64,000 bases of DNA from Blautia massiliensis (ex Durand et al. 2017). Its GTDB lineage: Bacteria; Bacillota; Clostridia; Lachnospirales; Lachnospiraceae. Numbering within the stretch: position 1 is the stretch's first letter; each line of letters begins with the position of its first letter. The position numbers and the translations under genes are program-made. A model generated the notes under the pieces. That model made no database searches. It saw nothing but the letters and a program-made list of their open reading frames with translations, and was not told the origin of the DNA. Location of the stretch: contig NZ_LN913006.1 in assembly GCF_001487165.1 (NCBI RefSeq), positions 1,988,096 to 2,052,095 of the forward strand. Reading direction: 5' to 3'. Positions 1-64,000 of the stretch are shown in pieces.

Positions 1-1179
1 CCATCCGATCTTAAAGAAATCCCGGATCGTTCCATCTACATTTCCGGCATATTTCTGTACGCCACGGTTGTTCATCACGCAGATCTGCGAGCTGTTATAC
101 ATGATGATATTATCTCCGCTCATTTTTATAGTCGTATATGGAATATTGAAATTTTTACGGAATTTCAGCTGTCCGCTCATACTATAGACTTCCATTGTAT
201 ACAGATCATCTTTATTATTGTTTTTAAATACCAAGCCAATCCTGTCATCACTGAAAAATGTACTTACGATCTCCTGTTTTACATTGACTGTTTTGCTTTC
301 TTTAGGAATCTGGCTTCCCTGGTAAGTAGAAAATCCATCATCTCGCAAAGCAATATACTTACTGTCACTGATACATTCCACCTGCGGGATCACTACATTC
401 TCATAGGTATAACCACTTACGATCCGATCATCCTTATTCTGCCCTACATCCCCATAATTATAAAATGCCACATAGCTGGTAGTCTTGCTTCCATCAACAT
501 ACTGGAATGTTACCATCATCACTCCGTTATCAGACACTGCTACATCCATGGGATATCCCGGATCATCGATCTTAGTCAGATTTTCCGCGACCAGACTGCC
601 ATCCGGATTATAAAAATTGATCCAGGTATTATCATCATTGTCCAGGATCACTGCAACCATTCCATTCGATGCGATCCGCACTTTTACAATAGCATAAGAT
701 GTTGTTACAGTTCCGGTCACACCTTTTTTGTCGCAGATATAAAGCGATGTTCCCTCGCTGTCTGCAACAACCGCCCTGCTTCCATTCACATCTGCAATAG
801 GATTCTGCATTGTATAGGTTTCATTCCAGATCGTATTCATGCTGTTGTCCACAACAGATACTCCATCCGGACTGTATCTCAGGATATCTCCATCCATGTC
901 CACATACTGTGTGGACACAACATCTTCCTGTTCGCTTGTATTTAATACTTTATAGCTGTGATAGCTTCTTTTTTCTGCATAGAGAAAAACCAGGCAGACT
1001 GCAGCAGCGATCACTGCCACTGTGATCACCTTTTTCCCCTTTCTTGAAATCCTTCGGCGATGAGAAGTTCTCCCGTAGTGAGCGCCTTCCTGTGCAGCCT
1101 GTTCCTGTGCAAGCCTGGCTTTTTGCCTCATCAGCTTTTTACGCTTTTGTTTTTTCTGTATTTTTTTTATGATATTCAC
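1..1179 (-). CDS. DUF5711-like membrane-anchored protein, C-terminus cut by window edge
   Basis: The frame is open from a GTG at 1179 to the left edge (393 codons), so the 3' end is missing. A GTG start fits the AAGGGA about 9 nt upstream; an in-frame ATG at codon 17 is the alternative. The first 50 residues are very rich in Lys, Arg and Gln, one membrane segment follows at about residues 51-67, and the rest is a beta-rich extracellular part with repeated short strands ending in YDG/NPDG-like turns, as in a beta-propeller. The layout matches the DUF5711 family of clostridia, whose function is unknown. It is read in the same direction as the LysM protein upstream of it, 66 nt away, and the two may be co-transcribed. 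Confidence 0.7.
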   Translation of the reverse strand, partial: MNIIKKIQKKQKRKKLMRQKARLAQEQAAQEGAHYGRTSHRRRISRKGKKVITVAVIAAAVCLVFLYAEKRSYHSYKVLNTSEQEDVVSTQYVDMDGDILRYSPDGVSVVDNSMNTIWNETYTMQNPIADVNGSRAVVADSEGTSLYICDKKGVTGTVTTSYAIVKVRIASNGMVAVILDNDDNTWINFYNPDGSLVAENLTKIDDPGYPMDVAVSDNGVMMVTFQYVDGSKTTSYVAFYNYGDVGQNKDDRIVSGYTYENVVIPQVECISDSKYIALRDDGFSTYQGSQIPKESKTVNVKQEIVSTFFSDDRIGLVFKNNNKDDLYTMEVYSMSGQLKFRKNFNIPYTTIKMSGDNIIMYNSSQICVMNNRGVQKYAGNVDGTIRDFFKIGW

Positions 1180-1245
1180 AACCGTATCCCTTACCTTAAG
1201 TATTTTATTTTGTAATTGGTTTTCCAGTTATTATAGCACACTCCA

Positions 1246-2508
1246 TCAGGGTAGTACAATTACCTGCCCGGGATAAATGATCTCATTGGCAGAAATTCCG
1301 TTTAATGCACAGATCTGTTCCATCGCCGCTACAGTGCCATAGCGGTTCAGACTGATCTGATACAAGGTGTCTCCCGGGCGGATCACATAAGTTTCTCCAG
1401 GATTTCCTGCAGCCACTGAAGTCTCTTCTGTTTTTTTCTCTTCTGTTTTATTATCCTTTTTTTGCGTTGCTTCTGAAACAGACTGTTTTTTTGACCTTCG
1501 AGGTTCCGGTGTTATTGAGATTTTTTCTCTTTTCTGCGTGGTTTCCGTCGGGACCGGAGTTCCCCGCACAGCTTCCTGCGTTTGTACCGGTTTTTGTGTC
1601 TGCACCGGTTTCTGCGTCTGCACCGCCTTTGGCGAAACCGATACACTCCGCACCGGTTCTGTTACTGCAGGTGTTATCTGCACCACCGAAGCAGAAGCGG
1701 CGCGATAATCTTCCGGAACCTCTGTTTTTTCCTGCTGATTCCGATAAAAGCCCACTCCAGCCACAAGAACTGCCAGTGCCAAACACACCGTAGCCGCATA
1801 AGAAAAAACAGAAGTTTTCTCTTCTCCCCGTTCCTCCGGATTTTTACTGTCTATGATCTTTCTGAAATTTCTGACAGCCCTGTCCTCCACTTCCTCGGAT
1901 GCCTCTCCGCCCTCTTTCTGGCTACGTTCGATCATATACGTCTGCATCTGAGAATTTTTCTCATAATAAATATAATACCCGCTCAGTTTTGCCATCATGC
2001 CGCCATCATAACGGAAAAAGGCATCCTCCCGTTCTCCAGGATCCATCAGCATCAGGATCTTTTCCCCTCCGAAATGTCTGAGATGTACTTTCACAAAAAG
2101 CTCCGTGATCTCCATTGCTATCTGAGGCTGTGCAAAAAACCATCCCACGATCTCCTGCTCCGGAAAATACTGATCCTTATCCTCCTGCAGTTTCTGCCAG
2201 AGTTTTTCCGAAAAGTCAATATGTTCTGCAGCAGCCTCCATGCCGTCTGCTGCAATGGCACCTTTTATAAAAATACAGGTCATATCTGCAGTCCATTGAA
2301 TTTCACCTGTAAGTACCGCCACACTTCCCTGGCCTTCCGGCTTTTCATCTTCTGCCAGGCTGCAGAGAAATGTGTATACATAATCTTCTATATAAATCCT
2401 GTAATCTCCGTTCGCCAGCCCGATCTGCCTTACATTTCTAGGCATGGAAAACGATTCCTGTGCGGCTTCCTGTTCTGTTGTGTCCTCCTTATAAATGACT
2501 TCTATCAT
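1246..2508 (-). CDS. LysM protein with N-terminal MPN-like (inactive JAMM) domain and one membrane segment
   Basis: 420 residues. Residues ~373-420 form a LysM domain (YVIRPGDTLYQIS...YPGQVIVLP) that should bind peptidoglycan. A membrane segment lies at ~235-255, so the N-terminal 230 residues are probably cytoplasmic and LysM external. The N-terminal part (~36-195) resembles an MPN/JAB1 fold: the EIVGWFFAQP stretch at 119-128 aligns with the EVVGWYHSHP of JAMM proteases, followed by a strand-helix pattern and LMLMDPGE. All metal ligands are replaced (HSH is FAQ), so protease activity is unlikely. Residues ~295-315 carry a KPVQTQ repeat. The MPN assignment is my inference from motif alignment; LysM is certain. 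Confidence 0.8.
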   Translation of the reverse strand: MIEVIYKEDTTEQEAAQESFSMPRNVRQIGLANGDYRIYIEDYVYTFLCSLAEDEKPEGQGSVAVLTGEIQWTADMTCIFIKGAIAADGMEAAAEHIDFSEKLWQKLQEDKDQYFPEQEIVGWFFAQPQIAMEITELFVKVHLRHFGGEKILMLMDPGEREDAFFRYDGGMMAKLSGYYIYYEKNSQMQTYMIERSQKEGGEASEEVEDRAVRNFRKIIDSKNPEERGEEKTSVFSYAATVCLALAVLVAGVGFYRNQQEKTEVPEDYRAASASVVQITPAVTEPVRSVSVSPKAVQTQKPVQTQKPVQTQEAVRGTPVPTETTQKREKISITPEPRRSKKQSVSEATQKKDNKTEEKKTEETSVAAGNPGETYVIRPGDTLYQISLNRYGTVAAMEQICALNGISANEIIYPGQVIVLP

Positions 2509-2609
2509 CTCATATCACTCCTTCTGTCCAAGCATAGCACAGTAAAAATGCGGATTTTAGCAGAATGTAAGAGTCTGTCCACAGAATTTAGCGACAGATT
2601 CCGCACCAT

Positions 2610-2639
2610 GCATATTTTTCCTTTTTTCAGGATATGATA
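2610..2639 (+). promoter_or_regulatory. Possible sigma-F/sigma-G type promoter of yyaC
   Basis: GCATA at 2610-2614 and GGATATGATA at 2630-2639 are separated by 15 nt. This is close to the forespore sigma-F consensus (GYWTA, about 16 nt, GGNRANAHTW; 8 of 10 in the -10 part). No sigma-A promoter is evident in front of yyaC. Position implies transcription starts near 2645. Confidence 0.45.
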
Positions 2640-2665
2640 GAGTGAAAAAAGAATCGAGGTTTCTC

Positions 2666-3253
2666 ATGGCTTTTTACATTGATGCCAGAAAAAACGGTTC
2701 ATCCGGCGAGATTGCCTATCTTCTGAAAAAATGCATTCTTCACTGTCCCAAAAAATGGACTGAGATCGTGTTTTTATGCATTGGCAGTGATCGTGTTACC
2801 GGAGATTGTTTAGGCCCATATATCGGACATCTTCTTCATCCTCATGAAACCGGACATATTTTTGTCTACGGCACTCTTTCCTGCCCGGTCCATGCCCTGA
2901 ACCTGGAAAAAACTTCATCGCTTATCACAAGGCTTCATCCACACGCCCTTGTAATCGCCATAGACGCTTCTCTTGGACAAAAAAAACACCTGGGCTATGT
3001 GACCATTGGAAATGGTGCACTTTACCCAGGTGCTGGTGTTCAGAAAGATCTTCCACCTGTAGGGGACATCCATATCACCGGCATTGTAAATACTGCCGGA
3101 ATCATGGAGCAGCTTACCCTGCAGACTACCCGGCTCTCCACCGTGGTAACACTTGCAGATGTGATCGCCTGCGGGATTCTTAAGATACTTCCTGCAGAAA
3201 CAGACTTATCCCCTGTTGATCTTGATTATGCGAACTCCTTGATCTGCTTATAG
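2666..3253 (+). CDS. yyaC: Spore protein YyaC (putative spore protease, DUF1256)
   Basis: 195 residues from ATG 2666, which has GAGG 6 nt upstream. An in-frame GTG at 2642 would start upstream of the likely transcription start, so I reject it. Recognisable YyaC features are CIGSDRVTGDCLGP, VYGTLSCPVHALNLE, ALVIAIDASLG, PGAGVQKDLPPVGDIHITGIVN. The family is related in fold to the spore protease GPR and is restricted to endospore formers; its substrate is not established. The last 28 bp overlap the 3' end of the convergent transketolase C-half gene. The sporulation-like promoter supports forespore expression. Confidence 0.92.
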   Translation: MAFYIDARKNGSSGEIAYLLKKCILHCPKKWTEIVFLCIGSDRVTGDCLGPYIGHLLHPHETGHIFVYGTLSCPVHALNLEKTSSLITRLHPHALVIAIDASLGQKKHLGYVTIGNGALYPGAGVQKDLPPVGDIHITGIVNTAGIMEQLTLQTTRLSTVVTLADVIACGILKILPAETDLSPVDLDYANSLICL

Positions 3254-4164
3254 ATACCCTCTGCATCGAGACCGTATTTATGAAGAAGCTCTAATGCCGG
3301 ACCGGACTCACCGAATACATCATGGATTCCGATACGTTTAACCGGTACCGGTGCCTTCTCAGCCAGGCACTCGCATACAGCTCCGCCAAGACCGCCGATG
3401 ATGGAATGCTCCTCAACAGTTACAACCTTGCCGGTTTCTTTGGCAGCTGCAACAACAAGGTCCTCATCCAGAGGCTTGATGGTATGGATATTGATCACTT
3501 TTGCATCGATTCCGTCTGCTGCAAGCTTCTCAGCTGCTTCAAGAGCCGGTGCAACGCAAAGTCCGTTTGCGATGATGGTAAGATCTTTTCCCTCGCGGAG
3601 AACGATGCCCTTACCAAGCTCAAATTTATAATCCGGTCTGTCATTGATAACCGGAACAGCAAGACGTCCGAATCTCATGTATACCGGTCCCTGATGCTCG
3701 TAAGCAGCAGCAACCATAGCTTTTGCTTCGATATCATCAGAAGGACTTGCAACGACCATGCCCGGAATCACTCTCATCAGGGCAAAATCCTCCAGGCACT
3801 GATGTGTGGCGCCATCTTCACCTACAGAAATACCGCCGTGAGTTGCTCCGATCTTTACATTCAGCTTCGGATATCCGATGGAGTTACGAACCTGCTCATA
3901 AGCACGTCCTGCTGCAAACATTGCAAAAGTACTTGCAAAGGGAACCTTACCTGTGGAAGCGATTCCTGCTGCAATACCCATCATGTTGCACTCTGCGATA
4001 CCGCAGTCAATGTGACGCTCCGGGAATTCTTTTTTAAACATACCTGTCTGTGTAGCTGCAGCAAGGTCAGCGTCAAGAACGATAAGATCCTCGTGTTTTT
4101 TTCCTAATTCTATGAGGGCACTGCCGTAGCTTGCTCTCGTTGCGATTTTCTTTACTTCTGACAT
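3226..4164 (-). CDS. Transketolase, C-terminal subunit
   Basis: 312 residues covering the Pyr and C-terminal domains of transketolase, encoded apart from the TPP-binding half. Visible are IDCGIAECNMMGIAAGIA (the catalytic Glu that activates TPP), GATHGGISVGEDGATHQ, and the C-terminal GIHDVFGESG. It works with the N-terminal subunit to move two-carbon units between ketose and aldose phosphates in the non-oxidative pentose phosphate pathway. Its start overlaps the stop of the N-half gene by 13 nt, which implies translational coupling. The 3' end overlaps yyaC on the other strand. Confidence 0.95.
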   Translation of the reverse strand: MSEVKKIATRASYGSALIELGKKHEDLIVLDADLAAATQTGMFKKEFPERHIDCGIAECNMMGIAAGIASTGKVPFASTFAMFAAGRAYEQVRNSIGYPKLNVKIGATHGGISVGEDGATHQCLEDFALMRVIPGMVVASPSDDIEAKAMVAAAYEHQGPVYMRFGRLAVPVINDRPDYKFELGKGIVLREGKDLTIIANGLCVAPALEAAEKLAADGIDAKVINIHTIKPLDEDLVVAAAKETGKVVTVEEHSIIGGLGGAVCECLAEKAPVPVKRIGIHDVFGESGPALELLHKYGLDAEGIYKQIKEFA

Positions 4165-4991
4165 AATGCTTCACCTACCTTCTCCAGATCTTCCATTGCC
4201 TGTGCATACTGCTCGTCATTCGGAGCTTTTCCGTGCCAGCCTACTGCGTTCTCCATGTAGGAAACGCCTTTACCTTTTACTGTTTTCATGATGATAGCTG
4301 TCGGCATACCCTTTGTAGCTCTTGCCTCATCAAAAGCAGCCTTCAGCTGATCCATATCGTTGCCGTCCGCAACATTGATCACATGGAAATTGAAAGCTTC
4401 AAATTTCTTGTCGATCGGATACGGGGAGCATACATCTGCAATGTCACCATCGATCTGAAGTCCATTGTTATCTACGATCACAACCAGGTTGTCCAGTTTA
4501 CGGAAGCCTGCGAACATAGCTGCCTCCCACACCTGGCCTTCCTCGATCTCACCATCACCCAGCAATGTATATACTCGATAGTCATCATTACTGAGTTTGG
4601 CAGAAAGAGCCATACCTGCTGCTGCAGAGATTCCCTGACCAAGAGAACCACTGGACATATCAACGCCCGGAATATGCTTCATATCCGGATGTCCCTGAAG
4701 ATAGGAGCCCAGATGACGAAGTGTTTTCAGATCCTCTTTTGGAAAATATCCTCTCTCTGCAAGTACAGAATAGAGTCCCGGTGCTGTATGTCCTTTGGAA
4801 AGGACAAAACGGTCACGGTCTGCCTTCTTAGGATCCTTCGGATCGATGTTCATCTCTTCAAAATATAAATAGGTGAACACGTCTGCTGCAGAAAGGGATC
4901 CGCCCGGATGGCCGGCCTTTGCTGCATGGACTGCTGTTACGATATCCTTGCGGACTTCGTTGGCAACTTTCTGAAGTTCTAACTTATCCAT
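4152..4991 (-). CDS. Transketolase, N-terminal (TPP-binding) subunit
   Basis: 279 residues. KAGHPGGSLSAADV, FVLSKGHTAPGLY, and the thiamine-diphosphate motif GDGEIEEGQVWEAAMFAG...VDNNGLQIDG are all present. Split transketolases with this arrangement are common in clostridia and archaea. The gene lies between the transaldolase (66 nt upstream) and the C-terminal half (overlapping), so all three are probably one transcript from the promoter at 5757-5784. A Shine-Dalgarno AAAGGAGA lies just ahead of the ATG. Confidence 0.95.
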   Translation of the reverse strand: MDKLELQKVANEVRKDIVTAVHAAKAGHPGGSLSAADVFTYLYFEEMNIDPKDPKKADRDRFVLSKGHTAPGLYSVLAERGYFPKEDLKTLRHLGSYLQGHPDMKHIPGVDMSSGSLGQGISAAAGMALSAKLSNDDYRVYTLLGDGEIEEGQVWEAAMFAGFRKLDNLVVIVDNNGLQIDGDIADVCSPYPIDKKFEAFNFHVINVADGNDMDQLKAAFDEARATKGMPTAIIMKTVKGKGVSYMENAVGWHGKAPNDEQYAQAMEDLEKVGEALCQK

Positions 4992-5057
4992 GTTATAAAT
5001 GTCTCCTTTTTAGTGCCCTGCTGTTCACAGGGAATTTGTATATAAAAGAGGTTTCGA

Positions 5058-5711
5058 TCACTCACCGAATACTGCCTTGTAATCAGCCTGGAATTTAGCG
5101 ATACCTGCATCTGTCAGCGGATGATGTGTCATCTGCTCAATTACCTTGAACGGTACCGTAGCGATATCTGCGCCTGCAAGTGCACATGCAGTTACATGCA
5201 TTGGATGACGAACGCTTGCTGCGATGATCTCTGTTGGGATATCTGCAACTGCAAACATCTCAGCGATCTGCTGGATCAGCTCAACGCCATCTGTGGAGAT
5301 GTCATCCAGTCTTCCAAGGAACGGAGATACATATGTAGCACCTGCTCTTGCTGCAAGAAGTGCCTGGTTAGCAGAAAAGATCAGAGTAACGTTTGTCTTG
5401 ATCCCCTCAGAGGAAAGAACCTTAACTGCCTTCAGTCCCTCTGTTGTCATAGGAATCTTAACAACCATGTTCGGATGGATCGCTGCGATCTCACGTCCCT
5501 CACGGATCATTCCCTCAGCATCTGTTGTGGTAGCTTTAACCTCACCGCTGATCGGTCCGTCAACGATCGTTGTGATCTCTTTGATCACCTCGTTGAAGTC
5601 TCTTCCTTCTTTGGCGATCAGAGACGGGTTTGTTGTAACTCCACAGATAACTCCCATGTCATTTGCTTCTCTGATATCCTCTACTTTAGCTGTGTCGATA
5701 AAAAATTTCAT
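5058..5711 (-). CDS. Transaldolase, small TalC/FSA-like type
   Basis: 217 residues, the length of the short transaldolase/fructose-6-phosphate aldolase family. The Schiff-base lysine is in MVVKIPMT (~Lys85), and [13 protein letters not shown] and SPFLGRLDD are present. In the last motif the residue that is Tyr in E. coli FSA is Phe here, as in Bacillus YwjH and in TalB, which points to true transaldolase rather than aldolase activity. The pairing with both transketolase halves in one operon agrees: together they make the complete non-oxidative pentose phosphate shuttle. AGGAGG precedes the ATG. Confidence 0.93.
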
Positions 5712-5756
5712 TGTTTTTTCCTCCTGTTTACGTTCGTTCTTTTTCTTGATGATTCC

Positions 5757-5784
5757 ATTATAACAAACTCATTGCGGGGGTCAA
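5757..5784 (-). promoter_or_regulatory. Sigma-A promoter of the transaldolase-transketolase operon
   Basis: On the minus strand, TTGACC (5784-5779) and a perfect TATAAT (5762-5757) are 16 nt apart, giving a leader of about 40 nt ahead of the transaldolase ATG. Three TTATTAATAA palindromes lie directly upstream. Confidence 0.75.
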
Positions 5785-5796
5785 GGCACCTGCTTT

Positions 5797-5974
5797 TTAT
5801 TAATAAATCTTTTATTAATAAAATAACATTTTATTAATAATGCCTGTCAATTTTTTCACCCAAAACAGCTTCTTTCCATTTTCCTCAATTCGAATATCGC
5901 CGTAATTATCGTAGCTAACAAGGTTTCTATTCAAATGTGTCATGGAAACTCTCTCTATATATTATTATTAATAA
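5797..5974. repeat. Four TTATTAATAA palindromes, candidate operator array
   Basis: The 10-bp perfect palindrome TTATTAATAA occurs at 5797-5806, 5812-5821, 5831-5840 and 5965-5974. Three are clustered just upstream of the -35 box of the transaldolase operon; the fourth is next to the stop of the LacI-type gene. Spacing of the first three starts is 15 and 19 bp. LacI operators normally have a central CG, so the neighbouring regulator is not an obvious ligand; an AT-rich UP element is another explanation. Confidence 0.6.
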
Positions 5975-5985
5975 TTTTTGCGCTA

Positions 5986-7104
5986 TTATTTATTTTTCTG
6001 TTCATCAGACTGGTTTCTGTCCAGTCTTGCATACCCCGTCGTGCGGCGCGTGATCAGCTTCGGGGTATATTCGATATTATACAGGCTGGCAGGTCTTTCA
6101 TCCAGGTAAAATTTATCATTCATGTCGATCTTACGGATGATGATGTCACAGGCATCCCTTCCCTTCAGCGCAACAAAATGATCAATGGTTGTCAGGGAGA
6201 TCCTGCGGATGCCGGAATAAAAAATATTGTCGCACCCTATGACAGAAACATCCTTCGGAACGTGTATCCTCATTTCATGCAACGCATCAATGGCGCCTAT
6301 AGCCATCATGTCATTCTGTCCTGCGATAGCCGTAAATTTCTGTCCTTCCTGGAGAAGCTCCATGGTCAGCTCGTAGCCCATGGCATACTCGGAATCCATC
6401 CGCGGGATCTTTCTGTCATTGGATTCATCTGCCGCCTTGATGAGCACATGATCTTTTTTTCCCTCTTTTTCAAACTCGCGGACAAAGCCCTCCACACGCT
6501 TGGAGCGCTGCCACTGCCGTCTGGTAAGAGGCGGCGTGATAAATGCCACATCCGTGTGCCCCAGATCAAGAAGATGTCTGGCCATCAGCCTTCCTACCAC
6601 TGTGTTGTCCTGATTGATAGCATCTACCGTGGTTGTTTTTTCCTTGTTGCTGATGATGACGAGCGGTGTTTCTTTTGCGATCTTTTCTACCTGATGCTGG
6701 AAATCCGGATGAGGATTGCAGGTATAGATGATCCCTGCCGGCCGCATGGTCTGCATCATACGGAGATATTTTTCTTCCAACCCCGCATCGCGCTGGGTGT
6801 TGCAGATAAATACCCCATATCCCTGCTCATTGGCCACAGCCTCGATCCCCTGAAGCAGCAGTACATAATAGGGACTGGTGAGTGTGGGGCAGAAAACAAC
6901 GATCAGCTTTTCTTTTCTGTCAGCTTTGTGTTTCCGACGTCCGGGAAGCTCATAGCCAAGCTCTCTGGCCGCCTGCTCCACCCGCTCCACAGTTTCTCTC
7001 GAAAAAGAAACATTATATTTCCGGTTCAGCACCATGGATACCGTTGCCTGGGAAACTCCTGCGCGTGCTGCCACATCCGATGAGGTTGCTTTCTTTTTTG
7101 CCAC
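5986..7104 (-). CDS. LacI-family transcriptional regulator
   Basis: 372 residues. An N-terminal helix-turn-helix (SSDVAARAGVSQATVSMVLN, with the hinge helix following) is joined to a periplasmic-binding-protein-like sensor domain (VVFCPTLTSPYYVLLLQGIE, TAIAGQNDMMAIGAIDAL, VSVIGCDNI). The start is the GTG at 7104, eight nt after AAAGGAGG; a further upstream GTG at 7113 lies inside that Shine-Dalgarno sequence. The effector is unknown. Being directly upstream of, and co-oriented with, the transaldolase-transketolase operon, it may control that operon, but its binding site cannot be told from sequence. Confidence 0.92.
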   Translation of the reverse strand: MAKKKATSSDVAARAGVSQATVSMVLNRKYNVSFSRETVERVEQAARELGYELPGRRKHKADRKEKLIVVFCPTLTSPYYVLLLQGIEAVANEQGYGVFICNTQRDAGLEEKYLRMMQTMRPAGIIYTCNPHPDFQHQVEKIAKETPLVIISNKEKTTTVDAINQDNTVVGRLMARHLLDLGHTDVAFITPPLTRRQWQRSKRVEGFVREFEKEGKKDHVLIKAADESNDRKIPRMDSEYAMGYELTMELLQEGQKFTAIAGQNDMMAIGAIDALHEMRIHVPKDVSVIGCDNIFYSGIRRISLTTIDHFVALKGRDACDIIIRKIDMNDKFYLDERPASLYNIEYTPKLITRRTTGYARLDRNQSDEQKNK

Positions 7105-7191
7105 CAGTCTCACCTCCTTTATAACCTGGGGAAATTTCCTGGCTGCTTATCACTTTTTGCAATCCCTCAGGGAATTTTTTACCTGATCCGA

Positions 7192-7788
7192 TTAAAGCTC
7201 CACTCTTCCTTCCAATGCCCGGAGAAGTGTCACCTCATCAATATACTCCAGATCACCGCCCACCGGAACTCCGCTGGCGATACGGCTTACTTTGATCCCG
7301 GTCGGTTTGATCAGCTTACTGATGTACATAGCTGTCGTTTCGCCTTCAAGACTGGAATTGGTTGCCACAATAACTTCCTTTACATCCCCCTGAAGGCGCT
7401 TCATCAGTTCCTTCAGTTTGATATCATCCGGCCCGATCCCAAGCATCGGGGAGATCGCACCATGAAGTACATGATATACACCGTCAAATTTACCTGTTTT
7501 CTCATATGCTGCCAGATCCCTGGTATTCTCAACCACCATGATCGTGCTGTGATCCCTTTTGGGATTGGCGCAGATCGGACAAAGCTCCTGATCTGTCAGC
7601 GTGTAACAGCACTTACAGTACTGAACATTCTGCCTTGCATCGGTAATGGAGGCGGTCAGCTGCTCCACCTGGTCCTTCGGCATATTCATGATATGAAATG
7701 CAAGACGCTGGGCAGATTTGGCTCCGATCCCCGGAAGATGGGAAAGCTGCTCAATAAGTTTATTGATATGGCTGCTGTAATATTCCAT
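7192..7788 (-). CDS. recR: Recombination mediator RecR
   Basis: 198 residues, the usual RecR length. It has the helix-hairpin-helix (LSHLPGIGAKSAQRLAFH), a four-cysteine zinc finger (CKCC...CPIC) at ~57-72, and a Toprim domain beginning with STIMVVENTRDL. RecR works with RecF/RecO to load RecA at gaps. The start codon overlaps the ybaB stop by one base (TGATG), the classic dnaX-ybaB-recR arrangement. Confidence 0.97.
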   Translation of the reverse strand: MEYYSSHINKLIEQLSHLPGIGAKSAQRLAFHIMNMPKDQVEQLTASITDARQNVQYCKCCYTLTDQELCPICANPKRDHSTIMVVENTRDLAAYEKTGKFDGVYHVLHGAISPMLGIGPDDIKLKELMKRLQGDVKEVIVATNSSLEGETTAMYISKLIKPTGIKVSRIASGVPVGGDLEYIDEVTLLRALEGRVEL

Positions 7789-8144
7789 CAGAAAGGAAGA
7801 CCTCCGCCAAGACCGCCAAGGCCGCCTGTGAGTTTGGACATCACTGCTGCTGACTCGGACTCAACCTGACGGAGCGCCTCATTTGTTGCTGCCGCGATCA
7901 TGTCCTCAAGCATCTCGATATCATCCGGATCTACCGCTTCCTCGGAAAGTGTGACCTTTGTTATTTCACGTTTACCGGAAACTGTAACGGAAACAGCTCC
8001 GCCGCCTACTGTTGCTGTAAACTCTTTTTCCTCAAGAGCTTTCTGGTTTTCTTCCATCTGACGCTGCATTTTCTGCGCCTGTTTCATAAGATTATTCATG
8101 TTTCCCGGCATACCCATGCCAGGAAATCCACCTCTTTTTGCCAT
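7788..8144 (-). CDS. YbaB/EbfC nucleoid-associated protein
   Basis: 118 residues from ATG 8144, which follows CAGGAGGA; a longer frame runs back into dnaX but lacks a ribosome site. It begins with a Gly/Met-rich arm ([15 protein letters not shown]), then the [13 protein letters not shown] helix and the [15 protein letters not shown] strands of the family. It ends in a Gly-rich tail. YbaB dimers bind DNA and accompany RecR functionally in many bacteria. It is sandwiched between dnaX (33-nt gap) and recR (1-nt overlap). Confidence 0.95.
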
Positions 8145-8175
8145 AATACTTTCCTCCTGTTTTTTGTTTACGGAT

Positions 8176-9798
8176 TTATGACTCCTCATCCGGGTCTTCT
8201 TCCACTACGATATCCATGTGGATATTCTCCCGAAGTGCATCGTCTACTGTGATCTGCGCGAGATTGGTGTGCTGATGTTTGTTGGCTACCAGCATATGTA
8301 TCTCCACGCTCTTGCCTGTCCGGGCAGCAATAATGTCCTGAAGCTCTTTCTTCGCCTCCGGATTGTCTACATAATTCATCCCCAGAAAATCCTGGAATTC
8401 CACATAAAGGATGGGATCTCCTGTTTCTCCGTTATACTTGGGGACTGCACGCTGCAGGGACTGCTTGAAAAGTCCGGTAGTCTGACCCACGATGGCACGC
8501 CAGCCTGCCACGATCTTCTGAAGATCCTCAGGAGCTGCCTTCTGTGGTTTCTGCTGCTGTACCGTTGCTGTACCGGTCACTGCCGCCCCCGGTTCCCCGG
8601 TTCCACCGGCCTCGCTCTCCCGAACGATCACCTGCTGCACAGGCCGTTCCTCCATCTGCTTTTCCAGGACACGAAGCCTGTCAAGAACAGAGTCTAGATT
8701 TGTCTCCATGGCCGGTCTGCACAGCTTAATCAGTGCGATTTCCACCAATACACGCTTCTGGCTTGCAAAACGGATCTGATTGGACAGATCGGAAAAAATA
8801 CGAATGTAACGCATCAGCGTCTCCACATCTGTCATCCCGCTCTCTTCCTTCAGAAGCTTCAGATTCTCAGAAGAAACATCAATGGCTTCCTCCGGATTTT
8901 CGGAAGTCTTCACAAGCAGAAGATTTCGCATATACCAGGTAAAATCTGATACAAACTGTCCCAGCTCCCGGCCGCCTGTGATCAGGTCCTCCAACACATG
9001 GATGGAACCTATCACATCGCCGGAAAGAACCTTTCGGAGAAGTCTGCTGAATACCTCTGTATCCACAGCTCCCAGAACATCCAGGACTTTATCATAAGTA
9101 AGCACCTGTCCCAGATAAAAGGAAATACACTGATCCAGAAGACTCAGGGCATCTCGCATGGACCCGTCGCCTTTTTTTGCCACATAGCGTACAGCCTTCT
9201 CCTCTGCTTCCACCCCTTCTGCTGTCAGAAGCTCGGAAAGTCTGGCAGCAATGGTATCAATGGATATCCGGTGAAAGTCATAGCGCTGACATCTGGACAG
9301 TATTGTGATCGGTATCTTGTGGGCCTCTGTAGTCGCCAGGATAAAAATAACATAAGAAGGCGGCTCCTCCAATGTTTTCAGAAGAGCATTAAATGCACCT
9401 GTTGAGAGCATATGCACCTCATCGATGATATAAACCTTGTATTTACCCTCTGTTGGACGATAAGCCACTTCCTCACGGATCTCACGGATGTTATCAACAC
9501 CGTTGTTAGAGGCTGCATCGATTTCGATCACATTCATGGCAGTTCCCGCCTGAATGGCCTTGCACATGGCACATTCATTGCAGGGGCTGCCATTTACAGG
9601 ATGTTCACAGTTTACTGCCTTCGCCAGGATCTTTGCAACCGTAGTTTTTCCGGTACCACGCGTTCCGCAGAACAGGTATGCGTGTCCGATACGGTTCGCC
9701 TTGATCTGGTTTGTCAGTGTTGTCACAATATGATCCTGTCCTTTTACATCGTCAAAATTGTCGGGACGAAATTTACGGTAAAGAGCAGTATAACTCAT
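8176..9798 (-). CDS. dnaX: DNA polymerase III subunit gamma/tau
   Basis: 540 residues. AAA+ ATPase at the N-terminus: Walker [16 protein letters not shown], a zinc module ([16 protein letters not shown]), Walker [10 protein letters not shown], and the sensor region [19 protein letters not shown]. Domain III and a tau-like C-terminal region follow, with a Gln/Pro/Ala-rich linker at ~395-425. It is the clamp-loader motor. No clear slippage heptamer for a separate gamma form was seen. It heads the dnaX-ybaB-recR operon. A GC-rich hairpin (9825-9848) separates it from the phosphofructokinase gene. Confidence 0.97.
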
Positions 9799-9868
9799 AA
9801 AACTCTCCTTCTCTTCGCCACAGTCGCCGCGGAAAGACTCCCGCGGCGGCCAGATGACTCATAATTCA

Positions 9869-10951
9869 TTAATCGCCAAAACTGATTCCGATCTGTTTGG
9901 CTGCTTTTACAAGCTGATCCTTTGGAGATACCATCTTCAACTTGCCTGCGCATTCAGCAAGAGGAACCCTCTTGATCTTGCCGTTGATGACACCGATCAT
10001 AACACCGTATTCCTCATCCATGATCGCCTGCGCTGCACCGGCACCGATCCTTGTGGAAAGAACGCGGTCATATGCACATGGCTCTCCGCCTCGCTGCATA
10101 TGTCCCGGAACTGTGATACGTACCTCACTTCCGGTCACCTGCTGGATCTGGTCTGCGATCTCATAGGATACAGACGGATATTTCTTCGCTCTTTCCGCAA
10201 GCTTTTCTTTGTATTTTTTCTTCGGAAGCTCTGCATCTTCTTTTGAGATAGCTCCCTCAGCTACTGCAAGAATGGTAAAACGCTTGCCTGCCTTGTTACG
10301 CTTCTGGATGGCTTCTACAACCTTATTGATATCGTATGGGATCTCCGGGATCAGGATCACATCTGCTCCGCCTGCAACACCGGCATTCAGTGTAAGGCTT
10401 CCGACCTTATGTCCCATGATCTCAACAATAAATACACGTCCATGAGATGCAGCTGTTGTATGGATGCAGTCAATGGCATTTGTTGCGATCTCCAGAGCGC
10501 TCTGGAAGCCAAAGGTCATATCTGTACCCCAGATATCATTATCAATGGTCTTCGGAAGATGGATGATATTCAGGCCTTCCTCGCGGAGAAGATTGGCGGT
10601 TTTCTGCGTTCCGTTTCCGCCGAGGATCACAAGACAGTCAAGACAGAGCTTATAGTAAGTCTGTTTCATGGCCTCAACCTTATCCAGTCCCTTCTCATCC
10701 GGAACCCGCATCAGTTTGAATGGCTGTCTGGATGTTCCGAGAATAGTTCCGCCCTGAGTCAGGATTCCGGAAAAGTCCCTGGCTGTAAGCATACGGTATT
10801 TCCCGTAGATCAGTCCCTTATATCCGTCATCAAATCCATAAACCTCAAGGTTCTCAACGCTGTTGCTCAGACCCTTTACAACGCCTCTCATGGTTGCGTT
10901 CAGTGCCTGACAGTCACCACCGCTTGTCAGCAGACCGATTCTTTTAATCAT
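9869..10951 (-). CDS. 6-phosphofructokinase (group III-like)
   Basis: 360 residues from ATG 10951, five to six nt after GGAGG; a longer frame from 10984 lacks such a site. It phosphorylates fructose 6-phosphate in glycolysis. Seen are LLTSGGDCQALNATMRG, LPKTIDNDIWGTDMTFGF (catalytic Asp), and PGHMQRGGEPCAYDR. The donor-binding loop reads GGNGT: the Gly at the second variable site favours ATP over pyrophosphate, while Asn replaces the Asp usual in GGDGS. EIMGHKVG replaces the usual MGRHAG, so the enzyme is outside the classical PfkA group; donor specificity is an inference. Confidence 0.9.
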   Translation of the reverse strand: MIKRIGLLTSGGDCQALNATMRGVVKGLSNSVENLEVYGFDDGYKGLIYGKYRMLTARDFSGILTQGGTILGTSRQPFKLMRVPDEKGLDKVEAMKQTYYKLCLDCLVILGGNGTQKTANLLREEGLNIIHLPKTIDNDIWGTDMTFGFQSALEIATNAIDCIHTTAASHGRVFIVEIMGHKVGSLTLNAGVAGGADVILIPEIPYDINKVVEAIQKRNKAGKRFTILAVAEGAISKEDAELPKKKYKEKLAERAKKYPSVSYEIADQIQQVTGSEVRITVPGHMQRGGEPCAYDRVLSTRIGAGAAQAIMDEEYGVMIGVINGKIKRVPLAECAGKLKMVSPKDQLVKAAKQIGISFGD

Positions 10952-11089
10952 AGCGTCCTCCATTCTATGCCCTCTTATGTGCACATTTTATTTGTTGCTG
11001 TCTGCATATAAGACAGATATTCCACCTGACGTATTTCTGCAGAACAACTACTGTATCCTCTCTTTTCACAGAGTTTTACACAATATAAT

Positions 11090-11118
11090 ATTATAAAGCA
11101 TTTTCAGGCAGTGTACAA
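11090..11118 (-). promoter_or_regulatory. Promoter of the 6-phosphofructokinase gene
   Basis: Minus-strand TTGTAC (11118-11113) and perfect TATAAT (11095-11090) with a 17-nt spacer. It would give a leader of roughly 130 nt; no riboswitch was recognised in it. Confidence 0.55.
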
Positions 11119-11153
11119 TAGCCAAAAAAGCACGAAAACAGCGAGTGTATTGA

Positions 11154-11182
11154 TTGACTTTACCTGTATCTCATCGTAAAAT
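11154..11182 (+). promoter_or_regulatory. Promoter of the secreted protein gene at 11242
   Basis: TTGACT (11154-11159), 17 nt, TAAAAT (11177-11182). The leader is about 50 nt and ends in AAGAAAGGAGCG before the ATG. Confidence 0.65.
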
Positions 11183-11241
11183 AAAATTATCAGTAACTTT
11201 CGTATGTTTACAGAAAATTTTCGTCAAGAAAGGAGCGTCCT

Positions 11242-12003
11242 ATGAAAAAAATCCTCAAAAAACTATCCTGCGCTTTATTAGCCGCAGCCATGGTATGCGC
11301 CATGACTCCTCTCGCCGCCAGTGCAGCGATCAATTATTCCAAAACCCGGATCGTTTATATGCCCACATCCGGAAAGGACCTGGGATACGATGAGATCTCG
11401 ATCAGCAATATTCCTGCTAAACAGAACATTCTCAAATCCAATGTTAAAGTAGTCAGTGGAGGATCTGTGATCGCACTGGATTCCTTCGGTTCCAGTAGCT
11501 TCAAAAGTACCACGGAGGCTTTCCGCAAGGGTGCAAAACCGTACACTCACTCCGATCATTTCTACAATATCGGTTTTGCCGTTAAAAAGCCCGGAACCGG
11601 AAAGATTTCCTTCAAGGTCGGAAACAAAACCTATACTTCCACCATCAAGGTGCTTCGTTATGTCAACCCGTTGAAATCCGTCTCCATCACAGGTGTAAAA
11701 GGCAACCTTGCCGGAAAATTCAAAAGCTCCGGTCATAACGCCTTTCGTTACGCCAACAAGGCACAGAAGAATGCTGTCATGAAATGCACCGCTGCAAATG
11801 GCTGGAAGATCACAGGCGTTTCTTTCAACAACAACCGGACCCATACACAGTATAGTACCAATTACAACGCTCCTAACAGCGGGGCTTCTTCTTCCACGCT
11901 CCGTATCGGAAACCTTTCCGCGAAGCAGTCCGCCTATATCAGCTTCACCCTTCGCAACACCAAAAACGGGGCGGTACAGTACTGTACACTTAATATGAAC
12001 TGA
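11242..12003 (+). CDS. Secreted protein of unknown function
   Basis: 253 residues with a strong signal peptide (residues 1-29, basic start, hydrophobic core, cleavage near ASAA). The mature part is rich in Ser, Lys, Asn and Thr and has the alternation of short strands seen in bacterial Ig-like surface domains (for example KISFKVGNKTYTSTIKVLRY, AYISFTLRNTKNGAVQYCTL). I see no catalytic motif, LPXTG or cell-wall binding repeat, so it may be released or held by unknown contacts. AAAGGAG precedes the ATG. It is monocistronic and followed closely by the SRP RNA promoter. Confidence 0.8.
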   Translation: MKKILKKLSCALLAAAMVCAMTPLAASAAINYSKTRIVYMPTSGKDLGYDEISISNIPAKQNILKSNVKVVSGGSVIALDSFGSSSFKSTTEAFRKGAKPYTHSDHFYNIGFAVKKPGTGKISFKVGNKTYTSTIKVLRYVNPLKSVSITGVKGNLAGKFKSSGHNAFRYANKAQKNAVMKCTAANGWKITGVSFNNNRTHTQYSTNYNAPNSGASSSTLRIGNLSAKQSAYISFTLRNTKNGAVQYCTLNMN

Positions 12004-12021
12004 TTTATTTCGGTCTGTACC

Positions 12022-12050
12022 TTGACAAATCTGGTTTCAGAGTCTATAAT
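12022..12050 (+). promoter_or_regulatory. Strong sigma-A promoter of the SRP RNA gene
   Basis: Consensus TTGACA (12022-12027) and consensus TATAAT (12045-12050) with an ideal 17-nt spacer, placed seven nt before the RNA 5' end. It starts only 18 nt after the stop codon of the secreted protein gene. Confidence 0.92.
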
Positions 12051-12056
12051 TAAATT

Positions 12057-12317
12057 CCGCGCAGCCGGGGAGATAGCGGTGCCCTGTACCTGCAATCCGC
12101 TACAGCAGGGGTGATGCCAATCTGAGGCTTGTATCTTGCAGAGCAGCCCTTTATAAGTGGCGTTGACGTCTGGGTCTTACGCAACAGGAATCTGTGAACC
12201 GTGTCAGGGCAGGAATGCAGCAGCACTAAGCAGAAGCTCTTGTGTGCCGTGAGGGTGCCTGGGCTGAGTTAACTGTAAAGGTAACGTCTGTGAGACCATT
12301 CCGAGGTGCGGCGCGCG
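12057..12317 (+). ncRNA. ffs: Signal recognition particle RNA, large bacterial type with Alu domain
   Basis: About 261 nt. The 5' Alu part matches Bacillus scRNA (GGTGCCCTGTACCTGC, AATCCGCTA.AGCAGGG), the S domain has GTGTCAGGGCAGGAATGCAG with AGCAGCACTAAG, and the 3' part has GTGCCTGGGCTGAG. The 5' CCGCGC and 3' GCGCGCG ends pair to close the molecule. The RNA scaffolds Ffh for co-translational targeting of membrane proteins. In the S-domain loop region the usual GGTCCGGAAGGAAG reads GGGCAGGAATGCAG, a small variation of the Ffh-binding stem. Ends are set to within a few nt. Confidence 0.95.
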
Positions 12318-12358
12318 TAAAAAAGGTTATAATATATGATCTCTATATAAACAGCATT

Positions 12359-12401
12359 CCCGCCGGGTCCGTCATTTATGACTGATCCGGCGGGATTTTT
12401 T
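12359..12401. terminator. Rho-independent terminator between SRP RNA and yqeY
   Basis: An 11-bp stem CCCGCCGGGTC/GATCCGGCGGG (one G-T pair) with a 14-nt loop, followed by ATTTTTT on the plus strand. It ends transcription from the SRP RNA side and could also serve the convergent yqeY gene. Confidence 0.85.
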
Positions 12402-12412
12402 GTACTATTATT

Positions 12413-12850
12413 TTATTTACAATATCCGGCAACTACCTGATTGATCAGCTTGCCGTCTGCCTTTCCCTTCAGATCTCCCATAACTGCCTTCATGATCTGG
12501 CCTTTATTTCCTGTTGCCAGAACATCTGCAAATTTCTCCTCGATATAAGCCTTGATCTCTGCTTCATCCATCTGCTTCGGAGCATATTTCGCAATGATAT
12601 CATATCTTGCCTGATACTCCTCTTTCAGATCTGTACGTTCTGCAGGGCAGGTGTCGATCTGCTCTTTTGCTGTTTTCAGCTCTTTCAGGATAACTTTGTC
12701 TACAAGCTCTCCTTTGATGTCATCACGGCATCCCTCATCAATGGCAGCTTTTTTTACTGCTGCGATCAGTGCGGAAACTGCTTCCTTTGTTACCTTATCT
12801 TTGGCCTTCATTGCTGCTACCATGTCTTTTCTTAAAGCTTCAAGTTCCAT
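12413..12850 (-). CDS. yqeY: GatB/YqeY domain protein
   Basis: 145 residues from ATG 12850, eight nt after GGAGG; upstream in-frame ATGs at 12865 and 12937 lack a good site. It shows the YqeY pattern: LRKDMVAAMKAKDKVTKEAVSAL at the start, KELKTAKEQID, and the C-terminal TGNKGQIMKAVMGDLKGKADGKLIN. The domain resembles the tRNA-binding tail of GatB, but the cellular role of free YqeY is not established. The gene is convergent with the SRP RNA and follows tadA in the same direction. Confidence 0.92.
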   Translation of the reverse strand: MELEALRKDMVAAMKAKDKVTKEAVSALIAAVKKAAIDEGCRDDIKGELVDKVILKELKTAKEQIDTCPAERTDLKEEYQARYDIIAKYAPKQMDEAEIKAYIEEKFADVLATGNKGQIMKAVMGDLKGKADGKLINQVVAGYCK

Positions 12851-12972
12851 TTTTTGTTCCTCCATTTTCTGTCGTTCCTGTATCAATGACTTTCGCTTGG
12901 TCTGAATGGATTTTCTGTCTGTAATAGTGAAATCCATTTATGATTTTATTTTGATATTTTCACAGGATTCTG

Positions 12973-13533
12973 TCAAGAGTAAATCTCCCGGGACTTTTCT
13001 TTCTGTTCCGCTCTCTCTGACTGTGTCTGCCCGGCAAGGCGCTCTGCTTCCTGCTTCTTCAGGATTTTTGCCTGCTTCTTTTTCTCCCGCAGTTCCCTGA
13101 AAAATGTGGAAAGCATTTCGGAGCATTCCTCTTCCAATACCCCTTCTGTGATCTTTACCTGATGATTAAAGCCTTCGATCTGAAGAAGATTCATCACAGA
13201 TCCGGCACAGCCTGCTTTCGGGTTCATACAGCCGATCACCACCTCATCGATCCTGGACTGTACCAGTGCACCGGAACACATCTGACAAGGCTCCAGCGTT
13301 ACATACATGGTGCATCCCTCCAGACGCCAGTCTCCCAGCTTTTTACTGGCCTTTCGGATAGCATTAAGCTCTGCATGAGATAAGGTATTTTTATCTGTAT
13401 TGCGGCGATTGTAGCCTCTGGCTATGATCTTTCCCTCATGCACGATCACGCAGCCGATCGGCACTTCCTCCAATGCACGGGCCTTTTTTGCCTGGCGGAT
13501 CGCCTCTTTCATAAAACGTTCCTGATCTGTCAC
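12973..13533 (-). CDS. tadA: tRNA adenosine(34) deaminase TadA
   Basis: 186 residues. The cytidine-deaminase fold is marked by the zinc ligands and proton donor in HAELNAI and by PCQMCSGAL; GCMNPKAGCAGS and the NHQVKITEGVLEEEC tail are typical of TadA. The enzyme makes inosine at the wobble position of tRNA-Arg(ACG). The C-terminal 30 residues are a charged Lys/Glu/Gln-rich extension beyond the usual ~155 residues. Zn-ligand spacing is intact. Upstream lies the GH1 remnant with two terminators. Confidence 0.95.
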   Translation of the reverse strand: MTDQERFMKEAIRQAKKARALEEVPIGCVIVHEGKIIARGYNRRNTDKNTLSHAELNAIRKASKKLGDWRLEGCTMYVTLEPCQMCSGALVQSRIDEVVIGCMNPKAGCAGSVMNLLQIEGFNHQVKITEGVLEEECSEMLSTFFRELREKKKQAKILKKQEAERLAGQTQSERAEQKEKSREIYS

Positions 13534-13683
13534 GTTTTTACTCCTCCTGTAACTTCACATTCCGGAAAAAGCTCCGGGATTCTATCTGTTCATACTAAGA
13601 CTGCTCTCAGCCTTCTGTCCGTTCGATTATAACTTTTCAAATATTCCATGTCAATCTGCTGCAAAACAGATATTCGCACACAG

Positions 13684-13730
13684 CCAAAAACGCCACAGAA
13701 ATTTCCACACTAATTTCTGCAGCGTTTTCT
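13684..13730 (-). terminator. Second terminator downstream of the GH1 remnant
   Basis: Minus-strand stem AAAACGC..CAGAAATT paired with AATTTCTG..GCGTTTT, then T-rich sequence. It sits 10 nt after another terminator, upstream of tadA, and looks like a back-up stop for the lost GH1 operon. Confidence 0.7.
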
Positions 13731-13740
13731 TATTGTATAA

Positions 13741-13790
13741 CAGAAAAACGCAGACAACGGAAGCTCTCGCGAACTCCATTGTCTGCGTCA
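13741..13790 (-). terminator. First terminator downstream of the GH1 remnant
   Basis: Minus-strand stem ACGCAGACAATGGA and TCCGTTGTCTGCGT (one G-T pair) around a GC-containing loop, followed by TTTTTCTG. Confidence 0.8.
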
Positions 13791-13836
13791 ATGAATGCAT
13801 TATATCTGCTTTTTTCCGGAAAGTCAAGCAGCCAGA

Positions 13837-14028
<192 letters not shown>

Positions 14029-14121
14029 TTATATGTTTTTTTCTTCCATGAGCAAGTCCCCATCTCTGCTTACTGCTTTTCGCAGCTCCGCAGGAAACTT
14101 ACTTGATTCGGTTAAAAAGGC

Positions 14122-14150
14122 TTGCAGCTTTTTTCGGGGGAGAGTATGCT
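14122..14150 (+). promoter_or_regulatory. Promoter of the radical SAM activase gene
   Basis: TTGCAG (14122-14127), 17 nt, TATGCT (14145-14150). It leaves a short leader to the ATG at 14189. Confidence 0.5.
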
Positions 14151-14188
14151 TGTAGTATCATAAATAAGAGAAACAAGGGGATTTTCCT

Positions 14189-14884
14189 ATGAAAATATGT
14201 GGATTTAACAAAACAACCCTGCTGGATTATCCGGGAAGGGTAGCCTGTACCATATTCTTAGGCGGCTGCAACTTCTGCTGCCCATTCTGCCAGAATGGAG
14301 CTCTTGTCGTGGAGCCTGACACCCAGCCTGAATATTCCCAGGAGGAAATCCTGGCTTTTCTAAAAAAAAGAAAGGGGATTCTCGATGGCGTCTGTATTTC
14401 CGGCGGTGAACCTACACTTGCAACGGAGCTGCCGGAATTTCTCAGCAGGATCAGGGAGCTGGGCTATGATGTGAAGCTCGATACCAACGGTTCCCGCCCC
14501 TCCGTGGTAAAAAATCTCGCAGCAGCTAACCTGATCAACAAGGTTGCCATGGATATCAAGGCCTGTCCTTCCAACTATCCTGTGCTTACCGGTGTACATG
14601 CTGATCTGGATGGGATCCGGGAAACTGCCGGATGGCTGCTGGACGGACACCTTGATTATGAATTTCGTACAACAGTTGTGAGGGAACTTCATTCCGAAAA
14701 AGATTTTCAGGAGATCAGCCGGTGGTTAAGCGGTGCAAAAGCTTATTATCTCCAGGCTTACCGGGATTCCGACGGAGTTCTGATACCGGGATTCTCTGCC
14801 TGCTCCGAGGAAGAAATGAAAAACTACCGGGATATCCTGTCTCAGACGATCCCGGTAGTAGAAATTCGTGGTATGGAGCTGTGA
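14189..14884 (+). CDS. Anaerobic ribonucleotide reductase activating protein-like radical SAM enzyme
   Basis: 231 residues. The 4Fe-4S ligands are in CNFCCPFC (Cx3Cx2C), the SAM-binding GGE is in CISGGEPTL, and KLDTNGSRP and NKVAMDIKACPSNY follow. This is the NrdG2-type activase subfamily, thought to put the glycyl radical on class III ribonucleotide reductase. No nrdD or other glycyl-radical enzyme is in the window, so its partner cannot be read from context; another glycyl-radical enzyme is possible. The gene is monocistronic and convergent with the proline-repeat protein. Confidence 0.88.
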   Translation: MKICGFNKTTLLDYPGRVACTIFLGGCNFCCPFCQNGALVVEPDTQPEYSQEEILAFLKKRKGILDGVCISGGEPTLATELPEFLSRIRELGYDVKLDTNGSRPSVVKNLAAANLINKVAMDIKACPSNYPVLTGVHADLDGIRETAGWLLDGHLDYEFRTTVVRELHSEKDFQEISRWLSGAKAYYLQAYRDSDGVLIPGFSACSEEEMKNYRDILSQTIPVVEIRGMEL

Positions 14885-14935
14885 TCTGCAGATTTGCAAA
14901 ACTGTTTGCTTATATGGATGCCGAAATTTTTCTGA

Positions 14936-16087
14936 TCAGATGTTGATAAAACAGTACCAGTATCCTCCCTTTCCGCCTGGGATATGAATATCCGGACATT
15001 CCTTAAAGTAGGGAAAGCCAAACATATTGGCCATAAACCGTTCCTGCTGGCTGTATCCGCCGGGCACTCCCAGTATGTACTGTCCCCGGTGATTTCTGCA
15101 CAGCAGAAGATGGCCGAAATTCTGATATCCGTACATGACAAAACGGTTGCTGCAGAAGCAGCCGTTTTGTCTGCATAAGGCACTGCAGTCCGATGGTCTG
15201 ATCTTGCGGCAGTCTGTGAAATAGCCGTCGTTAAAGGGATCATCACAGGGTATTCCCGGAAGTGGACGAGATGGCTCCGGTCGCGATGGTTTCGGCGGAT
15301 GCGGTGACGGCTGGCCTGGCCGTGGTAGTTCCGGCGGATGCGGTGACGGCTGGCCTGGTCGTGGTGGTTCCGGCGGATGCGGTGATGGCTGGCCTGGTCG
15401 CGGTGGCTCCGGCGGATGCGGTGATGGCTGGCCTGGTCGCGGTGGCTCCGGCGGATGCGGACCGGGAGCCTGATATGAATTTCCGGTTTCCGATGTCTTT
15501 AATACATCCTCCTGAATCTCCTCCACCGTCATGATCCTGTCTGACTCCTTCTGATTTTCCTGCACTTCTGGCAAGGTTCCATCTTTTTGATTTTCTTCTT
15601 CCTTTTCTTCCCGCTCTCTGCCTTTTTTCTCCGCCGCCTTCTGATATTCCGTTCCTATTTTCTCCGTTTCCTTCCGAGATTCCGTTTCTTTTTTCTTCCA
15701 CTCGCGGAAATTCTCCGGCCGGATCGGCTGATCATCCCATTCCGTTCCCCAGAATCCGCCGGCATCGGAGATCAGAAGCAGTCCTCCAAGCTCCTGAAGA
15801 CTTTTTCCCATGCCTCCAATATCCCCTGTATCCGTCTCCAGTGCGCACTCGATCCGTTCCCGCCCGGTAACACAGCTTCCGATCAAAATACCATCCATCA
15901 GCCCTTCCTGCCGCACAAACCCATACACTCTGCACCGACTTCCAGGCTCCAGTCCAACGCAGCGCAGATGAACCTCCACACGGCATTTCCTATCTCTGGC
16001 CTCCACCCTCACATAACCACTGCTGCCATCTTTTTTTCCTTTCCGATACTCGTACACATACGCAACAAAACGCTGATATCCAGCCAA
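14936..16087 (-). CDS. Unrecognised protein with 13-residue proline-rich tandem repeat
   Basis: 383 residues, no signal peptide or membrane segment. The N-terminal ~115 residues form a compact beta-rich domain (VAYVYEYRKGKKDG, VHLRCVGLEPG, LIGSCVTGRERI). A long charged Lys/Glu-rich segment (~130-195) probably forms a helix. Residues ~210-270 are four near-perfect copies of PHPPEPPRPGQPS plus a decayed fifth. The C-terminal ~100 residues form a cysteine- and aromatic-rich domain (RKIRPSDCSALCRQNGCFCSN...GHLLLCRNHRGQY, then GVPGGYSQQERFMANMFGFP). Proteins with this head and tail are common in Lachnospiraceae; I know no function. Confidence 0.8.
   Translation of the reverse strand: MAGYQRFVAYVYEYRKGKKDGSSGYVRVEARDRKCRVEVHLRCVGLEPGSRCRVYGFVRQEGLMDGILIGSCVTGRERIECALETDTGDIGGMGKSLQELGGLLLISDAGGFWGTEWDDQPIRPENFREWKKKETESRKETEKIGTEYQKAAEKKGREREEKEEENQKDGTLPEVQENQKESDRIMTVEEIQEDVLKTSETGNSYQAPGPHPPEPPRPGQPSPHPPEPPRPGQPSPHPPEPPRPGQPSPHPPELPRPGQPSPHPPKPSRPEPSRPLPGIPCDDPFNDGYFTDCRKIRPSDCSALCRQNGCFCSNRFVMYGYQNFGHLLLCRNHRGQYILGVPGGYSQQERFMANMFGFPYFKECPDIHIPGGKGGYWYCFINI
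15266..15460. repeat. 39-bp minisatellite in the proline-repeat gene
   Basis: Four in-frame 39-bp units plus a fifth diverged one encode PHPPEPPRPGQPS. Units on the plus strand read GGCTGGCCTGGTCGTGGTGG and onward. They differ mainly at single bases, so copy number may vary between strains without a frameshift. It is not a CRISPR array: there are no spacers. Confidence 0.9.
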
Positions 16088-16222
16088 CGCACGTCCCTCC
16101 GGTATTTCGGTTTCGTTAATATATATGAAGATCGAGAGAAATCATTCCATCAACTGAAAAAAGCTCCAGGATGTACAAACATAAAAAAGAACCCCTCAAC
16201 CAAGGGATTCTCAAGCTGTTAG

Positions 16223-16296
16223 TCGAAGCGACAGGATTTGAACCTGCGACCTCTGCGTCCCGAACGCAGCGCTCTACCAAACTGAGCCACGCTTCG
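16223..16296 (-). tRNA. tRNA-Pro (anticodon CGG)
   Basis: 74 nt. The acceptor stem CGAAGCG pairs with CGCTTCG, the D arm is GCTC...GAGC, the anticodon stem-loop is CTGCG-TTCGGGA-CGCAG giving CGG, and the T arm is GCAGG-TTCAAAT-CCTGT (one G-T pair). Discriminator A; CCA is not encoded. Confidence 0.97.
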
Positions 16297-16505
16297 TTAT
16301 TCTGTTTCAGTTGTTTGTGTGTTGCTCAACTGCAAGAGCTATTATATTAGAGTTTCTGTACTTTGTCAATAGAAAAAATTAAAATTTTTCAAAAAAATCG
16401 AATTTTTTCTTTTTTCCTGCTTCGGGCATGCATTTTCGCAGACCCGAAGCAGTTTTGGGAAAGGTTCTTTATAACATATCAAATATATTCAGGTGAAATA
16501 TATGC

Positions 16506-19500
16506 TTATTTCACTGTAACTGTTACCTTTTTTGTGATTCCGTTGCTGCTTACATAGATAACAGCTTTTCCTTTTTTCACACCTTTAACAACACCTTTGC
16601 TGCTTACAGTAGCAACTTTTGTATTGCTGCTTCTGTAGGTGATCTTTGCCTTTGAAGTAGCAGCTGCCTTGATGGCTGTTGTTTTCTTTGCTTTTACACT
16701 TACAACTGTTTTGGATGTGATCTTCAGGCTACCTTTTTTTACTGTGATCCTGCAGGTTGCTTTGTAGCTTCCGCATTTTACTGTAATTGTAGCTGTTCCT
16801 GCTTTTTTTGCTGTTACTTTTCCGCCTGCGCTTACCACTGCAACGGATTTATTACTGCTTGTATAAGTAACTTTTCCGCTAACGCCTGTTTTTTTCACTT
16901 TGATCTGGCTTGTTCCACCCACAAATACAGTCTTCGCTGAAGCCGAAGCTTTTACAGACGGCTTCTTAACTGTGATCTTGCAGGTTGCTTTATAATTTCC
17001 GCATTTCGCTGTGATCACAGCTGTACCTGCCGCCTTTGCAGTTACCTTTCCATTTGCGGCTACAGCTACAACAGATGGTTTACTGCTTGTATAGGTTACT
17101 TTTCCGGTAACACCTGCGGTCGTTGCTTTCAGCGTCACTGTAGCTGGAGATCCTTTTACATAAAGCGTCTTCGCTGATGCATTCAGTTTTACAGATGGCG
17201 TTTTTACAGTAAGCTTGTACTGTGCAGTTTTTCCTGCTGCAGATGTTGCTGTGATCACGGCTGTTCCTGCTGCTTTCGCAGTTACTTTTCCGTTCTCGTC
17301 CACAGATGCAACCGTTTCATTATCGGAAGCGTATGTTACATCCTTGCAATTCTCGCCTGTTGCTTCAAGCTGTCTGGAGCTTCCGATATAAAGAACTCCT
17401 GAATTTTCTTTAAAAGCAATCGTTCCATACACCAGCTGAACAGAAACATCTGCATGACCATCACTGGAAACTCTTACTGTATAGGTTTCATTTTCCGGTC
17501 TCGCTACAGTGGAATCCAGAGCAACCACTCCATCTGTAGTTACTGCATCCTGTACAAGATATGTTGTCTCTGAAGCATGTCCGACACCTGTTGTATAGAA
17601 AACAGATACCTTCGGATTTTTGTATTTATCAAGATTTGCAAGCTTAACATGGGTGCTGTCCGTAAATTCCGGAGAAACAGCCATCTCTTCTGTTGCCTGC
17701 GGTTTAACATAAATACCATCTACAAATTCATATACATACGCGCCGTCTGCCATAATGTACGTGATCTTGTTTACGGTTTTTCCCTCAAGACCTGTATCTT
17801 TTGCAAAGGCAACCTTATACACCTTCAGCCACATCTCGTTCATATGACGCATGCCATATTTTCCGCCGTCTGTTGTTTCCAGGATCATTCCCTGAATCCC
17901 GGAGTTAACTGCAAAATCGGAATCACTCTTTGTATTGCGGAGATATTTTGTGCTGGTTTCTTTTACATCAATCTCATAATCTCCCCAGCGAGAAGATGTT
18001 TTGAGTGTTGCCTCCGCATCTGTCACAGTTGCTTTTACATTAAATTTTGTAGCACTGTATGTTCCATCTGTATTCAGTGTTTTATACTGCCCAGGCTCTA
18101 CCGTCGGAGTACGTCCCAGGGTGATCCCTGCTGCTTCTGTATATACTCCGCTTTCCGGAAGTTCTCCCGCTTCTGAAAGGATCTGCGCCTCTACATACGT
18201 TTTTGCATCTGTAGCTACATTAACCTTTTTTACTCCTGCGATCTCATAGCCATTTTCTGTCAGATTCTGAACATCTGCATTTCCGAAAACAGTACTTTTT
18301 CTGGTTGTGGCAGATGTAACGGAATCATACTTGCGGCTCGTTGCATCTCCCGCATAAAATTCCTCGTATGACAGAGATGCCGTACCGTAAAGTGTTCCTG
18401 TCAGTGCCTGATGTCCATTTGCCACCTTATAATAAATATCTGTTCCCGGAATCTGTGTATATCCATCCACCGCTCCCTTTACCCAGTAATAGGAAACATT
18501 GGAAACCGTGATCGGCTGGCCTGTCAGTGTGATATTTTTTGTCATATCCACATAATTGTCGCTTGAGATCATAACCGTGTAGATCTCATCCCCGGCCCTG
18601 GCTACACTGCTGTCAAAGGTTACCACCCCATTCTCTGCCACTGCATGATCTACAACATACGTTGTCTTTTTACCATGGCCACTTCCTGTTGTGTAGTATA
18701 CGGAAACCTTAGGGTTTTCATATTTGTCAAGATCATCAACTTTAACCTGGGTTGTATTTTCTTTTACAAAAGCTGCCTGTACCTTCATTCCTGCTTCAGG
18801 CTGTTTTTTTACAAGAGGAGCTTTGTCTCCGAACTCATATACATAGGAGCCGTCCGGAGTAATATAAGTCACCTTTGAAATTTTTTCCCCGATAAGCCCG
18901 GATCCTGCTGAAAACGCAAGTTCGTAGGGCTGTACCCAGATTTCATAGGTATGACGAAGTCCTACCTTCTTACCACTGGCAGTTTCAAGGATCACTCCCA
19001 GTGTATTTCCGCCTACAGCAAAATCACCCTGTCTGGAATTGCGGAGATATTTTGTGCCGGCTTCTTTTACCACCAGCATGTAATCACCCCAGATCGACGG
19101 TGCCTGGATCTGGGCGGATGCATCTGTGACCGTTGCTTTTACATCGAATTTTGTTGCACTGTATGTTCCGTCTGTATTCAGAGTTTTATACTGTCCTGTT
19201 TCCTGTGACGGTGCTTCATTCAGCGTAATATCTGCTGCCTCTGTATAGACACCCTCTCTCGGAAGCTTGGAAGCAGCTTTCAGCGCCTGTGCATCTACAT
19301 AGGTTTCCGCGTCCACTGCAACACTTACATTCTTCACACCTTGGATCTGATATCCGGAAGAGGTCACCTCTGTGCTGTCCTCATTAACAAAAATCTGATT
19401 TTTACTCGTTGTTGCCGAAGTGATAGCGTCATAGCTCTCCTGAGTGGTATCCCCGGCATAAAATTCCGAATAACTTAAAGTTGTCGTTCCGTACAGTTTT

Positions 19501-20012
19501 CCGTTCAGAGCGGTCTGTCCATCTGCCACTTTTACATAAACGCCTGTTGTTCCTATCTGTGTATATCCCTCTGCCGGCTGCATGGACCAGAGATATTTCA
19601 CTCCTGCAACAGTGATCTCAGAAGCATCCTGAAGAACCTCGCCTGCTTCTGCCATAAATGCTTCTCCATCACCGAATGCCTCTTCTGTATCCTCCTGGAT
19701 CTGCGGTTCCTCTTCCTGTTGAATCTCTTCTGCTGAAATTTCTGCTACTTCTTCCTGAATAGCTTCTGCATCACTTTCTTCCGGCTCTTCCGACTGAATA
19801 TCAGCTTCACCAACTTCCGGCTGCTCCTGGGAAACAGACTCCTGATCCTCGTTCTCTCCTTCTTCCTGTGCTGTCTCTCCTTGTGTTTCTTCTGACACGT
19901 CACTAAAAACTTCCGCCTCAGACGCCATTGCCGTTACCGGCACTCCTGACGCGATCACCGCTGAACTCAGAACGAGTGCAGCTGACTTCTTAAAAAGCTT
20001 CCACTTATGCAT
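16506..20012 (-). CDS. Secreted surface protein with two Tp47-like modules and four BIG2-like domains
   Basis: 1168 residues. A signal peptide (1-30, ending TAMASEA) is followed by a very acidic, Glu/Gln-rich linker (~31-125). Then come two long related modules, ~134-497 and ~503-862, about half identical: each has YGT.(T/S)LSY.EFYAGD, SATT, YSATKF.VKATVTDA, WGDY...KYLRN and a closing YTV..SSD..D. The same order of motifs is found in the treponemal lipoprotein Tp47 (LSYADYWAGE, FSARKVSS), so I assign a Tp47-like fold. Four BIG2-type domains follow (~863-937, 938-1018, 1019-1093, 1094-1168; VTYTSS..SVA.V...GKVTAK.AGTA.IT). No LPXTG. Its ligand is unknown; Tp47 itself binds penicillin and has been described as a carboxypeptidase. 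Confidence 0.9.
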   Translation of the reverse strand: MHKWKLFKKSAALVLSSAVIASGVPVTAMASEAEVFSDVSEETQGETAQEEGENEDQESVSQEQPEVGEADIQSEEPEESDAEAIQEEVAEISAEEIQQEEEPQIQEDTEEAFGDGEAFMAEAGEVLQDASEITVAGVKYLWSMQPAEGYTQIGTTGVYVKVADGQTALNGKLYGTTTLSYSEFYAGDTTQESYDAITSATTSKNQIFVNEDSTEVTSSGYQIQGVKNVSVAVDAETYVDAQALKAASKLPREGVYTEAADITLNEAPSQETGQYKTLNTDGTYSATKFDVKATVTDASAQIQAPSIWGDYMLVVKEAGTKYLRNSRQGDFAVGGNTLGVILETASGKKVGLRHTYEIWVQPYELAFSAGSGLIGEKISKVTYITPDGSYVYEFGDKAPLVKKQPEAGMKVQAAFVKENTTQVKVDDLDKYENPKVSVYYTTGSGHGKKTTYVVDHAVAENGVVTFDSSVARAGDEIYTVMISSDNYVDMTKNITLTGQPITVSNVSYYWVKGAVDGYTQIPGTDIYYKVANGHQALTGTLYGTASLSYEEFYAGDATSRKYDSVTSATTRKSTVFGNADVQNLTENGYEIAGVKKVNVATDAKTYVEAQILSEAGELPESGVYTEAAGITLGRTPTVEPGQYKTLNTDGTYSATKFNVKATVTDAEATLKTSSRWGDYEIDVKETSTKYLRNTKSDSDFAVNSGIQGMILETTDGGKYGMRHMNEMWLKVYKVAFAKDTGLEGKTVNKITYIMADGAYVYEFVDGIYVKPQATEEMAVSPEFTDSTHVKLANLDKYKNPKVSVFYTTGVGHASETTYLVQDAVTTDGVVALDSTVARPENETYTVRVSSDGHADVSVQLVYGTIAFKENSGVLYIGSSRQLEATGENCKDVTYASDNETVASVDENGKVTAKAAGTAVITATSAAGKTAQYKLTVKTPSVKLNASAKTLYVKGSPATVTLKATTAGVTGKVTYTSSKPSVVAVAANGKVTAKAAGTAVITAKCGNYKATCKITVKKPSVKASASAKTVFVGGTSQIKVKKTGVSGKVTYTSSNKSVAVVSAGGKVTAKKAGTATITVKCGSYKATCRITVKKGSLKITSKTVVSVKAKKTTAIKAAATSKAKITYRSSNTKVATVSSKGVVKGVKKGKAVIYVSSNGITKKVTVTVK

Positions 20013-20416
20013 ACCTGTCCTCCTCTTTGTCTTTTATATTACACGACTTTATACCAGATCATGACCTTACAGCTGCTCTGGTTAATTGAAATTTCTTCTG
20101 CAGAATATTCAACATATGTCAGTTTCTGCAGAAGTGCTCTGTCAAGCACGCTTTAGTTTGTCCAAACTAACATATCGTCATTTTATCAATGCTTAAATTA
20201 TTTGTCTATACATATCTGGCAAAAAAGCCTCGCGGTTATTGTTGTTTTTTTCTCAACTAAAAATTGTTTTCAAAATATTTATATTATTATCTAATATTTC
20301 AAACAAAAAAAGTATATATTCCAAGACATCATTTCAGGAAATGCAACAGCCATTGCCATTTCCTCCGGCATTCTCAGATCATATACTTTTTTATATTTCT
20401 ATATTTTTGCTTTCTT
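20013..20416. other. Gene-free interval upstream of the Tp47-like gene
   Basis: About 400 bp of AT-rich DNA between the Tp47-like gene and the DUF1284 gene, both read on the minus strand. It holds the palindrome listed at 20153-20170 and two copies of TCTGCAGAA about 30 bp apart (near 20098 and 20127). A minus-strand TTGACA (20144-20139) is present but has no convincing -10 at the right distance. No open frame in it looks real. Confidence 0.6.
20153..20170. promoter_or_regulatory. Palindrome TTAGTTTG-TC-CAAACTAA, possible operator
   Basis: Perfect 8-bp arms with a 2-bp centre, about 140 bp upstream of the Tp47-like gene and 10 bp upstream of a TTGACA on the same strand. The short centre suits a protein dimer site better than an RNA hairpin. 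Confidence 0.45.
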
Positions 20417-20857
20417 TTATGCCCAGCGGCTCTTCTGTTCTTCGCAGATACTGTTCCACTGGCAGTTTCCACAGATTTCCTTACGTTTATCTATCGCAAG
20501 GATTTTTTCCTGGACTTTTTTTGTAAATTCACTGAAGTGCAATGTCTGTCCGGCCTTCAGTCCACATTTTTCCAGCACGGCATTGTCATACTCTGCCACT
20601 TTATCTCCGGCTTCACAATGTCCGCCCAGATTATTCGGACAGGCAGAGCAGATCTCATCCGTATCCACATGAAGCCTTATTTTCTTTCCCTCCAGAAAAA
20701 TCTTCAGCATTTCGGCCATATGTGCAGTAAAACCGTTACTGTAGCCTTCCCCCTTAAAATACGCCAGGCACATACCATGATGAGGGCGCAGAGGAATGAC
20801 TATTTCCTCTGTGCCCTCATCAGAAGCATATGCCGCAGCACTGCTTTTATCTTGCAT
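20417..20857 (-). CDS. DUF1284 family cysteine-rich protein
   Basis: 146 residues from ATG 20857, which overlaps the bioY stop by 11 nt and has AAAGG upstream. The family core is IPLRPHHGMCLAYFKGEGYS, then the cysteine groups CSACPNNLGGHC and CGNCQWNSIC, which could bind iron-sulfur or zinc. DUF1284 is found in many anaerobes and has no proven function. Overlap with bioY implies translational coupling; whether it has to do with biotin is unknown. Confidence 0.88.
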   Translation of the reverse strand: MQDKSSAAAYASDEGTEEIVIPLRPHHGMCLAYFKGEGYSNGFTAHMAEMLKIFLEGKKIRLHVDTDEICSACPNNLGGHCEAGDKVAEYDNAVLEKCGLKAGQTLHFSEFTKKVQEKILAIDKRKEICGNCQWNSICEEQKSRWA

Positions 20858-21398
20858 ATTTACGTACCTTTCCTGATAAAACATAAGCCAGTGCGATCTT
20901 GATAAGATCCGGAATGATAAACGGGAACACACACCAGCCAAGAACTGCCATAAGGCCTACCGGACCTGTGCTTCTTGTGTAGGCAAACATAAACCATGCG
21001 GTTCCAAAGGCATAGCATACGATCAGTCCAACGATCATGGAAATGATCTGAACAACCGGCTTTCTGCCAAAAACGTGCTCAATTGCCCACATAACAAGTG
21101 CGGAAAAGATAAATCCAATGATATATCCACCTGCATTTCCGAGAAGAGCTCCAATGCCTCCGGAAAATCCTGCAAAAACCGGAACTCCTACTGCTCCAAG
21201 AAGAACGTAAACCAGAACTGCCAGAGTTCCTCTTTTTCCTCCAAGCACACCAACTGCCATAAATACTCCGAATGTCTGCAGAGTAAACGGTACCTGTGCC
21301 GGAATGGAAATCCATGAGCAAACTGCCATCACTACTGCAAAAACTGCACTGTAAACAAGATCATACGTCTTGCTTCTGCCTGCTGCCACTGTTGTCAT
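20847..21398 (-). CDS. bioY: Biotin transporter BioY (ECF S-component)
   Basis: 183 residues, about six membrane helices. Family marks are SWISIPAQVPFTLQTFGVF near the N-terminus, LGGKRGTLAVLVYVLLGAVGVPVF, GGIGALLGNAGGYIIGF and the closing FIIPDLIKIALAYVLS. I start at ATG 21398 (MTTVAAGRS), although GAGG is 12 nt upstream; the frame is open to an ATG at 21449 with no clear site. BioY binds biotin and is energised by the shared EcfAAT module, which is not in the window. A palindrome at 21557-21574 lies upstream. Confidence 0.94.
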   Translation of the reverse strand: MTTVAAGRSKTYDLVYSAVFAVVMAVCSWISIPAQVPFTLQTFGVFMAVGVLGGKRGTLAVLVYVLLGAVGVPVFAGFSGGIGALLGNAGGYIIGFIFSALVMWAIEHVFGRKPVVQIISMIVGLIVCYAFGTAWFMFAYTRSTGPVGLMAVLGWCVFPFIIPDLIKIALAYVLSGKVRKYAR

Positions 21399-21537
21399 AA
21401 TAATCTGTATCCTCTCTTTCCTTTTCTGCTTTTCCCGTCGGAAGATCATTTCTATTCTTTATAAATGATATCCGCTCTTTCGCTGTTAACAATTTAACAC
21501 AGCAGGATTTTAATGTCAACTTAATTTTATTTTTTAA

Positions 21538-21586
21538 GTTTACATTTTACAATGCCGTTTACAACTATGTAAACCTGCCATTTACA
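21538..21586. promoter_or_regulatory. Cluster of GTTTACA/TGTAAAC motifs between bioY and pduB
   Basis: GTTTACA at 21538 and 21557, TGTAAAC at 21568, ATTTACA at 21580. The middle two form a perfect palindrome, GTTTACAACTATGTAAAC (21557-21574). The half-sites resemble BirA boxes (TTGTAAACC), but the 14-16 bp spacing of a BirA operator is absent. It lies between the divergent bioY and pduB genes and could control either. Confidence 0.5.
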
Positions 21587-21607
21587 AATGATATTGTCAA
21601 TTTTCAC

Positions 21608-21636
21608 TTTCAAATTCCCCTCTCTGATGCTATACT
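21608..21636 (+). promoter_or_regulatory. Promoter of the pduB-like gene
   Basis: TTTCAA (21608-21613), 17 nt, TATACT (21631-21636). Transcription would begin about 21643, which supports the ATG at 21677 over that at 21644. Confidence 0.6.
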
Positions 21637-21676
21637 GAAACCAATGAGTTTTCAGCAAAAAGGGGGATTTTTCCAC

Positions 21677-22399
21677 ATGGATATACACGATATTCATAAC
21701 ATCAGCACCAACTGCACACGGACTGAATTTGTAGGGACCGCAGTCCTTGACACAATCGGACTCGTGATCTCCGGAGTTGATGATTCTCTGCTTAAAAAGA
21801 TGAACGTAGGTACCCAATACCACTGTCTGGGGCTTTTCAGTTCCCGAACAGGCGCTGCCGGCCAGATCACAGCTATTGACGATGCAGTAAAAGCCACAAA
21901 TACAGAAGTCCTTTCCATTGAACTTCCAAGAGACACCAAGGGCTGGGGCGGTCATGGAAACTATATCGTCCTTGGCGGAAATGATGTATCCGACGTGCGT
22001 CACGCCATTTCTCTGGCTCTAGAACTGACTAACAAATATGCAGGTGAGGTCTACATCAGCGAATCCGGCCACCTGGAGTTTGCTTTTTCCGCAAGTGCAG
22101 GTCCTGCTATCCATAAAGCCTTCGGCACACCTCTGGGTGAAGCATTTGGTTTCATGGCAGGTTCTCCGGCTGCTATCGGTCTTGTGATGGCAGATAATGC
22201 CGTGAAATCCGCAGCAGTATCCATTACACAATATATGACTCCGAATATCGGTACCAGTCATTCCAATGAAGTGATCATCGCCATCTCCGGTGATGCCAGT
22301 GCTGTAAAAGCTGCTGTACTGGAAGGCCGTCAGACAGGCCTTGAGCTTCTCATCGGTATGGGAACCTATCCGGAGATCCCGGGTACGCCGTATCTGTAA
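21677..22399 (+). CDS. pduB: Orphan PduB-type bacterial microcompartment shell protein (tandem BMC domains)
   Basis: 240 residues from ATG 21677, nine nt after GGGGG. It aligns along its whole length with PduB: TEFVGTAVLDTIGLVI, AIDDAVKATNTEVLSIELPRD, YIVLGGNDVSDVRHAI, SGHLEFAFSASAGPAIHKAFG, and VIIAISGDASAVKAAV. Two BMC domains form a trimeric shell tile with a gated pore. The N-terminal extension of full PduB, used to tie the shell to the core, is nearly absent, as in the PduB' form. No other microcompartment gene is nearby: neighbours are bioY and a cell-wall hydrolase. It has its own promoter and terminator, so it is a single-gene unit. Confidence 0.93.
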   Translation: MDIHDIHNISTNCTRTEFVGTAVLDTIGLVISGVDDSLLKKMNVGTQYHCLGLFSSRTGAAGQITAIDDAVKATNTEVLSIELPRDTKGWGGHGNYIVLGGNDVSDVRHAISLALELTNKYAGEVYISESGHLEFAFSASAGPAIHKAFGTPLGEAFGFMAGSPAAIGLVMADNAVKSAAVSITQYMTPNIGTSHSNEVIIAISGDASAVKAAVLEGRQTGLELLIGMGTYPEIPGTPYL

Positions 22400-22479
22400 A
22401 ATCTCCGGATTGCAGGAAATTTGTGAATTTCCACACACTACACTTCACGAAACACATATCTGCGTCATGCATACAAAAG

Positions 22480-22524
22480 CAGCGCTGCAAGGATCCGCAT
22501 ACGATCCTGCAGCGCTGTATTTCT
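22480..22524. terminator. Bidirectional terminator between pduB and the 3D-domain gene
   Basis: Near-perfect 15-16 bp stem CAGCGCTGCAAGGATC/GATCCTGCAGCGCTG with a 7-nt loop; one bulged A. T-rich on the plus side (TATTTCTCTT) and TTTTG on the minus side. Confidence 0.85.
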
Positions 22525-22554
22525 CTTAAATATTCTCCTCTGGATTTTTCCGGA

Positions 22555-23928
22555 TCAGCCCACCTGATATACATCTGCAGACTGAAGTCCGAAGCTTAAT
22601 GCCTCAGAATGGCTTCCACAATAGATATCCACATGTCCGTAAGGAGTTCCCAGATCCTCTACCGTATAAACAGTGCCGTTGATCAGAAGCTTGGTCCCAA
22701 ACGGAACACCTGCCATAGCAACGGTACGTCCTGCTGTCGGAACTGTTCCGCTGGCGGTAAGATTGCCGGCTGTACCGCAGCACTGTGCACAGTTGCAGTA
22801 TGCGGTCAGTGTAAAGTTTCCAAGATATGTTCCCTGACTGGAAGAACCGGAATCGGACGTATCCGCAGAGGCATCTTCCGTCTCCTCGGGAGCTGTCTCA
22901 TCATTGGAAACCTCCTGGGAGCTGTCCTCGGAAACATCTTCGGAACTTCCGGACTGTACATCATCCGCTTCCTCTTCCTCCTCTACAACAATGTCTGTAC
23001 TTGTAGAGCTGCTGGAAGACTCGGTTGTATCCTCCTCCGGATCATAGCCGTAATCATCGTCAGAATCAGCCTCTTCGCTGTCCTCGTTATCCTGATCGGC
23101 TTCTTCCTGGGCTGCCGCTTCTGCTGCCTGTCTCTCAGCCTCTGCTGCCGCTTCAGCCTTAGCTTTCTCTTCTGCAGCCTTCTCCGCCTCTGCCTGCTGT
23201 ACCAGAGCGGTAATACTGCTGTCTGCATTACTGATATCTGCCATCAGCTGCTGAGCCTCTTCCTGGCTGGCGCTGATCTGGTTTACATAAGAGTTAATAT
23301 CATCGCTTGTGCTGGAAGCCATGGACTGCACTTCCTGCTGTTTGGCTGCACGCTCCGTCATCAGATCATCGATCTCTGTGGACTCCGTCTCAACCTTTTT
23401 CTCATTCTCCTGGATATTCTTCTGAAGACTCACATATTTATCCAGCATGTCTCTGTCGTATGTAGAAATCTGAATCGCATTCTCCGCGCGATTGAGGAAT
23501 TCTGCAAGGCTTTCGGAAGAAAGCAGTGTCTCCAGTGCGGAAGTTCCGGCATTTTCATACATATATGCGATTCGAAGCTTCATGGATTCATACTGATCTG
23601 CAGAAGCTTTCTTTGCTTTTTTCAGTTCTTTTTTTACTTTATTTAATTCATCTTCCTTCTCAGCAGCCTGGATACTAAGCTCAGAAATGCTGTTGGTAAG
23701 ATCCTCATACTGTGCGTTTAAATCAGCCAGATAGCTCTCCAGCTCCTGCTTCTTGCTCTCCAGTGTGCCGATGCTGCTCTGTACCTGCGCAAGACCCTCC
23801 TCAGCGGCCTGTTTCTCCGCCTGTGCCTCTGCGATCGCAGCGTCTGTACCTGATGCATATACGGTGCTTCCCATGGAAAGGGTCAGCATACCTGTAAGCA
23901 GTAATGTGAAAACTTTTCTATTCTTCAT
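22555..23928 (-). CDS. CwlO/PcsB-like cell-wall protein with C-terminal 3D domain
   Basis: 457 residues from ATG 23928 (AAAGGTG 6 nt upstream; a longer frame to 23970 lacks a site). Signal peptide 1-26 (cleavage near VYASG). Residues ~30-245 form a long two-part coiled coil of the PcsB/CwlO N-terminal type, with the SALETLLSSESLAEFLNRAE hinge. A low-complexity acidic Glu/Asp/Ser segment (~250-365) follows. The end is a 3D domain: FTLTAYCNCAQCCG, VAMAGVPFGTKLLING, and VEDLGTPYGHVDIY with the active-site Asp. The 3D domain resembles lytic transglycosylase MltA/RpfB-type folds, so it should cleave glycan strands at the septum or during growth. Confidence 0.9.
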   Translation of the reverse strand: MKNRKVFTLLLTGMLTLSMGSTVYASGTDAAIAEAQAEKQAAEEGLAQVQSSIGTLESKKQELESYLADLNAQYEDLTNSISELSIQAAEKEDELNKVKKELKKAKKASADQYESMKLRIAYMYENAGTSALETLLSSESLAEFLNRAENAIQISTYDRDMLDKYVSLQKNIQENEKKVETESTEIDDLMTERAAKQQEVQSMASSTSDDINSYVNQISASQEEAQQLMADISNADSSITALVQQAEAEKAAEEKAKAEAAAEAERQAAEAAAQEEADQDNEDSEEADSDDDYGYDPEEDTTESSSSSTSTDIVVEEEEEADDVQSGSSEDVSEDSSQEVSNDETAPEETEDASADTSDSGSSSQGTYLGNFTLTAYCNCAQCCGTAGNLTASGTVPTAGRTVAMAGVPFGTKLLINGTVYTVEDLGTPYGHVDIYCGSHSEALSFGLQSADVYQVG

Positions 23929-24070
23929 ATAAACACCTTTCGTCCTTTCATGGATTCTAGTATAACACATTTTTCATAAAAAGCAATAATTTTATTTTAT
24001 TTCTGTAACAAATACGTAATAATTTAAATTTTTATGAACTGAAAAGCGTTTTTTTTGTTTTCCGGAGCAC

Positions 24071-24118
24071 AAAAAAACTGCCCTCTCACAGATTTATCTG
24101 TAAAACGGCAGTTTTTAT
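24071..24118 (-). terminator. Terminator of spoVG
   Basis: Minus-strand stem AAAAACTGCC / GGCAGTTTTT with an inner ACAGAT/ATCTGT hairpin, then a run of T. Confidence 0.85.
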
Positions 24119-24194
24119 TCTATGCTGTTTCAATCCAAAGATCATCAGCTACGAGAATACTTCTCTGATGTAATCCCCCCTGAAGCTGCTTCTC

Positions 24195-24491
24195 TTACTC
24201 CGCAGCCTCCATAAGAACCTCATTCTCAGCTTCCTCAGCCATTACTTCCTGATACTTGTCCAGGATGATCGTCTGGATCTGCTCTCTTGTTGCTGAATTG
24301 ATCGGATGTGCGATGTCACGATATTCACCGTCGCTTGCCTTACGGCTTGGCATTGCGATGAACAGCCCCTTCTCGCCTTCGATCACCTTGATGTCATGTA
24401 CCACAAACTCATCATCTATTGTGACAGACACAACGGCCTTCATTTTCCCTTCTTTTGCTACCTTCCTCACACGTACATCTGTAATATTCAT
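24195..24491 (-). CDS. spoVG: Septation/sporulation regulator SpoVG
   Basis: 98 residues. The family signature is intact: [55 protein letters not shown] and the [16 protein letters not shown] helix. SpoVG is a small nucleic-acid-binding regulator with roles in asymmetric septation and, in pathogens, virulence. The acidic C-terminal tail ([14 protein letters not shown]) varies among species. It lies 57 nt after the glgD stop on the same strand and has its own terminator, so it may be read through from glgCD or have its own promoter. Confidence 0.97.
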
Positions 24492-24548
24492 TGCTACTTG
24501 CCCCTTTCATTTCGCTAACCGTATCTGCGGAAAACTGATCTTCCGCAT

Positions 24549-25670
24549 TTATAATACGTAGCGTTCGTTTTTCTCTACGACGATCTTCACTTCTCCTTCT
24601 TCGCCGCAGTAATATGAATTTGCCCGGATGGTATCCCGGCTCTCAACAATGCAATTCTCAATATGCGTATTATCTCCAAGATATACGTCATTAAGGATCA
24701 CAGAGTTTTTGATCACACAGTTATTTCCTACAAATACATCACGGAACAGAACAGAATTCTCCACAGTTCCGTTGATGATACATCCGCTGGACACCAGACT
24801 GTTCTTCACAGTTGCACCCGGATTGTACTTAGCAGGAGGTACATCTGCGATCTTGGTTTTGATCGCCGGCTCCTGTTTGAAGAAATAGTTCCGGATCTCC
24901 GGTTTCAGGAAATCCATATTTGTCTGATAATAAGCCTCTGCAGTAGAGATATTATTCCAGTAGTTATCGATCTTATATCCGTAAATCCTCTTCAGATTTT
25001 TGTAACGGATAAGAATATCATTTACAAAATCATGCCTTCCTTCCTGGGCAGCACGCTCGATCAGTTCGATCAGCTGCCTTCTTCGGATGACATAGATACC
25101 AGTAGATACCGTATTATAGGAGGAAACGATCGGTTTTTCTTCAAATTCCTCGATCCGACAGTCCTCATTCATGCGAAGAACACCAAATCTCTCAACCTGG
25201 CTCTGATCCTTGCATGTAGTACATACAACGGTAACATCTGCCCGCTTTGCGATATGATACTCCAGGACTTTATTGTAATCCAGCTTGTAGATTCCATCGC
25301 CGGAAGCGATCACCGCATAGGGTTCATGACTGTTCTTTAAAAAGCTCAAGTTCTGATAGATCGCATCTGCAGTACCCTGATACCATAAGCTGTTATCTCT
25401 GGTAATGGTTGGAGTAAAGACATAAAGTCCTCCCTGTTTTCTTCCGAAATCCCACCATTTGGATGAACTTAAATGCTCATTAAGGGAACGGGCATTATAC
25501 TGTGTCAGCACAGCAACCTTCTGGATATGTGAATTTGCCATGTTGCTGAGGGCAAAGTCGATCGCGCGGTAACTTCCTGCAATAGGCATTGCCGCGATTG
25601 CTCTTTTGTTTGATAATTCTCTCATGCGGTTATTATTACCGCCTGCCAAAATAATACCTATCGCTCTCAT
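24549..25670 (-). CDS. glgD: GlgD, regulatory-type subunit of ADP-glucose pyrophosphorylase
   Basis: 373 residues. Nucleotidyltransferase start ([16 protein letters not shown]) followed by a left-handed beta-helix tail with hexad repeats ([33 protein letters not shown]). In GlgD the canonical GGGxGxRL is changed to GGNNNRMR, as expected for the subunit that modulates GlgC in Bacillus and clostridia. The start codon overlaps the glgC stop by four nt. Glycogen synthase and branching enzyme genes are not in the window. Confidence 0.96.
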
Positions 25671-26944
25671 TCTTTCCCACCGTCCTTTGCTGCAATTACC
25701 TGGCCGGCTGCCAGTTCTCCGTCAGGGTAGTCTTCTTTTGTTGTAACACCGGCGATAGCGGTATTCTTACCGATTTTGACACTGTCCGGAATCACGCTGT
25801 TTTCGCCGATAGCCACAAGTCCAAAGGAATATACAGCCGGTTTCAGAACATTCGGTGCCTCCTCGCCGCATCCGATCACAACATTATTTCCGATGACAAC
25901 ATCTTCTGCCACGATGGCTTTATCCATAACAACGTTCTCACCAACTGCTGTATTCTTCATGATAATAGAATCACGGATCACACTGCCCTTGCCGATGATA
26001 ACATTCGGACCGATCACTGAATTATGTACTTCACCATAGATTTCTGTTCCCTCACCGATGATACACTTGTCCACAACTGCATCTGCGGAAATATACTGTG
26101 GCGGGATCACATCTCCCTTGGTGTAGATCCTCCAGAATTCCTCATAAAGATTAAACTCCGGAATGATATCGATCAGCTCCATATTTGCTTCCCAGTAAGA
26201 ACCAAGAGTTCCTACATCTTTCCAGTAGCCGTTGTACTCATAAGCAAAAAGGCGCTGCCCCTTCTCTTTACAGTACGGAAGGATATGTTTACCGAAGTCA
26301 CAGCCATTCTGATCCTTCAGGGCGATCAGTGCTTCCTTCAGAACCGGCCATGAGAAAATATAGATACCCATGGATGCAAGATTGCTGCTTGGATGCTCCG
26401 GCTTCTCCTCAAACTCAGTAATACGGCTGCTCTCATCAGTAACCATAATACCAAAACGGCTGGCTTCCTCAATGGGAACCGGCATACACGCGATCGTAAT
26501 ATCTGCCTTGTTCGCCTTGTGGAAATCCAGCATCACTTCGTAATCCATCTTATAGATATGGTCACCGGAAAGGATCAGTACATAATCCGGGTTATACTGC
26601 TCCATATAAGCCAGATTCTGATAGATCGCATTGGCAGTTCCTGTGTACCATTCACTGCTTGTGCTCTTCTCATACGGAGGAAGGACTGTGACACCGCCTT
26701 CATTGCGGTCAAGATCCCACGGAATACCGATACCGATATGTGTATTCAGGCGGAGAGGCTGGTACTGTGTCAGCACACCCACCGTGTCAATTCCCGAGTT
26801 AATACAATTGCTCAGTGGAAAATCGATGATACGATATTTACCACCAAAAGCGACTGCCGGCTTTGCAACCTTTTCTGTCAAAACTCCTAACCTGCTGCCT
26901 TGCCCACCGGCCAAGAGCATGGCAATCATCTCTTTCTTAATCAT
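25667..26944 (-). CDS. glgC: Glucose-1-phosphate adenylyltransferase, catalytic subunit
   Basis: 425 residues. [60 protein letters not shown] and the C-terminal beta-helix are all present, so this is the active subunit of the GlgCD pair. It makes ADP-glucose, the committed step in glycogen synthesis. AAGAGGTGATCGC precedes the ATG and a promoter lies at 26976-27004. The four-nt overlap with glgD suggests stoichiometric synthesis. Confidence 0.97.
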
Positions 26945-26975
26945 GCGATCACCTCTTGTATGTTATGATTATTCC

Positions 26976-27004
26976 ATTATAGCATACTTTACTGTATTAG
27001 TGAA
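26976..27004 (-). promoter_or_regulatory. Promoter of glgCD
   Basis: Minus-strand TATAAT (26981-26976) with TTCACT as -35 17 nt upstream (27004-26999). Confidence 0.6.
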
Positions 27005-27179
27005 CATTTTTTACAATTATTTTAGCTGTATTTTACTTTTTTTATCGCTATTGTATATTATAAATTGGTAAGACTCATCATTTTTTTCATTCCTCTGGTA
27101 ATTTTCAACATTTTTCGATGTTATTTTCTGGTTACTTTTATATTCCGAAAAAAACCGCTTTTTTAGCCAAAAGAACCAC

Positions 27180-27208
27180 TTTTCAATTGTTTCTGTTGGC
27201 GTTATAAT
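27180..27208 (+). promoter_or_regulatory. Promoter of murC
   Basis: Perfect TATAAT (27203-27208); 17 nt upstream is TTTTCA (27180-27185). The glgC-murC interval (26945-27257) holds this and the divergent glgCD promoter and otherwise only AT-rich DNA. Confidence 0.6.
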
Positions 27209-27257
27209 AAAACAGACAAAAGAGCTACGAAAATAACATATATATAAGGAGATTATT

Positions 27258-28637
27258 ATGTATCAGATAGACTTTCATAAACCGCTCCATATTCATTTCA
27301 TCGGGATCGGAGGCATCAGCATGAGCGGCCTTGCCGAGATCCTTCTGGAAGAAAATTTCCGGATTTCCGGTTCCGATGCCAAATCCAGCCCGCTGACCCG
27401 CACACTGGAAGAACGTGGCGCTGTGATCTATTACGGACAGCGCGCTTCCAACATCAAGGATGATGTAGATGTGGTTGTCTATACAGCAGCGATCCACCCG
27501 GACAACCCGGAATTTGCCTGTGCGAAAGAAAAAGGGCTTCCAATGCTCACCCGCGCAGAGCTTCTGGGACAGATCATGCGGAACTACGATACACCGATCG
27601 CAATTTCCGGAACCCACGGAAAAACCACTACTACTTCCATGGTTTCCCATATCCTTCTTGAGGGTGACTGTGATCCTACCATCAGTGTTGGCGGAATCCT
27701 TCCTGCTATCCACGGAAACATCCGCGTTGGAAATTCTGAGACCTTTATCACAGAGGCATGCGAATACACCAACAGCTTTTTAAGCTTCTTCCCTAAGATC
27801 AGTGTGATCCTGAACATGGATGCCGATCATCTGGATTTCTTCAAGGACATCGATGACATCCGCCATTCCTTCCGGAAATTTGCAGAGCTTCTCCCTGCTG
27901 ACGGTACTCTGATCATCAACGCCGACACACCGGAGTATGAGACGATCACCCGGGAGCTTCCATGCAATGTTCTTACCTATGGTCTGGAGCACGATGCCGA
28001 TTACACCGCAGCAGACATTACCTGGGATAAATACGGACATCCTTCCTTCTCCGTTCTCTTCCGGGGCAAAAAGATCGGCAGCTATTATCTGCGTGTACCG
28101 GGTATCCACAACGTATCCAATGCACTGGCCGCCATTGCCGTAGGACGCCTTCTGGACCTTCCGGATGATGTGATCGTCAAAGGTCTCGGAAGCTTTACCG
28201 GTACAGACCGTCGTTTCCAGTATAAAGGTGAGATCGGCGGTATTACCATCATTGATGATTACGCGCATCATCCAACCGAGATCGAGGCAACCCTTCATGC
28301 TGCAAAGAATTATCCGCATCAGAAGGTATGGTGTGTATTCCAGCCTCATACCTACACACGTACCAAAGCTCTTCTTCCGGAATTTGCAAAAGCGCTGACT
28401 CTGGCCGATCATGTTGTACTGGCTGATATTTATGCCGCACGTGAAACAGACAATCTTGGTATTTCTTCCCAGGATCTCCAGAAACAGATCCAGGAACTTG
28501 GAACCCCCTGCGAATATTTCCCGACTTTTGATGAGATCGAGAGCTTCCTCTTAAAAAGTTGTGCACATGGTGATTTGTTGATAACTATGGGCGCCGGAGA
28601 CGTTGTAAATATTGGAGAACACCTTCTCGGAAAATAA
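27258..28637 (+). CDS. murC: UDP-N-acetylmuramate--L-alanine ligase
   Basis: 459 residues, the normal MurC length. N-terminal UDP-MurNAc domain (HFIGIGGISMSGLAEIL), ATP loop AISGTHGKTTTTSMVSHIL at ~112-130, the central TEACEYTNSFLSFFP and NMDADHLDFF motifs, and the C-terminal DDYAHHPTEI with FQPHTYTR. It adds the first amino acid of the peptidoglycan stem peptide in the cytoplasm. It is not in a mur cluster; a DnaA-box cluster begins two bases after its stop codon. Confidence 0.97.
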   Translation: MYQIDFHKPLHIHFIGIGGISMSGLAEILLEENFRISGSDAKSSPLTRTLEERGAVIYYGQRASNIKDDVDVVVYTAAIHPDNPEFACAKEKGLPMLTRAELLGQIMRNYDTPIAISGTHGKTTTTSMVSHILLEGDCDPTISVGGILPAIHGNIRVGNSETFITEACEYTNSFLSFFPKISVILNMDADHLDFFKDIDDIRHSFRKFAELLPADGTLIINADTPEYETITRELPCNVLTYGLEHDADYTAADITWDKYGHPSFSVLFRGKKIGSYYLRVPGIHNVSNALAAIAVGRLLDLPDDVIVKGLGSFTGTDRRFQYKGEIGGITIIDDYAHHPTEIEATLHAAKNYPHQKVWCVFQPHTYTRTKALLPEFAKALTLADHVVLADIYAARETDNLGISSQDLQKQIQELGTPCEYFPTFDEIESFLLKSCAHGDLLITMGAGDVVNIGEHLLGK

Positions 28638-28830
28638 TTATCCACATTATCCACATGCTTATGCACATTTCAGACGTGCCTGGCATGTGGATTTTTTTGT
28701 GTATAACCTACTTGACATAATTCAACAGCCAAATTCAACAAATACCGCATTTTTCTTACAAAATTAAGGTTTTTGTTAGTTGCTGATAATGTTATCCTCA
28801 AAGTTTTCCACACTATCCACATTTTCCACA
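28638..28830. promoter_or_regulatory. DnaA-box cluster upstream of the dnaD-like/dnaI-like genes
   Basis: Matches to TTWTNCACA: TTATCCACA at 28638 and 28647 (abutting), TTATGCACA at 28659, TTATACACA on the minus strand at 28706-28698, TTTTCCACA at 28804 and 28822, with CTATCCACA (one mismatch) between them at 28813, giving three abutting boxes. TTATCCTCA at 28792 is a further one-mismatch site. Between the two groups is ~90 bp of AT-rich DNA with a repeated AATTCAACA. The whole 330-bp interval between murC and the next gene is this cluster plus a promoter. dnaA and dnaN are not in the window, so I do not call it oriC. Confidence 0.85.
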
Positions 28831-28866
28831 TGGAAATTGGTGCACAACTTCTGTGAAAATAGACTA

Positions 28867-28895
28867 TTCTCAAGTAAAAGCGGTTGTGCTATAAT
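28867..28895 (+). promoter_or_regulatory. Promoter of the dnaD-like operon
   Basis: TTCTCA (28867-28872), 17 nt, TATAAT (28890-28895). The nearest DnaA box ends 36 bp upstream of the -35. Confidence 0.6.
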
Positions 28896-28967
28896 CCTTT
28901 TTAGCATGGCGGACTTTGGGATATCACCTGAAATATCTGCTGTATTTTAGAAAGGGAGCTGCTGATC

Positions 28968-30065
28968 ATGAGCCTGATTTCACTTCAGAATTCCTCTGAA
29001 CTGGAGGTAACGATTCTTTCCAATCGCTTTATTGACAATTTCATGCCTCGTGCCAACGGGGAGTTCGTAAAGGTATATATCTACCTTCTCCGGATGGTAT
29101 CTGCCGCTCCTTCTTCTTTCAGCCTGGAGCATATGGCAGACAGCCTTTTCTGCACGGAAAGAGATATTTCCCGTGCGCTGAAATACTGGGAAGGTGAGAA
29201 ACTGATCGCATTAACCTATACTGCAGATCAGAAGCTTTCCGGGATCACTTTGCTGGAACCCTTTGCGGATACCGGTCATAGAGAGAGCAGCGCTTCCGTG
29301 GATACTTTCACCGGTTCCGGCAATTCTGCTTCCGTTTCCGGGAACACGGATCCGGGAGTCCCAAGCTCCGCTGATTACATTCTCAGTCTCACTCCTGACC
29401 GGATCAGAGAACTTAAGCAAAACGAAGAGATCAGTCAGCTTCTCTATATCACAGAGCAGTATCTGACCAAAACACTGACGCCTACAGAAATGCAGAAGAT
29501 CCTTTTTTTCTATGATGAACTCCATATGTCTGCGGATCTCATCGAATATCTGGTGGAATACTGTGTTTCCAGAGGCCGCAAGAGTATGCGTTATATTGAA
29601 ACTGTTGCACTCGCCTGGGCAAAAGACGGCATCACCACCGTCGAGATGGCCCGGGATGCCAGCTCCCGTTTTTCCAAGGATTATTACACGATCCTGAAGG
29701 CTATGGGAATCAGCGGCCGCAATCCTGTTGATAACGAGATCACTTACATTGATACCTGGCGCAAGACCTACGGTTTTGATCTGGAGCTGATCCAGGAAGC
29801 CTGCAGCCGTACTGTCCTTTCCACCGGACAGCCCAGTTTCCAATATGCAGATAAGATCCTCTCCGGCTGGAAAAAGAAAAACGTACATACGCTGGAGGAT
29901 ATCCGGCTTCTGGATGCCGCACACAAAAAACGCCAGCTTGAGAAATCCGTTTCCAGGAAGAAGCAGCCCCAGACTCAGCCTCAGAATAGCAACCGCTTCA
30001 ATAATTTCCACCAGCGTGATTATGATTTTGCGGAATATGAGAAACGTCTTTTAAATAATCAGTAA
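28968..30065 (+). CDS. DnaD/DnaB-like replication initiation protein
   Basis: 365 residues. N-terminal winged-helix part (~10-100; FMPRANGEFVKVYIYLLRM), a Ser/Gly-rich linker (~100-135), then two DnaD-type helical domains (~150-230 and ~235-310) with the family YxxxIxxxW motif in YADKILSGWKKKNVHT. In Bacillus, DnaD and DnaB remodel DNA at origins and bring in DnaI and the helicase. The following gene is a DnaI-like loader 22 nt downstream, so the pair is the helicase-loading unit. GGGAGCTG precedes the ATG. Confidence 0.92.
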   Translation: MSLISLQNSSELEVTILSNRFIDNFMPRANGEFVKVYIYLLRMVSAAPSSFSLEHMADSLFCTERDISRALKYWEGEKLIALTYTADQKLSGITLLEPFADTGHRESSASVDTFTGSGNSASVSGNTDPGVPSSADYILSLTPDRIRELKQNEEISQLLYITEQYLTKTLTPTEMQKILFFYDELHMSADLIEYLVEYCVSRGRKSMRYIETVALAWAKDGITTVEMARDASSRFSKDYYTILKAMGISGRNPVDNEITYIDTWRKTYGFDLELIQEACSRTVLSTGQPSFQYADKILSGWKKKNVHTLEDIRLLDAAHKKRQLEKSVSRKKQPQTQPQNSNRFNNFHQRDYDFAEYEKRLLNNQ

Positions 30066-30087
30066 CAGAACCTGGAAGGAGCGCTTT

Positions 30088-31074
30088 ATGCCTTTACAGA
30101 ATTTTCAATATGATACTATAATGAGAGAATACAGCCGCCGGCAGGCACAGAACCACCGTATTCTGGAGGAGCACACAGCCAAAGCCTACGGAAAGATCCC
30201 CCGTCTGAAAGAGATCGATGACGAGGTGGCAACTTTAAGTGCTGACAAAGTCCGTCGCCTTTTAAACGGAGAAGAAAAGGGAACTTCGGATCTGAAGGCA
30301 GCCATTCAGGAGCTTTCCGATGAACGGATCACCCTTCTTGTTGCAAACGGCTTTCCCGGAGACTATCTTGAGATGCCTTACACCTGCCCTGACTGTCAGG
30401 ATACCGGCTATATCGGCAGCCGAAAATGCACCTGTTTTAAAAAAGCTGAGATCGAACTGCTTTATGCACAGTCCAATCTGAATGAAATTCTCGAAAAAGA
30501 GAATTTTGACAGCTTTTCATTTGACTATTATTCTGCTACAATAAAAAACGAAGCCACGGGACTGTCTGCCCTGGAAACAGCCAGACGGGCCTATGACACT
30601 GCACAGCGCTTTGTGCAGAACTTCGACCATAAATTTGAAAACCTGTTTTTATATGGTGATACCGGTGTGGGAAAAACCTTTCTTTCACACTGCATCGCCC
30701 GAGAGCTTCTCAGATCCACCCACTGTGTCCTGTACTTTTCCGCCTACGATCTTTTTGATATGATGGCTGCGAATTCTTTTTCCCGAAAAGATACCGGCAC
30801 AGACGAGGAACTGATCTATGACTGTGATCTTCTGATCATTGATGACCTGGGAACGGAGCTTACCAACAGTTTCGTATCTTCACAGCTTTTTCTCTGTCTT
30901 AATGAGCGGATCATGCGCAGGAAATCCACGATCATTTCCACGAATCTGACGCTCAAAAATTTCTCGGATACCTATTCCGAGAGAACATTTTCCCGAATTG
31001 CCAGCAACTATCAGATGATATCGTTGATCGGGAAAGACATCCGTATACAGAAAATATTTTTAGGAGGAAATTAA
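30088..31074 (+). CDS. DnaI/DnaC-like helicase loader ATPase
   Basis: 328 residues. A zinc-ribbon-like group (Cys100, Cys103, Cys114, Cys116; CPDCQDTGYIGSRKCTC) precedes an AAA+ domain with Walker A GDTGVGKTFLSH (~190-201), Walker B LLIIDDLGTE and the TIISTNLTL sensor region. It should load the DnaB/DnaC-type replicative helicase with the DnaD-like protein upstream. AAGGAGCG precedes the ATG. It is followed one base later by the PRPP synthetase gene, an unusual operon partner. Confidence 0.94.
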   Translation: MPLQNFQYDTIMREYSRRQAQNHRILEEHTAKAYGKIPRLKEIDDEVATLSADKVRRLLNGEEKGTSDLKAAIQELSDERITLLVANGFPGDYLEMPYTCPDCQDTGYIGSRKCTCFKKAEIELLYAQSNLNEILEKENFDSFSFDYYSATIKNEATGLSALETARRAYDTAQRFVQNFDHKFENLFLYGDTGVGKTFLSHCIARELLRSTHCVLYFSAYDLFDMMAANSFSRKDTGTDEELIYDCDLLIIDDLGTELTNSFVSSQLFLCLNERIMRRKSTIISTNLTLKNFSDTYSERTFSRIASNYQMISLIGKDIRIQKIFLGGN

Positions 31075-31075
31075 A

Positions 31076-32260
31076 ATGGCACAGGTAAATACAAAAGATT
31101 TTTCCACACTCCCGGTAGGAAGACTTGGACTGATTCCCCTTCAGAGCTGCAGCTCATTAGGCGCGAAGGTGAATGACTGGCTGGTCAAATGGCGTGCCGA
31201 AAGACAGTATCCTGGAATGGACTCCTTTGCATTCGAGGGATACAAGCGCGATTCTTACATTATTGACGCCAAGACTCCACGTTTCGGCTCCGGTGAGGGT
31301 AAATGCACCATCAACGAATCTGTCCGCGGTGATGATATCTACGTAATGGTAGATGTGACAAATTACAGCTTATCCTATCCGATCGGACCTTACACGAATC
31401 TTATGTCCCCGGATGATCATTTCCAGGATATGAAGCGTGTTATCGCCGCTGTAGGCGGAAAAGCCCGCAGAGTCAACGTGATCATGCCATATCTCTATGA
31501 GAGTCGCCAGGACAAACGTGTCGGAAGAGAGTCTCTTGACTGTGCCAATGCACTTCATGAGCTGATCGATATGGGTGTTGAGAATATCATCACTTTTGAT
31601 GCACATGATTCCCGTGTACAGAATGCGACTCCTCTTCATGGTTTTGAGACTGTACAGCCATCCTACCAGTTCATCAAGGCTCTTCTTAATAATGAAAAGG
31701 GACTTCATATCGACAAGGATCATTTCATGACGATCAGCCCGGACGAAGGAAGCATGAACCGTGCGATCTATCTCGCCAATGTCCTCGGTGTTGATATGGG
31801 TATGTACTATAAACGTCTGGATTACTCAAGATATGTAAACGGCCGGCATCCGATCGCAGCATATGAATTCCTCGGACCAAAGATCGAGGGCAAGGATATG
31901 ATCCTGATCGATGATATGATCTCCTCCGGTGATACAATCATTAAGATCGCGTCTCTCCTGAAAGAGAAAGGAGCAGGCAGAGTTTACATCTGCTCTACCT
32001 TCGGATTCTTTACCGATGGTCTTGATAAATTTGACGATGCTTACAAGAAGGGCTACTTCGACAAGCTCCTTACTACTAACCTGGTTTATCAGTCACCGGA
32101 GCTTCTTGAGAAGCCATACTACATCAGCTGCGATATGAGCAAATATATTGCTCTGATCATTGATACGCTGAACCATGATACCTCTGTCAGCCACCTTCTG
32201 AATCCGGTAGACAGAATCAAACGCTGCGTAACAAATTACATGAGCCAGCATGAGAAATAA
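31076..32260 (+). CDS. prs: Ribose-phosphate pyrophosphokinase, long clostridial form
   Basis: 394 residues against ~315 in the classical enzyme. PRPP-binding loop DMILIDDMISSGDTI, the TFDAHDSRVQNATP metal site, and PDEGSMNRAIYLANVLG are present; VDVTNY... replaces the usual regulatory flexible-loop region. It makes PRPP from ribose 5-phosphate and ATP for nucleotide, His and Trp synthesis. The long form occurs in many clostridia beside or in place of the short one. Coupled to the dnaI-like gene (1-nt gap, AGGAGG inside its end). Confidence 0.93.
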   Translation: MAQVNTKDFSTLPVGRLGLIPLQSCSSLGAKVNDWLVKWRAERQYPGMDSFAFEGYKRDSYIIDAKTPRFGSGEGKCTINESVRGDDIYVMVDVTNYSLSYPIGPYTNLMSPDDHFQDMKRVIAAVGGKARRVNVIMPYLYESRQDKRVGRESLDCANALHELIDMGVENIITFDAHDSRVQNATPLHGFETVQPSYQFIKALLNNEKGLHIDKDHFMTISPDEGSMNRAIYLANVLGVDMGMYYKRLDYSRYVNGRHPIAAYEFLGPKIEGKDMILIDDMISSGDTIIKIASLLKEKGAGRVYICSTFGFFTDGLDKFDDAYKKGYFDKLLTTNLVYQSPELLEKPYYISCDMSKYIALIIDTLNHDTSVSHLLNPVDRIKRCVTNYMSQHEK

Positions 32261-32278
32261 ATAAATCATAACGCACGC

Positions 32279-32345
32279 AAAGCGGCTGCACCTTCTGAGA
32301 ACGATATAACAGTTTCTCAGAAAGCGCAGCCGCTTTATATTTCTG
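32279..32345 (+). terminator. Terminator of the dnaD-dnaI-prs operon
   Basis: AAAGCGGCTGC (32279) pairs with GCAGCCGCTTT (to 32336), and inside it TTCTGAGAA pairs with TTCTCAGAA, making one long hairpin. T-rich tail TATATTTCTG. Confidence 0.85.
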
Positions 32346-32423
32346 TAACAGACGGATATCCATGATCCGCATCTGCTGTCTGCTTTGCTTTTGATCTTTA
32401 TGCTGAAATCTTCCTGCAAAAGC

Positions 32424-33971
32424 TCACATAGGAAGCTTCTGATAGGGAATCCTCTCTTTATCCAGGATCTCCATTTCTCTTTTATGGCAGGTACTTATGA
32501 TCACCTGTCTGTTTTCTTTATGCAGCCACCTGAGAGCCGCTGCAAGACGTTCTTCATCATACATGCCAAATACATCATCCAGGATCACAGGGAACGGTTC
32601 CTCTTTGCAGAAAAGCTCTCCTGCTGCCATACGAAGGGCAAAATAAATCTGCTCCAGTGTCCCGCGGCTCAGTCTCTCAATGGATACGATACGCTCCCCT
32701 GTGTTCACAGACATATGCAGTGCCTCATCCATCAGAACCTCCTGGTATCTGCCACCGGTGATCTCACTTAATATCTCAGATGTACGTTTTTTCAGACGGA
32801 CCCCTATCTGATCCGTAATGTTTCCGGAAAGTGCCTCAATCGTCTCCATAGCCATATTCAGCGCCTGAATCTCCGTTTCCTCCGGAGTGATCACTTCTGT
32901 GTTTTCTTCACATTCCGTCAACTCTGCCTGCAGGTTCTCCAGCGCTGTATGCTTCTCTTCGTAGTCACTGTCCAGACTGTTCCGGTTCCAGGTCAGCTCT
33001 TCATGTCTGGAATGCCAGCGCTCTCTCTGACGTTCTCTCTTATTCAGCTCCCTGCTGAGCCGTATGCGGAAAAACAATGCCGCTACAGAAATCGCCGCAG
33101 TTGCCACGCCTGCCAGAACACTGAAAATGACCTGCCCGGAAAAAGCTGCCAGGCAGCCGGTACCGGCAATCCCGCCAAGCAGCACAACTGCCAGAACTGC
33201 ATCTGTCAGCTCCCGCCTTCTTTTTACACGATCGATCCGAAGCTCAAGAAGATCCTCTGTACTCCGTTCTCTGGTCCCTATGTTCATCCCGTCCTGCTGC
33301 TGCATGATCCGATCACGCTTCTCATCCAGTTCACGGATCTCTCTGCGGATATATTCCATGTTTGCGGAAATCTTTTCTTTTTCCTTTTCCAGCTCCTTTT
33401 TTCGCCGGGCCGCTTCTGTCAGATATCCTTTTCTGGACATTTTCAGCATCTGCATGGCTCGTCCCATGTCAATGGAACTGTCACCAGTTCCCTGATAGCT
33501 GGCCATGTAATTCTGCAGTTCACGTACGAGATCTTTTCCTGTAACGCTTTTCAGCTGTGCCACAGACACCGTATTATCATAAACTGCCTCACTTACATTT
33601 CCCAGAATAGTCCCAAGAGCTCCCTGTTCGGCATCCACAAGGCTGCCATCATCTTCACAGAGAAGCTCTCCCAGCTTCTTTTCTTTATAAAAATTCCTGG
33701 TTAGACGATACTTCTTCCCCTTGCTTGTGAACCACATGATCCCACCATATTCTGCCGGATTTTCCCACGGTTCATATTTTGTATATGTATCGTTCAGAGC
33801 AGCCTTTCCCCGCAGTCTGCGAACGCCGTAAAACATGGAGCGGATAAATGTATGTGTGGTAGTTTTTCCACTCTCATTTTCACCGTAAAGTACGTTGATC
33901 CCAGGCGAAAGCTCCATATCCTTGTCCCGGATCTTCCCGAAATTTTTTATTTTTAAACGTCTGATAACCAT
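32424..33971 (-). CDS. YhaN/SbcC-like ATPase with membrane hairpin in the coiled coil
   Basis: 515 residues, much shorter than Bacillus YhaN or SbcC (about 960-1130). Walker A YGENESGKTT (~29-38), ABC signature LSRGTLEQ (~434-441) and Walker B PVILDDVF (~461-468) make one SMC-type head. The middle holds short coiled coils (~185-255 and ~305-360) joined by two strongly hydrophobic stretches (~257-276 and ~281-303), so the usual zinc-hook end is replaced by a membrane hairpin. It lies 27 nt after a SbcD/YhaO-like phosphoesterase gene, its likely partner in DNA-end processing. Confidence 0.88.
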   Translation of the reverse strand: MVIRRLKIKNFGKIRDKDMELSPGINVLYGENESGKTTTHTFIRSMFYGVRRLRGKAALNDTYTKYEPWENPAEYGGIMWFTSKGKKYRLTRNFYKEKKLGELLCEDDGSLVDAEQGALGTILGNVSEAVYDNTVSVAQLKSVTGKDLVRELQNYMASYQGTGDSSIDMGRAMQMLKMSRKGYLTEAARRKKELEKEKEKISANMEYIRREIRELDEKRDRIMQQQDGMNIGTRERSTEDLLELRIDRVKRRRELTDAVLAVVLLGGIAGTGCLAAFSGQVIFSVLAGVATAAISVAALFFRIRLSRELNKRERQRERWHSRHEELTWNRNSLDSDYEEKHTALENLQAELTECEENTEVITPEETEIQALNMAMETIEALSGNITDQIGVRLKKRTSEILSEITGGRYQEVLMDEALHMSVNTGERIVSIERLSRGTLEQIYFALRMAAGELFCKEEPFPVILDDVFGMYDEERLAAALRWLHKENRQVIISTCHKREMEILDKERIPYQKLPM

Positions 33972-33998
33972 CTTATGCTATCCTCCTGTGCTGCCCCT

Positions 33999-35060
33999 TT
34001 ATCGCCGGCTGCCTGTCTCAAGCAATGCCTGAAGCCCATAATACAGCGCCTTTTTTTCCACGGTATCCATACCCTTTTTGGCCAGAAAATAGCCGATATA
34101 ATCACCGATCAGAGTACCGCTGTAGCGTTTGTAGAGCTCACCAAGATCATACGCCGGCCAGGATTCATCCACAACATCGGTAACATTTCCGAGACTTTTA
34201 AGTTTCTCATGGATCAGAAGAAGATCCGGCGAACGCATTCCCTGAAGAACGATCCTGTAGATATTCCTTCCTCCTCTGCGGAAAATCTGGGATTTTACCG
34301 CTTCTTCCAGAGATATCTGTGTAGTTTCCTCGTGAAGTGTCATTACCAGCTGCTGATAGGAACGACAGGCAAAGGGAACGAACTCTGTACGGATCCTTCC
34401 GTTGATCAGTCGTCCCTCCATATATCCATGTTCCCCTGTATCATTCCTGTCAATGGGCTCCAGAGCCCCGGAAAAGGCCGCCTGGTCACGGATCAGGATC
34501 TGCGGCTTGTGGATATGCCCTAACGCCACATAATCGAAGCCTGACGCCGCCAGAGCTGCTGCACTGAGAGGAATATGCTTCTCATCGCCGCCATGGGCCA
34601 GCAGAATATGGATTCCTTCTTTCTGGACAGGGACAGCCTGATCATAAAGTCCGTCTTTTATTTCCCGGTCATAGTAACTCAGTCCATATACATAGACATC
34701 AAGCCTGGGATCTTTAACGCAGGTCAGTTCCCTGCTCCTGAAAAATATAACATTGGAATTCCACTCAAACGTATTATAAAAAGAATCTCTGCTTATAAAA
34801 TCATGATTTCCTGCCATCAGATACACTCTGGTATCTGGGATGGTGGAAAACAGATAATTTACTTCCTTAAGCTCTCTCATAAGAGGCTGGCGGTGGAACA
34901 GATCTCCGGATATAAATAGCAAATCCACCGGATCTTCGCGGATGCCCGCAATAACCCGGCGGAAAGTGCTCCAGATTTCTTCCTCCCGCTCTTTGCTCCA
35001 CGGGCAGCCCCTGTCGGGAACTGCGCCCAGATGCACGTCTGCAAGATGAATAAATCTCAT
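33999..35060 (-). CDS. SbcD/YhaO-like metallophosphoesterase (putative DNA repair nuclease)
   Basis: 353 residues. Calcineurin-type motifs in order: FIHLADVHLGA, LLFISGDLFHR, YLMAGNHDFIS, ILLAHGG, YVALGHIHKPQ. These bind two metal ions in the Mre11/SbcD family. The C-terminal ~100 residues would be the capping/ATPase contact region. The downstream YhaN-like ATPase completes a two-gene Mre11-Rad50-like unit, in the same strand and probably one transcript. Confidence 0.92.
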   Translation of the reverse strand: MRFIHLADVHLGAVPDRGCPWSKEREEEIWSTFRRVIAGIREDPVDLLFISGDLFHRQPLMRELKEVNYLFSTIPDTRVYLMAGNHDFISRDSFYNTFEWNSNVIFFRSRELTCVKDPRLDVYVYGLSYYDREIKDGLYDQAVPVQKEGIHILLAHGGDEKHIPLSAAALAASGFDYVALGHIHKPQILIRDQAAFSGALEPIDRNDTGEHGYMEGRLINGRIRTEFVPFACRSYQQLVMTLHEETTQISLEEAVKSQIFRRGGRNIYRIVLQGMRSPDLLLIHEKLKSLGNVTDVVDESWPAYDLGELYKRYSGTLIGDYIGYFLAKKGMDTVEKKALYYGLQALLETGSRR

Positions 35061-35171
35061 AATGTTCTCCCTTGTGTGTCAGTCACACATATCAATACCT
35101 GTTGCCAATTTCTCCCTGCTGTTCTCTGATCTCAGGAGCACAGAACGTCCTGCTGTGCAAAAGTGTTCTGA

Positions 35172-36563
35172 TCAAAGATCGCAGTTCTTTACAGTTCTCG
35201 GGAATGGGATCACGTCACGGATGTTGCCCATACCTGTAAGGTACATGACACATCTCTCAAATCCAAGACCAAAGCCGGAATGACGTGTGGAACCATATTT
35301 ACGAAGATCCAGATAGAAATCGTAATCCTCCGGTTTCAGACCCAGCTCATCCATACGTGTTCTCAGCTTGTCGTAGTCATCCTCTCTCTGGCTTCCTCCG
35401 ATGATCTCTCCGATTCCCGGCACCAGACAGTCCATAGCCGCAACTGTCTTTCCATCCTCGTTGAGTTTCATGTAGAATGCCTTGATCTCCTTCGGATAAT
35501 CGGTAACAAATACCGGTCTCTTGTAGACCTGCTCTGTCAGATAGCGCTCATGCTCTGTCTGAAGATCACATCCCCAGAATACCTTGTAATCAAATTTGTC
35601 ATTGTTCTTCTCAAGGATCTCAACAGCCTCTGTATAGGTCACATGTGCAAATTCAGAATTAAGCACATGGTTCAGTCTGTCAAGAAGCCCCTTGTCAATG
35701 AAGGAATTGAAGAAGTTCATTTCCTCCGGTGCATTCTCAAAGACATAACGAATCACGTATTTCAGCATAGCCTCTGCAAGCTCCATAGCGTCCTGAAGGT
35801 CTGCAAACGCACATTCAGGCTCGATCATCCAGAACTCAGCTGCATGACGGGTAGTGTTGGAATTCTCAGCACGGAAGGTCGGTCCGAATGTGTAGATATT
35901 GCGGAATGCCTGTGCATAAGTCTCTCCGTTCAGCTGTCCGCTTACGGTAAGGTTTGTCTCCTTTCCGAAGAAATCCTGTGAATAATCAACACTTCCATCC
36001 TCTGTCAGCGGAATATTCTTCGGATCCAGTGTTGTTACCTGGAACATCTCTCCTGCACCTTCACAGTCACTTCCTGTGATCAGCGGTGTATGCACATAGA
36101 CAAAGCCTCTCTCCTGGAAAAATTTATGGATCGCATATGCACAAAGAGAACGTACACGAAATACAGCCTGAAAAGTATTTGTTCTCGGTCTTAAATGTGT
36201 CATGGTCCTTAAGTATTCAAGACTGTGTCTCTTCTTCTGAAGTGGATAATCCGGTGCGGAAGCTCCCTCTACAGATATCTCTGTTGCCTGGATCTCAAAT
36301 GGCTGCTTCGCCTGAGGGGTAGCTACCAGCGTTCCCTTAACAATGATGGCTGCTCCAACGTTCAGCTTGGAAACCTCTGCGAAATTCTCCATGTTATCGT
36401 GATATACGATCTGAAGAGTTTCAAAAAAGCTTCCATCATGAAGTACGATGAATCCAAACGCCTTGGAATCACGAACACTTCGTACCCATCCACCTACGGT
36501 GATCTCTTTGTCGAGATACTGTTCACGGTTTCTGTAAATCTCTTTCACTGTTGTCAGTTTCAT
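35172..36563 (-). CDS. asnS: Asparaginyl-tRNA synthetase
   Basis: 463 residues. OB-fold anticodon-binding domain ([24 protein letters not shown]), then class II motifs: motif 1 around [12 protein letters not shown], motif 2 [21 protein letters not shown] (within ~228-248), motif 3 [15 protein letters not shown]. Ends in [16 protein letters not shown], diagnostic of AsnRS. The 203-bp upstream interval has the terminator of the previous gene but no T-box leader. No asparagine biosynthesis gene is adjacent. Confidence 0.97.
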
Positions 36564-36707
36564 AATCTATACCTCATTCCTCATATTCAGGATTACACGT
36601 CCCTGCGGACCTCCAAACGTCCGTATCGAATTAAGTATAGACTATTCTCATGGTTCGTGCAAGGAGTAATTGCCCTGTCGGACAGAAAAATAGCGGGCCG
36701 CCGGACA

Positions 36708-36752
36708 GAAAAATCCCGCCTGGCGGAATGTCTCCGGCAGACGGGATTTTTC
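36708..36752 (-). terminator. Terminator of the SGNH/InlB-repeat gene
   Basis: Stem AAAAATCCCGTCTGCCGG / CCGCCAGGCGGGATTTTT with two mismatches or wobble pairs, followed on the minus strand by TTTTTCTG. A second, partial copy of the CTGTCCG / TTTTTCTG motif follows at 36675-36705. Confidence 0.85.
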
Positions 36753-36766
36753 TGTCTGTTATACCA

Positions 36767-38245
36767 TTAATAATAAGATGCGTTGATACTTCCTGTGTTG
36801 AGATAAGTAATGCAGTAATAGTAGATCCTCTTGAATGTCTTTGTTGTGTAGTGAAGTCCGTCATCGCCGTCATCCACACCATCATAGCGGGCATTGGTCC
36901 CGTAGCCTTTTTTCATAAGTACGCTGTACATATCGATGTACTTGTAATACAAAGAAAGGCCGGAACGGATCTTGCTGTTGAATTCTCTTACCTGTGCTTC
37001 TGTACGGGCGCCTCTTCCCGTTTTTGTGATCATGGTACTGTTGACGGGATTTACAGACATGTAAAAGAGCTTACAGTTCTTACTTTTCAATGTGGATGCG
37101 ATACTGGTCATATAGCTGACATAATTGCCTGCATTTCCCAGGTCATTGACACCCAGATTAAAGATAACAGCGATCGGTTTGGAACCTTCTGTTTTGTCGA
37201 TCTCTTCTATAAGCTGTGCATATCCTGTATCTCGGAACCAGCTCAAGCCCTTTCCTGGATTTGCAACAAAAGAAACTCCATTTGTTACAGAACTGCTCAT
37301 CTGTTTGTTCAGTGTCGCCTGTATTCCTGCAGTACGGGAATCCCCTACAAAAATGACCTTACTGTACATCATGCCGATCGCCGGATGAGCCATCTCGTCG
37401 GAACTGATGTCCTTCTCCAGTGCACGGTTAAATACCGTCGCATACAGATTGGTGTTTTTGTTGATCCGCAGAAGTTCACCGGCTTCATAATCCGGATCTG
37501 TGGAAGAACCGGTCCGTCTGGTCTTAGACCAGCCCATAAACGTATAACCTGTCGCATTGGATACAGATGGGAGCTTAAGGTAACCGCCCTTTCCAAGTGT
37601 TACTGTCTTCCATACGGTTCCGTTTGCCTTGCGGAGATTTACTTTTACTGACTGCATCTGTACGGAATAGTATCTGATATTACCGGAGATTTTAATCTTC
37701 GTTCCTACTTTTTTTGCAGTAGATGCCTTGCCGTTCTTTGCTGTTGACCAGCCAAGATTTACATATCCCGATCTGGATGGAACTGCAGGCAATGTGTAAT
37801 ATGTACCCTCTTCTACTTTTTTCTGCAGCTTCTTATATGCGGAATTGGTACTTCCATTTCCAAGATAGAAGTTTACGGTATAATACTTACTCTTTCTGCG
37901 GACCGCATACAAAGTCATATCTTTTCTGACCTTTACGCTGGCACCTGCTTTATATACCACCTTACTGCTCCCCTTCCGTGTGGTCCATCCGAGATTCTGA
38001 TATCCCACAGCCTTGGGTACTGCCGGAAGCCGGATCGTAGTATTTAATGTTACGTTCCGTGTCAGTGCGGTATACGTCTTACTTTTGCTGGTACCTGAAT
38101 TATTATTGAACTTAACGGTATAAACAAGCTTCGCCGCCGACACCTTATGCGATGCAGCCGGCACAAAGATCAGTGCAGCTGCCACAAGTGCCAGCAAAAG
38201 CCATTTTATCCGAAAGGCCTTTCCGGTTTTTTCTCTGTTTTTCAT
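36767..38245 (-). CDS. Secreted SGNH hydrolase with three InlB-type repeats
   Basis: 492 residues. Signal peptide/anchor ~14-38 (cleavage near KVSAA). Three InlB B-repeat (Listeria-Bacteroides) domains at ~40-115, ~118-195 and ~198-272 share LPAVP/LPSV..(G)Y..(L/M)GW(S/T) and end in strand YAVxxx. From ~285 an SGNH/GDSL-type esterase domain: block I VIFVGDSRTAG, a GVNDLG block III-like segment, and block V DGLHYTTKTFK with the Asp-x-x-His pair. Such domains de-acetylate sugars or esters at the cell wall. The substrate is unknown. Monocistronic, own terminator. Confidence 0.9.
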   Translation of the reverse strand: MKNREKTGKAFRIKWLLLALVAAALIFVPAASHKVSAAKLVYTVKFNNNSGTSKSKTYTALTRNVTLNTTIRLPAVPKAVGYQNLGWTTRKGSSKVVYKAGASVKVRKDMTLYAVRRKSKYYTVNFYLGNGSTNSAYKKLQKKVEEGTYYTLPAVPSRSGYVNLGWSTAKNGKASTAKKVGTKIKISGNIRYYSVQMQSVKVNLRKANGTVWKTVTLGKGGYLKLPSVSNATGYTFMGWSKTRRTGSSTDPDYEAGELLRINKNTNLYATVFNRALEKDISSDEMAHPAIGMMYSKVIFVGDSRTAGIQATLNKQMSSSVTNGVSFVANPGKGLSWFRDTGYAQLIEEIDKTEGSKPIAVIFNLGVNDLGNAGNYVSYMTSIASTLKSKNCKLFYMSVNPVNSTMITKTGRGARTEAQVREFNSKIRSGLSLYYKYIDMYSVLMKKGYGTNARYDGVDDGDDGLHYTTKTFKRIYYYCITYLNTGSINASYY

Positions 38246-38300
38246 ATAAATAAACTCCTCCTGAAATACATATCCATCCCCGGGTGCCTCCGTACTTTTT

Positions 38301-39791
38301 TTACAGAGTATTGATAAATCTCATAAATGCATCCCTGCCCTCTGGTGTGCATTTATAAACACCGGCATCCTCCAGTACATGAACAAATACATTGCCCACT
38401 TCCCTGCGAAGGACTTCCTGAATATTATCTTTATCAAGTTTCTCATATTTTGGCAGAAATTCTGCAACCCATGCAGCATGTTTCTCGATTTTCTCATTGG
38501 AAGCGATGTCCCTGCCGCTTAAAATGTATTCTTCAAGAAGCTCCAGCTCTTCTTTCAGACGTGCCGGAAGAACAGCGAGTCCCATAACTTCGATAAGACC
38601 GATATTCTCTTTCTTGATATGATGATAGCATGCATGCGGATGATAAACCCCCAGCGGATGCTCCTCTGTTGTGATATTGTTACGTAATGTCAGATCTAGT
38701 TCAAAGGTATCTCCCACTTTACGTGCGATCGGTGTGATGGTGTTGTGCGGCTCTCCGTCTGTTTCTGCAAAGATAAATGCAGCCTCATCCGTATATCCTC
38801 TCCAGCCTGCCAGTACATGTGTTGCCAGATCGATCAGTCTCGTCTCGTCTTTGCTGCGGATACGCAGTACGGAAAGAGGCCATTTTACAATGCCGGCTTC
38901 CACATCTTCGTATCCCGGGATCGTCACATGCTTTTCAATCTCTGCCTTCGCCATGGCAAAGGTATAATGCCCGCCCTGGAAATGATCGTGGCTGAGGATA
39001 GAACCTCCTACGATTGGAAGATCCGCATTGGAACCAAGGAAATAATGTGGGAACAGCTTTACAAAATCAAACAGCTTGATAAATGTATTTCTCTCGATCT
39101 TCATCGGAGTATGCTGACTGTTAAATACGATACAATGTTCATTGTAGTAAACATATGGAGAGTACTGGAAGCCCCATGGACTGTCATTGATGGTGATCGG
39201 GATGATCCTGTGGTTCTCCCTTGCCGGATGATTGACTCTTCCTGCATAGCCTTCATTTTCCGGACAAAGCAGACATTTTGGATAGCTGCTGGATTTTACC
39301 AGCTTGGCAGCTGCGATAGCCTTTGGGTCTTTTTCCGGCTTGGACAGGTTGATCGTGATATCGATCTTACCATATTCGCTGTCTACTGTCCATTTCTGAT
39401 CTTTTTTTACGCGATAACGTCTGATATAGTTACTGTCCTGACTCAGCTTATAAAAATAATCTGTGGCTTTTTCCGGATCTTCTTTATAAGCATCCCAGAA
39501 TTCTCTCTGCACCTGGGCAGGACGCGGCATCAGACAGTTCATCAGTTTTGTATCAAAGAGATCTCTGTACACAATACTGTCCTCGATGATGCCCCTCTTT
39601 ACAGCCTCATCAAGAAGTTCGTTCAAAGTCTCCTCAAGATTGATTTTAGCATACTCTGTCTCTGGTTCTGTATATTCGCTTTCCCCAAAGGCATCCAGAA
39701 GAAGATTGGTTGCATAAATTCTTTCGCATTCCGGAGTAATACCACTCTCCACCCCATACTGTACCAGTTTTTTAATACTTTCACTTAACAT
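38301..39791 (-). CDS. galT: UDP-glucose--hexose-1-phosphate uridylyltransferase, type 2
   Basis: 496 residues from ATG 39791, close behind AGGGGA; the frame extends to 39911 without a ribosome site. The sequence fits the Firmicutes GalT type 2 family, not the E. coli form: KCLLCPENEGYAGRVNHPARENHR, PWGFQYSPYVYYNEHCIVF, and the active-site region HDHFQGGHYTFAM. It exchanges UMP between UDP-glucose and galactose 1-phosphate in the Leloir pathway. No galK or galE is beside it. Confidence 0.95.
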   Translation of the reverse strand: MLSESIKKLVQYGVESGITPECERIYATNLLLDAFGESEYTEPETEYAKINLEETLNELLDEAVKRGIIEDSIVYRDLFDTKLMNCLMPRPAQVQREFWDAYKEDPEKATDYFYKLSQDSNYIRRYRVKKDQKWTVDSEYGKIDITINLSKPEKDPKAIAAAKLVKSSSYPKCLLCPENEGYAGRVNHPARENHRIIPITINDSPWGFQYSPYVYYNEHCIVFNSQHTPMKIERNTFIKLFDFVKLFPHYFLGSNADLPIVGGSILSHDHFQGGHYTFAMAKAEIEKHVTIPGYEDVEAGIVKWPLSVLRIRSKDETRLIDLATHVLAGWRGYTDEAAFIFAETDGEPHNTITPIARKVGDTFELDLTLRNNITTEEHPLGVYHPHACYHHIKKENIGLIEVMGLAVLPARLKEELELLEEYILSGRDIASNEKIEKHAAWVAEFLPKYEKLDKDNIQEVLRREVGNVFVHVLEDAGVYKCTPEGRDAFMRFINTL

Positions 39792-39930
39792 TGATTTTTC
39801 CCCTTTCCTGTCGCGCTTTTCCCGGAAAACAGGAACTTTTTTCCTGTTTTCCGATTTATGCCAAACGGGAAATCCCGTCTTGCCATCCTGCTGTAACCCC
39901 ATGGCCTTCATCCGGCCTGCTCTGTAAGCA

Positions 39931-42384
39931 TCACTCTATGACGTTTTCTATATAGGTGAGAAATACATTTCCGGCACTCTCAAACAGCGCTGTACTGTCA
40001 TTCATTCCATACGGGCTGATCTGCCCTGTTGCCGGATCATAAAGATAGGTATTATATTCATCATAGCCTACGATCACCACACTGGAATTTTCTCCTGTCT
40101 TGGCGATCACCGGTCTCTGGGCACTGACCTCATAAAGAACATTGTCAAGAGTGCAGCCGGTCAGATCGATCACCGTTCCCATATCACCAAGGCTATCCTG
40201 AAGTTCTTTTTTCTTCCAGTTGGCTGTACGTATACTTTCCGGTACATCCTCTATATTCATCTGGAGCTTTGTTTTTTTGTTTCCACGTTCCCAGACATAC
40301 TGCTGCGCACGGTTAAGTACCACTCCAGTCTGCGCATCCGCGCGTTTCACAGCTGCAGCCGGATCGGTATAGATACGGTCAAGAGAACCATATGCATAAA
40401 CATAATAAAGTTCTCCCTGTGGAACGGTAGTATCCAATGTTACCGATGAGTCTTCAGTACTCTCGATCTTGGAACAAACAAGCAGCGGACTGTCTGTCTC
40501 CGGTTTCTGGGTCATGGTCAGGCGGATCAGCGTTCCTGCACGGTTTGTAGTGATCAACGCTACATCTATCTGGCTTCCGGATGCTTTTTTGTTATTCATG
40601 ATATTGTCCTTTTTCTGGACTGTATAAGCATTCCCCGATTTTGCAGAAAGTTCAAACTCCATCATGGTACTGCCAACCGTTACGTTGGTGATATAAAGAC
40701 CCTCCTGACGATACTCTTTTTTCACCTTTCCTTTAAAGCTTTCAATGCGGAATGTACTGATTCCCTCTGTTTCATGTCCGTTGGCATCCGTAAGAATGTC
40801 TTCATCGGAAAGGATCCCATATACCAGATCTTCATTCATAAATCCCAGAGCTCTCAGATTTTTTCCGCTTTCCGGCGAAATATCTCTTGTTTTCAGAGAA
40901 TCAAATTCAATTTCCCGGATCTTCCCTGCATCATCTCCGGATTCGATCAGCCATGCTGCATGTGCCTTGGTATCTGACACAACAAAATGGTTCTGTTTGA
41001 TTCCTTCTTCCAGAACCTGTGAGGTTCCTGTCTCAATATCTACCTGATACAGCTTCTGTGCAAACAGCAGAAACAGCTGATTGTTTTTGTTTACATAAGT
41101 GAGTGTTCCAAGATCTTCCTTCAGGAACTCGTAGGATTCTGTACTTGGTATGAATACTTTTTCTTCCACCACATTACGGTCGCTGTTGTAGTGATAAACA
41201 CAGACACCGCTGTATCCCTCGTGAACACCACGGTTCATGTAACCGTACAATACAAAGTCCACATCCCCGTTATCTGCCACTCGGATGATCTTGATATCAT
41301 GTTCGTTGCGCACATATCTGGAATCGTTATCTTCCTCTTTGCGGAAGCTGAAGATCCTTGTAATCTTTCCGCTGGACGGTGCATAAGACCAGAGATCCCC
41401 ATCCTGCTCAAAAGCAACGATCTTTCCACTGCTGTCTGAAGCATAGGTGACATTCTTGTCACGGACACCCAGAAGCAGGCCTGCATCGGAAACTACCTTC
41501 TGAGACGGATCAAATACCTTCGTTGCAGAACGTTTAAAATCCAGCAGCATGATCCTTGTTTCTGTATAACGCATACGGTAAAATTCCGTAACATCATAAA
41601 TTTCGGTTTTACCCTCATCATCCTGTGCGGAAATCTGATAATCCAGCGTGATACTCGCAGTCGTTTCATTGATATCATCGATCAGCGGAACGCCTTCCAT
41701 GTAGAGCTTCGGAGAAAGGGATCCCCAGCTGATATTGGAAAGTCCGGAACTGATGGAAATATTATTGTAATTCGTTCCGCCGGAAATATCCTCCGCTTCC
41801 AGATATCCGGTCAGCGTATCTGCCTGTTCCTTGTCCAGACACTTTGTGGAAAAATCCTTGACAAACTGAAGATACGCTTCTGTATTCAACTGGGTTCTGG
41901 AAACCACTCTTGTATAGTAGTAAACTTCCCCCTCACTGGTATCCAGCGTGATCTGCATGGAATACTCCTGGTTCATGCGAAGGTCACTGCCGATCTCAAT
42001 CTCTGTACTTAAACAGCCGTTGTCCTCTTTCGTGAGATTCTTGATCTTACGGTTCTCCATAACCTTGCTTCCGTCTGAAGTCCGTACCTCATAAGCAAGC
42101 CCTGTTACTGTATCAGCATATGGGTTGATCTCAAAAGACACTTTTTTGGTCGTATCCAGCGGAGTAATACTTCCTCTCATGAAATCGGTCTGCATCTGCT
42201 GTCTGTATCCATACATCTTATTTGCCTGGGTACTTCCGATCTTTACCATAACCTCCGGAAGTGTGGCATCGTTCATATCTGAGCGGTTATCTGTAGACTG
42301 ACTGTTCATCAGAAATGAGGTCCCGGCTACTACTGCCACAAAGATCACCAGCAGTATCACTCCCTTACGTAGGATCTTCATCAT
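39931..42384 (-). CDS. Large membrane-anchored protein, beta-rich with degenerate C39-like end
   Basis: 817 residues from ATG 42384, one base after the methyltransferase stop, with GGGAG 6 nt upstream. One N-terminal membrane segment (~6-24), then an external part: a beta-sandwich-like segment (~45-180), a helical stretch, and from ~300 repeated strands of beta-propeller type (SSGKIVAFEQDGDLWSYAPS, YQVDIETG, REIEFDSL). The last ~120 residues resemble a C39-type papain-like peptidase end (YEVSAQRPVIAK, VVIVGYDEYNTYLYDPATG), but the usual GHAVVVVGYD has Ser in place of His and no catalytic Cys is evident. Function unknown; I infer sensing or binding at the surface. Confidence 0.75.
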   Translation of the reverse strand: MMKILRKGVILLVIFVAVVAGTSFLMNSQSTDNRSDMNDATLPEVMVKIGSTQANKMYGYRQQMQTDFMRGSITPLDTTKKVSFEINPYADTVTGLAYEVRTSDGSKVMENRKIKNLTKEDNGCLSTEIEIGSDLRMNQEYSMQITLDTSEGEVYYYTRVVSRTQLNTEAYLQFVKDFSTKCLDKEQADTLTGYLEAEDISGGTNYNNISISSGLSNISWGSLSPKLYMEGVPLIDDINETTASITLDYQISAQDDEGKTEIYDVTEFYRMRYTETRIMLLDFKRSATKVFDPSQKVVSDAGLLLGVRDKNVTYASDSSGKIVAFEQDGDLWSYAPSSGKITRIFSFRKEEDNDSRYVRNEHDIKIIRVADNGDVDFVLYGYMNRGVHEGYSGVCVYHYNSDRNVVEEKVFIPSTESYEFLKEDLGTLTYVNKNNQLFLLFAQKLYQVDIETGTSQVLEEGIKQNHFVVSDTKAHAAWLIESGDDAGKIREIEFDSLKTRDISPESGKNLRALGFMNEDLVYGILSDEDILTDANGHETEGISTFRIESFKGKVKKEYRQEGLYITNVTVGSTMMEFELSAKSGNAYTVQKKDNIMNNKKASGSQIDVALITTNRAGTLIRLTMTQKPETDSPLLVCSKIESTEDSSVTLDTTVPQGELYYVYAYGSLDRIYTDPAAAVKRADAQTGVVLNRAQQYVWERGNKKTKLQMNIEDVPESIRTANWKKKELQDSLGDMGTVIDLTGCTLDNVLYEVSAQRPVIAKTGENSSVVIVGYDEYNTYLYDPATGQISPYGMNDSTALFESAGNVFLTYIENVIE

Positions 42385-42385
42385 G

Positions 42386-43558
42386 TCATTCTCCCTTCTG
42401 TGAGGCTGACTCTTCCGGATAAAGAAGCCTGTCCAGGGTAGGAGCCACATGAAGAGCCTTCATGGTATCCGAAAAACTGTCCCTGCTCTTTTTCTTTCCG
42501 GTTTTTACTGCGCGGATCAAAATATTCTTTGGTGTATGTTCCATATCGATAAATTCAAGAAGCTGGGTTTCATATCCTTTGCTTTCCAGAAGCTCGGCAC
42601 GAAGACCATCTGTGATCAGAGCTGCCATTCTTTCCTTCAGGATCCCATAACGCATAACAGGCTGGAGCATTTCGTTTCGGATCTGACGATTCAGTTCATG
42701 CTGACAGCATGGAACAGACAGAATCACCTGAGCCCCCCATTCCACTGCCTTGGCCAGAGCGAAATCTGTTGCTGTATCGCAGGCATGAAGTGTCACCACC
42801 ATGTCCACAGAAGAAACGCCTTCGTACCCTGCAATATCTCCCTGGTAAAAATGCAGCTTGTCATAACCATAAGATCTGGCCAATTCACTGCAATGCCGTA
42901 TCACATCTTCCTTAAGATCCAGCCCTATGATGTTTACATCAAGACCCTCCAGTTCTCTGAGATAATAATACATAGCAAAAGTAAGATAGGATTTTCCGCA
43001 GCCAAAATCCAGGATCGTGATCTCTCTGTCTTTAGGAAGCTTCGGAAGGATATCCCTGATAAACTCCAGAAAGCGATTGATCTGTCTGAACTTGTCATAT
43101 CTGGAAGCAACGATCTTTCCATCCTTTGTCATAACTCCCAGATCCACCAGAAACGGAGCTGCCGTTCCCTCTCTGAGAATGTACTGTTTCACCCGGTTAT
43201 GAGGAGCAATCTTTATCTTCTCATTCTGTGCAGGCCCGTGTTGTTTTGTTTTGATGGTTGCTTTCCCTTTCTTGCTGATAAGGATACTTCCATCCTGACT
43301 GCGTCCGGTTGCCTGAAGCTGACGAAATTCCTCCATGGCATGCTCCAGATAAGCGATCATCTCTTCCCTGGTAAAATTCTTATGATAAACCTTCGTCCCT
43401 TCTGTCATGGACGCCTGGTAAAAAATCTGACCCTTCAGCTCCACAGGACGAAGCTTCACCTTGGAAGGTCCCTCGCCAGTCCTGCGGCCACTGACAACAG
43501 CCTGTATCAGCTGTTCATTAATCTGTTCTTCTAAAAATTCCCTTATTGTTTTCATCAT
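42386..43558 (-). CDS. METTL25-like SAM-dependent methyltransferase
   Basis: 390 residues. C-terminal half is a Rossmann methyltransferase: ILDFGCGKSYLTFAMYYYL (SAM site, ~190-208), IIGLDLKEDVIRHC, MVVTLHACDTATDFAL and SVPCCQHELN. LHACD plus VPCCQHE is the mark of the Methyltransf_32/METTL25-GSTCD group. The N-terminal ~110 residues are a separate helical/beta domain. The substrate is unknown; RNA or protein is likely. Overlapping context: 1-nt gap to the large anchored protein, so the two are co-transcribed. Two successive ATGs (43558, 43555) are both possible starts. Confidence 0.85.
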   Translation of the reverse strand: MMKTIREFLEEQINEQLIQAVVSGRRTGEGPSKVKLRPVELKGQIFYQASMTEGTKVYHKNFTREEMIAYLEHAMEEFRQLQATGRSQDGSILISKKGKATIKTKQHGPAQNEKIKIAPHNRVKQYILREGTAAPFLVDLGVMTKDGKIVASRYDKFRQINRFLEFIRDILPKLPKDREITILDFGCGKSYLTFAMYYYLRELEGLDVNIIGLDLKEDVIRHCSELARSYGYDKLHFYQGDIAGYEGVSSVDMVVTLHACDTATDFALAKAVEWGAQVILSVPCCQHELNRQIRNEMLQPVMRYGILKERMAALITDGLRAELLESKGYETQLLEFIDMEHTPKNILIRAVKTGKKKSRDSFSDTMKALHVAPTLDRLLYPEESASQKGE

Positions 43559-43668
43559 ACTTCCATTATATTCACTTTTTGTTTTATTGTATATGGACAG
43601 ATGTTGTGCGAACCTGTTTTGGTCGCTTCTGCCAGTATCACTGTATCGTTCATGGGTAAACCGCCATT

Positions 43669-44049
43669 TTAATACTCAGTGCGGAAACATTTTCTGCACC
43701 TTTTCCTCCTGCATCTTCGTCTGGAAATCTCCTGATACACCAGCACTTCGATCAGATCATCCAGGAACCCTCCTGGAATCTCCTGTACACTGGTATCTCC
43801 TTCCATCTGTCCTTTCACCTGGTGACAGATGTGATAGAGCATGAAACGATCCGGATATTCATCATACAGCCGGCTTCCCTCATAATCCAAAAGCTGACAC
43901 TGTGCTTCCGCTTTTTCCTGGATCCTTCGGGCTGTATCCGGATAGTATGATCTCATCAGATCAAATTCCTTTTCCTGTTCTCTCTCTTCATTATAAAAAC
44001 CAGGACTTCCCTGTGTAGCATAAAACGGATAAAAATCTGGATAGATCAT
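43669..44049 (-). CDS. Conserved hypothetical protein
   Basis: 126 residues, acidic and aromatic-rich N-terminus (MIYPDFYPFYATQGSPG), helical middle (MRSYYPDTARRIQEKAEAQCQLLDYEGSRLYDEYPDRFM), and a short basic Arg/Lys/Cys tail (RRRCRRKRCRKCFR). Short length, no signal peptide or membrane segment. The YPDRFMLYHICHQV block looks like the conserved core of a small family found in Lachnospiraceae. No function known to me. The 110-bp gap to the methyltransferase gene contains nothing I can name. Confidence 0.75.
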   Translation of the reverse strand: MIYPDFYPFYATQGSPGFYNEEREQEKEFDLMRSYYPDTARRIQEKAEAQCQLLDYEGSRLYDEYPDRFMLYHICHQVKGQMEGDTSVQEIPGGFLDDLIEVLVYQEISRRRCRRKRCRKCFRTEY

Positions 44050-44127
44050 AACTCTTCTGCTGTCCTCTCTCTGCTATCTCTTACAGTATATGCAGAAGAA
44101 AAATGACGGTTCCCTCCAAAGTTCCGA

Positions 44128-44829
44128 TCAGGCCATCCGTTTCAGCATTCCCTGGGTCAGACGTACGCTGTGCTCAATTGCAAGCTTTTCAAAAGCCGGA
44201 TAATCCATGTTTGCACTATTATCTGCTTTATCTGAGATAGCACGGATGATCAGGAATGGAATCCCGTTAAGAGCTGCTGCCTGTCCGATCGCTGCGCCCT
44301 CCATCTCAACAGCATAGGCGCTGAATTCCTTTACAATATTATCTTTTACACCCTGATCACATACAAACTGATCTCCGGAAGCAATTCTTCCTTCAAAAAC
44401 CCTGATCTCCGGATTTACTTCCTCGCATACATCATGTGCGATCTTACGAAGGCACTCATCTGCCTGGAAGGAAAACTCTTTCATCTGCGGGATCTGTCCC
44501 TTCGGATATCCGAATCCGGTTGCATCCATATCATGATGAAGAACATCTGTGGAAAGTACGATATCTCCAATATTGATATCATTGTTAAGGCTTCCTGCGA
44601 TACCGGTATTGATCACCGCCTCCACCTGAAAGAGATCTGCCAGGATCTGGGTGCACATGCCGGCATTTACCTTACCGATCCCGGACTGTACCACAACTAC
44701 CTTCTTTCCTTCCAGAACACCCTCATAAAAATCCATTCCGGCTCTGGTAGTAATGGATACATTCTCCATAACCTCTTTCAGTCTTGCTACTTCCTGTTCC
44801 ATTGCTCCTATGATTCCAACACATTTCAT
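44128..44829 (-). CDS. mtnN: 5'-methylthioadenosine/S-adenosylhomocysteine nucleosidase
   Basis: 233 residues. IGIIGAMEQEVARLKE at the N-terminus, VVVQSGIGKVNAGMCTQIL, GRIASGDQFVCDQ, VEMEGAAIGQAA (catalytic Glu and ribose-binding Met-Glu) and IRAISDKADNSA (catalytic Asp) are all in place. It splits adenine from MTA and SAH, by-products of SAM-using reactions, and so can relieve inhibition of methyltransferases such as the one nearby. Own unit, 174 bp from the divergent TSCPD gene. Confidence 0.97.
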   Translation of the reverse strand: MKCVGIIGAMEQEVARLKEVMENVSITTRAGMDFYEGVLEGKKVVVVQSGIGKVNAGMCTQILADLFQVEAVINTGIAGSLNNDINIGDIVLSTDVLHHDMDATGFGYPKGQIPQMKEFSFQADECLRKIAHDVCEEVNPEIRVFEGRIASGDQFVCDQGVKDNIVKEFSAYAVEMEGAAIGQAAALNGIPFLIIRAISDKADNSANMDYPAFEKLAIEHSVRLTQGMLKRMA

Positions 44830-44943
44830 GATCTGTAAATCCTCTCTTTCAATATGATATCCCGCTGAATTTCACAGTTTTTTCCGTTCAGCAGTATCTT
44901 TTTCTTTTTCTACATTGTTCATTATAACAAATTTTATTTTTTA

Positions 44944-44972
44944 TGGAAACTTTTTTTGAGAGATGCTATAAT
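44944..44972 (+). promoter_or_regulatory. Promoter of the TSCPD-protein gene
   Basis: TGGAAA (44944-44949), 17 nt, perfect TATAAT (44967-44972); AACAGGAGG follows before the ATG at 45004. Confidence 0.65.
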
Positions 44973-45003
44973 CGATAAATAAACAGAACAGGAGGTAACC
45001 AGA

Positions 45004-45252
45004 ATGGTTTATAAGACAAAAGGCGTCTGTGCTCAGGGAATTGAGTTCGAGATCGACGATAATAAAAAAGTTCACAATATCAAGTTTACAGGCGGATGTT
45101 CCGGAAACACACAGGGTGTTGCACAGCTTGCAGAGGGAATGGATGCAGATGAAGTGATCTCACGTCTGGAAGGCATCCGCTGCGGATTCAAACCAACTTC
45201 ATGTCCGGATCAGCTTGCAAAAGCCATCCGTCAGGCATTGAACGAAGGCTGA
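45004..45252 (+). CDS. TSCPD-domain protein (TIGR03905 type)
   Basis: 82 residues. The defining motif reads TSCPDQLAKAI near the end, with KFTGGCSGNTQGVAQL and SRLEGIRCGFKPT before it. The TSCPD domain occurs also at the C-terminus of class II ribonucleotide reductases, where it may bind metal or nucleotide. The single-domain form is common in clostridia and has no proven role. Four cysteines (CAQG, GGCSG, IRCG, TSCP) could bind iron or zinc. Confidence 0.92.
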   Translation: MVYKTKGVCAQGIEFEIDDNKKVHNIKFTGGCSGNTQGVAQLAEGMDADEVISRLEGIRCGFKPTSCPDQLAKAIRQALNEG

Positions 45253-45287
45253 TCTCACATAATCTTATTTTGTATATCGGATTTATC

Positions 45288-45322
45288 ATCACCCTGCGAA
45301 AAATTTCCGCAGGGTGATTTTA
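45288..45322 (+). terminator. Terminator of the TSCPD-protein gene
   Basis: 11-bp stem ATCACCCTGCG / CGCAGGGTGAT with a 9-nt loop, then TTTT. It may also serve the convergent beta-CASP gene. Confidence 0.85.
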
Positions 45323-45369
45323 GGATGATTTGACAAAATAATTGTTTCAATGTTATCTTTGTTATCCGG

Positions 45370-46986
45370 TTAAATATCTGTTCTGTCCCACTTGTCACAC
45401 AGTGACTGGATATCTCTTGCAAAACGATCCAGATCTTTATTAGGGCAGCCTTCATTCTTCCGGATCACGGACATCAGGCGACGTCCCATAGCCAGCAGCT
45501 TCTCATATGCACGGGCAGCCTTGGTTGTTTTCGGCGAAGCAGTTGCCTTTACGATCCGAACACCGACAGCCTCATGGATACACCGGTTCTCCAGAAGATC
45601 ATATTCAGTTCCACTAAAGGGTGCTGTTGCATCATACCCAAGCTCTTCTTTAAGCCTCTGGGCAAAAATCTCCGTCACCGTATCATCACCATGCGTAACA
45701 AATACGTGTTTTGGTCTCGTCTCAAAGGCTTTCGCCCATTCTATAAGTCCGTTTACATCCGCATGACCGCTGATTCCCGGCATTTTGCATATTTCAGCAG
45801 CTACCTGCACAGTCTCACCAAACAACTTCATCTCCACAGCGCCTTCCAATAATGCCCGTCCCGGAGTTCCGATAGCCTGGTATCCAACAAAAAGAATGGT
45901 ATTTCTGGGATTCCACAGATTGTGTTTCAGATGATGTTTGATACGACCAGCATCACACATACCGCTGGCGGAAATGATCACCTTGCAGTCCTCATCAAAA
46001 TTGATAGCTCTGGAATCATCGGTAGTAACGGAGGTCTTCAATCCCTGGAAGGATAACGGATTGATACCTTTATTCAAAAGATCCATTGCTTCCTCATCAT
46101 AGCAGGTATATGCATTCTCACTGAAGATCGTAGTTGCCTCATTGGCAAGGGGACTGTCTACATATACCGTAAAACCATCATGGCCGTGAACCAGTCCCTG
46201 TTCTTTGATCTGTCGGATAAAATACAGCATTTCCTGAGTACGGCCTACTGCAAAGGACGGGATCACCAAACTGCCGCCTCTGTCAAAGGTCCTCTGGATG
46301 ATCTCTGCCAGTATTGCCGGATAATCCGGACGTTCTCCATGACTGCGGTCTCCGTAGGTAGATTCCATCACAACATAATCTGCCTCTCGGATATATACCG
46401 GATCCCTGATCAGCGGCTGATTGATATTTCCGATATCGCCGGAAAAAACGATCTTTTCTGTTTTGTCCTCTTCCGTCATCCAGACTTCAATACTGCTGGA
46501 GCCAAGAAGATGTCCTGCATCCACAAATCTTACTTCGATTCCCTCTGCCGGTTTGATGATCTTATCATATGGGCATCTGACGAAGTTCCGGAGCACACCC
46601 ATGGCATCTTCCATAGTGTATGCAGGAATAAATTCCGGTTTTCCTTCTCTCCGCCCCTTTCGGTTTCTCCACTCAGCCTCGAACATCTGGATATGTGCGC
46701 TGTCACGAAGCATGATATCGCAGAGATTACAAGTTGCCTCTGTCGCATAGATCGGCCCCTGATAGCCTTTTGCATACAAGGCCGGAAGATTTCCGGAATG
46801 ATCCATGTGTGCATGTGTCAGAAGCACAAAATCCAGATCACCCGGAGCCACCGGAAGCTCCTTATTTTCATAATAATCCGGTCCCTGCTCCATTCCATAA
46901 TCCACCAGAAACTTCCGTCCTGCCGCTTCCAGATAATAACAGCTTCCAGTCACCTCATGCGTAGCACCGATAAATGTTATCTTCAT
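45370..46986 (-). CDS. Beta-CASP metallo-beta-lactamase family RNase-like hydrolase
   Basis: 538 residues from ATG 46986, seven nt after AGGGGG. MBL zinc motif LTHAHMDHSGNLP, motif III-like DAGHLLGSSS, motif IV FSGDIGN, and beta-CASP motifs (VMESTYGDRSHG, SGMCDAGRIKHHLKHNLW, GHADVNGLIEWA, VFVTHGDD). These are shared with the CPSF-73/RNase J-like family, so an endo- or exoribonuclease role is likely; the bacterial subgroup is not well studied. About 70 extra C-terminal residues form a basic helix that may hold RNA. Confidence 0.92.
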   Translation of the reverse strand: MKITFIGATHEVTGSCYYLEAAGRKFLVDYGMEQGPDYYENKELPVAPGDLDFVLLTHAHMDHSGNLPALYAKGYQGPIYATEATCNLCDIMLRDSAHIQMFEAEWRNRKGRREGKPEFIPAYTMEDAMGVLRNFVRCPYDKIIKPAEGIEVRFVDAGHLLGSSSIEVWMTEEDKTEKIVFSGDIGNINQPLIRDPVYIREADYVVMESTYGDRSHGERPDYPAILAEIIQRTFDRGGSLVIPSFAVGRTQEMLYFIRQIKEQGLVHGHDGFTVYVDSPLANEATTIFSENAYTCYDEEAMDLLNKGINPLSFQGLKTSVTTDDSRAINFDEDCKVIISASGMCDAGRIKHHLKHNLWNPRNTILFVGYQAIGTPGRALLEGAVEMKLFGETVQVAAEICKMPGISGHADVNGLIEWAKAFETRPKHVFVTHGDDTVTEIFAQRLKEELGYDATAPFSGTEYDLLENRCIHEAVGVRIVKATASPKTTKAARAYEKLLAMGRRLMSVIRKNEGCPNKDLDRFARDIQSLCDKWDRTDI

Positions 46987-47350
46987 GCACAAGCCCCCTT
47001 TTCCGTCCCACGTTCTGAAATTTCCATATCAAAAAAAGCCTGAAGGATCTCTCTGTGATATCCGATCGTCCAGAAACGCTGTGATATACAATTCCAAGAA
47101 GAAATAATCGACTTTTTGTTTATTAACGGTTTATTATTGTATTTATTATACACGAAATATATGTTTTTTGACAGTCTTTTTATGAAATATGTTTCTTTTT
47201 TTAAGGGGATTTTTTTAGATTTTTTGATATTATTCAGAATTTTTAGACATTCCCCAGCGAAGGTAATGTAAGTTTACTGGATTTTTTATTTTTTTGGGGG
47301 CATCGCTGGGGGTGTGATTTATTTTGTTGATTTGTTATTTTATTGATTTG
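46987..47350. other. Gene-free AT-rich interval with an inverted repeat and a 16-bp tandem duplication
   Basis: 364 bp, strongly AT-rich with long T runs on the plus strand. CCCCAGCGA at 47252-47260 and TCGCTGGGG at 47303-47311 can pair across ~42 nt. TTGATTTGTTATTTTA occurs twice in tandem (47327-47342, 47343-47358), the second copy covering the stop codon of the next gene. No open frame or known RNA motif seen. Confidence 0.7.
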
Positions 47351-47830
47351 TTATTTTACGAGAATACCGCTGGTTAAGGTCTTCGCCGACTCTTTACTTC
47401 CATCTTTTGCAGCGTGATAACCTCGTACACGATAATAATACCCACTAGGAACAATAACTTTAATATCCTTAACTAAATTACTTGCATTTGATGCGGTAAA
47501 ACTCCAATTTTTATATGTAGAATATGTTCCATTTACTTTTCTTTCCAAGTAAACATCCAGATAAACTTTATCGCATACATGATGACACTGAGTAATTCCT
47601 GTAATAATAACTTTATTACTTGCTAATTTCTTTATGGTTGTCGTTCCAAAATTTAAATTATTACCACGTAAAACACTATACGTTGTATCTTCTGCGTAAT
47701 CCGCATCTGTATCTGTTTCCACTGAAAAATCGTCTGATAAACTTTCTGCCATCGCAGGAACTGCAAATAACACACTGCAGCAACATACTAAAAGCAACAT
47801 ACTTATTATTTTTTTCATTTTCTCTTTCAT
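47351..47830 (-). CDS. Small secreted protein, DUF6147-like
   Basis: 159 residues. Signal peptide ~1-28 (lipoprotein-like Cys cluster LLLVCCCSVLFAVPAMAES, cleaved after AMA). The mature part is acidic at first (DDFSVETDTDADYAED), then beta-rich: RGNNLNFGTTTIKKL, GITQCHHVCDKVYLDVYLER, and a final Ig-like strand group ending in LVK. GC is lower than in neighbours. Similar small proteins follow DUF4367 genes in Blautia-like genomes, which fits the gene upstream. Function unknown. Family name is from memory and moderately sure. Confidence 0.78.
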   Translation of the reverse strand: MKEKMKKIISMLLLVCCCSVLFAVPAMAESLSDDFSVETDTDADYAEDTTYSVLRGNNLNFGTTTIKKLASNKVIITGITQCHHVCDKVYLDVYLERKVNGTYSTYKNWSFTASNASNLVKDIKVIVPSGYYYRVRGYHAAKDGSKESAKTLTSGILVK

Positions 47831-47896
47831 GTAATGTCTTTCCTCCTTTAAACTTTCATTACAATATATATACGACCTTAAAGATATTTTATCGCG

Positions 47897-48733
47897 CTAA
47901 AACTTGATATTTTTTACTAATTTTATAAATTCGCTCTGCTGCATCTTACCACTTATCTGATAAAATACAGAATCCTTCTCCCAATATGCCGCATAATTTT
48001 CCTTCTTGTCATTTTTATCCTGTATTTTCTTTATAGTGATATTGATATTTTCATTTTTCATCTTTACCGTTGCAATTTCTTTTCCGTCCAGAATATACGC
48101 CCCACTTTTACGCTCATTTGAATAATCATTAATATATAGCGTAACAATTTCCTGTCCATAATAATATTCCATTAGTGCATATCCAGATTCAACATTGACG
48201 TTATAACTTCTGAACTCAAAATTTTCAGGACGGTACAATATCAGCGGTACGTCTAAATCCAATTCCTCTTCAATATCATCTATCGCAGTTTGTTCATCTT
48301 CATATTCTTTTTCACTTTCATCATTTTCTACTGAAATACTCGTATCATCCCCAACCCAATACCTAACAGAATCAAGGAAATAACTCCTGTTCGCCTGGCT
48401 GGTCATGCTTGCGGCGAAGATGCCGGCTGAGCATACAAGTACTGCTGCCGCTACGCGAGCTGCTTTATGACTTTTCTTTTCGGGCAGATAAACGATTTTT
48501 ACATTCTCTTTATGATCATCAGTTTTAATACTGTCAGTTTCGTCTTCTTTGTAAACACCATCTGCTTTCAGTTTTTCTACAAGCCTCTGATAAGCAGCCT
48601 TTGCCTCCTCTTCTGTTTCTCCATCATCAGGAATCACTCCATCTGGAAACAGGATTTTTTCCATCTCTTCGGTTTCTTTTTCATATTCTTCTGCCAACCA
48701 TTTTTTCAGTTCGGCATCCCTGAAATTTTCCAT
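47897..48733 (-). CDS. DUF4367-type membrane protein, possible anti-sigma factor
   Basis: 278 residues. Cytoplasmic N-terminal ~90 residues, very acidic and helical (KKWLAEEYEKETEEMEK), a basic patch, one membrane segment at ~92-110 (AARVAAAVLVCSAGIFAASM), and an outer part (~115-278) with the DUF4367 pattern VPLILYRPENFEFRSYNVN, MEYYYGQEIVTLYINDYSN and a C-terminal YYAYWEKDSVFYQISGKM-like end. DUF4367 proteins often accompany small sigma factors in clostridia; the sigma gene here is 1.2 kb upstream, with murG between. Codon use is AT-rich. Confidence 0.82.
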   Translation of the reverse strand: MENFRDAELKKWLAEEYEKETEEMEKILFPDGVIPDDGETEEEAKAAYQRLVEKLKADGVYKEDETDSIKTDDHKENVKIVYLPEKKSHKAARVAAAVLVCSAGIFAASMTSQANRSYFLDSVRYWVGDDTSISVENDESEKEYEDEQTAIDDIEEELDLDVPLILYRPENFEFRSYNVNVESGYALMEYYYGQEIVTLYINDYSNERKSGAYILDGKEIATVKMKNENINITIKKIQDKNDKKENYAAYWEKDSVFYQISGKMQQSEFIKLVKNIKF

Positions 48734-48825
48734 TATTTTTCTCCTGTAATCCTATCTTTCCTTGACAATTCCTCCGTTAGAGTTCATATTTAATGATAGT
48801 ATATGACTATTCAGGAGGAATCCAA

Positions 48826-49893
48826 ATGAAACACATCGTACTTACCGGCGGTGGTACTGCCGGACATGTAACTCCAAATATTGCCCTGATTCCAAAGCTC
48901 AGGGAGCTTGGTTATAAGATTTCCTATATCGGTTCCTACGAAGGAATCGAAAAAAAACTGATCGAAGAACTTGGAATCCCATATTATGGAATCTCATCCG
49001 GAAAGCTGAGACGTTACTTCGATCTCAAAAACTTCTCTGACCCGTTTCGTGTACTGAAGGGATTCAGCCAGGCCAGAAAGATTCTGAAAGAGCTGAAACC
49101 GGACGTTGTTTTTTCTAAAGGCGGTTTCGTTACGGTTCCCGTTGTGATCGCGGCCAAACGTTTAAAAATCCCCGCATTGATCCACGAGTCCGACATGACT
49201 CCAGGTCTTGCCAATAAACTCTGTCTCTCTTCTGCATCCAGAATCTGCTGTAATTTTCCTGAGACAGTCGCCAATCTTCCAGCTGACAAAGCAGTTCTTA
49301 CAGGAACTCCGATCCGCCAGGAACTTCTTTCCGGAAATGCGGAAAACGGTCGTAAATTCTGTGGTTTCACTGCTGACAAACCGGTACTTATGGTTATCGG
49401 TGGTAGTCTGGGAGCTGCTTCTGTCAATGATAATGTCCGCAAGATCCTACCTGAACTTCTGAAGGAATTCCAGATTGTTCATCTCTGCGGAAAAGGAAAA
49501 ACTGATGAATCTCTCAACGGTACTGCCGGATACGTCCAGTATGAATATATCCAAGACGAGCTTCCGGATCTGTTTGCCATGGCTGATATCGTGATCTCCC
49601 GCGCAGGCGCTAACGCGATCTGTGAGATCCGCGAACTTCATAAGCCAAATCTTCTGATTCCGCTTTCTGCCAAAGCCAGTCGTGGTGACCAGATCCTTAA
49701 TGCTCGATCCTTCGAACGCCAGGGCTTCAGTAAAGTGCTGGAAGAAGAGGAGATTACAGAAGAAAAGCTTCTGGAAACCATCCGCCAGCTCTATACCGAT
49801 CGTCAGAAATATACAGATGCTATGGCAGGAAACGGCCAGGTAGATTCCATCAGTAAGATCACTGATCTTATTGAAGAATGCGCCAGAGCCTGA
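48826..49893 (+). CDS. murG: UDP-GlcNAc:lipid I glycosyltransferase MurG
   Basis: 355 residues from ATG 48826, six nt after CAGGAGG. Glycine loops TGGGTAGHVTPN and SKGGFVTVPV, then the donor domain with LMVIGGSLGAASVN and SRAGANAICEI. It makes lipid II from lipid I on the inner face of the membrane. It is not in a division/cell-wall cluster but lies alone, in opposite orientation, between a DUF4367 gene and a sigma factor gene. It has its own terminator. Confidence 0.94.
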   Translation: MKHIVLTGGGTAGHVTPNIALIPKLRELGYKISYIGSYEGIEKKLIEELGIPYYGISSGKLRRYFDLKNFSDPFRVLKGFSQARKILKELKPDVVFSKGGFVTVPVVIAAKRLKIPALIHESDMTPGLANKLCLSSASRICCNFPETVANLPADKAVLTGTPIRQELLSGNAENGRKFCGFTADKPVLMVIGGSLGAASVNDNVRKILPELLKEFQIVHLCGKGKTDESLNGTAGYVQYEYIQDELPDLFAMADIVISRAGANAICEIRELHKPNLLIPLSAKASRGDQILNARSFERQGFSKVLEEEEITEEKLLETIRQLYTDRQKYTDAMAGNGQVDSISKITDLIEECARA

Positions 49894-49917
49894 CTATATT
49901 TCCACAACAGCCATATG

Positions 49918-49956
49918 AAAACTCTGCCACTCCCTTCCGGGCTGGCAGGGTTTTCT
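49918..49956. terminator. Terminator between murG and the sigma factor gene
   Basis: Stem AAAACTCTGCCA / TGGCAGGGTTTT (one G-T pair) with a 13-nt loop; T-run on the plus side, and AAAA on the other end so it can act both ways. It abuts the sigma factor stop codon. Confidence 0.85.
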
Positions 49957-49957
49957 T

Positions 49958-50485
49958 TTATTCGTATACTTTGCGAAATTCTTCCTGCAGCCAGCGCTTC
50001 GCTTTATATATCCTGTTATTGACACCACTTTTCGTCAGACCATATTCTTCTGCAACTGTTTCAACGGAAATCTCCAGATATTTGACCTGAATTAAGATCT
50101 CATAATTTATCGGCTGTTTCTTTCGAAATCTTCTCAGCACCATATACATAAATTCTTTCTTCTCTTTACGCAGAAATACCTCTTCCGCATCGACCGAATT
50201 CTGTTCTTCCAGAAATGCCGCAACTTCTTCCTGACAGACAAACTCATGCTTGGAGCTTGATTTCTTTATATAATCCAAAGCCTTATTCATAGATGCCCTC
50301 TTGATCAGAGAAAACATCATCTTTTCATTATCAATATTCAGGCCATCCTTTATAGTATACATTTTGTAAAGTACATCCTGACTGACATCATCAGCAATAC
50401 TCCAGTCATGGAGAACCCCATACGCATACCCTCTGGATATTTTTCGGTATTTAAGATAAAACTCTTCAAATGTCTGATTATTCAT
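49958..50485 (-). CDS. Small sigma-70 family (ECF-like) sigma factor
   Basis: 175 residues. Region 2 is at ~5-75 (YRKISRGYAYGVLHDWSIADDVSQDVLYKMY), region 4 at ~115-170 (EILIQVKYLEISVETVAEEYGLTKSGVNNRIYKAKRWLQEEF, a helix-turn-helix). No region 1 or 3. GAGGAAAA precedes the ATG. Its probable partner, the DUF4367 membrane protein, is separated by murG on the other strand. No promoter for auto-control could be identified. Confidence 0.9.
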   Translation of the reverse strand: MNNQTFEEFYLKYRKISRGYAYGVLHDWSIADDVSQDVLYKMYTIKDGLNIDNEKMMFSLIKRASMNKALDYIKKSSSKHEFVCQEEVAAFLEEQNSVDAEEVFLRKEKKEFMYMVLRRFRKKQPINYEILIQVKYLEISVETVAEEYGLTKSGVNNRIYKAKRWLQEEFRKVYE

Positions 50486-50508
50486 TTTTCCTCTTTAGTG
50501 GCTATTTG

Positions 50509-50913
50509 TCATTCTTTAATTTTCTTTAAGATTTCATCTCTCACCTCATCGCTGAGTTCTCCGGGTTTCCAGGTTAAACCAACACCATCTCCCTCATATC
50601 TCGGAATCAGATGCATGTGAAAATGAAACACAGTCTGTCCTGCGATCTCTCCATTGTTCTGCACAACATTAAATCCATCACAGTTCAGTGCATCTCTCAG
50701 CTTTCCTGCCATTTTTTTAGCCAGGATCATTGCTTTTCCGGCAGTCTCATCCGGAAGCTCATAAATATTCGCTGCATGCTTTTTCGGCAGGATCAATGAG
50801 TGTCCTTTGCTTGCCGGTCCCAGATCCAGAATCACGCGAAATTCCTCATCCTCATAAAGTGTTGCTGATGGAATCTCTCCATTTGCGATTTTACAAAATA
50901 TGCAATCTCCCAT
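50509..50913 (-). CDS. HIT family nucleotide-binding hydrolase
   Basis: 134 residues. Zinc motif DCIFCKIANGEIP, SKGHSLILPKKH, NNGEIAGQTVFHFHMHLIPR with the histidine triad HFHMH. Such proteins hydrolyse adenosine phosphoramidates or related nucleotides in the cytoplasm. The C-terminal 20 residues (LSDEVRDEILKKIKE) are typical of the Firmicutes Hit group. The sigma factor gene follows 23 nt downstream, so the pair may share a transcript. Confidence 0.95.
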   Translation of the reverse strand: MGDCIFCKIANGEIPSATLYEDEEFRVILDLGPASKGHSLILPKKHAANIYELPDETAGKAMILAKKMAGKLRDALNCDGFNVVQNNGEIAGQTVFHFHMHLIPRYEGDGVGLTWKPGELSDEVRDEILKKIKE

Positions 50914-51043
50914 TATTTTGTCCTCCTTGTTTGCAAAATTATTTTATCTATATTCTTATTTTGTCGTATTTTCTCGAATTTTTCAATACTGTTCTTGTTG
51001 ATATTTGAAATTTCTGATGTTAATATTTTTTCGAGGTGATAAT

Positions 51044-51718
51044 ATGTGCAACGATACTACAGTCAGTAAATTGAAAAACGATTTTCATTATACACTTTCA
51101 AAATTTTCACATGAACTCCGGAATCCTCTGACTCTTATTAACAGCGGACTCCAGATGATCGCATCTGCACATCCTGATGTCAAAGAATATGAGCACTGGG
51201 ATGATGTTATGGATAATCTTGATTATGTAAAAGAACTTCTTGATGAACTTTCTGCATTTAATAATGCAGGCCATGTCAAAAGAGAAAACATTGACACCTG
51301 CAGCTACCTCCAAACGATCCTTTCCTCCATAAAACCTACTCTGGATTATCTGGAGATCACACTTGAAACAGATATTCCGGATTCATTGCCATCGATGGCT
51401 CTTGACCGGATCCGTGTCCGGCAGATGCTTCTGAATCTTCTGAAAAACGCATGGGAAGCCGTTCCTATTCCCGGAGGAAAGATTTCTTTTTCTGTCATTC
51501 CGGAAAATTCCGGCATCCGCATTGATATCCGGGATAACGGATGTGGAATCTCAAAGGAACAGCAGGCTACGATATTTCAGCCATTTTTTACAACCAAAGA
51601 ATCCGGGACCGGCCTTGGCCTTGCTGTTTCAAAACAGATCGCTCAGGCACACAGTGGAGACATCACGCTTGAGAGCGCTCCCGGTCAGGGAACTGTTTTC
51701 CATATTTTTCTGGGATGA
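51044..51718 (+). CDS. Soluble sensor histidine kinase without sensor domain
   Basis: 224 residues from ATG 51044 (GAGGTGATAAT just upstream). It has only a HisKA dimerisation helix with the phospho-acceptor motif FSHELRNPLT (~22-31) and a HATPase_c domain: LNLLKNAWEAV (N box), DIRDNGCGIS (G1), FQPFFTTKESGTGLGLAVSK (F/G2). No membrane segment, PAS or GAF domain precedes it, and there is no response regulator gene nearby. It resembles the kinase core of sporulation phosphorelay kinases such as KinB/KinE. The last 34 bp overlap the rhomboid gene on the opposite strand. Confidence 0.92.
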   Translation: MCNDTTVSKLKNDFHYTLSKFSHELRNPLTLINSGLQMIASAHPDVKEYEHWDDVMDNLDYVKELLDELSAFNNAGHVKRENIDTCSYLQTILSSIKPTLDYLEITLETDIPDSLPSMALDRIRVRQMLLNLLKNAWEAVPIPGGKISFSVIPENSGIRIDIRDNGCGISKEQQATIFQPFFTTKESGTGLGLAVSKQIAQAHSGDITLESAPGQGTVFHIFLG

Positions 51719-52287
51719 TAAAGAATTACAGCGATCAGGAAACCACTCAACAAACCGCCTATATGCGCTACGTTATCCACGCCTTCACTTGCAAATCCGA
51801 AATACAGTGAAAATGCGGCCATGATCAGCATCTGTCTGACAGTCAGATCCGCCACTCTTCCTCTGTGCCGTATGATCACATAGATCATACCGCCCATGAC
51901 TGCAAAAACAGCTCCGGAAGCTCCTGCAGATAAAGAAGCGTTTCCTGCATACATATCAAAAAACAAAGAGAGCATATTTCCGCCCAGACCACCAAATATA
52001 TAGATCAGAAAAAATTTTATCTTTCCTGTTACCGGTTCCAGCCTCTGGCCAAGCACAAACAGAACCAACATATTATTGATCAGATGCGGCGCACCAAAAT
52101 GCAGAAACATACTGCTAAACATCCGATACCACTGTCCCTGTTCCAGGATCAGCGGTGCATAAGCAGCACCGCATTCCAGCATATGCTGCCCGTTCTCCGA
52201 GCCGCCGGTAAATTCCACCACAAGAAAGATCAGCGTATTTATGAGGATCAGTAAAACTGTCACAGGTTCTTTTTTTATTTCTTCCAA
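51685..52287 (-). CDS. Rhomboid family intramembrane serine protease
   Basis: 200 residues, about six membrane helices. Catalytic Ser in LSAGASGAVFAVMGG (GASG, ~122-125) and His in VDNVAHIGGLLSGF (~175); the HLINNMLVLFVLG stretch with the two Asn of rhomboids is at ~70-80. The N-terminal residues are short, so the family is the basic 6TM type. Substrates unknown. Downstream of the Tad operon (157 bp) on the same strand; whether it processes a pilus component is a guess. Confidence 0.93.
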   Translation of the reverse strand: MEEIKKEPVTVLLILINTLIFLVVEFTGGSENGQHMLECGAAYAPLILEQGQWYRMFSSMFLHFGAPHLINNMLVLFVLGQRLEPVTGKIKFFLIYIFGGLGGNMLSLFFDMYAGNASLSAGASGAVFAVMGGMIYVIIRHRGRVADLTVRQMLIMAAFSLYFGFASEGVDNVAHIGGLLSGFLIAVILYHPRKIWKTVP

Positions 52288-52444
52288 TTCCGGCCTCTTT
52301 CCACAGCGGTTCCGGAAATATTTCCCATAACTCGCTGTTATAATCTGAAAATTCGAATTTATTTCATTATTTTAACAGATTTTCATCAGGCGGACAACCT
52401 ACTGTCCCATGTTAATACGATACAAAACTGGATTTTTCGCTCTG

Positions 52445-53875
52445 TTATTTCAAAAAAATATAACGGGCCTGTGCAAAATCAACTTCATCCTCATCCTCCA
52501 GCAAGTAATCTTCTCCTGTTTTCAGAAGCTGTCCATTTACAGAAGTCCCATTTCTGGAGTTCAGATCTGCCAGATAATATGCCCCCTCCCTTTTTCGGAT
52601 CTTGGCATGGATTCTGCTGACAGTTGGTATATTGATCACTGCATCCGCCGCAGTTTCCAGTTTTCCGATCACTGTGATATCTCTTTCCAGATAAATGGTA
52701 GCCAATTCCCCCGGTTCCCGGCTCACCAATGTAGCAGGACCTTTGGATGCACCTGCAGAAAGAACTACCGTTTCACCAAATCCATCTAAAAAATCTTCCG
52801 CTTTTGTCGGAATATTTTTTTTGATCTGTTCCAGTTCTTTTCTGCTGTCATCGGCATTGCACCCGGACAGCGCACCAGATTCTTTCTGATCTTCAGCATA
52901 TACAGCTGCCTCTTTTTCCGCCGCACCATATTTCTGTTCAGGCACCGGCGTATCCAGTTTTTTCTTTTTTCCACAGACTTTTTTGATCAGAATATAGCTC
53001 AGCATCCCCAGTATCATTGCTGCAAGAATTCCCAGAAGAAAAATTTCTTTGCTTATTCTTGGAATATATCCGCCGGCCATTCCTGCCGTAATTCCCAGAA
53101 GAAGCACCAATGCTGCACCAAATCCAGCCACTGGCTTCCATATTTTGTTTGTTTTCCGCTTCTGTGAGTCCGCTGAAGATTTTTTCTGTTTTTCATTTCC
53201 GGACACACTGGCTCTTTCCCAGCCTTCCACCTGCCACAGATCCTCTGCTTTTTCCTCCTCTGTCATCCTGTTTTCTTCCTGGACCACTGTTTTCTTTTTT
53301 TCATATGGAGAAAAATCTTCCTCGTCGCTGTTACATATTTTATATAACTCTTCCTTGATGTATTCCAGATGAAAGCTGTCCTCCAGTGCACGTCTGTATA
53401 CATTATATCCCAGCATAACCGCTTTTCCGTCTTCATGATCCAGCTTTGGAAGGATATACTCCGCAAGACTCTGAAACTGTTTCTGTATTTCCCCATGAAA
53501 TCCCGGAAGATAACAAAATCGGACACTTTTTCTTTCCGCATCCAGATAGATATATTCCGGTTCCAGGATCAGCTGACAGGGATTCAAAAGATACTCGGAC
53601 ATTTCTTCCATGATCTGTATAAAGCCTCCCAGTATCACCTGAAGCGACTCCAGATCCATCTTTTTTTCCTCAAAAAGCGCAGTCATGGAATGCCTGGAAG
53701 TTATATCATAATACACCATGAATTTTCCGTCGATTCCCTGTATCCGACACTGAAGAAGATCAGGCACAGCATTGGCCACGATCATCCTTACCTGGTAAGA
53801 ATCTGTATCGATTCTCTCATCTCCTGTCAGGATCAGATAATTATGATTCATATCTCTTTTATATTCCGTTCTCAT
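52445..53875 (-). CDS. DUF6382-FHA domain protein of the Tad locus
   Basis: 476 residues. N-terminal ~170 residues are the DUF6382-type domain (YKRDMNHNYLIL, YDITSRHSM, LNPCQLILEPEYIYLD). Then a charged linker, two membrane segments (~255-275 and ~280-300), another low-complexity linker, and a C-terminal FHA domain from ~395 (ITVIGKLETAADAVINIPTVSRIHAKIRKREG, DLNSRNGTSVNG), which should read phospho-Thr on a partner. Last gene of the Tad operon, one base after tadE. FHA plus membrane segments suggests phospho-signal control of the pilus; no Ser/Thr kinase is in the window. Confidence 0.88.
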   Translation of the reverse strand: MRTEYKRDMNHNYLILTGDERIDTDSYQVRMIVANAVPDLLQCRIQGIDGKFMVYYDITSRHSMTALFEEKKMDLESLQVILGGFIQIMEEMSEYLLNPCQLILEPEYIYLDAERKSVRFCYLPGFHGEIQKQFQSLAEYILPKLDHEDGKAVMLGYNVYRRALEDSFHLEYIKEELYKICNSDEEDFSPYEKKKTVVQEENRMTEEEKAEDLWQVEGWERASVSGNEKQKKSSADSQKRKTNKIWKPVAGFGAALVLLLGITAGMAGGYIPRISKEIFLLGILAAMILGMLSYILIKKVCGKKKKLDTPVPEQKYGAAEKEAAVYAEDQKESGALSGCNADDSRKELEQIKKNIPTKAEDFLDGFGETVVLSAGASKGPATLVSREPGELATIYLERDITVIGKLETAADAVINIPTVSRIHAKIRKREGAYYLADLNSRNGTSVNGQLLKTGEDYLLEDEDEVDFAQARYIFLK

Positions 53876-53876
53876 T

Positions 53877-54308
53877 TTATGGCGTCACCTCTCCCAGCAT
53901 ATCCACAGTTCCTTTTACCTTGCGGATCCATCCCACAGGCCGCAGAGGCTTTGCCTTACCACTGACTTCCAGCTTCCATTTCTGCCCCAGGAACCCGGCA
54001 GGTACTTCCAGTCTGTAAGTTACTTTCACAGTTTTTCCTGCATTTGTCTGCATGCTCAGATTCTCTCCTCCCGGCAGCCCGATATCTCCCAGCATTCTAC
54101 CCTGTATATCCGCCTTTTCATATATGTTCCCTTTCTTTTTATATCCTTCCATACTGCCACTGACTGCTGCCTCATAAGCTGCCGCAGTGAGATATGCTCT
54201 GTCATGTACAAAAAAATCCAGATACAGCACTCCGATCAGTATCATAAGCACCAGAGGCATGAGCAATGCAGCTTCTATTGTAAAGCTCCCCTTTTTTATT
54301 TTTCTCAC
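53877..54308 (-). CDS. TadE-like pseudopilin
   Basis: 143 residues. Short basic start then the class III prepilin-like segment GSFTIEAALLMPLVLMILIG: G-S before a hydrophobic helix with Glu at +5. Outer domain of ~110 residues, beta-rich (VKVTYRLEVPAGFLGQKWKLEVSGKAKPLR). TadE/TadF-type minor pilins are processed by the A24 peptidase and help assemble Flp pili. The ATG overlaps the stop of the peptidase gene (four nt), a tight pairing of substrate and enzyme. Confidence 0.9.
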   Translation of the reverse strand: MRKIKKGSFTIEAALLMPLVLMILIGVLYLDFFVHDRAYLTAAAYEAAVSGSMEGYKKKGNIYEKADIQGRMLGDIGLPGGENLSMQTNAGKTVKVTYRLEVPAGFLGQKWKLEVSGKAKPLRPVGWIRKVKGTVDMLGEVTP

Positions 54309-54721
54309 AAAAATATCCCTCCCAAATATCCGATCAACAGAAACGGTACAAAAGGAATTTCCTCACTTCGACTCTTTTTTAGCATAAGATACTCAATGCC
54401 TGAGTAGATTCCGCACAACAATAATGCACCACAGAGGATCCCTGCCAGTTCTCCGGCTCCCAGCACAGAGCCCATTGTCAGTATCAGCAATCCGTCTCCA
54501 AATCCGACCATTCCTCCACTGATCAAAGCGATCAAAATTATAAATACTCCGATTCCCATGGAAATAATCCCTGCCGGCCAGAGAAGCCCCTGCCTGATCT
54601 GCCACAGGATCCCGCCTGCCAGAAAAATAAAAAGCACCGGTAAACAGATTTCTTTTTTTCGGATATCTGTCCAGGTATTAATTACAAGAAGTACAGTCAT
54701 GCAAATTTTTACACTGCTCAT
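54305..54721 (-). CDS. A24 prepilin peptidase (second copy in the locus)
   Basis: 138 residues from ATG 54721 (GGGAGAGATC before it). Aspartic protease residues in NTWTDIRKKEI (Asp19) and GFGDGL (Asp76, the GxGD motif). Four to five membrane helices. It lacks the cysteine domain of type IV pilus peptidases, as in TadV/CpaA. It lies between two pseudopilin-type genes. A different A24 peptidase opens the operon, so two of them act in one locus. Confidence 0.92.
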   Translation of the reverse strand: MSSVKICMTVLLVINTWTDIRKKEICLPVLFIFLAGGILWQIRQGLLWPAGIISMGIGVFIILIALISGGMVGFGDGLLILTMGSVLGAGELAGILCGALLLCGIYSGIEYLMLKKSRSEEIPFVPFLLIGYLGGIFL

Positions 54722-54732
54722 GATCTCTCCCT

Positions 54733-55509
54733 TCAGCCACATCGTCCGCAGGCACTCATTTCACCGGAAACCTCCGTTTCTTTCACCATCCGTACAGATC
54801 GTTTCAATGCGCTGCAACTTTCCCTGTTATGAAAACGGTTACTCTTTTTTGTGATATATACCACTCCGGCCGGTTCCTGCCCACGACTGCACAGCTCACA
54901 GGCCTGATACTTTTCTCCATATGCATTTTTTAAAGCTTTAACCGAAGAGCCTGATATCTGCTGAACAGACAGATTCAGATAACTGCACCCCAGTTTTCTG
55001 TGATACACACTTCCTGATTCTGTCACATACACCATAGGCTGGCTCTCCACTGTATCCTTTCCATTTTCGTATACCACACCATTCCACGTATGGACCTTTA
55101 CCGTATTATGGAACCATATTTTAGGAAGCGGGATCAGACCGCCTATGGGCTGATAGGAATATACGTCCGGCAATGTGATCGTTTCTGTACCTGAACCGCC
55201 GGCACCATACGCATACATACCTGCTTCCTTTGCTTTCTGGCACAAGCCAGTCAGATGCTCCGTCTGTACCTTGTAAATATCCATAAAAGAAAGCAGCGTG
55301 AGCACTCCGAAAAAAAACAGCGGCAAAGCCATCGCAGTCTCCAGAGTGAGACTTGCTTTTTTCAGAAAGGTGCACAGGGATACTTTTCCAGAAAGCGTTT
55401 TCCGGCTTATCGGGGAAAGCAGGAAAAAAGCTCTTCGAGAGCGCCTTTCTCTTTTTTGATCCAGTCTGTTTATCTGATTTTTATCTTCTTTTTCTTTCTG
55501 AAAAAGCAT
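54733..55509 (-). CDS. Pseudopilin-like protein with two His/Cys modules
   Basis: 258 residues. A basic Arg/Lys-rich 50-residue N-terminus precedes a prepilin-like segment KASLTLETAMALPLFFFGVL (~51-70). The outer part has a spacer (~105-155), then two related modules: VYVTESGSVYH-x4-CSYL..YQACELC (~160-207) and VYITKKSNRFH-x4-CSAL...MSACGRC (~217-257). In both the pattern is H-x4-C ... C-x2-C, which suggests one metal (zinc) each. Single copies of such a module are seen in secreted nucleases and ComEA-like proteins; two in tandem on a pseudopilin are unusual. Confidence 0.85.
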   Translation of the reverse strand: MLFQKEKEDKNQINRLDQKRERRSRRAFFLLSPISRKTLSGKVSLCTFLKKASLTLETAMALPLFFFGVLTLLSFMDIYKVQTEHLTGLCQKAKEAGMYAYGAGGSGTETITLPDVYSYQPIGGLIPLPKIWFHNTVKVHTWNGVVYENGKDTVESQPMVYVTESGSVYHRKLGCSYLNLSVQQISGSSVKALKNAYGEKYQACELCSRGQEPAGVVYITKKSNRFHNRESCSALKRSVRMVKETEVSGEMSACGRCG

Positions 55510-55527
55510 CCCTGTACACCTCTCTTT

Positions 55528-57009
55528 CTATTCATACGCATACTGACGTGTAACTGTAAATATTTTCCGTCTGTTTGCTTTTACATCTGCAGACGCTTCC
55601 ATGGCAGTGATGCAGTGATCCATCTGAAAACCCGGTCTTTTTCCCTTTTCACGTACAGAGCACTCGATCATGTCCATTCCTCTCAGAATTTTATCCTGTT
55701 TTCCTTTCGCCATAAGCAGAACCTGAAGATAATCCTCATAAGACATTCCATTCCCTGCATCCTTTCTTGAAGAATCCAGTTTGTCCAGGATATTGGGCAG
55801 ATTACTCAAAGACAGCTGCCAGTCTGAGGAGTTTTTTATAAGAGGTACATGTCCTCCTGCAAAAAGTTCCCGGACATCCAGAATACTCTCCGCAAATGCC
55901 CAGCAAAAGATCAGTGCCGCTTCGATCACTGCTGCCGCCGGTGGGATCAGAAAACCTGATGCAATCGCCAGCGCCAGTGTTTCGACCTGTATCCGTTTTC
56001 CACTATCTGAAAGCAGATACGCCATGTTAACCCCCTGACGGATCACCAGAAGTTTTCCTGCCACGGACTTCAGATTTTCCCGATCACTGTTCTTCCCTCC
56101 AAGAATATATTCCACCTGATAATTCAACCCCGCCGCTGCCGGTCTTCGATAATTTCCCAGTTTCTTTAGCAGATACTGTCCAAACAATATTCCGGACGTA
56201 TACGAATTATCGGATCGTATATCCGTATCCAACATTAGTCCTGTCTGGAGCTTTCTTCCGGATGTAAGGCTTTTTCTGTCTGTAAACGCATCCGATATTC
56301 CCCGTTCGGATGGTACTACCAGATCAAGAAGTCCCATTTTACGGACTCTTCTGATGATCGGAATAGGATTTTCCACGCTTTCATCAACACCGCCGGTAAA
56401 ATCATCCCCATTTCCTGCATCCGAAAAATCTCCCTGGTTTTTTTGTTGTTCCTGTTCTTTTTTTGCTTCTTCGCTCTTCTGCGCGGCGTCCGTAATAGCA
56501 GAATCATAGGAATCCAACGTTCCTTTATTTTCTGCCTGTTCTCCTTTTTTCTCTGCGTCCTCTGTCTTCTTTTCCTGATCCTTCAGTTTTCCGAGAAGAG
56601 TCTGTACCCCCTGGCTTCCCAGAGTTTCACGCATATACTGAACAGCCTGCTGGTAAAAAATCTCGCCTTTTCCGTCGCTCAGAAGCTGATAACCATTGAA
56701 TCCGCCCTGGAGAAGCTCCAGTTTCTGACTGTTCTGTTTCAATACAGGTTTCATATAAGTCTGAAAATCATCATATACAGAAGCCATATCCAGTTCTTCT
56801 TTTCCACCTGCATACAGTGCAAACAGCTCATAATCTTCCAAAAGCGTTCGGTCATACTGTCCAAATAAGGAATATAAGCCAATATCCATACTGTTAAGTA
56901 TCTGTGTCCTGGCAGCTGCCATGCGTACAGATTCAATGCTGGCACACACAAGAGAAAGAACCAGGCTCAAGATCAGAGCCAGAAAGATCGTAATGCTGCC
57001 TTTTTTCAC
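55528..57009 (-). CDS. DUF5702-type TadG-like protein
   Basis: 493 residues. N-terminus MKKGSITIFLALILSLVLSL, a TadE/G-type hydrophobic helix (~5-28), then a large outer part: SIESVRMAAARTQILNSMDIGLYSLFGQYD, a Lys/Glu/Gln coiled or disordered stretch (~145-200), and a later hydrophobic segment (~350-375, LALAIASGFLIPPAAAVIEAALIF). The DUF5702 family is regularly found in clostridial Tad loci and fills the place of TadG, but its function is not established. Lies between the Flp gene and the His/Cys pseudopilin gene. Confidence 0.85.
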   Translation of the reverse strand: MKKGSITIFLALILSLVLSLVCASIESVRMAAARTQILNSMDIGLYSLFGQYDRTLLEDYELFALYAGGKEELDMASVYDDFQTYMKPVLKQNSQKLELLQGGFNGYQLLSDGKGEIFYQQAVQYMRETLGSQGVQTLLGKLKDQEKKTEDAEKKGEQAENKGTLDSYDSAITDAAQKSEEAKKEQEQQKNQGDFSDAGNGDDFTGGVDESVENPIPIIRRVRKMGLLDLVVPSERGISDAFTDRKSLTSGRKLQTGLMLDTDIRSDNSYTSGILFGQYLLKKLGNYRRPAAAGLNYQVEYILGGKNSDRENLKSVAGKLLVIRQGVNMAYLLSDSGKRIQVETLALAIASGFLIPPAAAVIEAALIFCWAFAESILDVRELFAGGHVPLIKNSSDWQLSLSNLPNILDKLDSSRKDAGNGMSYEDYLQVLLMAKGKQDKILRGMDMIECSVREKGKRPGFQMDHCITAMEASADVKANRRKIFTVTRQYAYE

Positions 57010-57080
57010 ATTTCCTGCCGAGGGGTACCTCTCCTTTCCAAAACGGAAATATCAGCAGATATCACCGTTTTTTCTCATTT

Positions 57081-57266
57081 TCAGATCGTGTTGCTTTGTT
57101 TTGTGATTTTTGTAAGGATTTTTTTAACAAGTGCTGTAAGCTGTTCCTTAAAGATGATGACCAGACTGATCAGAACCACCAGAATCAGGATGATCTCCAC
57201 AACACCCACCGCATCCTCTTCCATCGCAAATTCTTTTACATACTTCCACATATTTTCATTTGTCAC
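57081..57266 (-). CDS. Flp-family type IVb pilin (major pilin candidate)
   Basis: 61 residues. The start is GTG 57266 (AAAGGA 8 nt upstream) or ATG 57251. The pilin segment reads FAMEEDAVGVVEIILILVVLISLVIIFK; cleavage by A24 peptidase would be just before the VEI region, with Glu at +5-like position. The rest is a short basic tail (KKILTKITKQSNTI). This length and layout is that of Flp1-like pilins in Lachnospiraceae. Being a tiny gene right after tadC and before DUF5702 fits a high-copy subunit, though no extra promoter was seen. Confidence 0.88.
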   Translation of the reverse strand: MTNENMWKYVKEFAMEEDAVGVVEIILILVVLISLVIIFKEQLTALVKKILTKITKQSNTI

Positions 57267-57295
57267 CTCACATTTCCTTTCTCTGTTCTCCAGTC

Positions 57296-58321
57296 CTACC
57301 CTCCGTAAAAGGAAAGGCATGCCGGAAGCATGATCACCGCCATCACCACCAGGAGCATCAAGACCATCGGAAGAAGCAGTTTTGTTGCTGCTGTATCTCC
57401 CAGCACTCTTGCTTTTCTTTTTCGCTCCTCCCAGGCTTCCACGGATTCCTTTTCCAGCAGATCGGCCAGATACCTGCTTCCTTTCTGGAGGTTCTGGATC
57501 AGTAGTGTTGACAGAGTTTTATACTTTACCTGTCCGCACCGTTCTCCAAATCTCCGGTAAGCCTCTGCTTCGGAAATCCCACTGTCCATCTCATAACAGG
57601 CTACTCGGATTTCTTCGTAAGCCTCACGTTTTTTACCATCTTCTCTCTTTCCGTAATCCAGTGCTATTTTCTGGAACGCTTTTCTGGCAGTTAAGCCTGC
57701 CTGCACCAAAAGGGTAAATTTCATGATCAGTCCTGGATAATCCATCAGCATCTGTTCTCTTCTTTTTATCTGAGCATTCTGTGCTTCCCGTTTTTTTGCA
57801 ATGACAGCTGCTGCCGCTGCTGCCAGACCAAGAGCTGAAAGCAGGTTTCCTGTTTTGTCTTTTGGCTGCTCCCATTCAAGATGTTTTCCATTCCATTCAT
57901 CTGGAAGATAATAGTACTGTGGATCGTTTTTTTTCTGATTATATTGTACGATCATGTCCTGCAACTCTTTCTCGCGCTGCTGTTCTTCGCTAAGTTCTGT
58001 TTCCGGTTCTTCTTCGGATCCTTCTGTTTCTTTTTCCGGCACCTGCACATACAGGGAACCGGCTTCTTCTCCGTCTACAGATACTTTGAATTTCTCTTCA
58101 TAAGCACCTGTCTCCTCTTTTTCCATACGGTATCCGGATGAATAAACCTTATCTCCGCCACTTTGAAATGTCAGGAGCATACCGATGATATTTCCGGTAA
58201 GCGCTATCCGTATAAACAGTTTCTTTTCTTCCGGATTTCCGGCTTCCGGAGGCAGCCGCCCCATTTTTCCTGCCAGAAACACCCCAAGGATCACCATAAA
58301 TATCAAAATATGTATCCACAT
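57296..58321 (-). CDS. TadC-like inner-membrane platform protein with acidic insert
   Basis: 341 residues from ATG 58321 (AGGTGAGGATA); a GTG at 58330 directly after the tadB stop is the alternative. The last ~150 residues are a type II secretion F-like domain (MDYPGLIMKFTLLVQAGLTARKAF, YKTLSTLLIQNLQKGSRYLADLLEKES, LPMVLMLLVVMAVIMLP). Ahead of it is a non-standard stretch: two N-terminal helices (~5-60), an acidic Glu-rich segment (~95-130) and PQYYYLPDEW, not usual in TadC. The insert may contact other pilus proteins. Confidence 0.88.
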   Translation of the reverse strand: MWIHILIFMVILGVFLAGKMGRLPPEAGNPEEKKLFIRIALTGNIIGMLLTFQSGGDKVYSSGYRMEKEETGAYEEKFKVSVDGEEAGSLYVQVPEKETEGSEEEPETELSEEQQREKELQDMIVQYNQKKNDPQYYYLPDEWNGKHLEWEQPKDKTGNLLSALGLAAAAAAVIAKKREAQNAQIKRREQMLMDYPGLIMKFTLLVQAGLTARKAFQKIALDYGKREDGKKREAYEEIRVACYEMDSGISEAEAYRRFGERCGQVKYKTLSTLLIQNLQKGSRYLADLLEKESVEAWEERKRKARVLGDTAATKLLLPMVLMLLVVMAVIMLPACLSFYGG

Positions 58322-58330
58322 TATCCTCAC

Positions 58331-59113
58331 CTACACTTCTATGTCTACAATCTTCACACCCAGCCAGTAAGACAAGCCATAGATCACCATGCAAACTGTC
58401 ATGGCACAGATTCCGAAAGGATTCCCATAAAGTACATCCAAAAATCCCGGCGAAGTCAGTTTCAGATAGCAGATGATACCGGCCGGCATGATACTCATAA
58501 CCATCTGTTCCGATTTCTTTGCGGCCAGCGTTGCCTCGATCTCTTTTTTTACCTCGATCTTATCACTAAGCATTCTGGCTACTTTCTGGATCACCTGCGT
58601 CATATCCCCGCCTGTTCTTTTTGCTGTATAAAATACTGCTGCGAAATTTTCAATATCTTCCACTCCGCTGCGTTTTCCCAGATCCAGGAACAGCTCTTCC
58701 ACCGGAACACTCAGACGCAGCTGGCTTTCGATATACCGAAATTCATCCAGGATATCACTTCCCTTTTCATAAAGTCTCCCCAGATCCTTTACACTGGCAC
58801 GCACCGCATTCTCCGCGGAATAGCCGGCCTGTACCGCCACATTCATGGCCGTCAGAGCATCCCGGAACTGGTAATTCAGCTCCCTCTGCTGCCGTGCAGT
58901 GCATTTTTTCCTCTGCATTTTCAGAAAAAGCACTGGTATTGGAAGCATAAACAGCAACACAGGAAGGCTCTGATAAAACAGATAGTCGGCTGCAGCGCAT
59001 ACGGCAGCTCCCTCCAGAAGATACTTTGCAGTCTCCTTCCCCGTAAAATGATACATCCTGTAATCTTTCCTCGTAGATCTCCATTTCTGATTCTTTCCTT
59101 TCCGCTCTTTCAT
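58331..59113 (-). CDS. TadB-like inner-membrane platform protein
   Basis: 260 residues. N-terminal pair of hydrophobic segments (~28-60), F-domain core with LNYQFRDALTAMNVAVQAGYSAENAVR and FAAVFYTAKRTGGDMTQVIQKVARML (the usual GG-Dxx-xxL pattern), and C-terminal helices ending near NPFGICAMTVCMVIYGLSYW. It should form the platform with TadC that the CpaF ATPase drives. Overlaps the cpaF stop by four nt. Confidence 0.9.
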   Translation of the reverse strand: MKERKGKNQKWRSTRKDYRMYHFTGKETAKYLLEGAAVCAAADYLFYQSLPVLLFMLPIPVLFLKMQRKKCTARQQRELNYQFRDALTAMNVAVQAGYSAENAVRASVKDLGRLYEKGSDILDEFRYIESQLRLSVPVEELFLDLGKRSGVEDIENFAAVFYTAKRTGGDMTQVIQKVARMLSDKIEVKKEIEATLAAKKSEQMVMSIMPAGIICYLKLTSPGFLDVLYGNPFGICAMTVCMVIYGLSYWLGVKIVDIEV

Positions 59114-60300
59114 AGTCTGATTCCTGCCCGTTTCATTTTTTCACAATGCAAAAGTTCTCCGGTTTTTACAAGTCCCTTTCCTTCTTCCCAGCGATACAGC
59201 GGCCTGGTCTGGATCTCTCCGTTTTCAAATCCACATACTTCTGTGATTTCCAGCAGCTTTCTGCTTTTATCCCGCATACGCCCGAGATGTACCAGAATGT
59301 CTACCCCGGAAGCGATCTGCCTTCGGATCGCTTCCAGGGGAAGATCGATCCCCATCAATGTCATCGTTTCAATTCTGGAAAGCATATCCTGACTGCTGTT
59401 TGCATGAAGTGTTGAAAGGCTTCCATCATGTCCCGTATTCAGGCTCTGCAGCATATCCACTGCCTCTCCTCCACGAACTTCCCCTACAATTATCCTATCC
59501 GGCCTCATTCGAAGGGCTGACCGGATCAGATCTCGGATCGTTACTGACACCGCGCCCGCCATATTGGCCATTTTTGCCTCCAGACATACCAGGTTATCAA
59601 TTCCCCGGATCTTAAGCTCCGCATTATCTTCAATGGTGATCAGGCGCTCATCTTTTGGAATATATTCTGTAACAGCTCCAAGGAATGTTGTTTTTCCACT
59701 GCCTGTACCTCCACCGATCACAATAGAATATCTTGCCTGAACAAGTTTTTTTAAAAACTGTGCACATTCTTCGGTGATGCTTCCAAAAGCGATCAGTTTT
59801 TCCATTGTGATAGGATCATCCGGAAAACGACGGATCGTCAGGATCGGACCATTCAGAGCAACCGGATAAACCACTGCATTCACACGTGCTCCGTTTTCCA
59901 GCCTTGCATCTACAATGGGCATGGACTCGTTGACAACCCGGTTACAGCGCCCTACGATCTGCTGGATCACATCCTCCAGCTTCTCTTCTGACGTGAAGAC
60001 CTTATTCCATCTGGTCAGTTTTCCTCCACGTTCCACAAAAATATGATCCGGACCATTTACCATGATCTCCGTAACACTTTCATCATCGATCAGTTCCTGC
60101 AGAACATCCAGCTTGCGCACAGAACAGAACAGCTCCTGTCTGAGCTCTACTTTCTCCTTCAGTGAAAGAAACAGTTCCCTTGCCTGAGTTAATATCAGTT
60201 CATCGATCACCCCCAGGATCTCATCATCGGACAGCTCTCTGGAAACATCCAGCTGTTCCATGAGCAGATCATACATTTTCCGGAATTTTTCTCTGTTCAT
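59110..60300 (-). CDS. CpaF/TadA-type secretion ATPase
   Basis: 396 residues. VTEIMVNGPDHIFVERGGKL (N-terminal domain), RVNAVVYPVALNGPILTIRRF, Walker A GGGTGSGKTT (~196-205), Asp box ITIEDNAELK, Walker B IIVGEVRGGEAVDML, His box GHDGSLSTLHANS. It is the hexameric motor for assembly and probably retraction of the Flp pilus. Four-nt overlaps with both neighbours show translational coupling through the operon. Confidence 0.96.
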   Translation of the reverse strand: MNREKFRKMYDLLMEQLDVSRELSDDEILGVIDELILTQARELFLSLKEKVELRQELFCSVRKLDVLQELIDDESVTEIMVNGPDHIFVERGGKLTRWNKVFTSEEKLEDVIQQIVGRCNRVVNESMPIVDARLENGARVNAVVYPVALNGPILTIRRFPDDPITMEKLIAFGSITEECAQFLKKLVQARYSIVIGGGTGSGKTTFLGAVTEYIPKDERLITIEDNAELKIRGIDNLVCLEAKMANMAGAVSVTIRDLIRSALRMRPDRIIVGEVRGGEAVDMLQSLNTGHDGSLSTLHANSSQDMLSRIETMTLMGIDLPLEAIRRQIASGVDILVHLGRMRDKSRKLLEITEVCGFENGEIQTRPLYRWEEGKGLVKTGELLHCEKMKRAGIRL

Positions 60301-61310
60301 GACCGCTCCTTTCTCAAAAGTTCACGGATATAATCTCCCAGTTCACTCCAGACCAGCTGTTCTACGTAAGCGTCAGAAGAGATCCTATCCATATGAAAGG
60401 GCAGATGCACCTTTTCTGTTTTTTCCAGGATCTTTTCTTTATTCCAGATACGCAGAAGATTTTCGAATTGTGTCACCTTACAGACAGAAAGTGTGTCATT
60501 CAAAACCGGCATATAGATTTTTCTGCACATTTCCAGAAGCCGGAAATCCTCATCTCCATTTTCTCCCATATCCAGGATCAGCACTTCATAGGAACTGTGA
60601 AGTACGATCTCCTGCAACAGCCGCTCCCAGTCTTCCCAGTCCACGGTCCGGATATCTGAAGGTGTTCTTACAGGCGGTATAAAATCCAGATTGTTTACTG
60701 TCTGGATCATTCCGTTCATTCTATGGATCAGGTTTTCATTTCCCTGGCGAACATAATAAAACAGATCACTCAGATTAGCCGGAAATTTTTTCCCAAGAAG
60801 TTCTTCAAAACCAGAATAGGATTCCAGATTCAGATAAAGAACGGCACGTTCTTTCGCCAGTATCTGTCCCAGCGCAAGTGCAAAGGATGTCTTCAGACAC
60901 CTGCCAAGAGGAGAAAAAACACCGATGATCTCCATTGTCTTTTTCAACACAGGAAAAGTTACCGGATCAAGAGACTTCTCTTCTCCATAGCAGGCCATCA
61001 CCTCCCTTATCACATCTGAGGAAGATTGATATTTATACACACTTGAATACTGATCCAGTTCCGGAGGATGCACACCCTCTGAAAGAATGATGATCTTTCC
61101 GATACCAAGGTCACGGACTTCTTTTCGCATTGCTTTATCGGAAATCAGCAGCAACTCAATATGATTTTCTTTTCCGTAGGCAATGAGACTTTCCGCCGTG
61201 GTAAATGCCTGGATCTCAAACGGAAGATTCTTTTTCTGGTTCAGATAATCCATAAAATTGAAAGCATAATCCACCTCCAGATCACAGACCGCAAATATGT
61301 TTTTCTTCAA
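60297..61310 (-). CDS. TadZ/CpaE-like protein with altered nucleotide-binding loop
   Basis: 337 residues. N-terminal receiver-like part (~1-120, no clear phospho-Asp), then a MinD/ParA-like domain: VFSPLGRCLKTSFALALGQ (~131-149) stands where the deviant Walker A KGGxGKT is expected, LDMGENGDE (~246-254) replaces Walker B. The Lys and Thr of the loop end are kept (CLKTS), but the first Lys is missing. TadZ marks the cell site for pilus assembly. Overlaps the previous and next genes by four nt. Confidence 0.88.
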   Translation of the reverse strand: MKKNIFAVCDLEVDYAFNFMDYLNQKKNLPFEIQAFTTAESLIAYGKENHIELLLISDKAMRKEVRDLGIGKIIILSEGVHPPELDQYSSVYKYQSSSDVIREVMACYGEEKSLDPVTFPVLKKTMEIIGVFSPLGRCLKTSFALALGQILAKERAVLYLNLESYSGFEELLGKKFPANLSDLFYYVRQGNENLIHRMNGMIQTVNNLDFIPPVRTPSDIRTVDWEDWERLLQEIVLHSSYEVLILDMGENGDEDFRLLEMCRKIYMPVLNDTLSVCKVTQFENLLRIWNKEKILEKTEKVHLPFHMDRISSDAYVEQLVWSELGDYIRELLRKERS

Positions 61311-61819
61311 TACACACCTCCTGCATAAAGCACCGCACTCAAAAATATGGGTACCGTAAAATGAAAGTTCTCCGGAAAGCTCATCCCCTTTCTGTAATAA
61401 GGACGTATCTCACCGGTACAGTAAAACTCATTCATATACTGATATAAATAAAGGAATCGTCGGCGGATACCGCCTGTAGAAATAAGAATTGCCAGAGAAA
61501 TGCCTGCACCTGCAAGCAAAGAATAAACAATACATTCCATAACTGTCCGCGGCCCCATGATCCCGCCAAGTGCGCACAGAAGCTTGATATCTCCGGCGCC
61601 GATCATATGGAATATAAAAAGGATTCCCAAAAGAAGCACCGGCACGGCCACTCCTGCCAGAAAGATCACTCCACCTTTCGGCCCGTTTTCTGTGATCTGG
61701 ATCAGGAAACCGATCATAAAAGAAAAAAGGATCCATCCATTGTCTACAGATGCATCTTTAAGATCCATCCAGACCGCCATCGCAGATATCACCACGGATA
61801 ATTCTCCATAAAGAAACAT
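61307..61819 (-). CDS. A24 prepilin peptidase (first gene of the Tad operon)
   Basis: 170 residues, five to six membrane helices. Active-site aspartates in WMDLKDASVDNG (Asp19) and GAGDIKL (Asp77). The C-terminal ~50 residues (RRRFLYLYQYMNEFYCTGEIRPYYRKGMSFPENFHFTVP) are longer than in the second peptidase. AAAGGGGG precedes the ATG. It should cleave Flp and the TadE/G-like pseudopilins. First gene behind the promoter at 61928-61956. Confidence 0.93.
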   Translation of the reverse strand: MFLYGELSVVISAMAVWMDLKDASVDNGWILFSFMIGFLIQITENGPKGGVIFLAGVAVPVLLLGILFIFHMIGAGDIKLLCALGGIMGPRTVMECIVYSLLAGAGISLAILISTGGIRRRFLYLYQYMNEFYCTGEIRPYYRKGMSFPENFHFTVPIFLSAVLYAGGVY

Positions 61820-61927
61820 ACACGCCCCCTTTCCTTCTTAAAATATATGTTTATTCAGTTATGATAAAAATGGGATTTCCCGCCTGACCTGGCGGTGATC
61901 GATACCAGAAGATCTCTGGTGAAATTA

Positions 61928-61956
61928 ATTATAGAATTTCAGGAGCATTTTGTCCA
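61928..61956 (-). promoter_or_regulatory. Promoter of the Tad pilus operon
   Basis: Minus-strand TGGACA (61956-61951), 17 nt, TATAAT (61933-61928). Leader about 100 nt to the peptidase ATG. One arm of the inverted repeat 61934-62013 fills the spacer. Confidence 0.75.
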
Positions 61957-62013
61957 GCATTTTCGTTCGACAAATTCTGACACGAATTTTGCTGTCATCT
62001 GCTCCTGAAATTC
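61934..62013. repeat. 14-bp inverted repeat over the Tad promoter
   Basis: GAATTTCAGGAGCA (61934-61947) and TGCTCCTGAAATTC (62000-62013) are perfect inverted copies 52 nt apart. The first fills the -10/-35 spacer. On the plus strand the second is followed by TTTTTATTTTTTATCG. It could be two protein sites (looping) or the arms of a long hairpin in RNA from nagA. Confidence 0.65.
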
Positions 62014-62046
62014 TTTTTATTTTTTATCGTTTTATCTTCTATGATC

Positions 62047-63201
62047 CTATCGAATCTTTACTCCGTCCTTGATCACTGCTTTCAGTTCCAGATCCTGATC
62101 CAGCAGTACCACATGAGCTTTTTTACCTGCTTCCAGAGATCCGTACTGTTCTTCCACACCAAGGCTTCTGGCCGGATTTATGGTCGCGCAGGCCACGGCT
62201 GTTTCCAGCGGAAGCTCCATCTTTTTAACAACTGTACGCATACAGTCCATCAGATTTGTGGCAGATCCTGCGATCGCACCGTCAGATACCAGCGTGGCAA
62301 GTCTTCCCACAACCTTAACATCCAGTCCGCCCAGTGTATACTGACCGTCCGGCATACCGGTAGCTCTCATACTGTCGCTGATCAGGATCATCCTGTCAGC
62401 TCCCATCATCTGAAAGGTAGCTCGAACAACAGACGGATGGATATGGATCCCGTCACAGATGATCTCTGCCATAACATCCTTACTATCAAAAACAGCACCT
62501 ACGACACCTGGTGCACGATGCGTAAACGTAGGCATTGCGTTATACAGATGGACTGCATGGTTTGCCCCTGCTCTGCATGCTTCCATTGCTGTATCGTAAT
62601 CTGCATTGGTATGTGCCAGAGAAACATTGACCCTTTCATGAACTTCTCGGATAAATTCTGCTGCATGCTCACTTTCTTCAGGTGCAATCCCTATAAATTT
62701 TACCAGACCTTCCGAGGCCTTTAAAAAACGGTCACAGATTTCCACATTACATGGCAGGATATTCCTCGCGTCCTGTGCCCCTTTTTTCGCCGGGCTGATA
62801 AAAGGCCCTTCCATATTGATCCCCAGAAAATCCGCCTTACGGCAGTCCTTTGTTTCTTTTTTATATTCTGCTGCTGTATGGAGGATCTGCTCCAGTTCCT
62901 CTACCGGTAAAGTCATAGTAGCCGGCGCGATCGCTGTAACTCCTACCGATGCCTCATATTCCGCGATCCTTCCGATCGCAGCCTTGTCTCCGTCGCAGAA
63001 ATCATCTCCCTTGCATCCATGAAAATGCAGATCGATCAGTCCCGGAATGGCGTAGCAGCCTTTTCCGTCCAGAACATCCCCGTTAAGCTGCGGCGCATCC
63101 TTTTCTTCATAAACCTGTCGGATCTTATCCCCATCCAGGATAATCCCGCCTTTTACAAATGCTTTGTCCGGTGTAAAAACATACACATTATCAATGATCA
63201 T
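62047..63201 (-). CDS. nagA: N-acetylglucosamine-6-phosphate deacetylase
   Basis: 384 residues from ATG 63201 (GGGAGG 7 nt upstream; a longer frame to 63225 is less likely). Amidohydrolase fold: PGLIDLHFHGCKGDDF (metal His pair), NMEGPFISPAKKGAQD (Glu ligand), SLAHTNADYD and HLYNAMPTFTHRAPG (His ligands), ILISDSMRATG with the catalytic Asp. It converts GlcNAc-6-P to GlcN-6-P for amino-sugar use or cell-wall recycling. No nagB is adjacent. Terminator not evident unless the inverted repeat at 61934-62013 serves. Confidence 0.96.
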   Translation of the reverse strand: MIIDNVYVFTPDKAFVKGGIILDGDKIRQVYEEKDAPQLNGDVLDGKGCYAIPGLIDLHFHGCKGDDFCDGDKAAIGRIAEYEASVGVTAIAPATMTLPVEELEQILHTAAEYKKETKDCRKADFLGINMEGPFISPAKKGAQDARNILPCNVEICDRFLKASEGLVKFIGIAPEESEHAAEFIREVHERVNVSLAHTNADYDTAMEACRAGANHAVHLYNAMPTFTHRAPGVVGAVFDSKDVMAEIICDGIHIHPSVVRATFQMMGADRMILISDSMRATGMPDGQYTLGGLDVKVVGRLATLVSDGAIAGSATNLMDCMRTVVKKMELPLETAVACATINPARSLGVEEQYGSLEAGKKAHVVLLDQDLELKAVIKDGVKIR

Positions 63202-63280
63202 AGTAAAACCTCCCAAAATCCCCATTTGTGATCATAAACAAAAAAGCAACCAGAAACATGTTCTGATTGCTTTCAGTTAA

Positions 63281-63352
63281 TAGCCAGTACGGGAATCGAA
63301 CCCGTGTTTCCGCCGTGAGAGGGCGGCGTCTTAGCCCCTTGACCAACTGGCC
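63281..63352 (-). tRNA. tRNA-Glu (anticodon CTC)
   Basis: 72 nt. Acceptor GGCCAGT / ACTGGCT (one G-T pair), anticodon stem-loop CCGCC-CTCTCAC-GGCGG giving CTC, T arm CGGGT-TCGATTC-CCGTA (last pair T-A reading is normal). Discriminator A; CCA not encoded. Confidence 0.96.
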
Positions 63353-63623
63353 ATATTCTTTTGTTTCTGTCGTTTGATTTCGTTTTTTGTTGTTTCCCTC
63401 AACCGACTTCGTTAGTATATAACACTTTCTTTCAAAATGCAAGTACTTTTTTTAATTTTTTTAAAAAATTTTCATGTTTTTCACGTTTATTCGTTTTTTA
63501 CCCATTTTCCGGTATTTCGTACGCTTGACCACTGCTGGTGTAAGTGCTACTATCAAAGCACCAATACGAAAATAATCGACTGCGGATAATGATCCGCCCG
63601 GTATAACAGAAAGAAGGAATTGG

Positions 63624-64000
63624 ATGACTCGCATTTTGTGTCTCGGAGACAGTATCACAGATTGCGGACGGCTTTTCTCCGCAGATCCTCTTGGAAAAGG
63701 ATATGTGAAGCAGCTCTCCTGTCTGCTTCATAACACAGATCACCGATTTTCCATTGAAAACAGAGGTATTGATGGTTTCACCCTGGAACGGCTTCTTCAG
63801 AACACAGATTTCTGGCTGGAAAGCTCTGATCCGGATATTGTTACCGTCCTGATCGGGATCAATGATGTGGGGATCATGATGAACACCCGCCGTTCATCTG
63901 CACAACAGCAGGATCTGATGAACAAATTTGTCACCCGTTATGAGCTCCTTGCAAAAAAGCTATCCTGCACAAACTCCCGGAAACGAACGCTCTATTTCCT
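63624..64000 (+). CDS. GDSL/SGNH-type hydrolase, C-terminus cut by window edge
   Basis: 125 complete codons visible from ATG 63624 (AAGAAGGAATTGG just before). Block I ILCLGDSITDCGRL with the nucleophilic Ser, a conserved Gly/Asn area (ENRGIDGFTLERLL), and block III VLIGINDVG with Asn. The cytoplasmic SGNH esterase type (no signal peptide) is likely; block V with the catalytic Asp-His lies beyond the window. Substrate unknown. Confidence 0.9.
   Translation, partial: MTRILCLGDSITDCGRLFSADPLGKGYVKQLSCLLHNTDHRFSIENRGIDGFTLERLLQNTDFWLESSDPDIVTVLIGINDVGIMMNTRRSSAQQQDLMNKFVTRYELLAKKLSCTNSRKRTLYF

Follow-up and report, generated by a model that had tools for sequence, protein, structure and literature searches.

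An array of DnaA boxes phased with the predicted dnaD promoter as a probable control region of helicase-loader genes in Blautia and related Lachnospirales

An array of DnaA boxes located between murC and the genes of a DnaD-like and a DnaI-like protein in Blautia massiliensis is probably a DnaA-operated control region of the dnaD-dnaI (helicase-loader) promoter. DnaA is a known transcription factor, with DnaA-regulated promoters that include Caulobacter targets and E. coli nrdAB. A region of this kind bears on the matching of helicase-loader supply to initiation in Firmicutes other than Bacillus. If real, a conserved DnaA-operated switch on dnaD-dnaI would tie initiator activity directly to loader supply, and the spacing of this switch would have changed during evolution mostly by whole helical turns.

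The array lies in a stretch of DNA of 64,000 nucleotides (hereafter the window, to which positions refer), where the gene order is murC, array, dnaD-like, dnaI-like and PRPP synthetase, with the four genes on the plus strand. The stop codon of murC (UDP-N-acetylmuramate--L-alanine ligase, 27258-28637, TIGR01082 above cut-off) directly abuts the first DnaA box. The dnaD-like gene (28968-30065) encodes a replication initiation protein of 365 aa matching PF07261 and TIGR01446, whose closest solved sequence is DnaD 8ojj (E 5e-8) and whose nearest named DnaD is that of B. luti (88%; records very near the window were possibly left out of this comparison). The dnaI-like gene (30088-31074) encodes an AAA+ ATPase of 328 aa with IstB and Bac_DnaA domains. 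This product scored above cut-off for NF005304 (PRK06835, 'ATP-binding protein') and below it for the primosomal DnaI equivalog (56.6 vs 228 bits), and "DnaI-like" is therefore the right wording. These profile matches bear out the naming of both genes in an earlier reading of the same DNA (the sequence-only reading). The following gene (31076-32260) belongs to the phosphoribosylpyrophosphate synthetase family (NF005299 above cut-off). Domain searches also revealed two DnaB_2 stretches in the DnaD-like protein (28968-30065), a domain plan described in part of PMC5295017 as that of B. subtilis DnaB rather than DnaD.

A pattern scan of the window identified six exact matches to TTWTNCACA and one single-mismatch box in the 193-bp stretch 28638-28830, which is the count that had been claimed. 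Five exact boxes are on the plus strand, starting at 28638, 28647, 28659, 28804 and 28822; the sixth, TTATACACA (28698-28706), is on the minus strand, a detail that the sequence-only reading did not mention. The window as a whole contains 21 exact boxes against 5.85 expected, a number reached in 0 of 100 shuffles. At the density of the remaining window, 0.045 exact boxes would be expected in the 193-bp stretch instead of six (Poisson p ~1.2e-11), and the next densest stretch of this length has two. The abutting pair TTWTNCACANTWTNCACA occurs at three places in the 3.7-Mb genome, two of them in the array (reversed-pattern control, 0), and same-strand triplets with gaps of at most 30 bp occur at two places genome-wide, the array and C4:2210193. 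Boxes beyond chance are thus found close to a predicted promoter (see below), as in a DnaA-regulated promoter.

The boxes form two modules. Module M1 comprises two abutting copies of TTATCCACA (28638-28646 and 28647-28655), a gapless doubling found where it had been reported (28638-28655), and a third box, TTATGCACA, 3 bp further on (28659-28667). Among 75 loci with both modules, the M1 doublet, TTATCCACATTATCCACA, is followed by a third box at +3 in 55. M1 starts at most 3 bp from the end of murC in 41 of 74 loci; elsewhere it overlaps this end (3/74) or lies 28 to 324 bp behind it (30/74). Module M2 (28804-28830) is the run of three abutting boxes TTTTCCACA-CTATCCACA-TTTTCCACA, likewise as first described, in which the middle box CTATCCACA (28813) is the single-mismatch one; its counterparts in relatives mostly consist of two or three abutting boxes.

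A predicted hairpin in which the second M1 box pairs with its inverted copy, followed by a T run (28649-28698, plus strand; fold -26.2 kcal/mol, z -4.8), is probably the murC terminator. This raises the question of whether the boxes are a by-product of that hairpin or of base composition, the more so as the predicted fold takes in all three M1 boxes and the minus-strand box, together with the T run. Such an origin is almost certainly not the explanation, as M2 lies outside the hairpin, and the T-run form, recognized as GTGGA followed by at least four T, was found in only 43 of 75 loci. Moreover, a Blautia element located elsewhere in the genome (see below) keeps the same doublet with no T run after the inverted box in the contexts that were read, and the reversed pattern scored 0 in 60 Blautia genomes.

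Two further motifs separate M1 from M2. Motif A, TTGACATAA (28712-28720, plus strand), commonly TTTACATAA in relatives, lies 56 bp after the M1 doublet. In its general form (TTNACATAA), it was detected in 55 of 75 loci at an offset of 43-44 bp (7 loci) or 54-56 bp (48 loci) from this doublet, compared with 0.7% of shuffles. Motif B, AGTTGCTGATAAT (RGTTNNNVATAAT; 28778-28790, plus strand), is just upstream of M2 and was found 13-16 or 23-26 bp before it in 39 of 75 loci (shuffles, 0.24%), mainly in Blautia: 32 of 38 loci with more than 55% DnaD identity have it, versus 2 of 24 with less than 45%. Two other readings of the surroundings of motif A were discarded. The adjacent TTCGACA, considered as a Spo0A box, has a TCGACA part that varies among loci, TTKACATAA being steadier; and TTGACATAA taken as a -35 element had no apparent -10 element 16-18 bp further on when loci were read by eye.

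Downstream of M2 is the predicted dnaD promoter (28867-28895, plus strand), with a -35 element TTCTCA, a 17-bp spacer and an extended -10 element TGCTATAAT whose hexamer (28890-28895) is 59 bp after M2. Promoter-like sites are no commoner than chance in the 601-bp region (2 vs 1.7 in shuffles), and support for this promoter therefore comes from the conservation of the extended -10 rather than from frequency. With an extended -10 defined as TGN plus at least four of the six positions of TATAAT, 106 of 109 loci contained one in the interval from the last doublet to dnaD, versus 28% of letter-shuffled sequences; in 17 of the 109, none was found within 130 bp of M2, including three with none at all.

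The array is kept in close relatives, as comparisons of Lachnospirales loci and Blautia genomes revealed, and its loss from them can be set aside as an objection to the sequence-only reading. With a doublet defined as two boxes with one mismatch allowed overall, all 30 fetched Blautia loci, the best-scoring 30 from 59 genomes with a match, had both modules. Among best-scoring loci, at least one doublet was found in 24 of 32 from other genera of the family (both modules in 13), 15 of 26 from other families of the order (both in 5; upstream sequence is short in L082, 431 bp, and L084, 235 bp), and 66 of 75 named loci (both in 53), a set whose species overlap with the others and which excludes the partial matches L173, L175 and L176. 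The reversed-sequence control gave 0 in every group. Boxes are thus kept with dnaD, as would be the case for a DnaA-regulated promoter. The array is missing from 8 of the 32 loci of the family, 11 of the 26 of the order and 9 of the 75 named ones. These absences indicate that it is dispensable or replaced in some relatives. The array is absent from all seven rows in which less than 100 bp separates murC from dnaD; L044 and L151, both among these seven, appear to come from a single genome.

At the genome scale, the exact doublet TTATCCACANTATCCACA was detected in 48 of 60 Blautia genomes, with 115 copies (reversed control, 0). By hand count, 77 copies are upstream of dnaD (46/60 genomes) and 38 elsewhere, with at most one copy elsewhere per genome; 14 of the 60 have no exact doublet upstream of dnaD. 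Among 60 genomes of the family, the one studied here included, 40 contain the doublet and 31 have it upstream of dnaD by hand count (reversed control, 2). Several of these have two or more copies elsewhere, so that the near-exclusivity of the doublet is limited to Blautia. An example is L324 (G075:C132:1-5000), on the dnaA side in another genus of the family, where six matches to the abutting-doublet pattern fall within ~2 kb. Outside the order, none of 28 class-wide loci had a doublet on either strand, and 3 had a lone exact box in the 700 bp upstream. None of the 28 had a MurC match upstream either (L191 had one weak match, downstream), and linkage of the array to dnaD is thus not fully separable from linkage to the gap between murC and dnaD. 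In the loci compared, the array keeps its place between these two genes and was not observed apart from the pair.

The position of M2 relative to the predicted promoter appears to follow the DNA helix. The spacing between M2 and the best -10 has peaks at about 49, 59, 69 and 79 bp, in steps of one helical turn, with a tail up to 499 bp and ties assigned to the farther site. In 55 representatives (at most 25% shared 6-mers, after loci with less than 250 bp upstream or an identical upstream stretch were dropped), this phasing departed from a jitter null (p=2e-4, the smallest value obtainable from 5,000 draws), while the distance to the ATG displayed little periodicity by the same statistic. Shared ancestry was considered with a DnaD tree, in which 108 of 109 rows were matched by sequence and the 92 loci with a -10 within 130 bp provided 46 independent pairs. 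The M2 to -10 distance was unchanged in 24 pairs and differed by at least 4 bp in 22, favouring multiples of ~10-11 bp (p=0.004); the controls gave p=0.08 for M2 to ATG and p=0.66 for -10 to ATG. These data support a helical phasing of M2 relative to the predicted dnaD promoter, a position in keeping with DnaA regulation. Phasing between M1 and M2 is suggestive: the distance gave p=0.03 in tree pairs (74 loci, L041 being left out, 37 pairs of which 14 changed) and p=2e-4 in 23 representatives without tree correction. When the distance from an upstream protein to a promoter is kept in whole turns, this generally points to a regulator in contact with RNA polymerase or bending the DNA towards it, the best-known case being class I activators.

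Altogether, DnaA would bind cooperatively to the two tandem-box modules, of which M1 follows murC and M2 precedes the dnaD promoter. M2 would keep to one side of the helix with respect to RNA polymerase at the extended -10, a side that M1 perhaps shares. The putative start site is near 28902, which places the centre of the last M2 box ~76 bp upstream. DnaA, through its level or its nucleotide state, would thereby set the supply of the proteins that follow it at the origin in helicase loading. The sequence-only reading had suggested such a control by DnaA over later-acting proteins, and comparison supports the suggestion well, with boxes kept before dnaD in many members of the order and M2 in phase. 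From sequence, we infer DnaA binding, promoter activity and the direction of regulation at the array. The position of M2 and its whole-turn shifts in relatives match the geometry of an upstream activator, which favours activation of dnaD-dnaI by DnaA as more likely than repression. Repression, a variant of DnaA control compatible with the same general explanation, would involve looping between M1 and M2, or the blocking of murC read-through or of a second promoter near motif B. This variant is rather improbable. It would account for the apparent helical phasing of M1 with M2, and motif B ends in a -10-like ATAAT, a site whose start M2 would cover; yet M2 is upstream of the conserved extended -10 and not over it, and no -35 for motif B was apparent in loci read by eye. 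The B. subtilis DnaA targets presented in a section of PMC4447404, one activated and several repressed, offer a precedent for repression. Regulation timed within the cell cycle is possible, as is a feedback of DnaD on the DnaA oligomer. B. subtilis DnaD is described in a part of PMC5295017 as an inhibitor of cooperative DnaA binding, so that DnaD might feed back on its own promoter.

A DnaA-box cluster might also belong to an origin, the chromosomal one being normally found beside dnaA at a GC-skew switch. Neither is at the array: dnaA (C4:2724932-2726296) and the skew switch are ~0.71 Mb away. Skew was sampled in 20 stretches of 8 kb, the window, the locus L009 (see below) and both sides of dnaA, with the unplaced 200-kb contig C3 represented by its first 20 kb. 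It was positive to the right of dnaA and over the first 1.3 Mb of the contig, and negative in the interval that runs from 1.5 Mb up to dnaA, a sign pattern that places the window in mid-arm. The skew in the window and in the sampled stretches rules out the array as the chromosome origin, a possibility that the sequence-only reading had itself named as a refutation. This reading had also considered a secondary origin part, a suggestion that does not fit a skew without a switch at the array. A secondary or backup origin would be consistent with an AT-rich stretch flanked by two box clusters, and with a motif resembling motif A at oriC, but is highly improbable, as the window has a single skew sign and the sampled stretches switch sign at dnaA, somewhere from 1.3 to 1.5 Mb, and nowhere else.

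Alternatively, the array could titrate DnaA or control its nucleotide state, in the manner of E. coli datA and DARS or of the B. subtilis clusters outside oriC, and precede dnaD by accident. In B. subtilis, six extra-oriC clusters whose joint deletion leads to early initiation are described in portions of PMC5295017 and PMC13220808, while a section of PMC12371093 argues for titration near the origin in E. coli. The distance between array and dnaA, 8-20% of the contig in six Blautia genomes with fewer than 10 contigs (G000 and G051 being near-identical), would suit such a role, as would the existence of a second conserved DnaA-box element whose downstream gene varies. A sink requires neither the phasing of M2 to the dnaD promoter nor a constant place between murC and dnaD, and as a sole explanation titration is unlikely. 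Titration as an additional function of the array is possible.

Like B. subtilis sda and other DnaA-regulated promoters, the array has boxes upstream of a replication-coupled gene on which DnaA would act as a transcription factor. It differs in its presumed target, the helicase-loader operon, in having two modules built of abutting 9-bp boxes, of which one is phased to a predicted extended -10, and in its occurrence across an order. In the B. subtilis DnaA target list, as given in a section of PMC4447404, dnaD, dnaB and dnaI are not named. The B. subtilis extra-oriC clusters (Okumura 2012, as cited in parts of PMC5295017 and PMC13220808) are likewise away from oriC, whereas the array is tied to a specific operon and to one face of its predicted promoter. 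According to a passage of PMC11317965, E. coli DnaA prefers boxes 2-3 bp apart; such double boxes resemble the second and third boxes of M1, 3 bp apart, in contrast to the doublets of the array, which abut with zero gap. E. coli datA and DARS, as outlined in part of PMC5295017, are also non-coding DnaA-box clusters, while the array precedes a predicted promoter. Among the matches listed from openly licensed literature, titles and abstract beginnings did not describe a DnaA-box array at dnaD-dnaI.

The additional non-coding DnaA-box element was identified beside the end of the V-ATPase operon (L009:4861-5265, corresponding to G000:C4:2209860-2210264). It is composed of a box, a doublet, motif A, a GTTTTG block and an AT-rich stretch, and is possibly a datA/DARS-like site. 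Rfam searches yielded no match reaching the gathering score in window positions 28300-29300 or in L009 4700-5700. This extra doublet was found in 38 of 60 Blautia genomes, at most once in each. Among the 35 of these 38 that were examined (34 fetched and our own), 34 have a third box-like site before the doublet and 34 have motif A 22-24 bp after it; ANAYGTTYTG is found further on in 29, of which 28 have it at 45-47 bp. Of the 34 fetched stretches, 25 have the V-type ATPase gene ntpD beside the element. The genes downstream vary, ranging from the end of the V-ATPase operon to a trmB-like gene (named from its translation), and no shared small ORF after the element was seen by eye among the stretches listed. 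In other genera, 13 of 20 stretches with extra doublets had the GTTTTG block within 110 bp and 1 of 20 had motif A.

A similar motif occurs upstream of dnaA, where TTNACGTAA was present in all 27 Blautia loci for which 300 bp or more was available (L259-L288, from which L266, L270 and L273 were left out as contig starts) and TTTACGTAA in 22. There, TTNACGTAA is 2 bp before an exact box in 25 of 27 loci. The motif thus precedes the boxes at oriC and follows the doublet at the dnaD array and the extra element, and has a G where motif A has an A, so that kinship between the oriC motif and motif A is no more than plausible. GTTTACRTAA is not enriched genome-wide (16 vs 34 in the reversed control), and what stands out is its placement beside boxes. 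The TTKACATAA motif beside boxes, given its resemblance to TTTACGTAA at oriC, may mark an undiscovered DnaA partner in a major group of gut bacteria. One can speculate further on a three-site circuit in Lachnospirales, in which DnaA and a partner reading TTTACRTAA would act at oriC, the dnaD-dnaI promoter and one further conserved non-coding element, with DnaA driving the loader through two phased modules and DnaD closing a negative feedback on its own promoter. This scheme is doubtful as a whole, and made slightly more so by the occurrence of motif A in 1 of 20 extra sites of other genera and by its opposite side at oriC.

Finally, with dnaA taken as the origin, dnaD-dnaI (28968-31074) meets the replication fork head-on in all six Blautia genomes that have fewer than 10 contigs, as deduced from positions in G000, G001, G028, G037, G043 and G051, an orientation that seems unusual for an essential operon.
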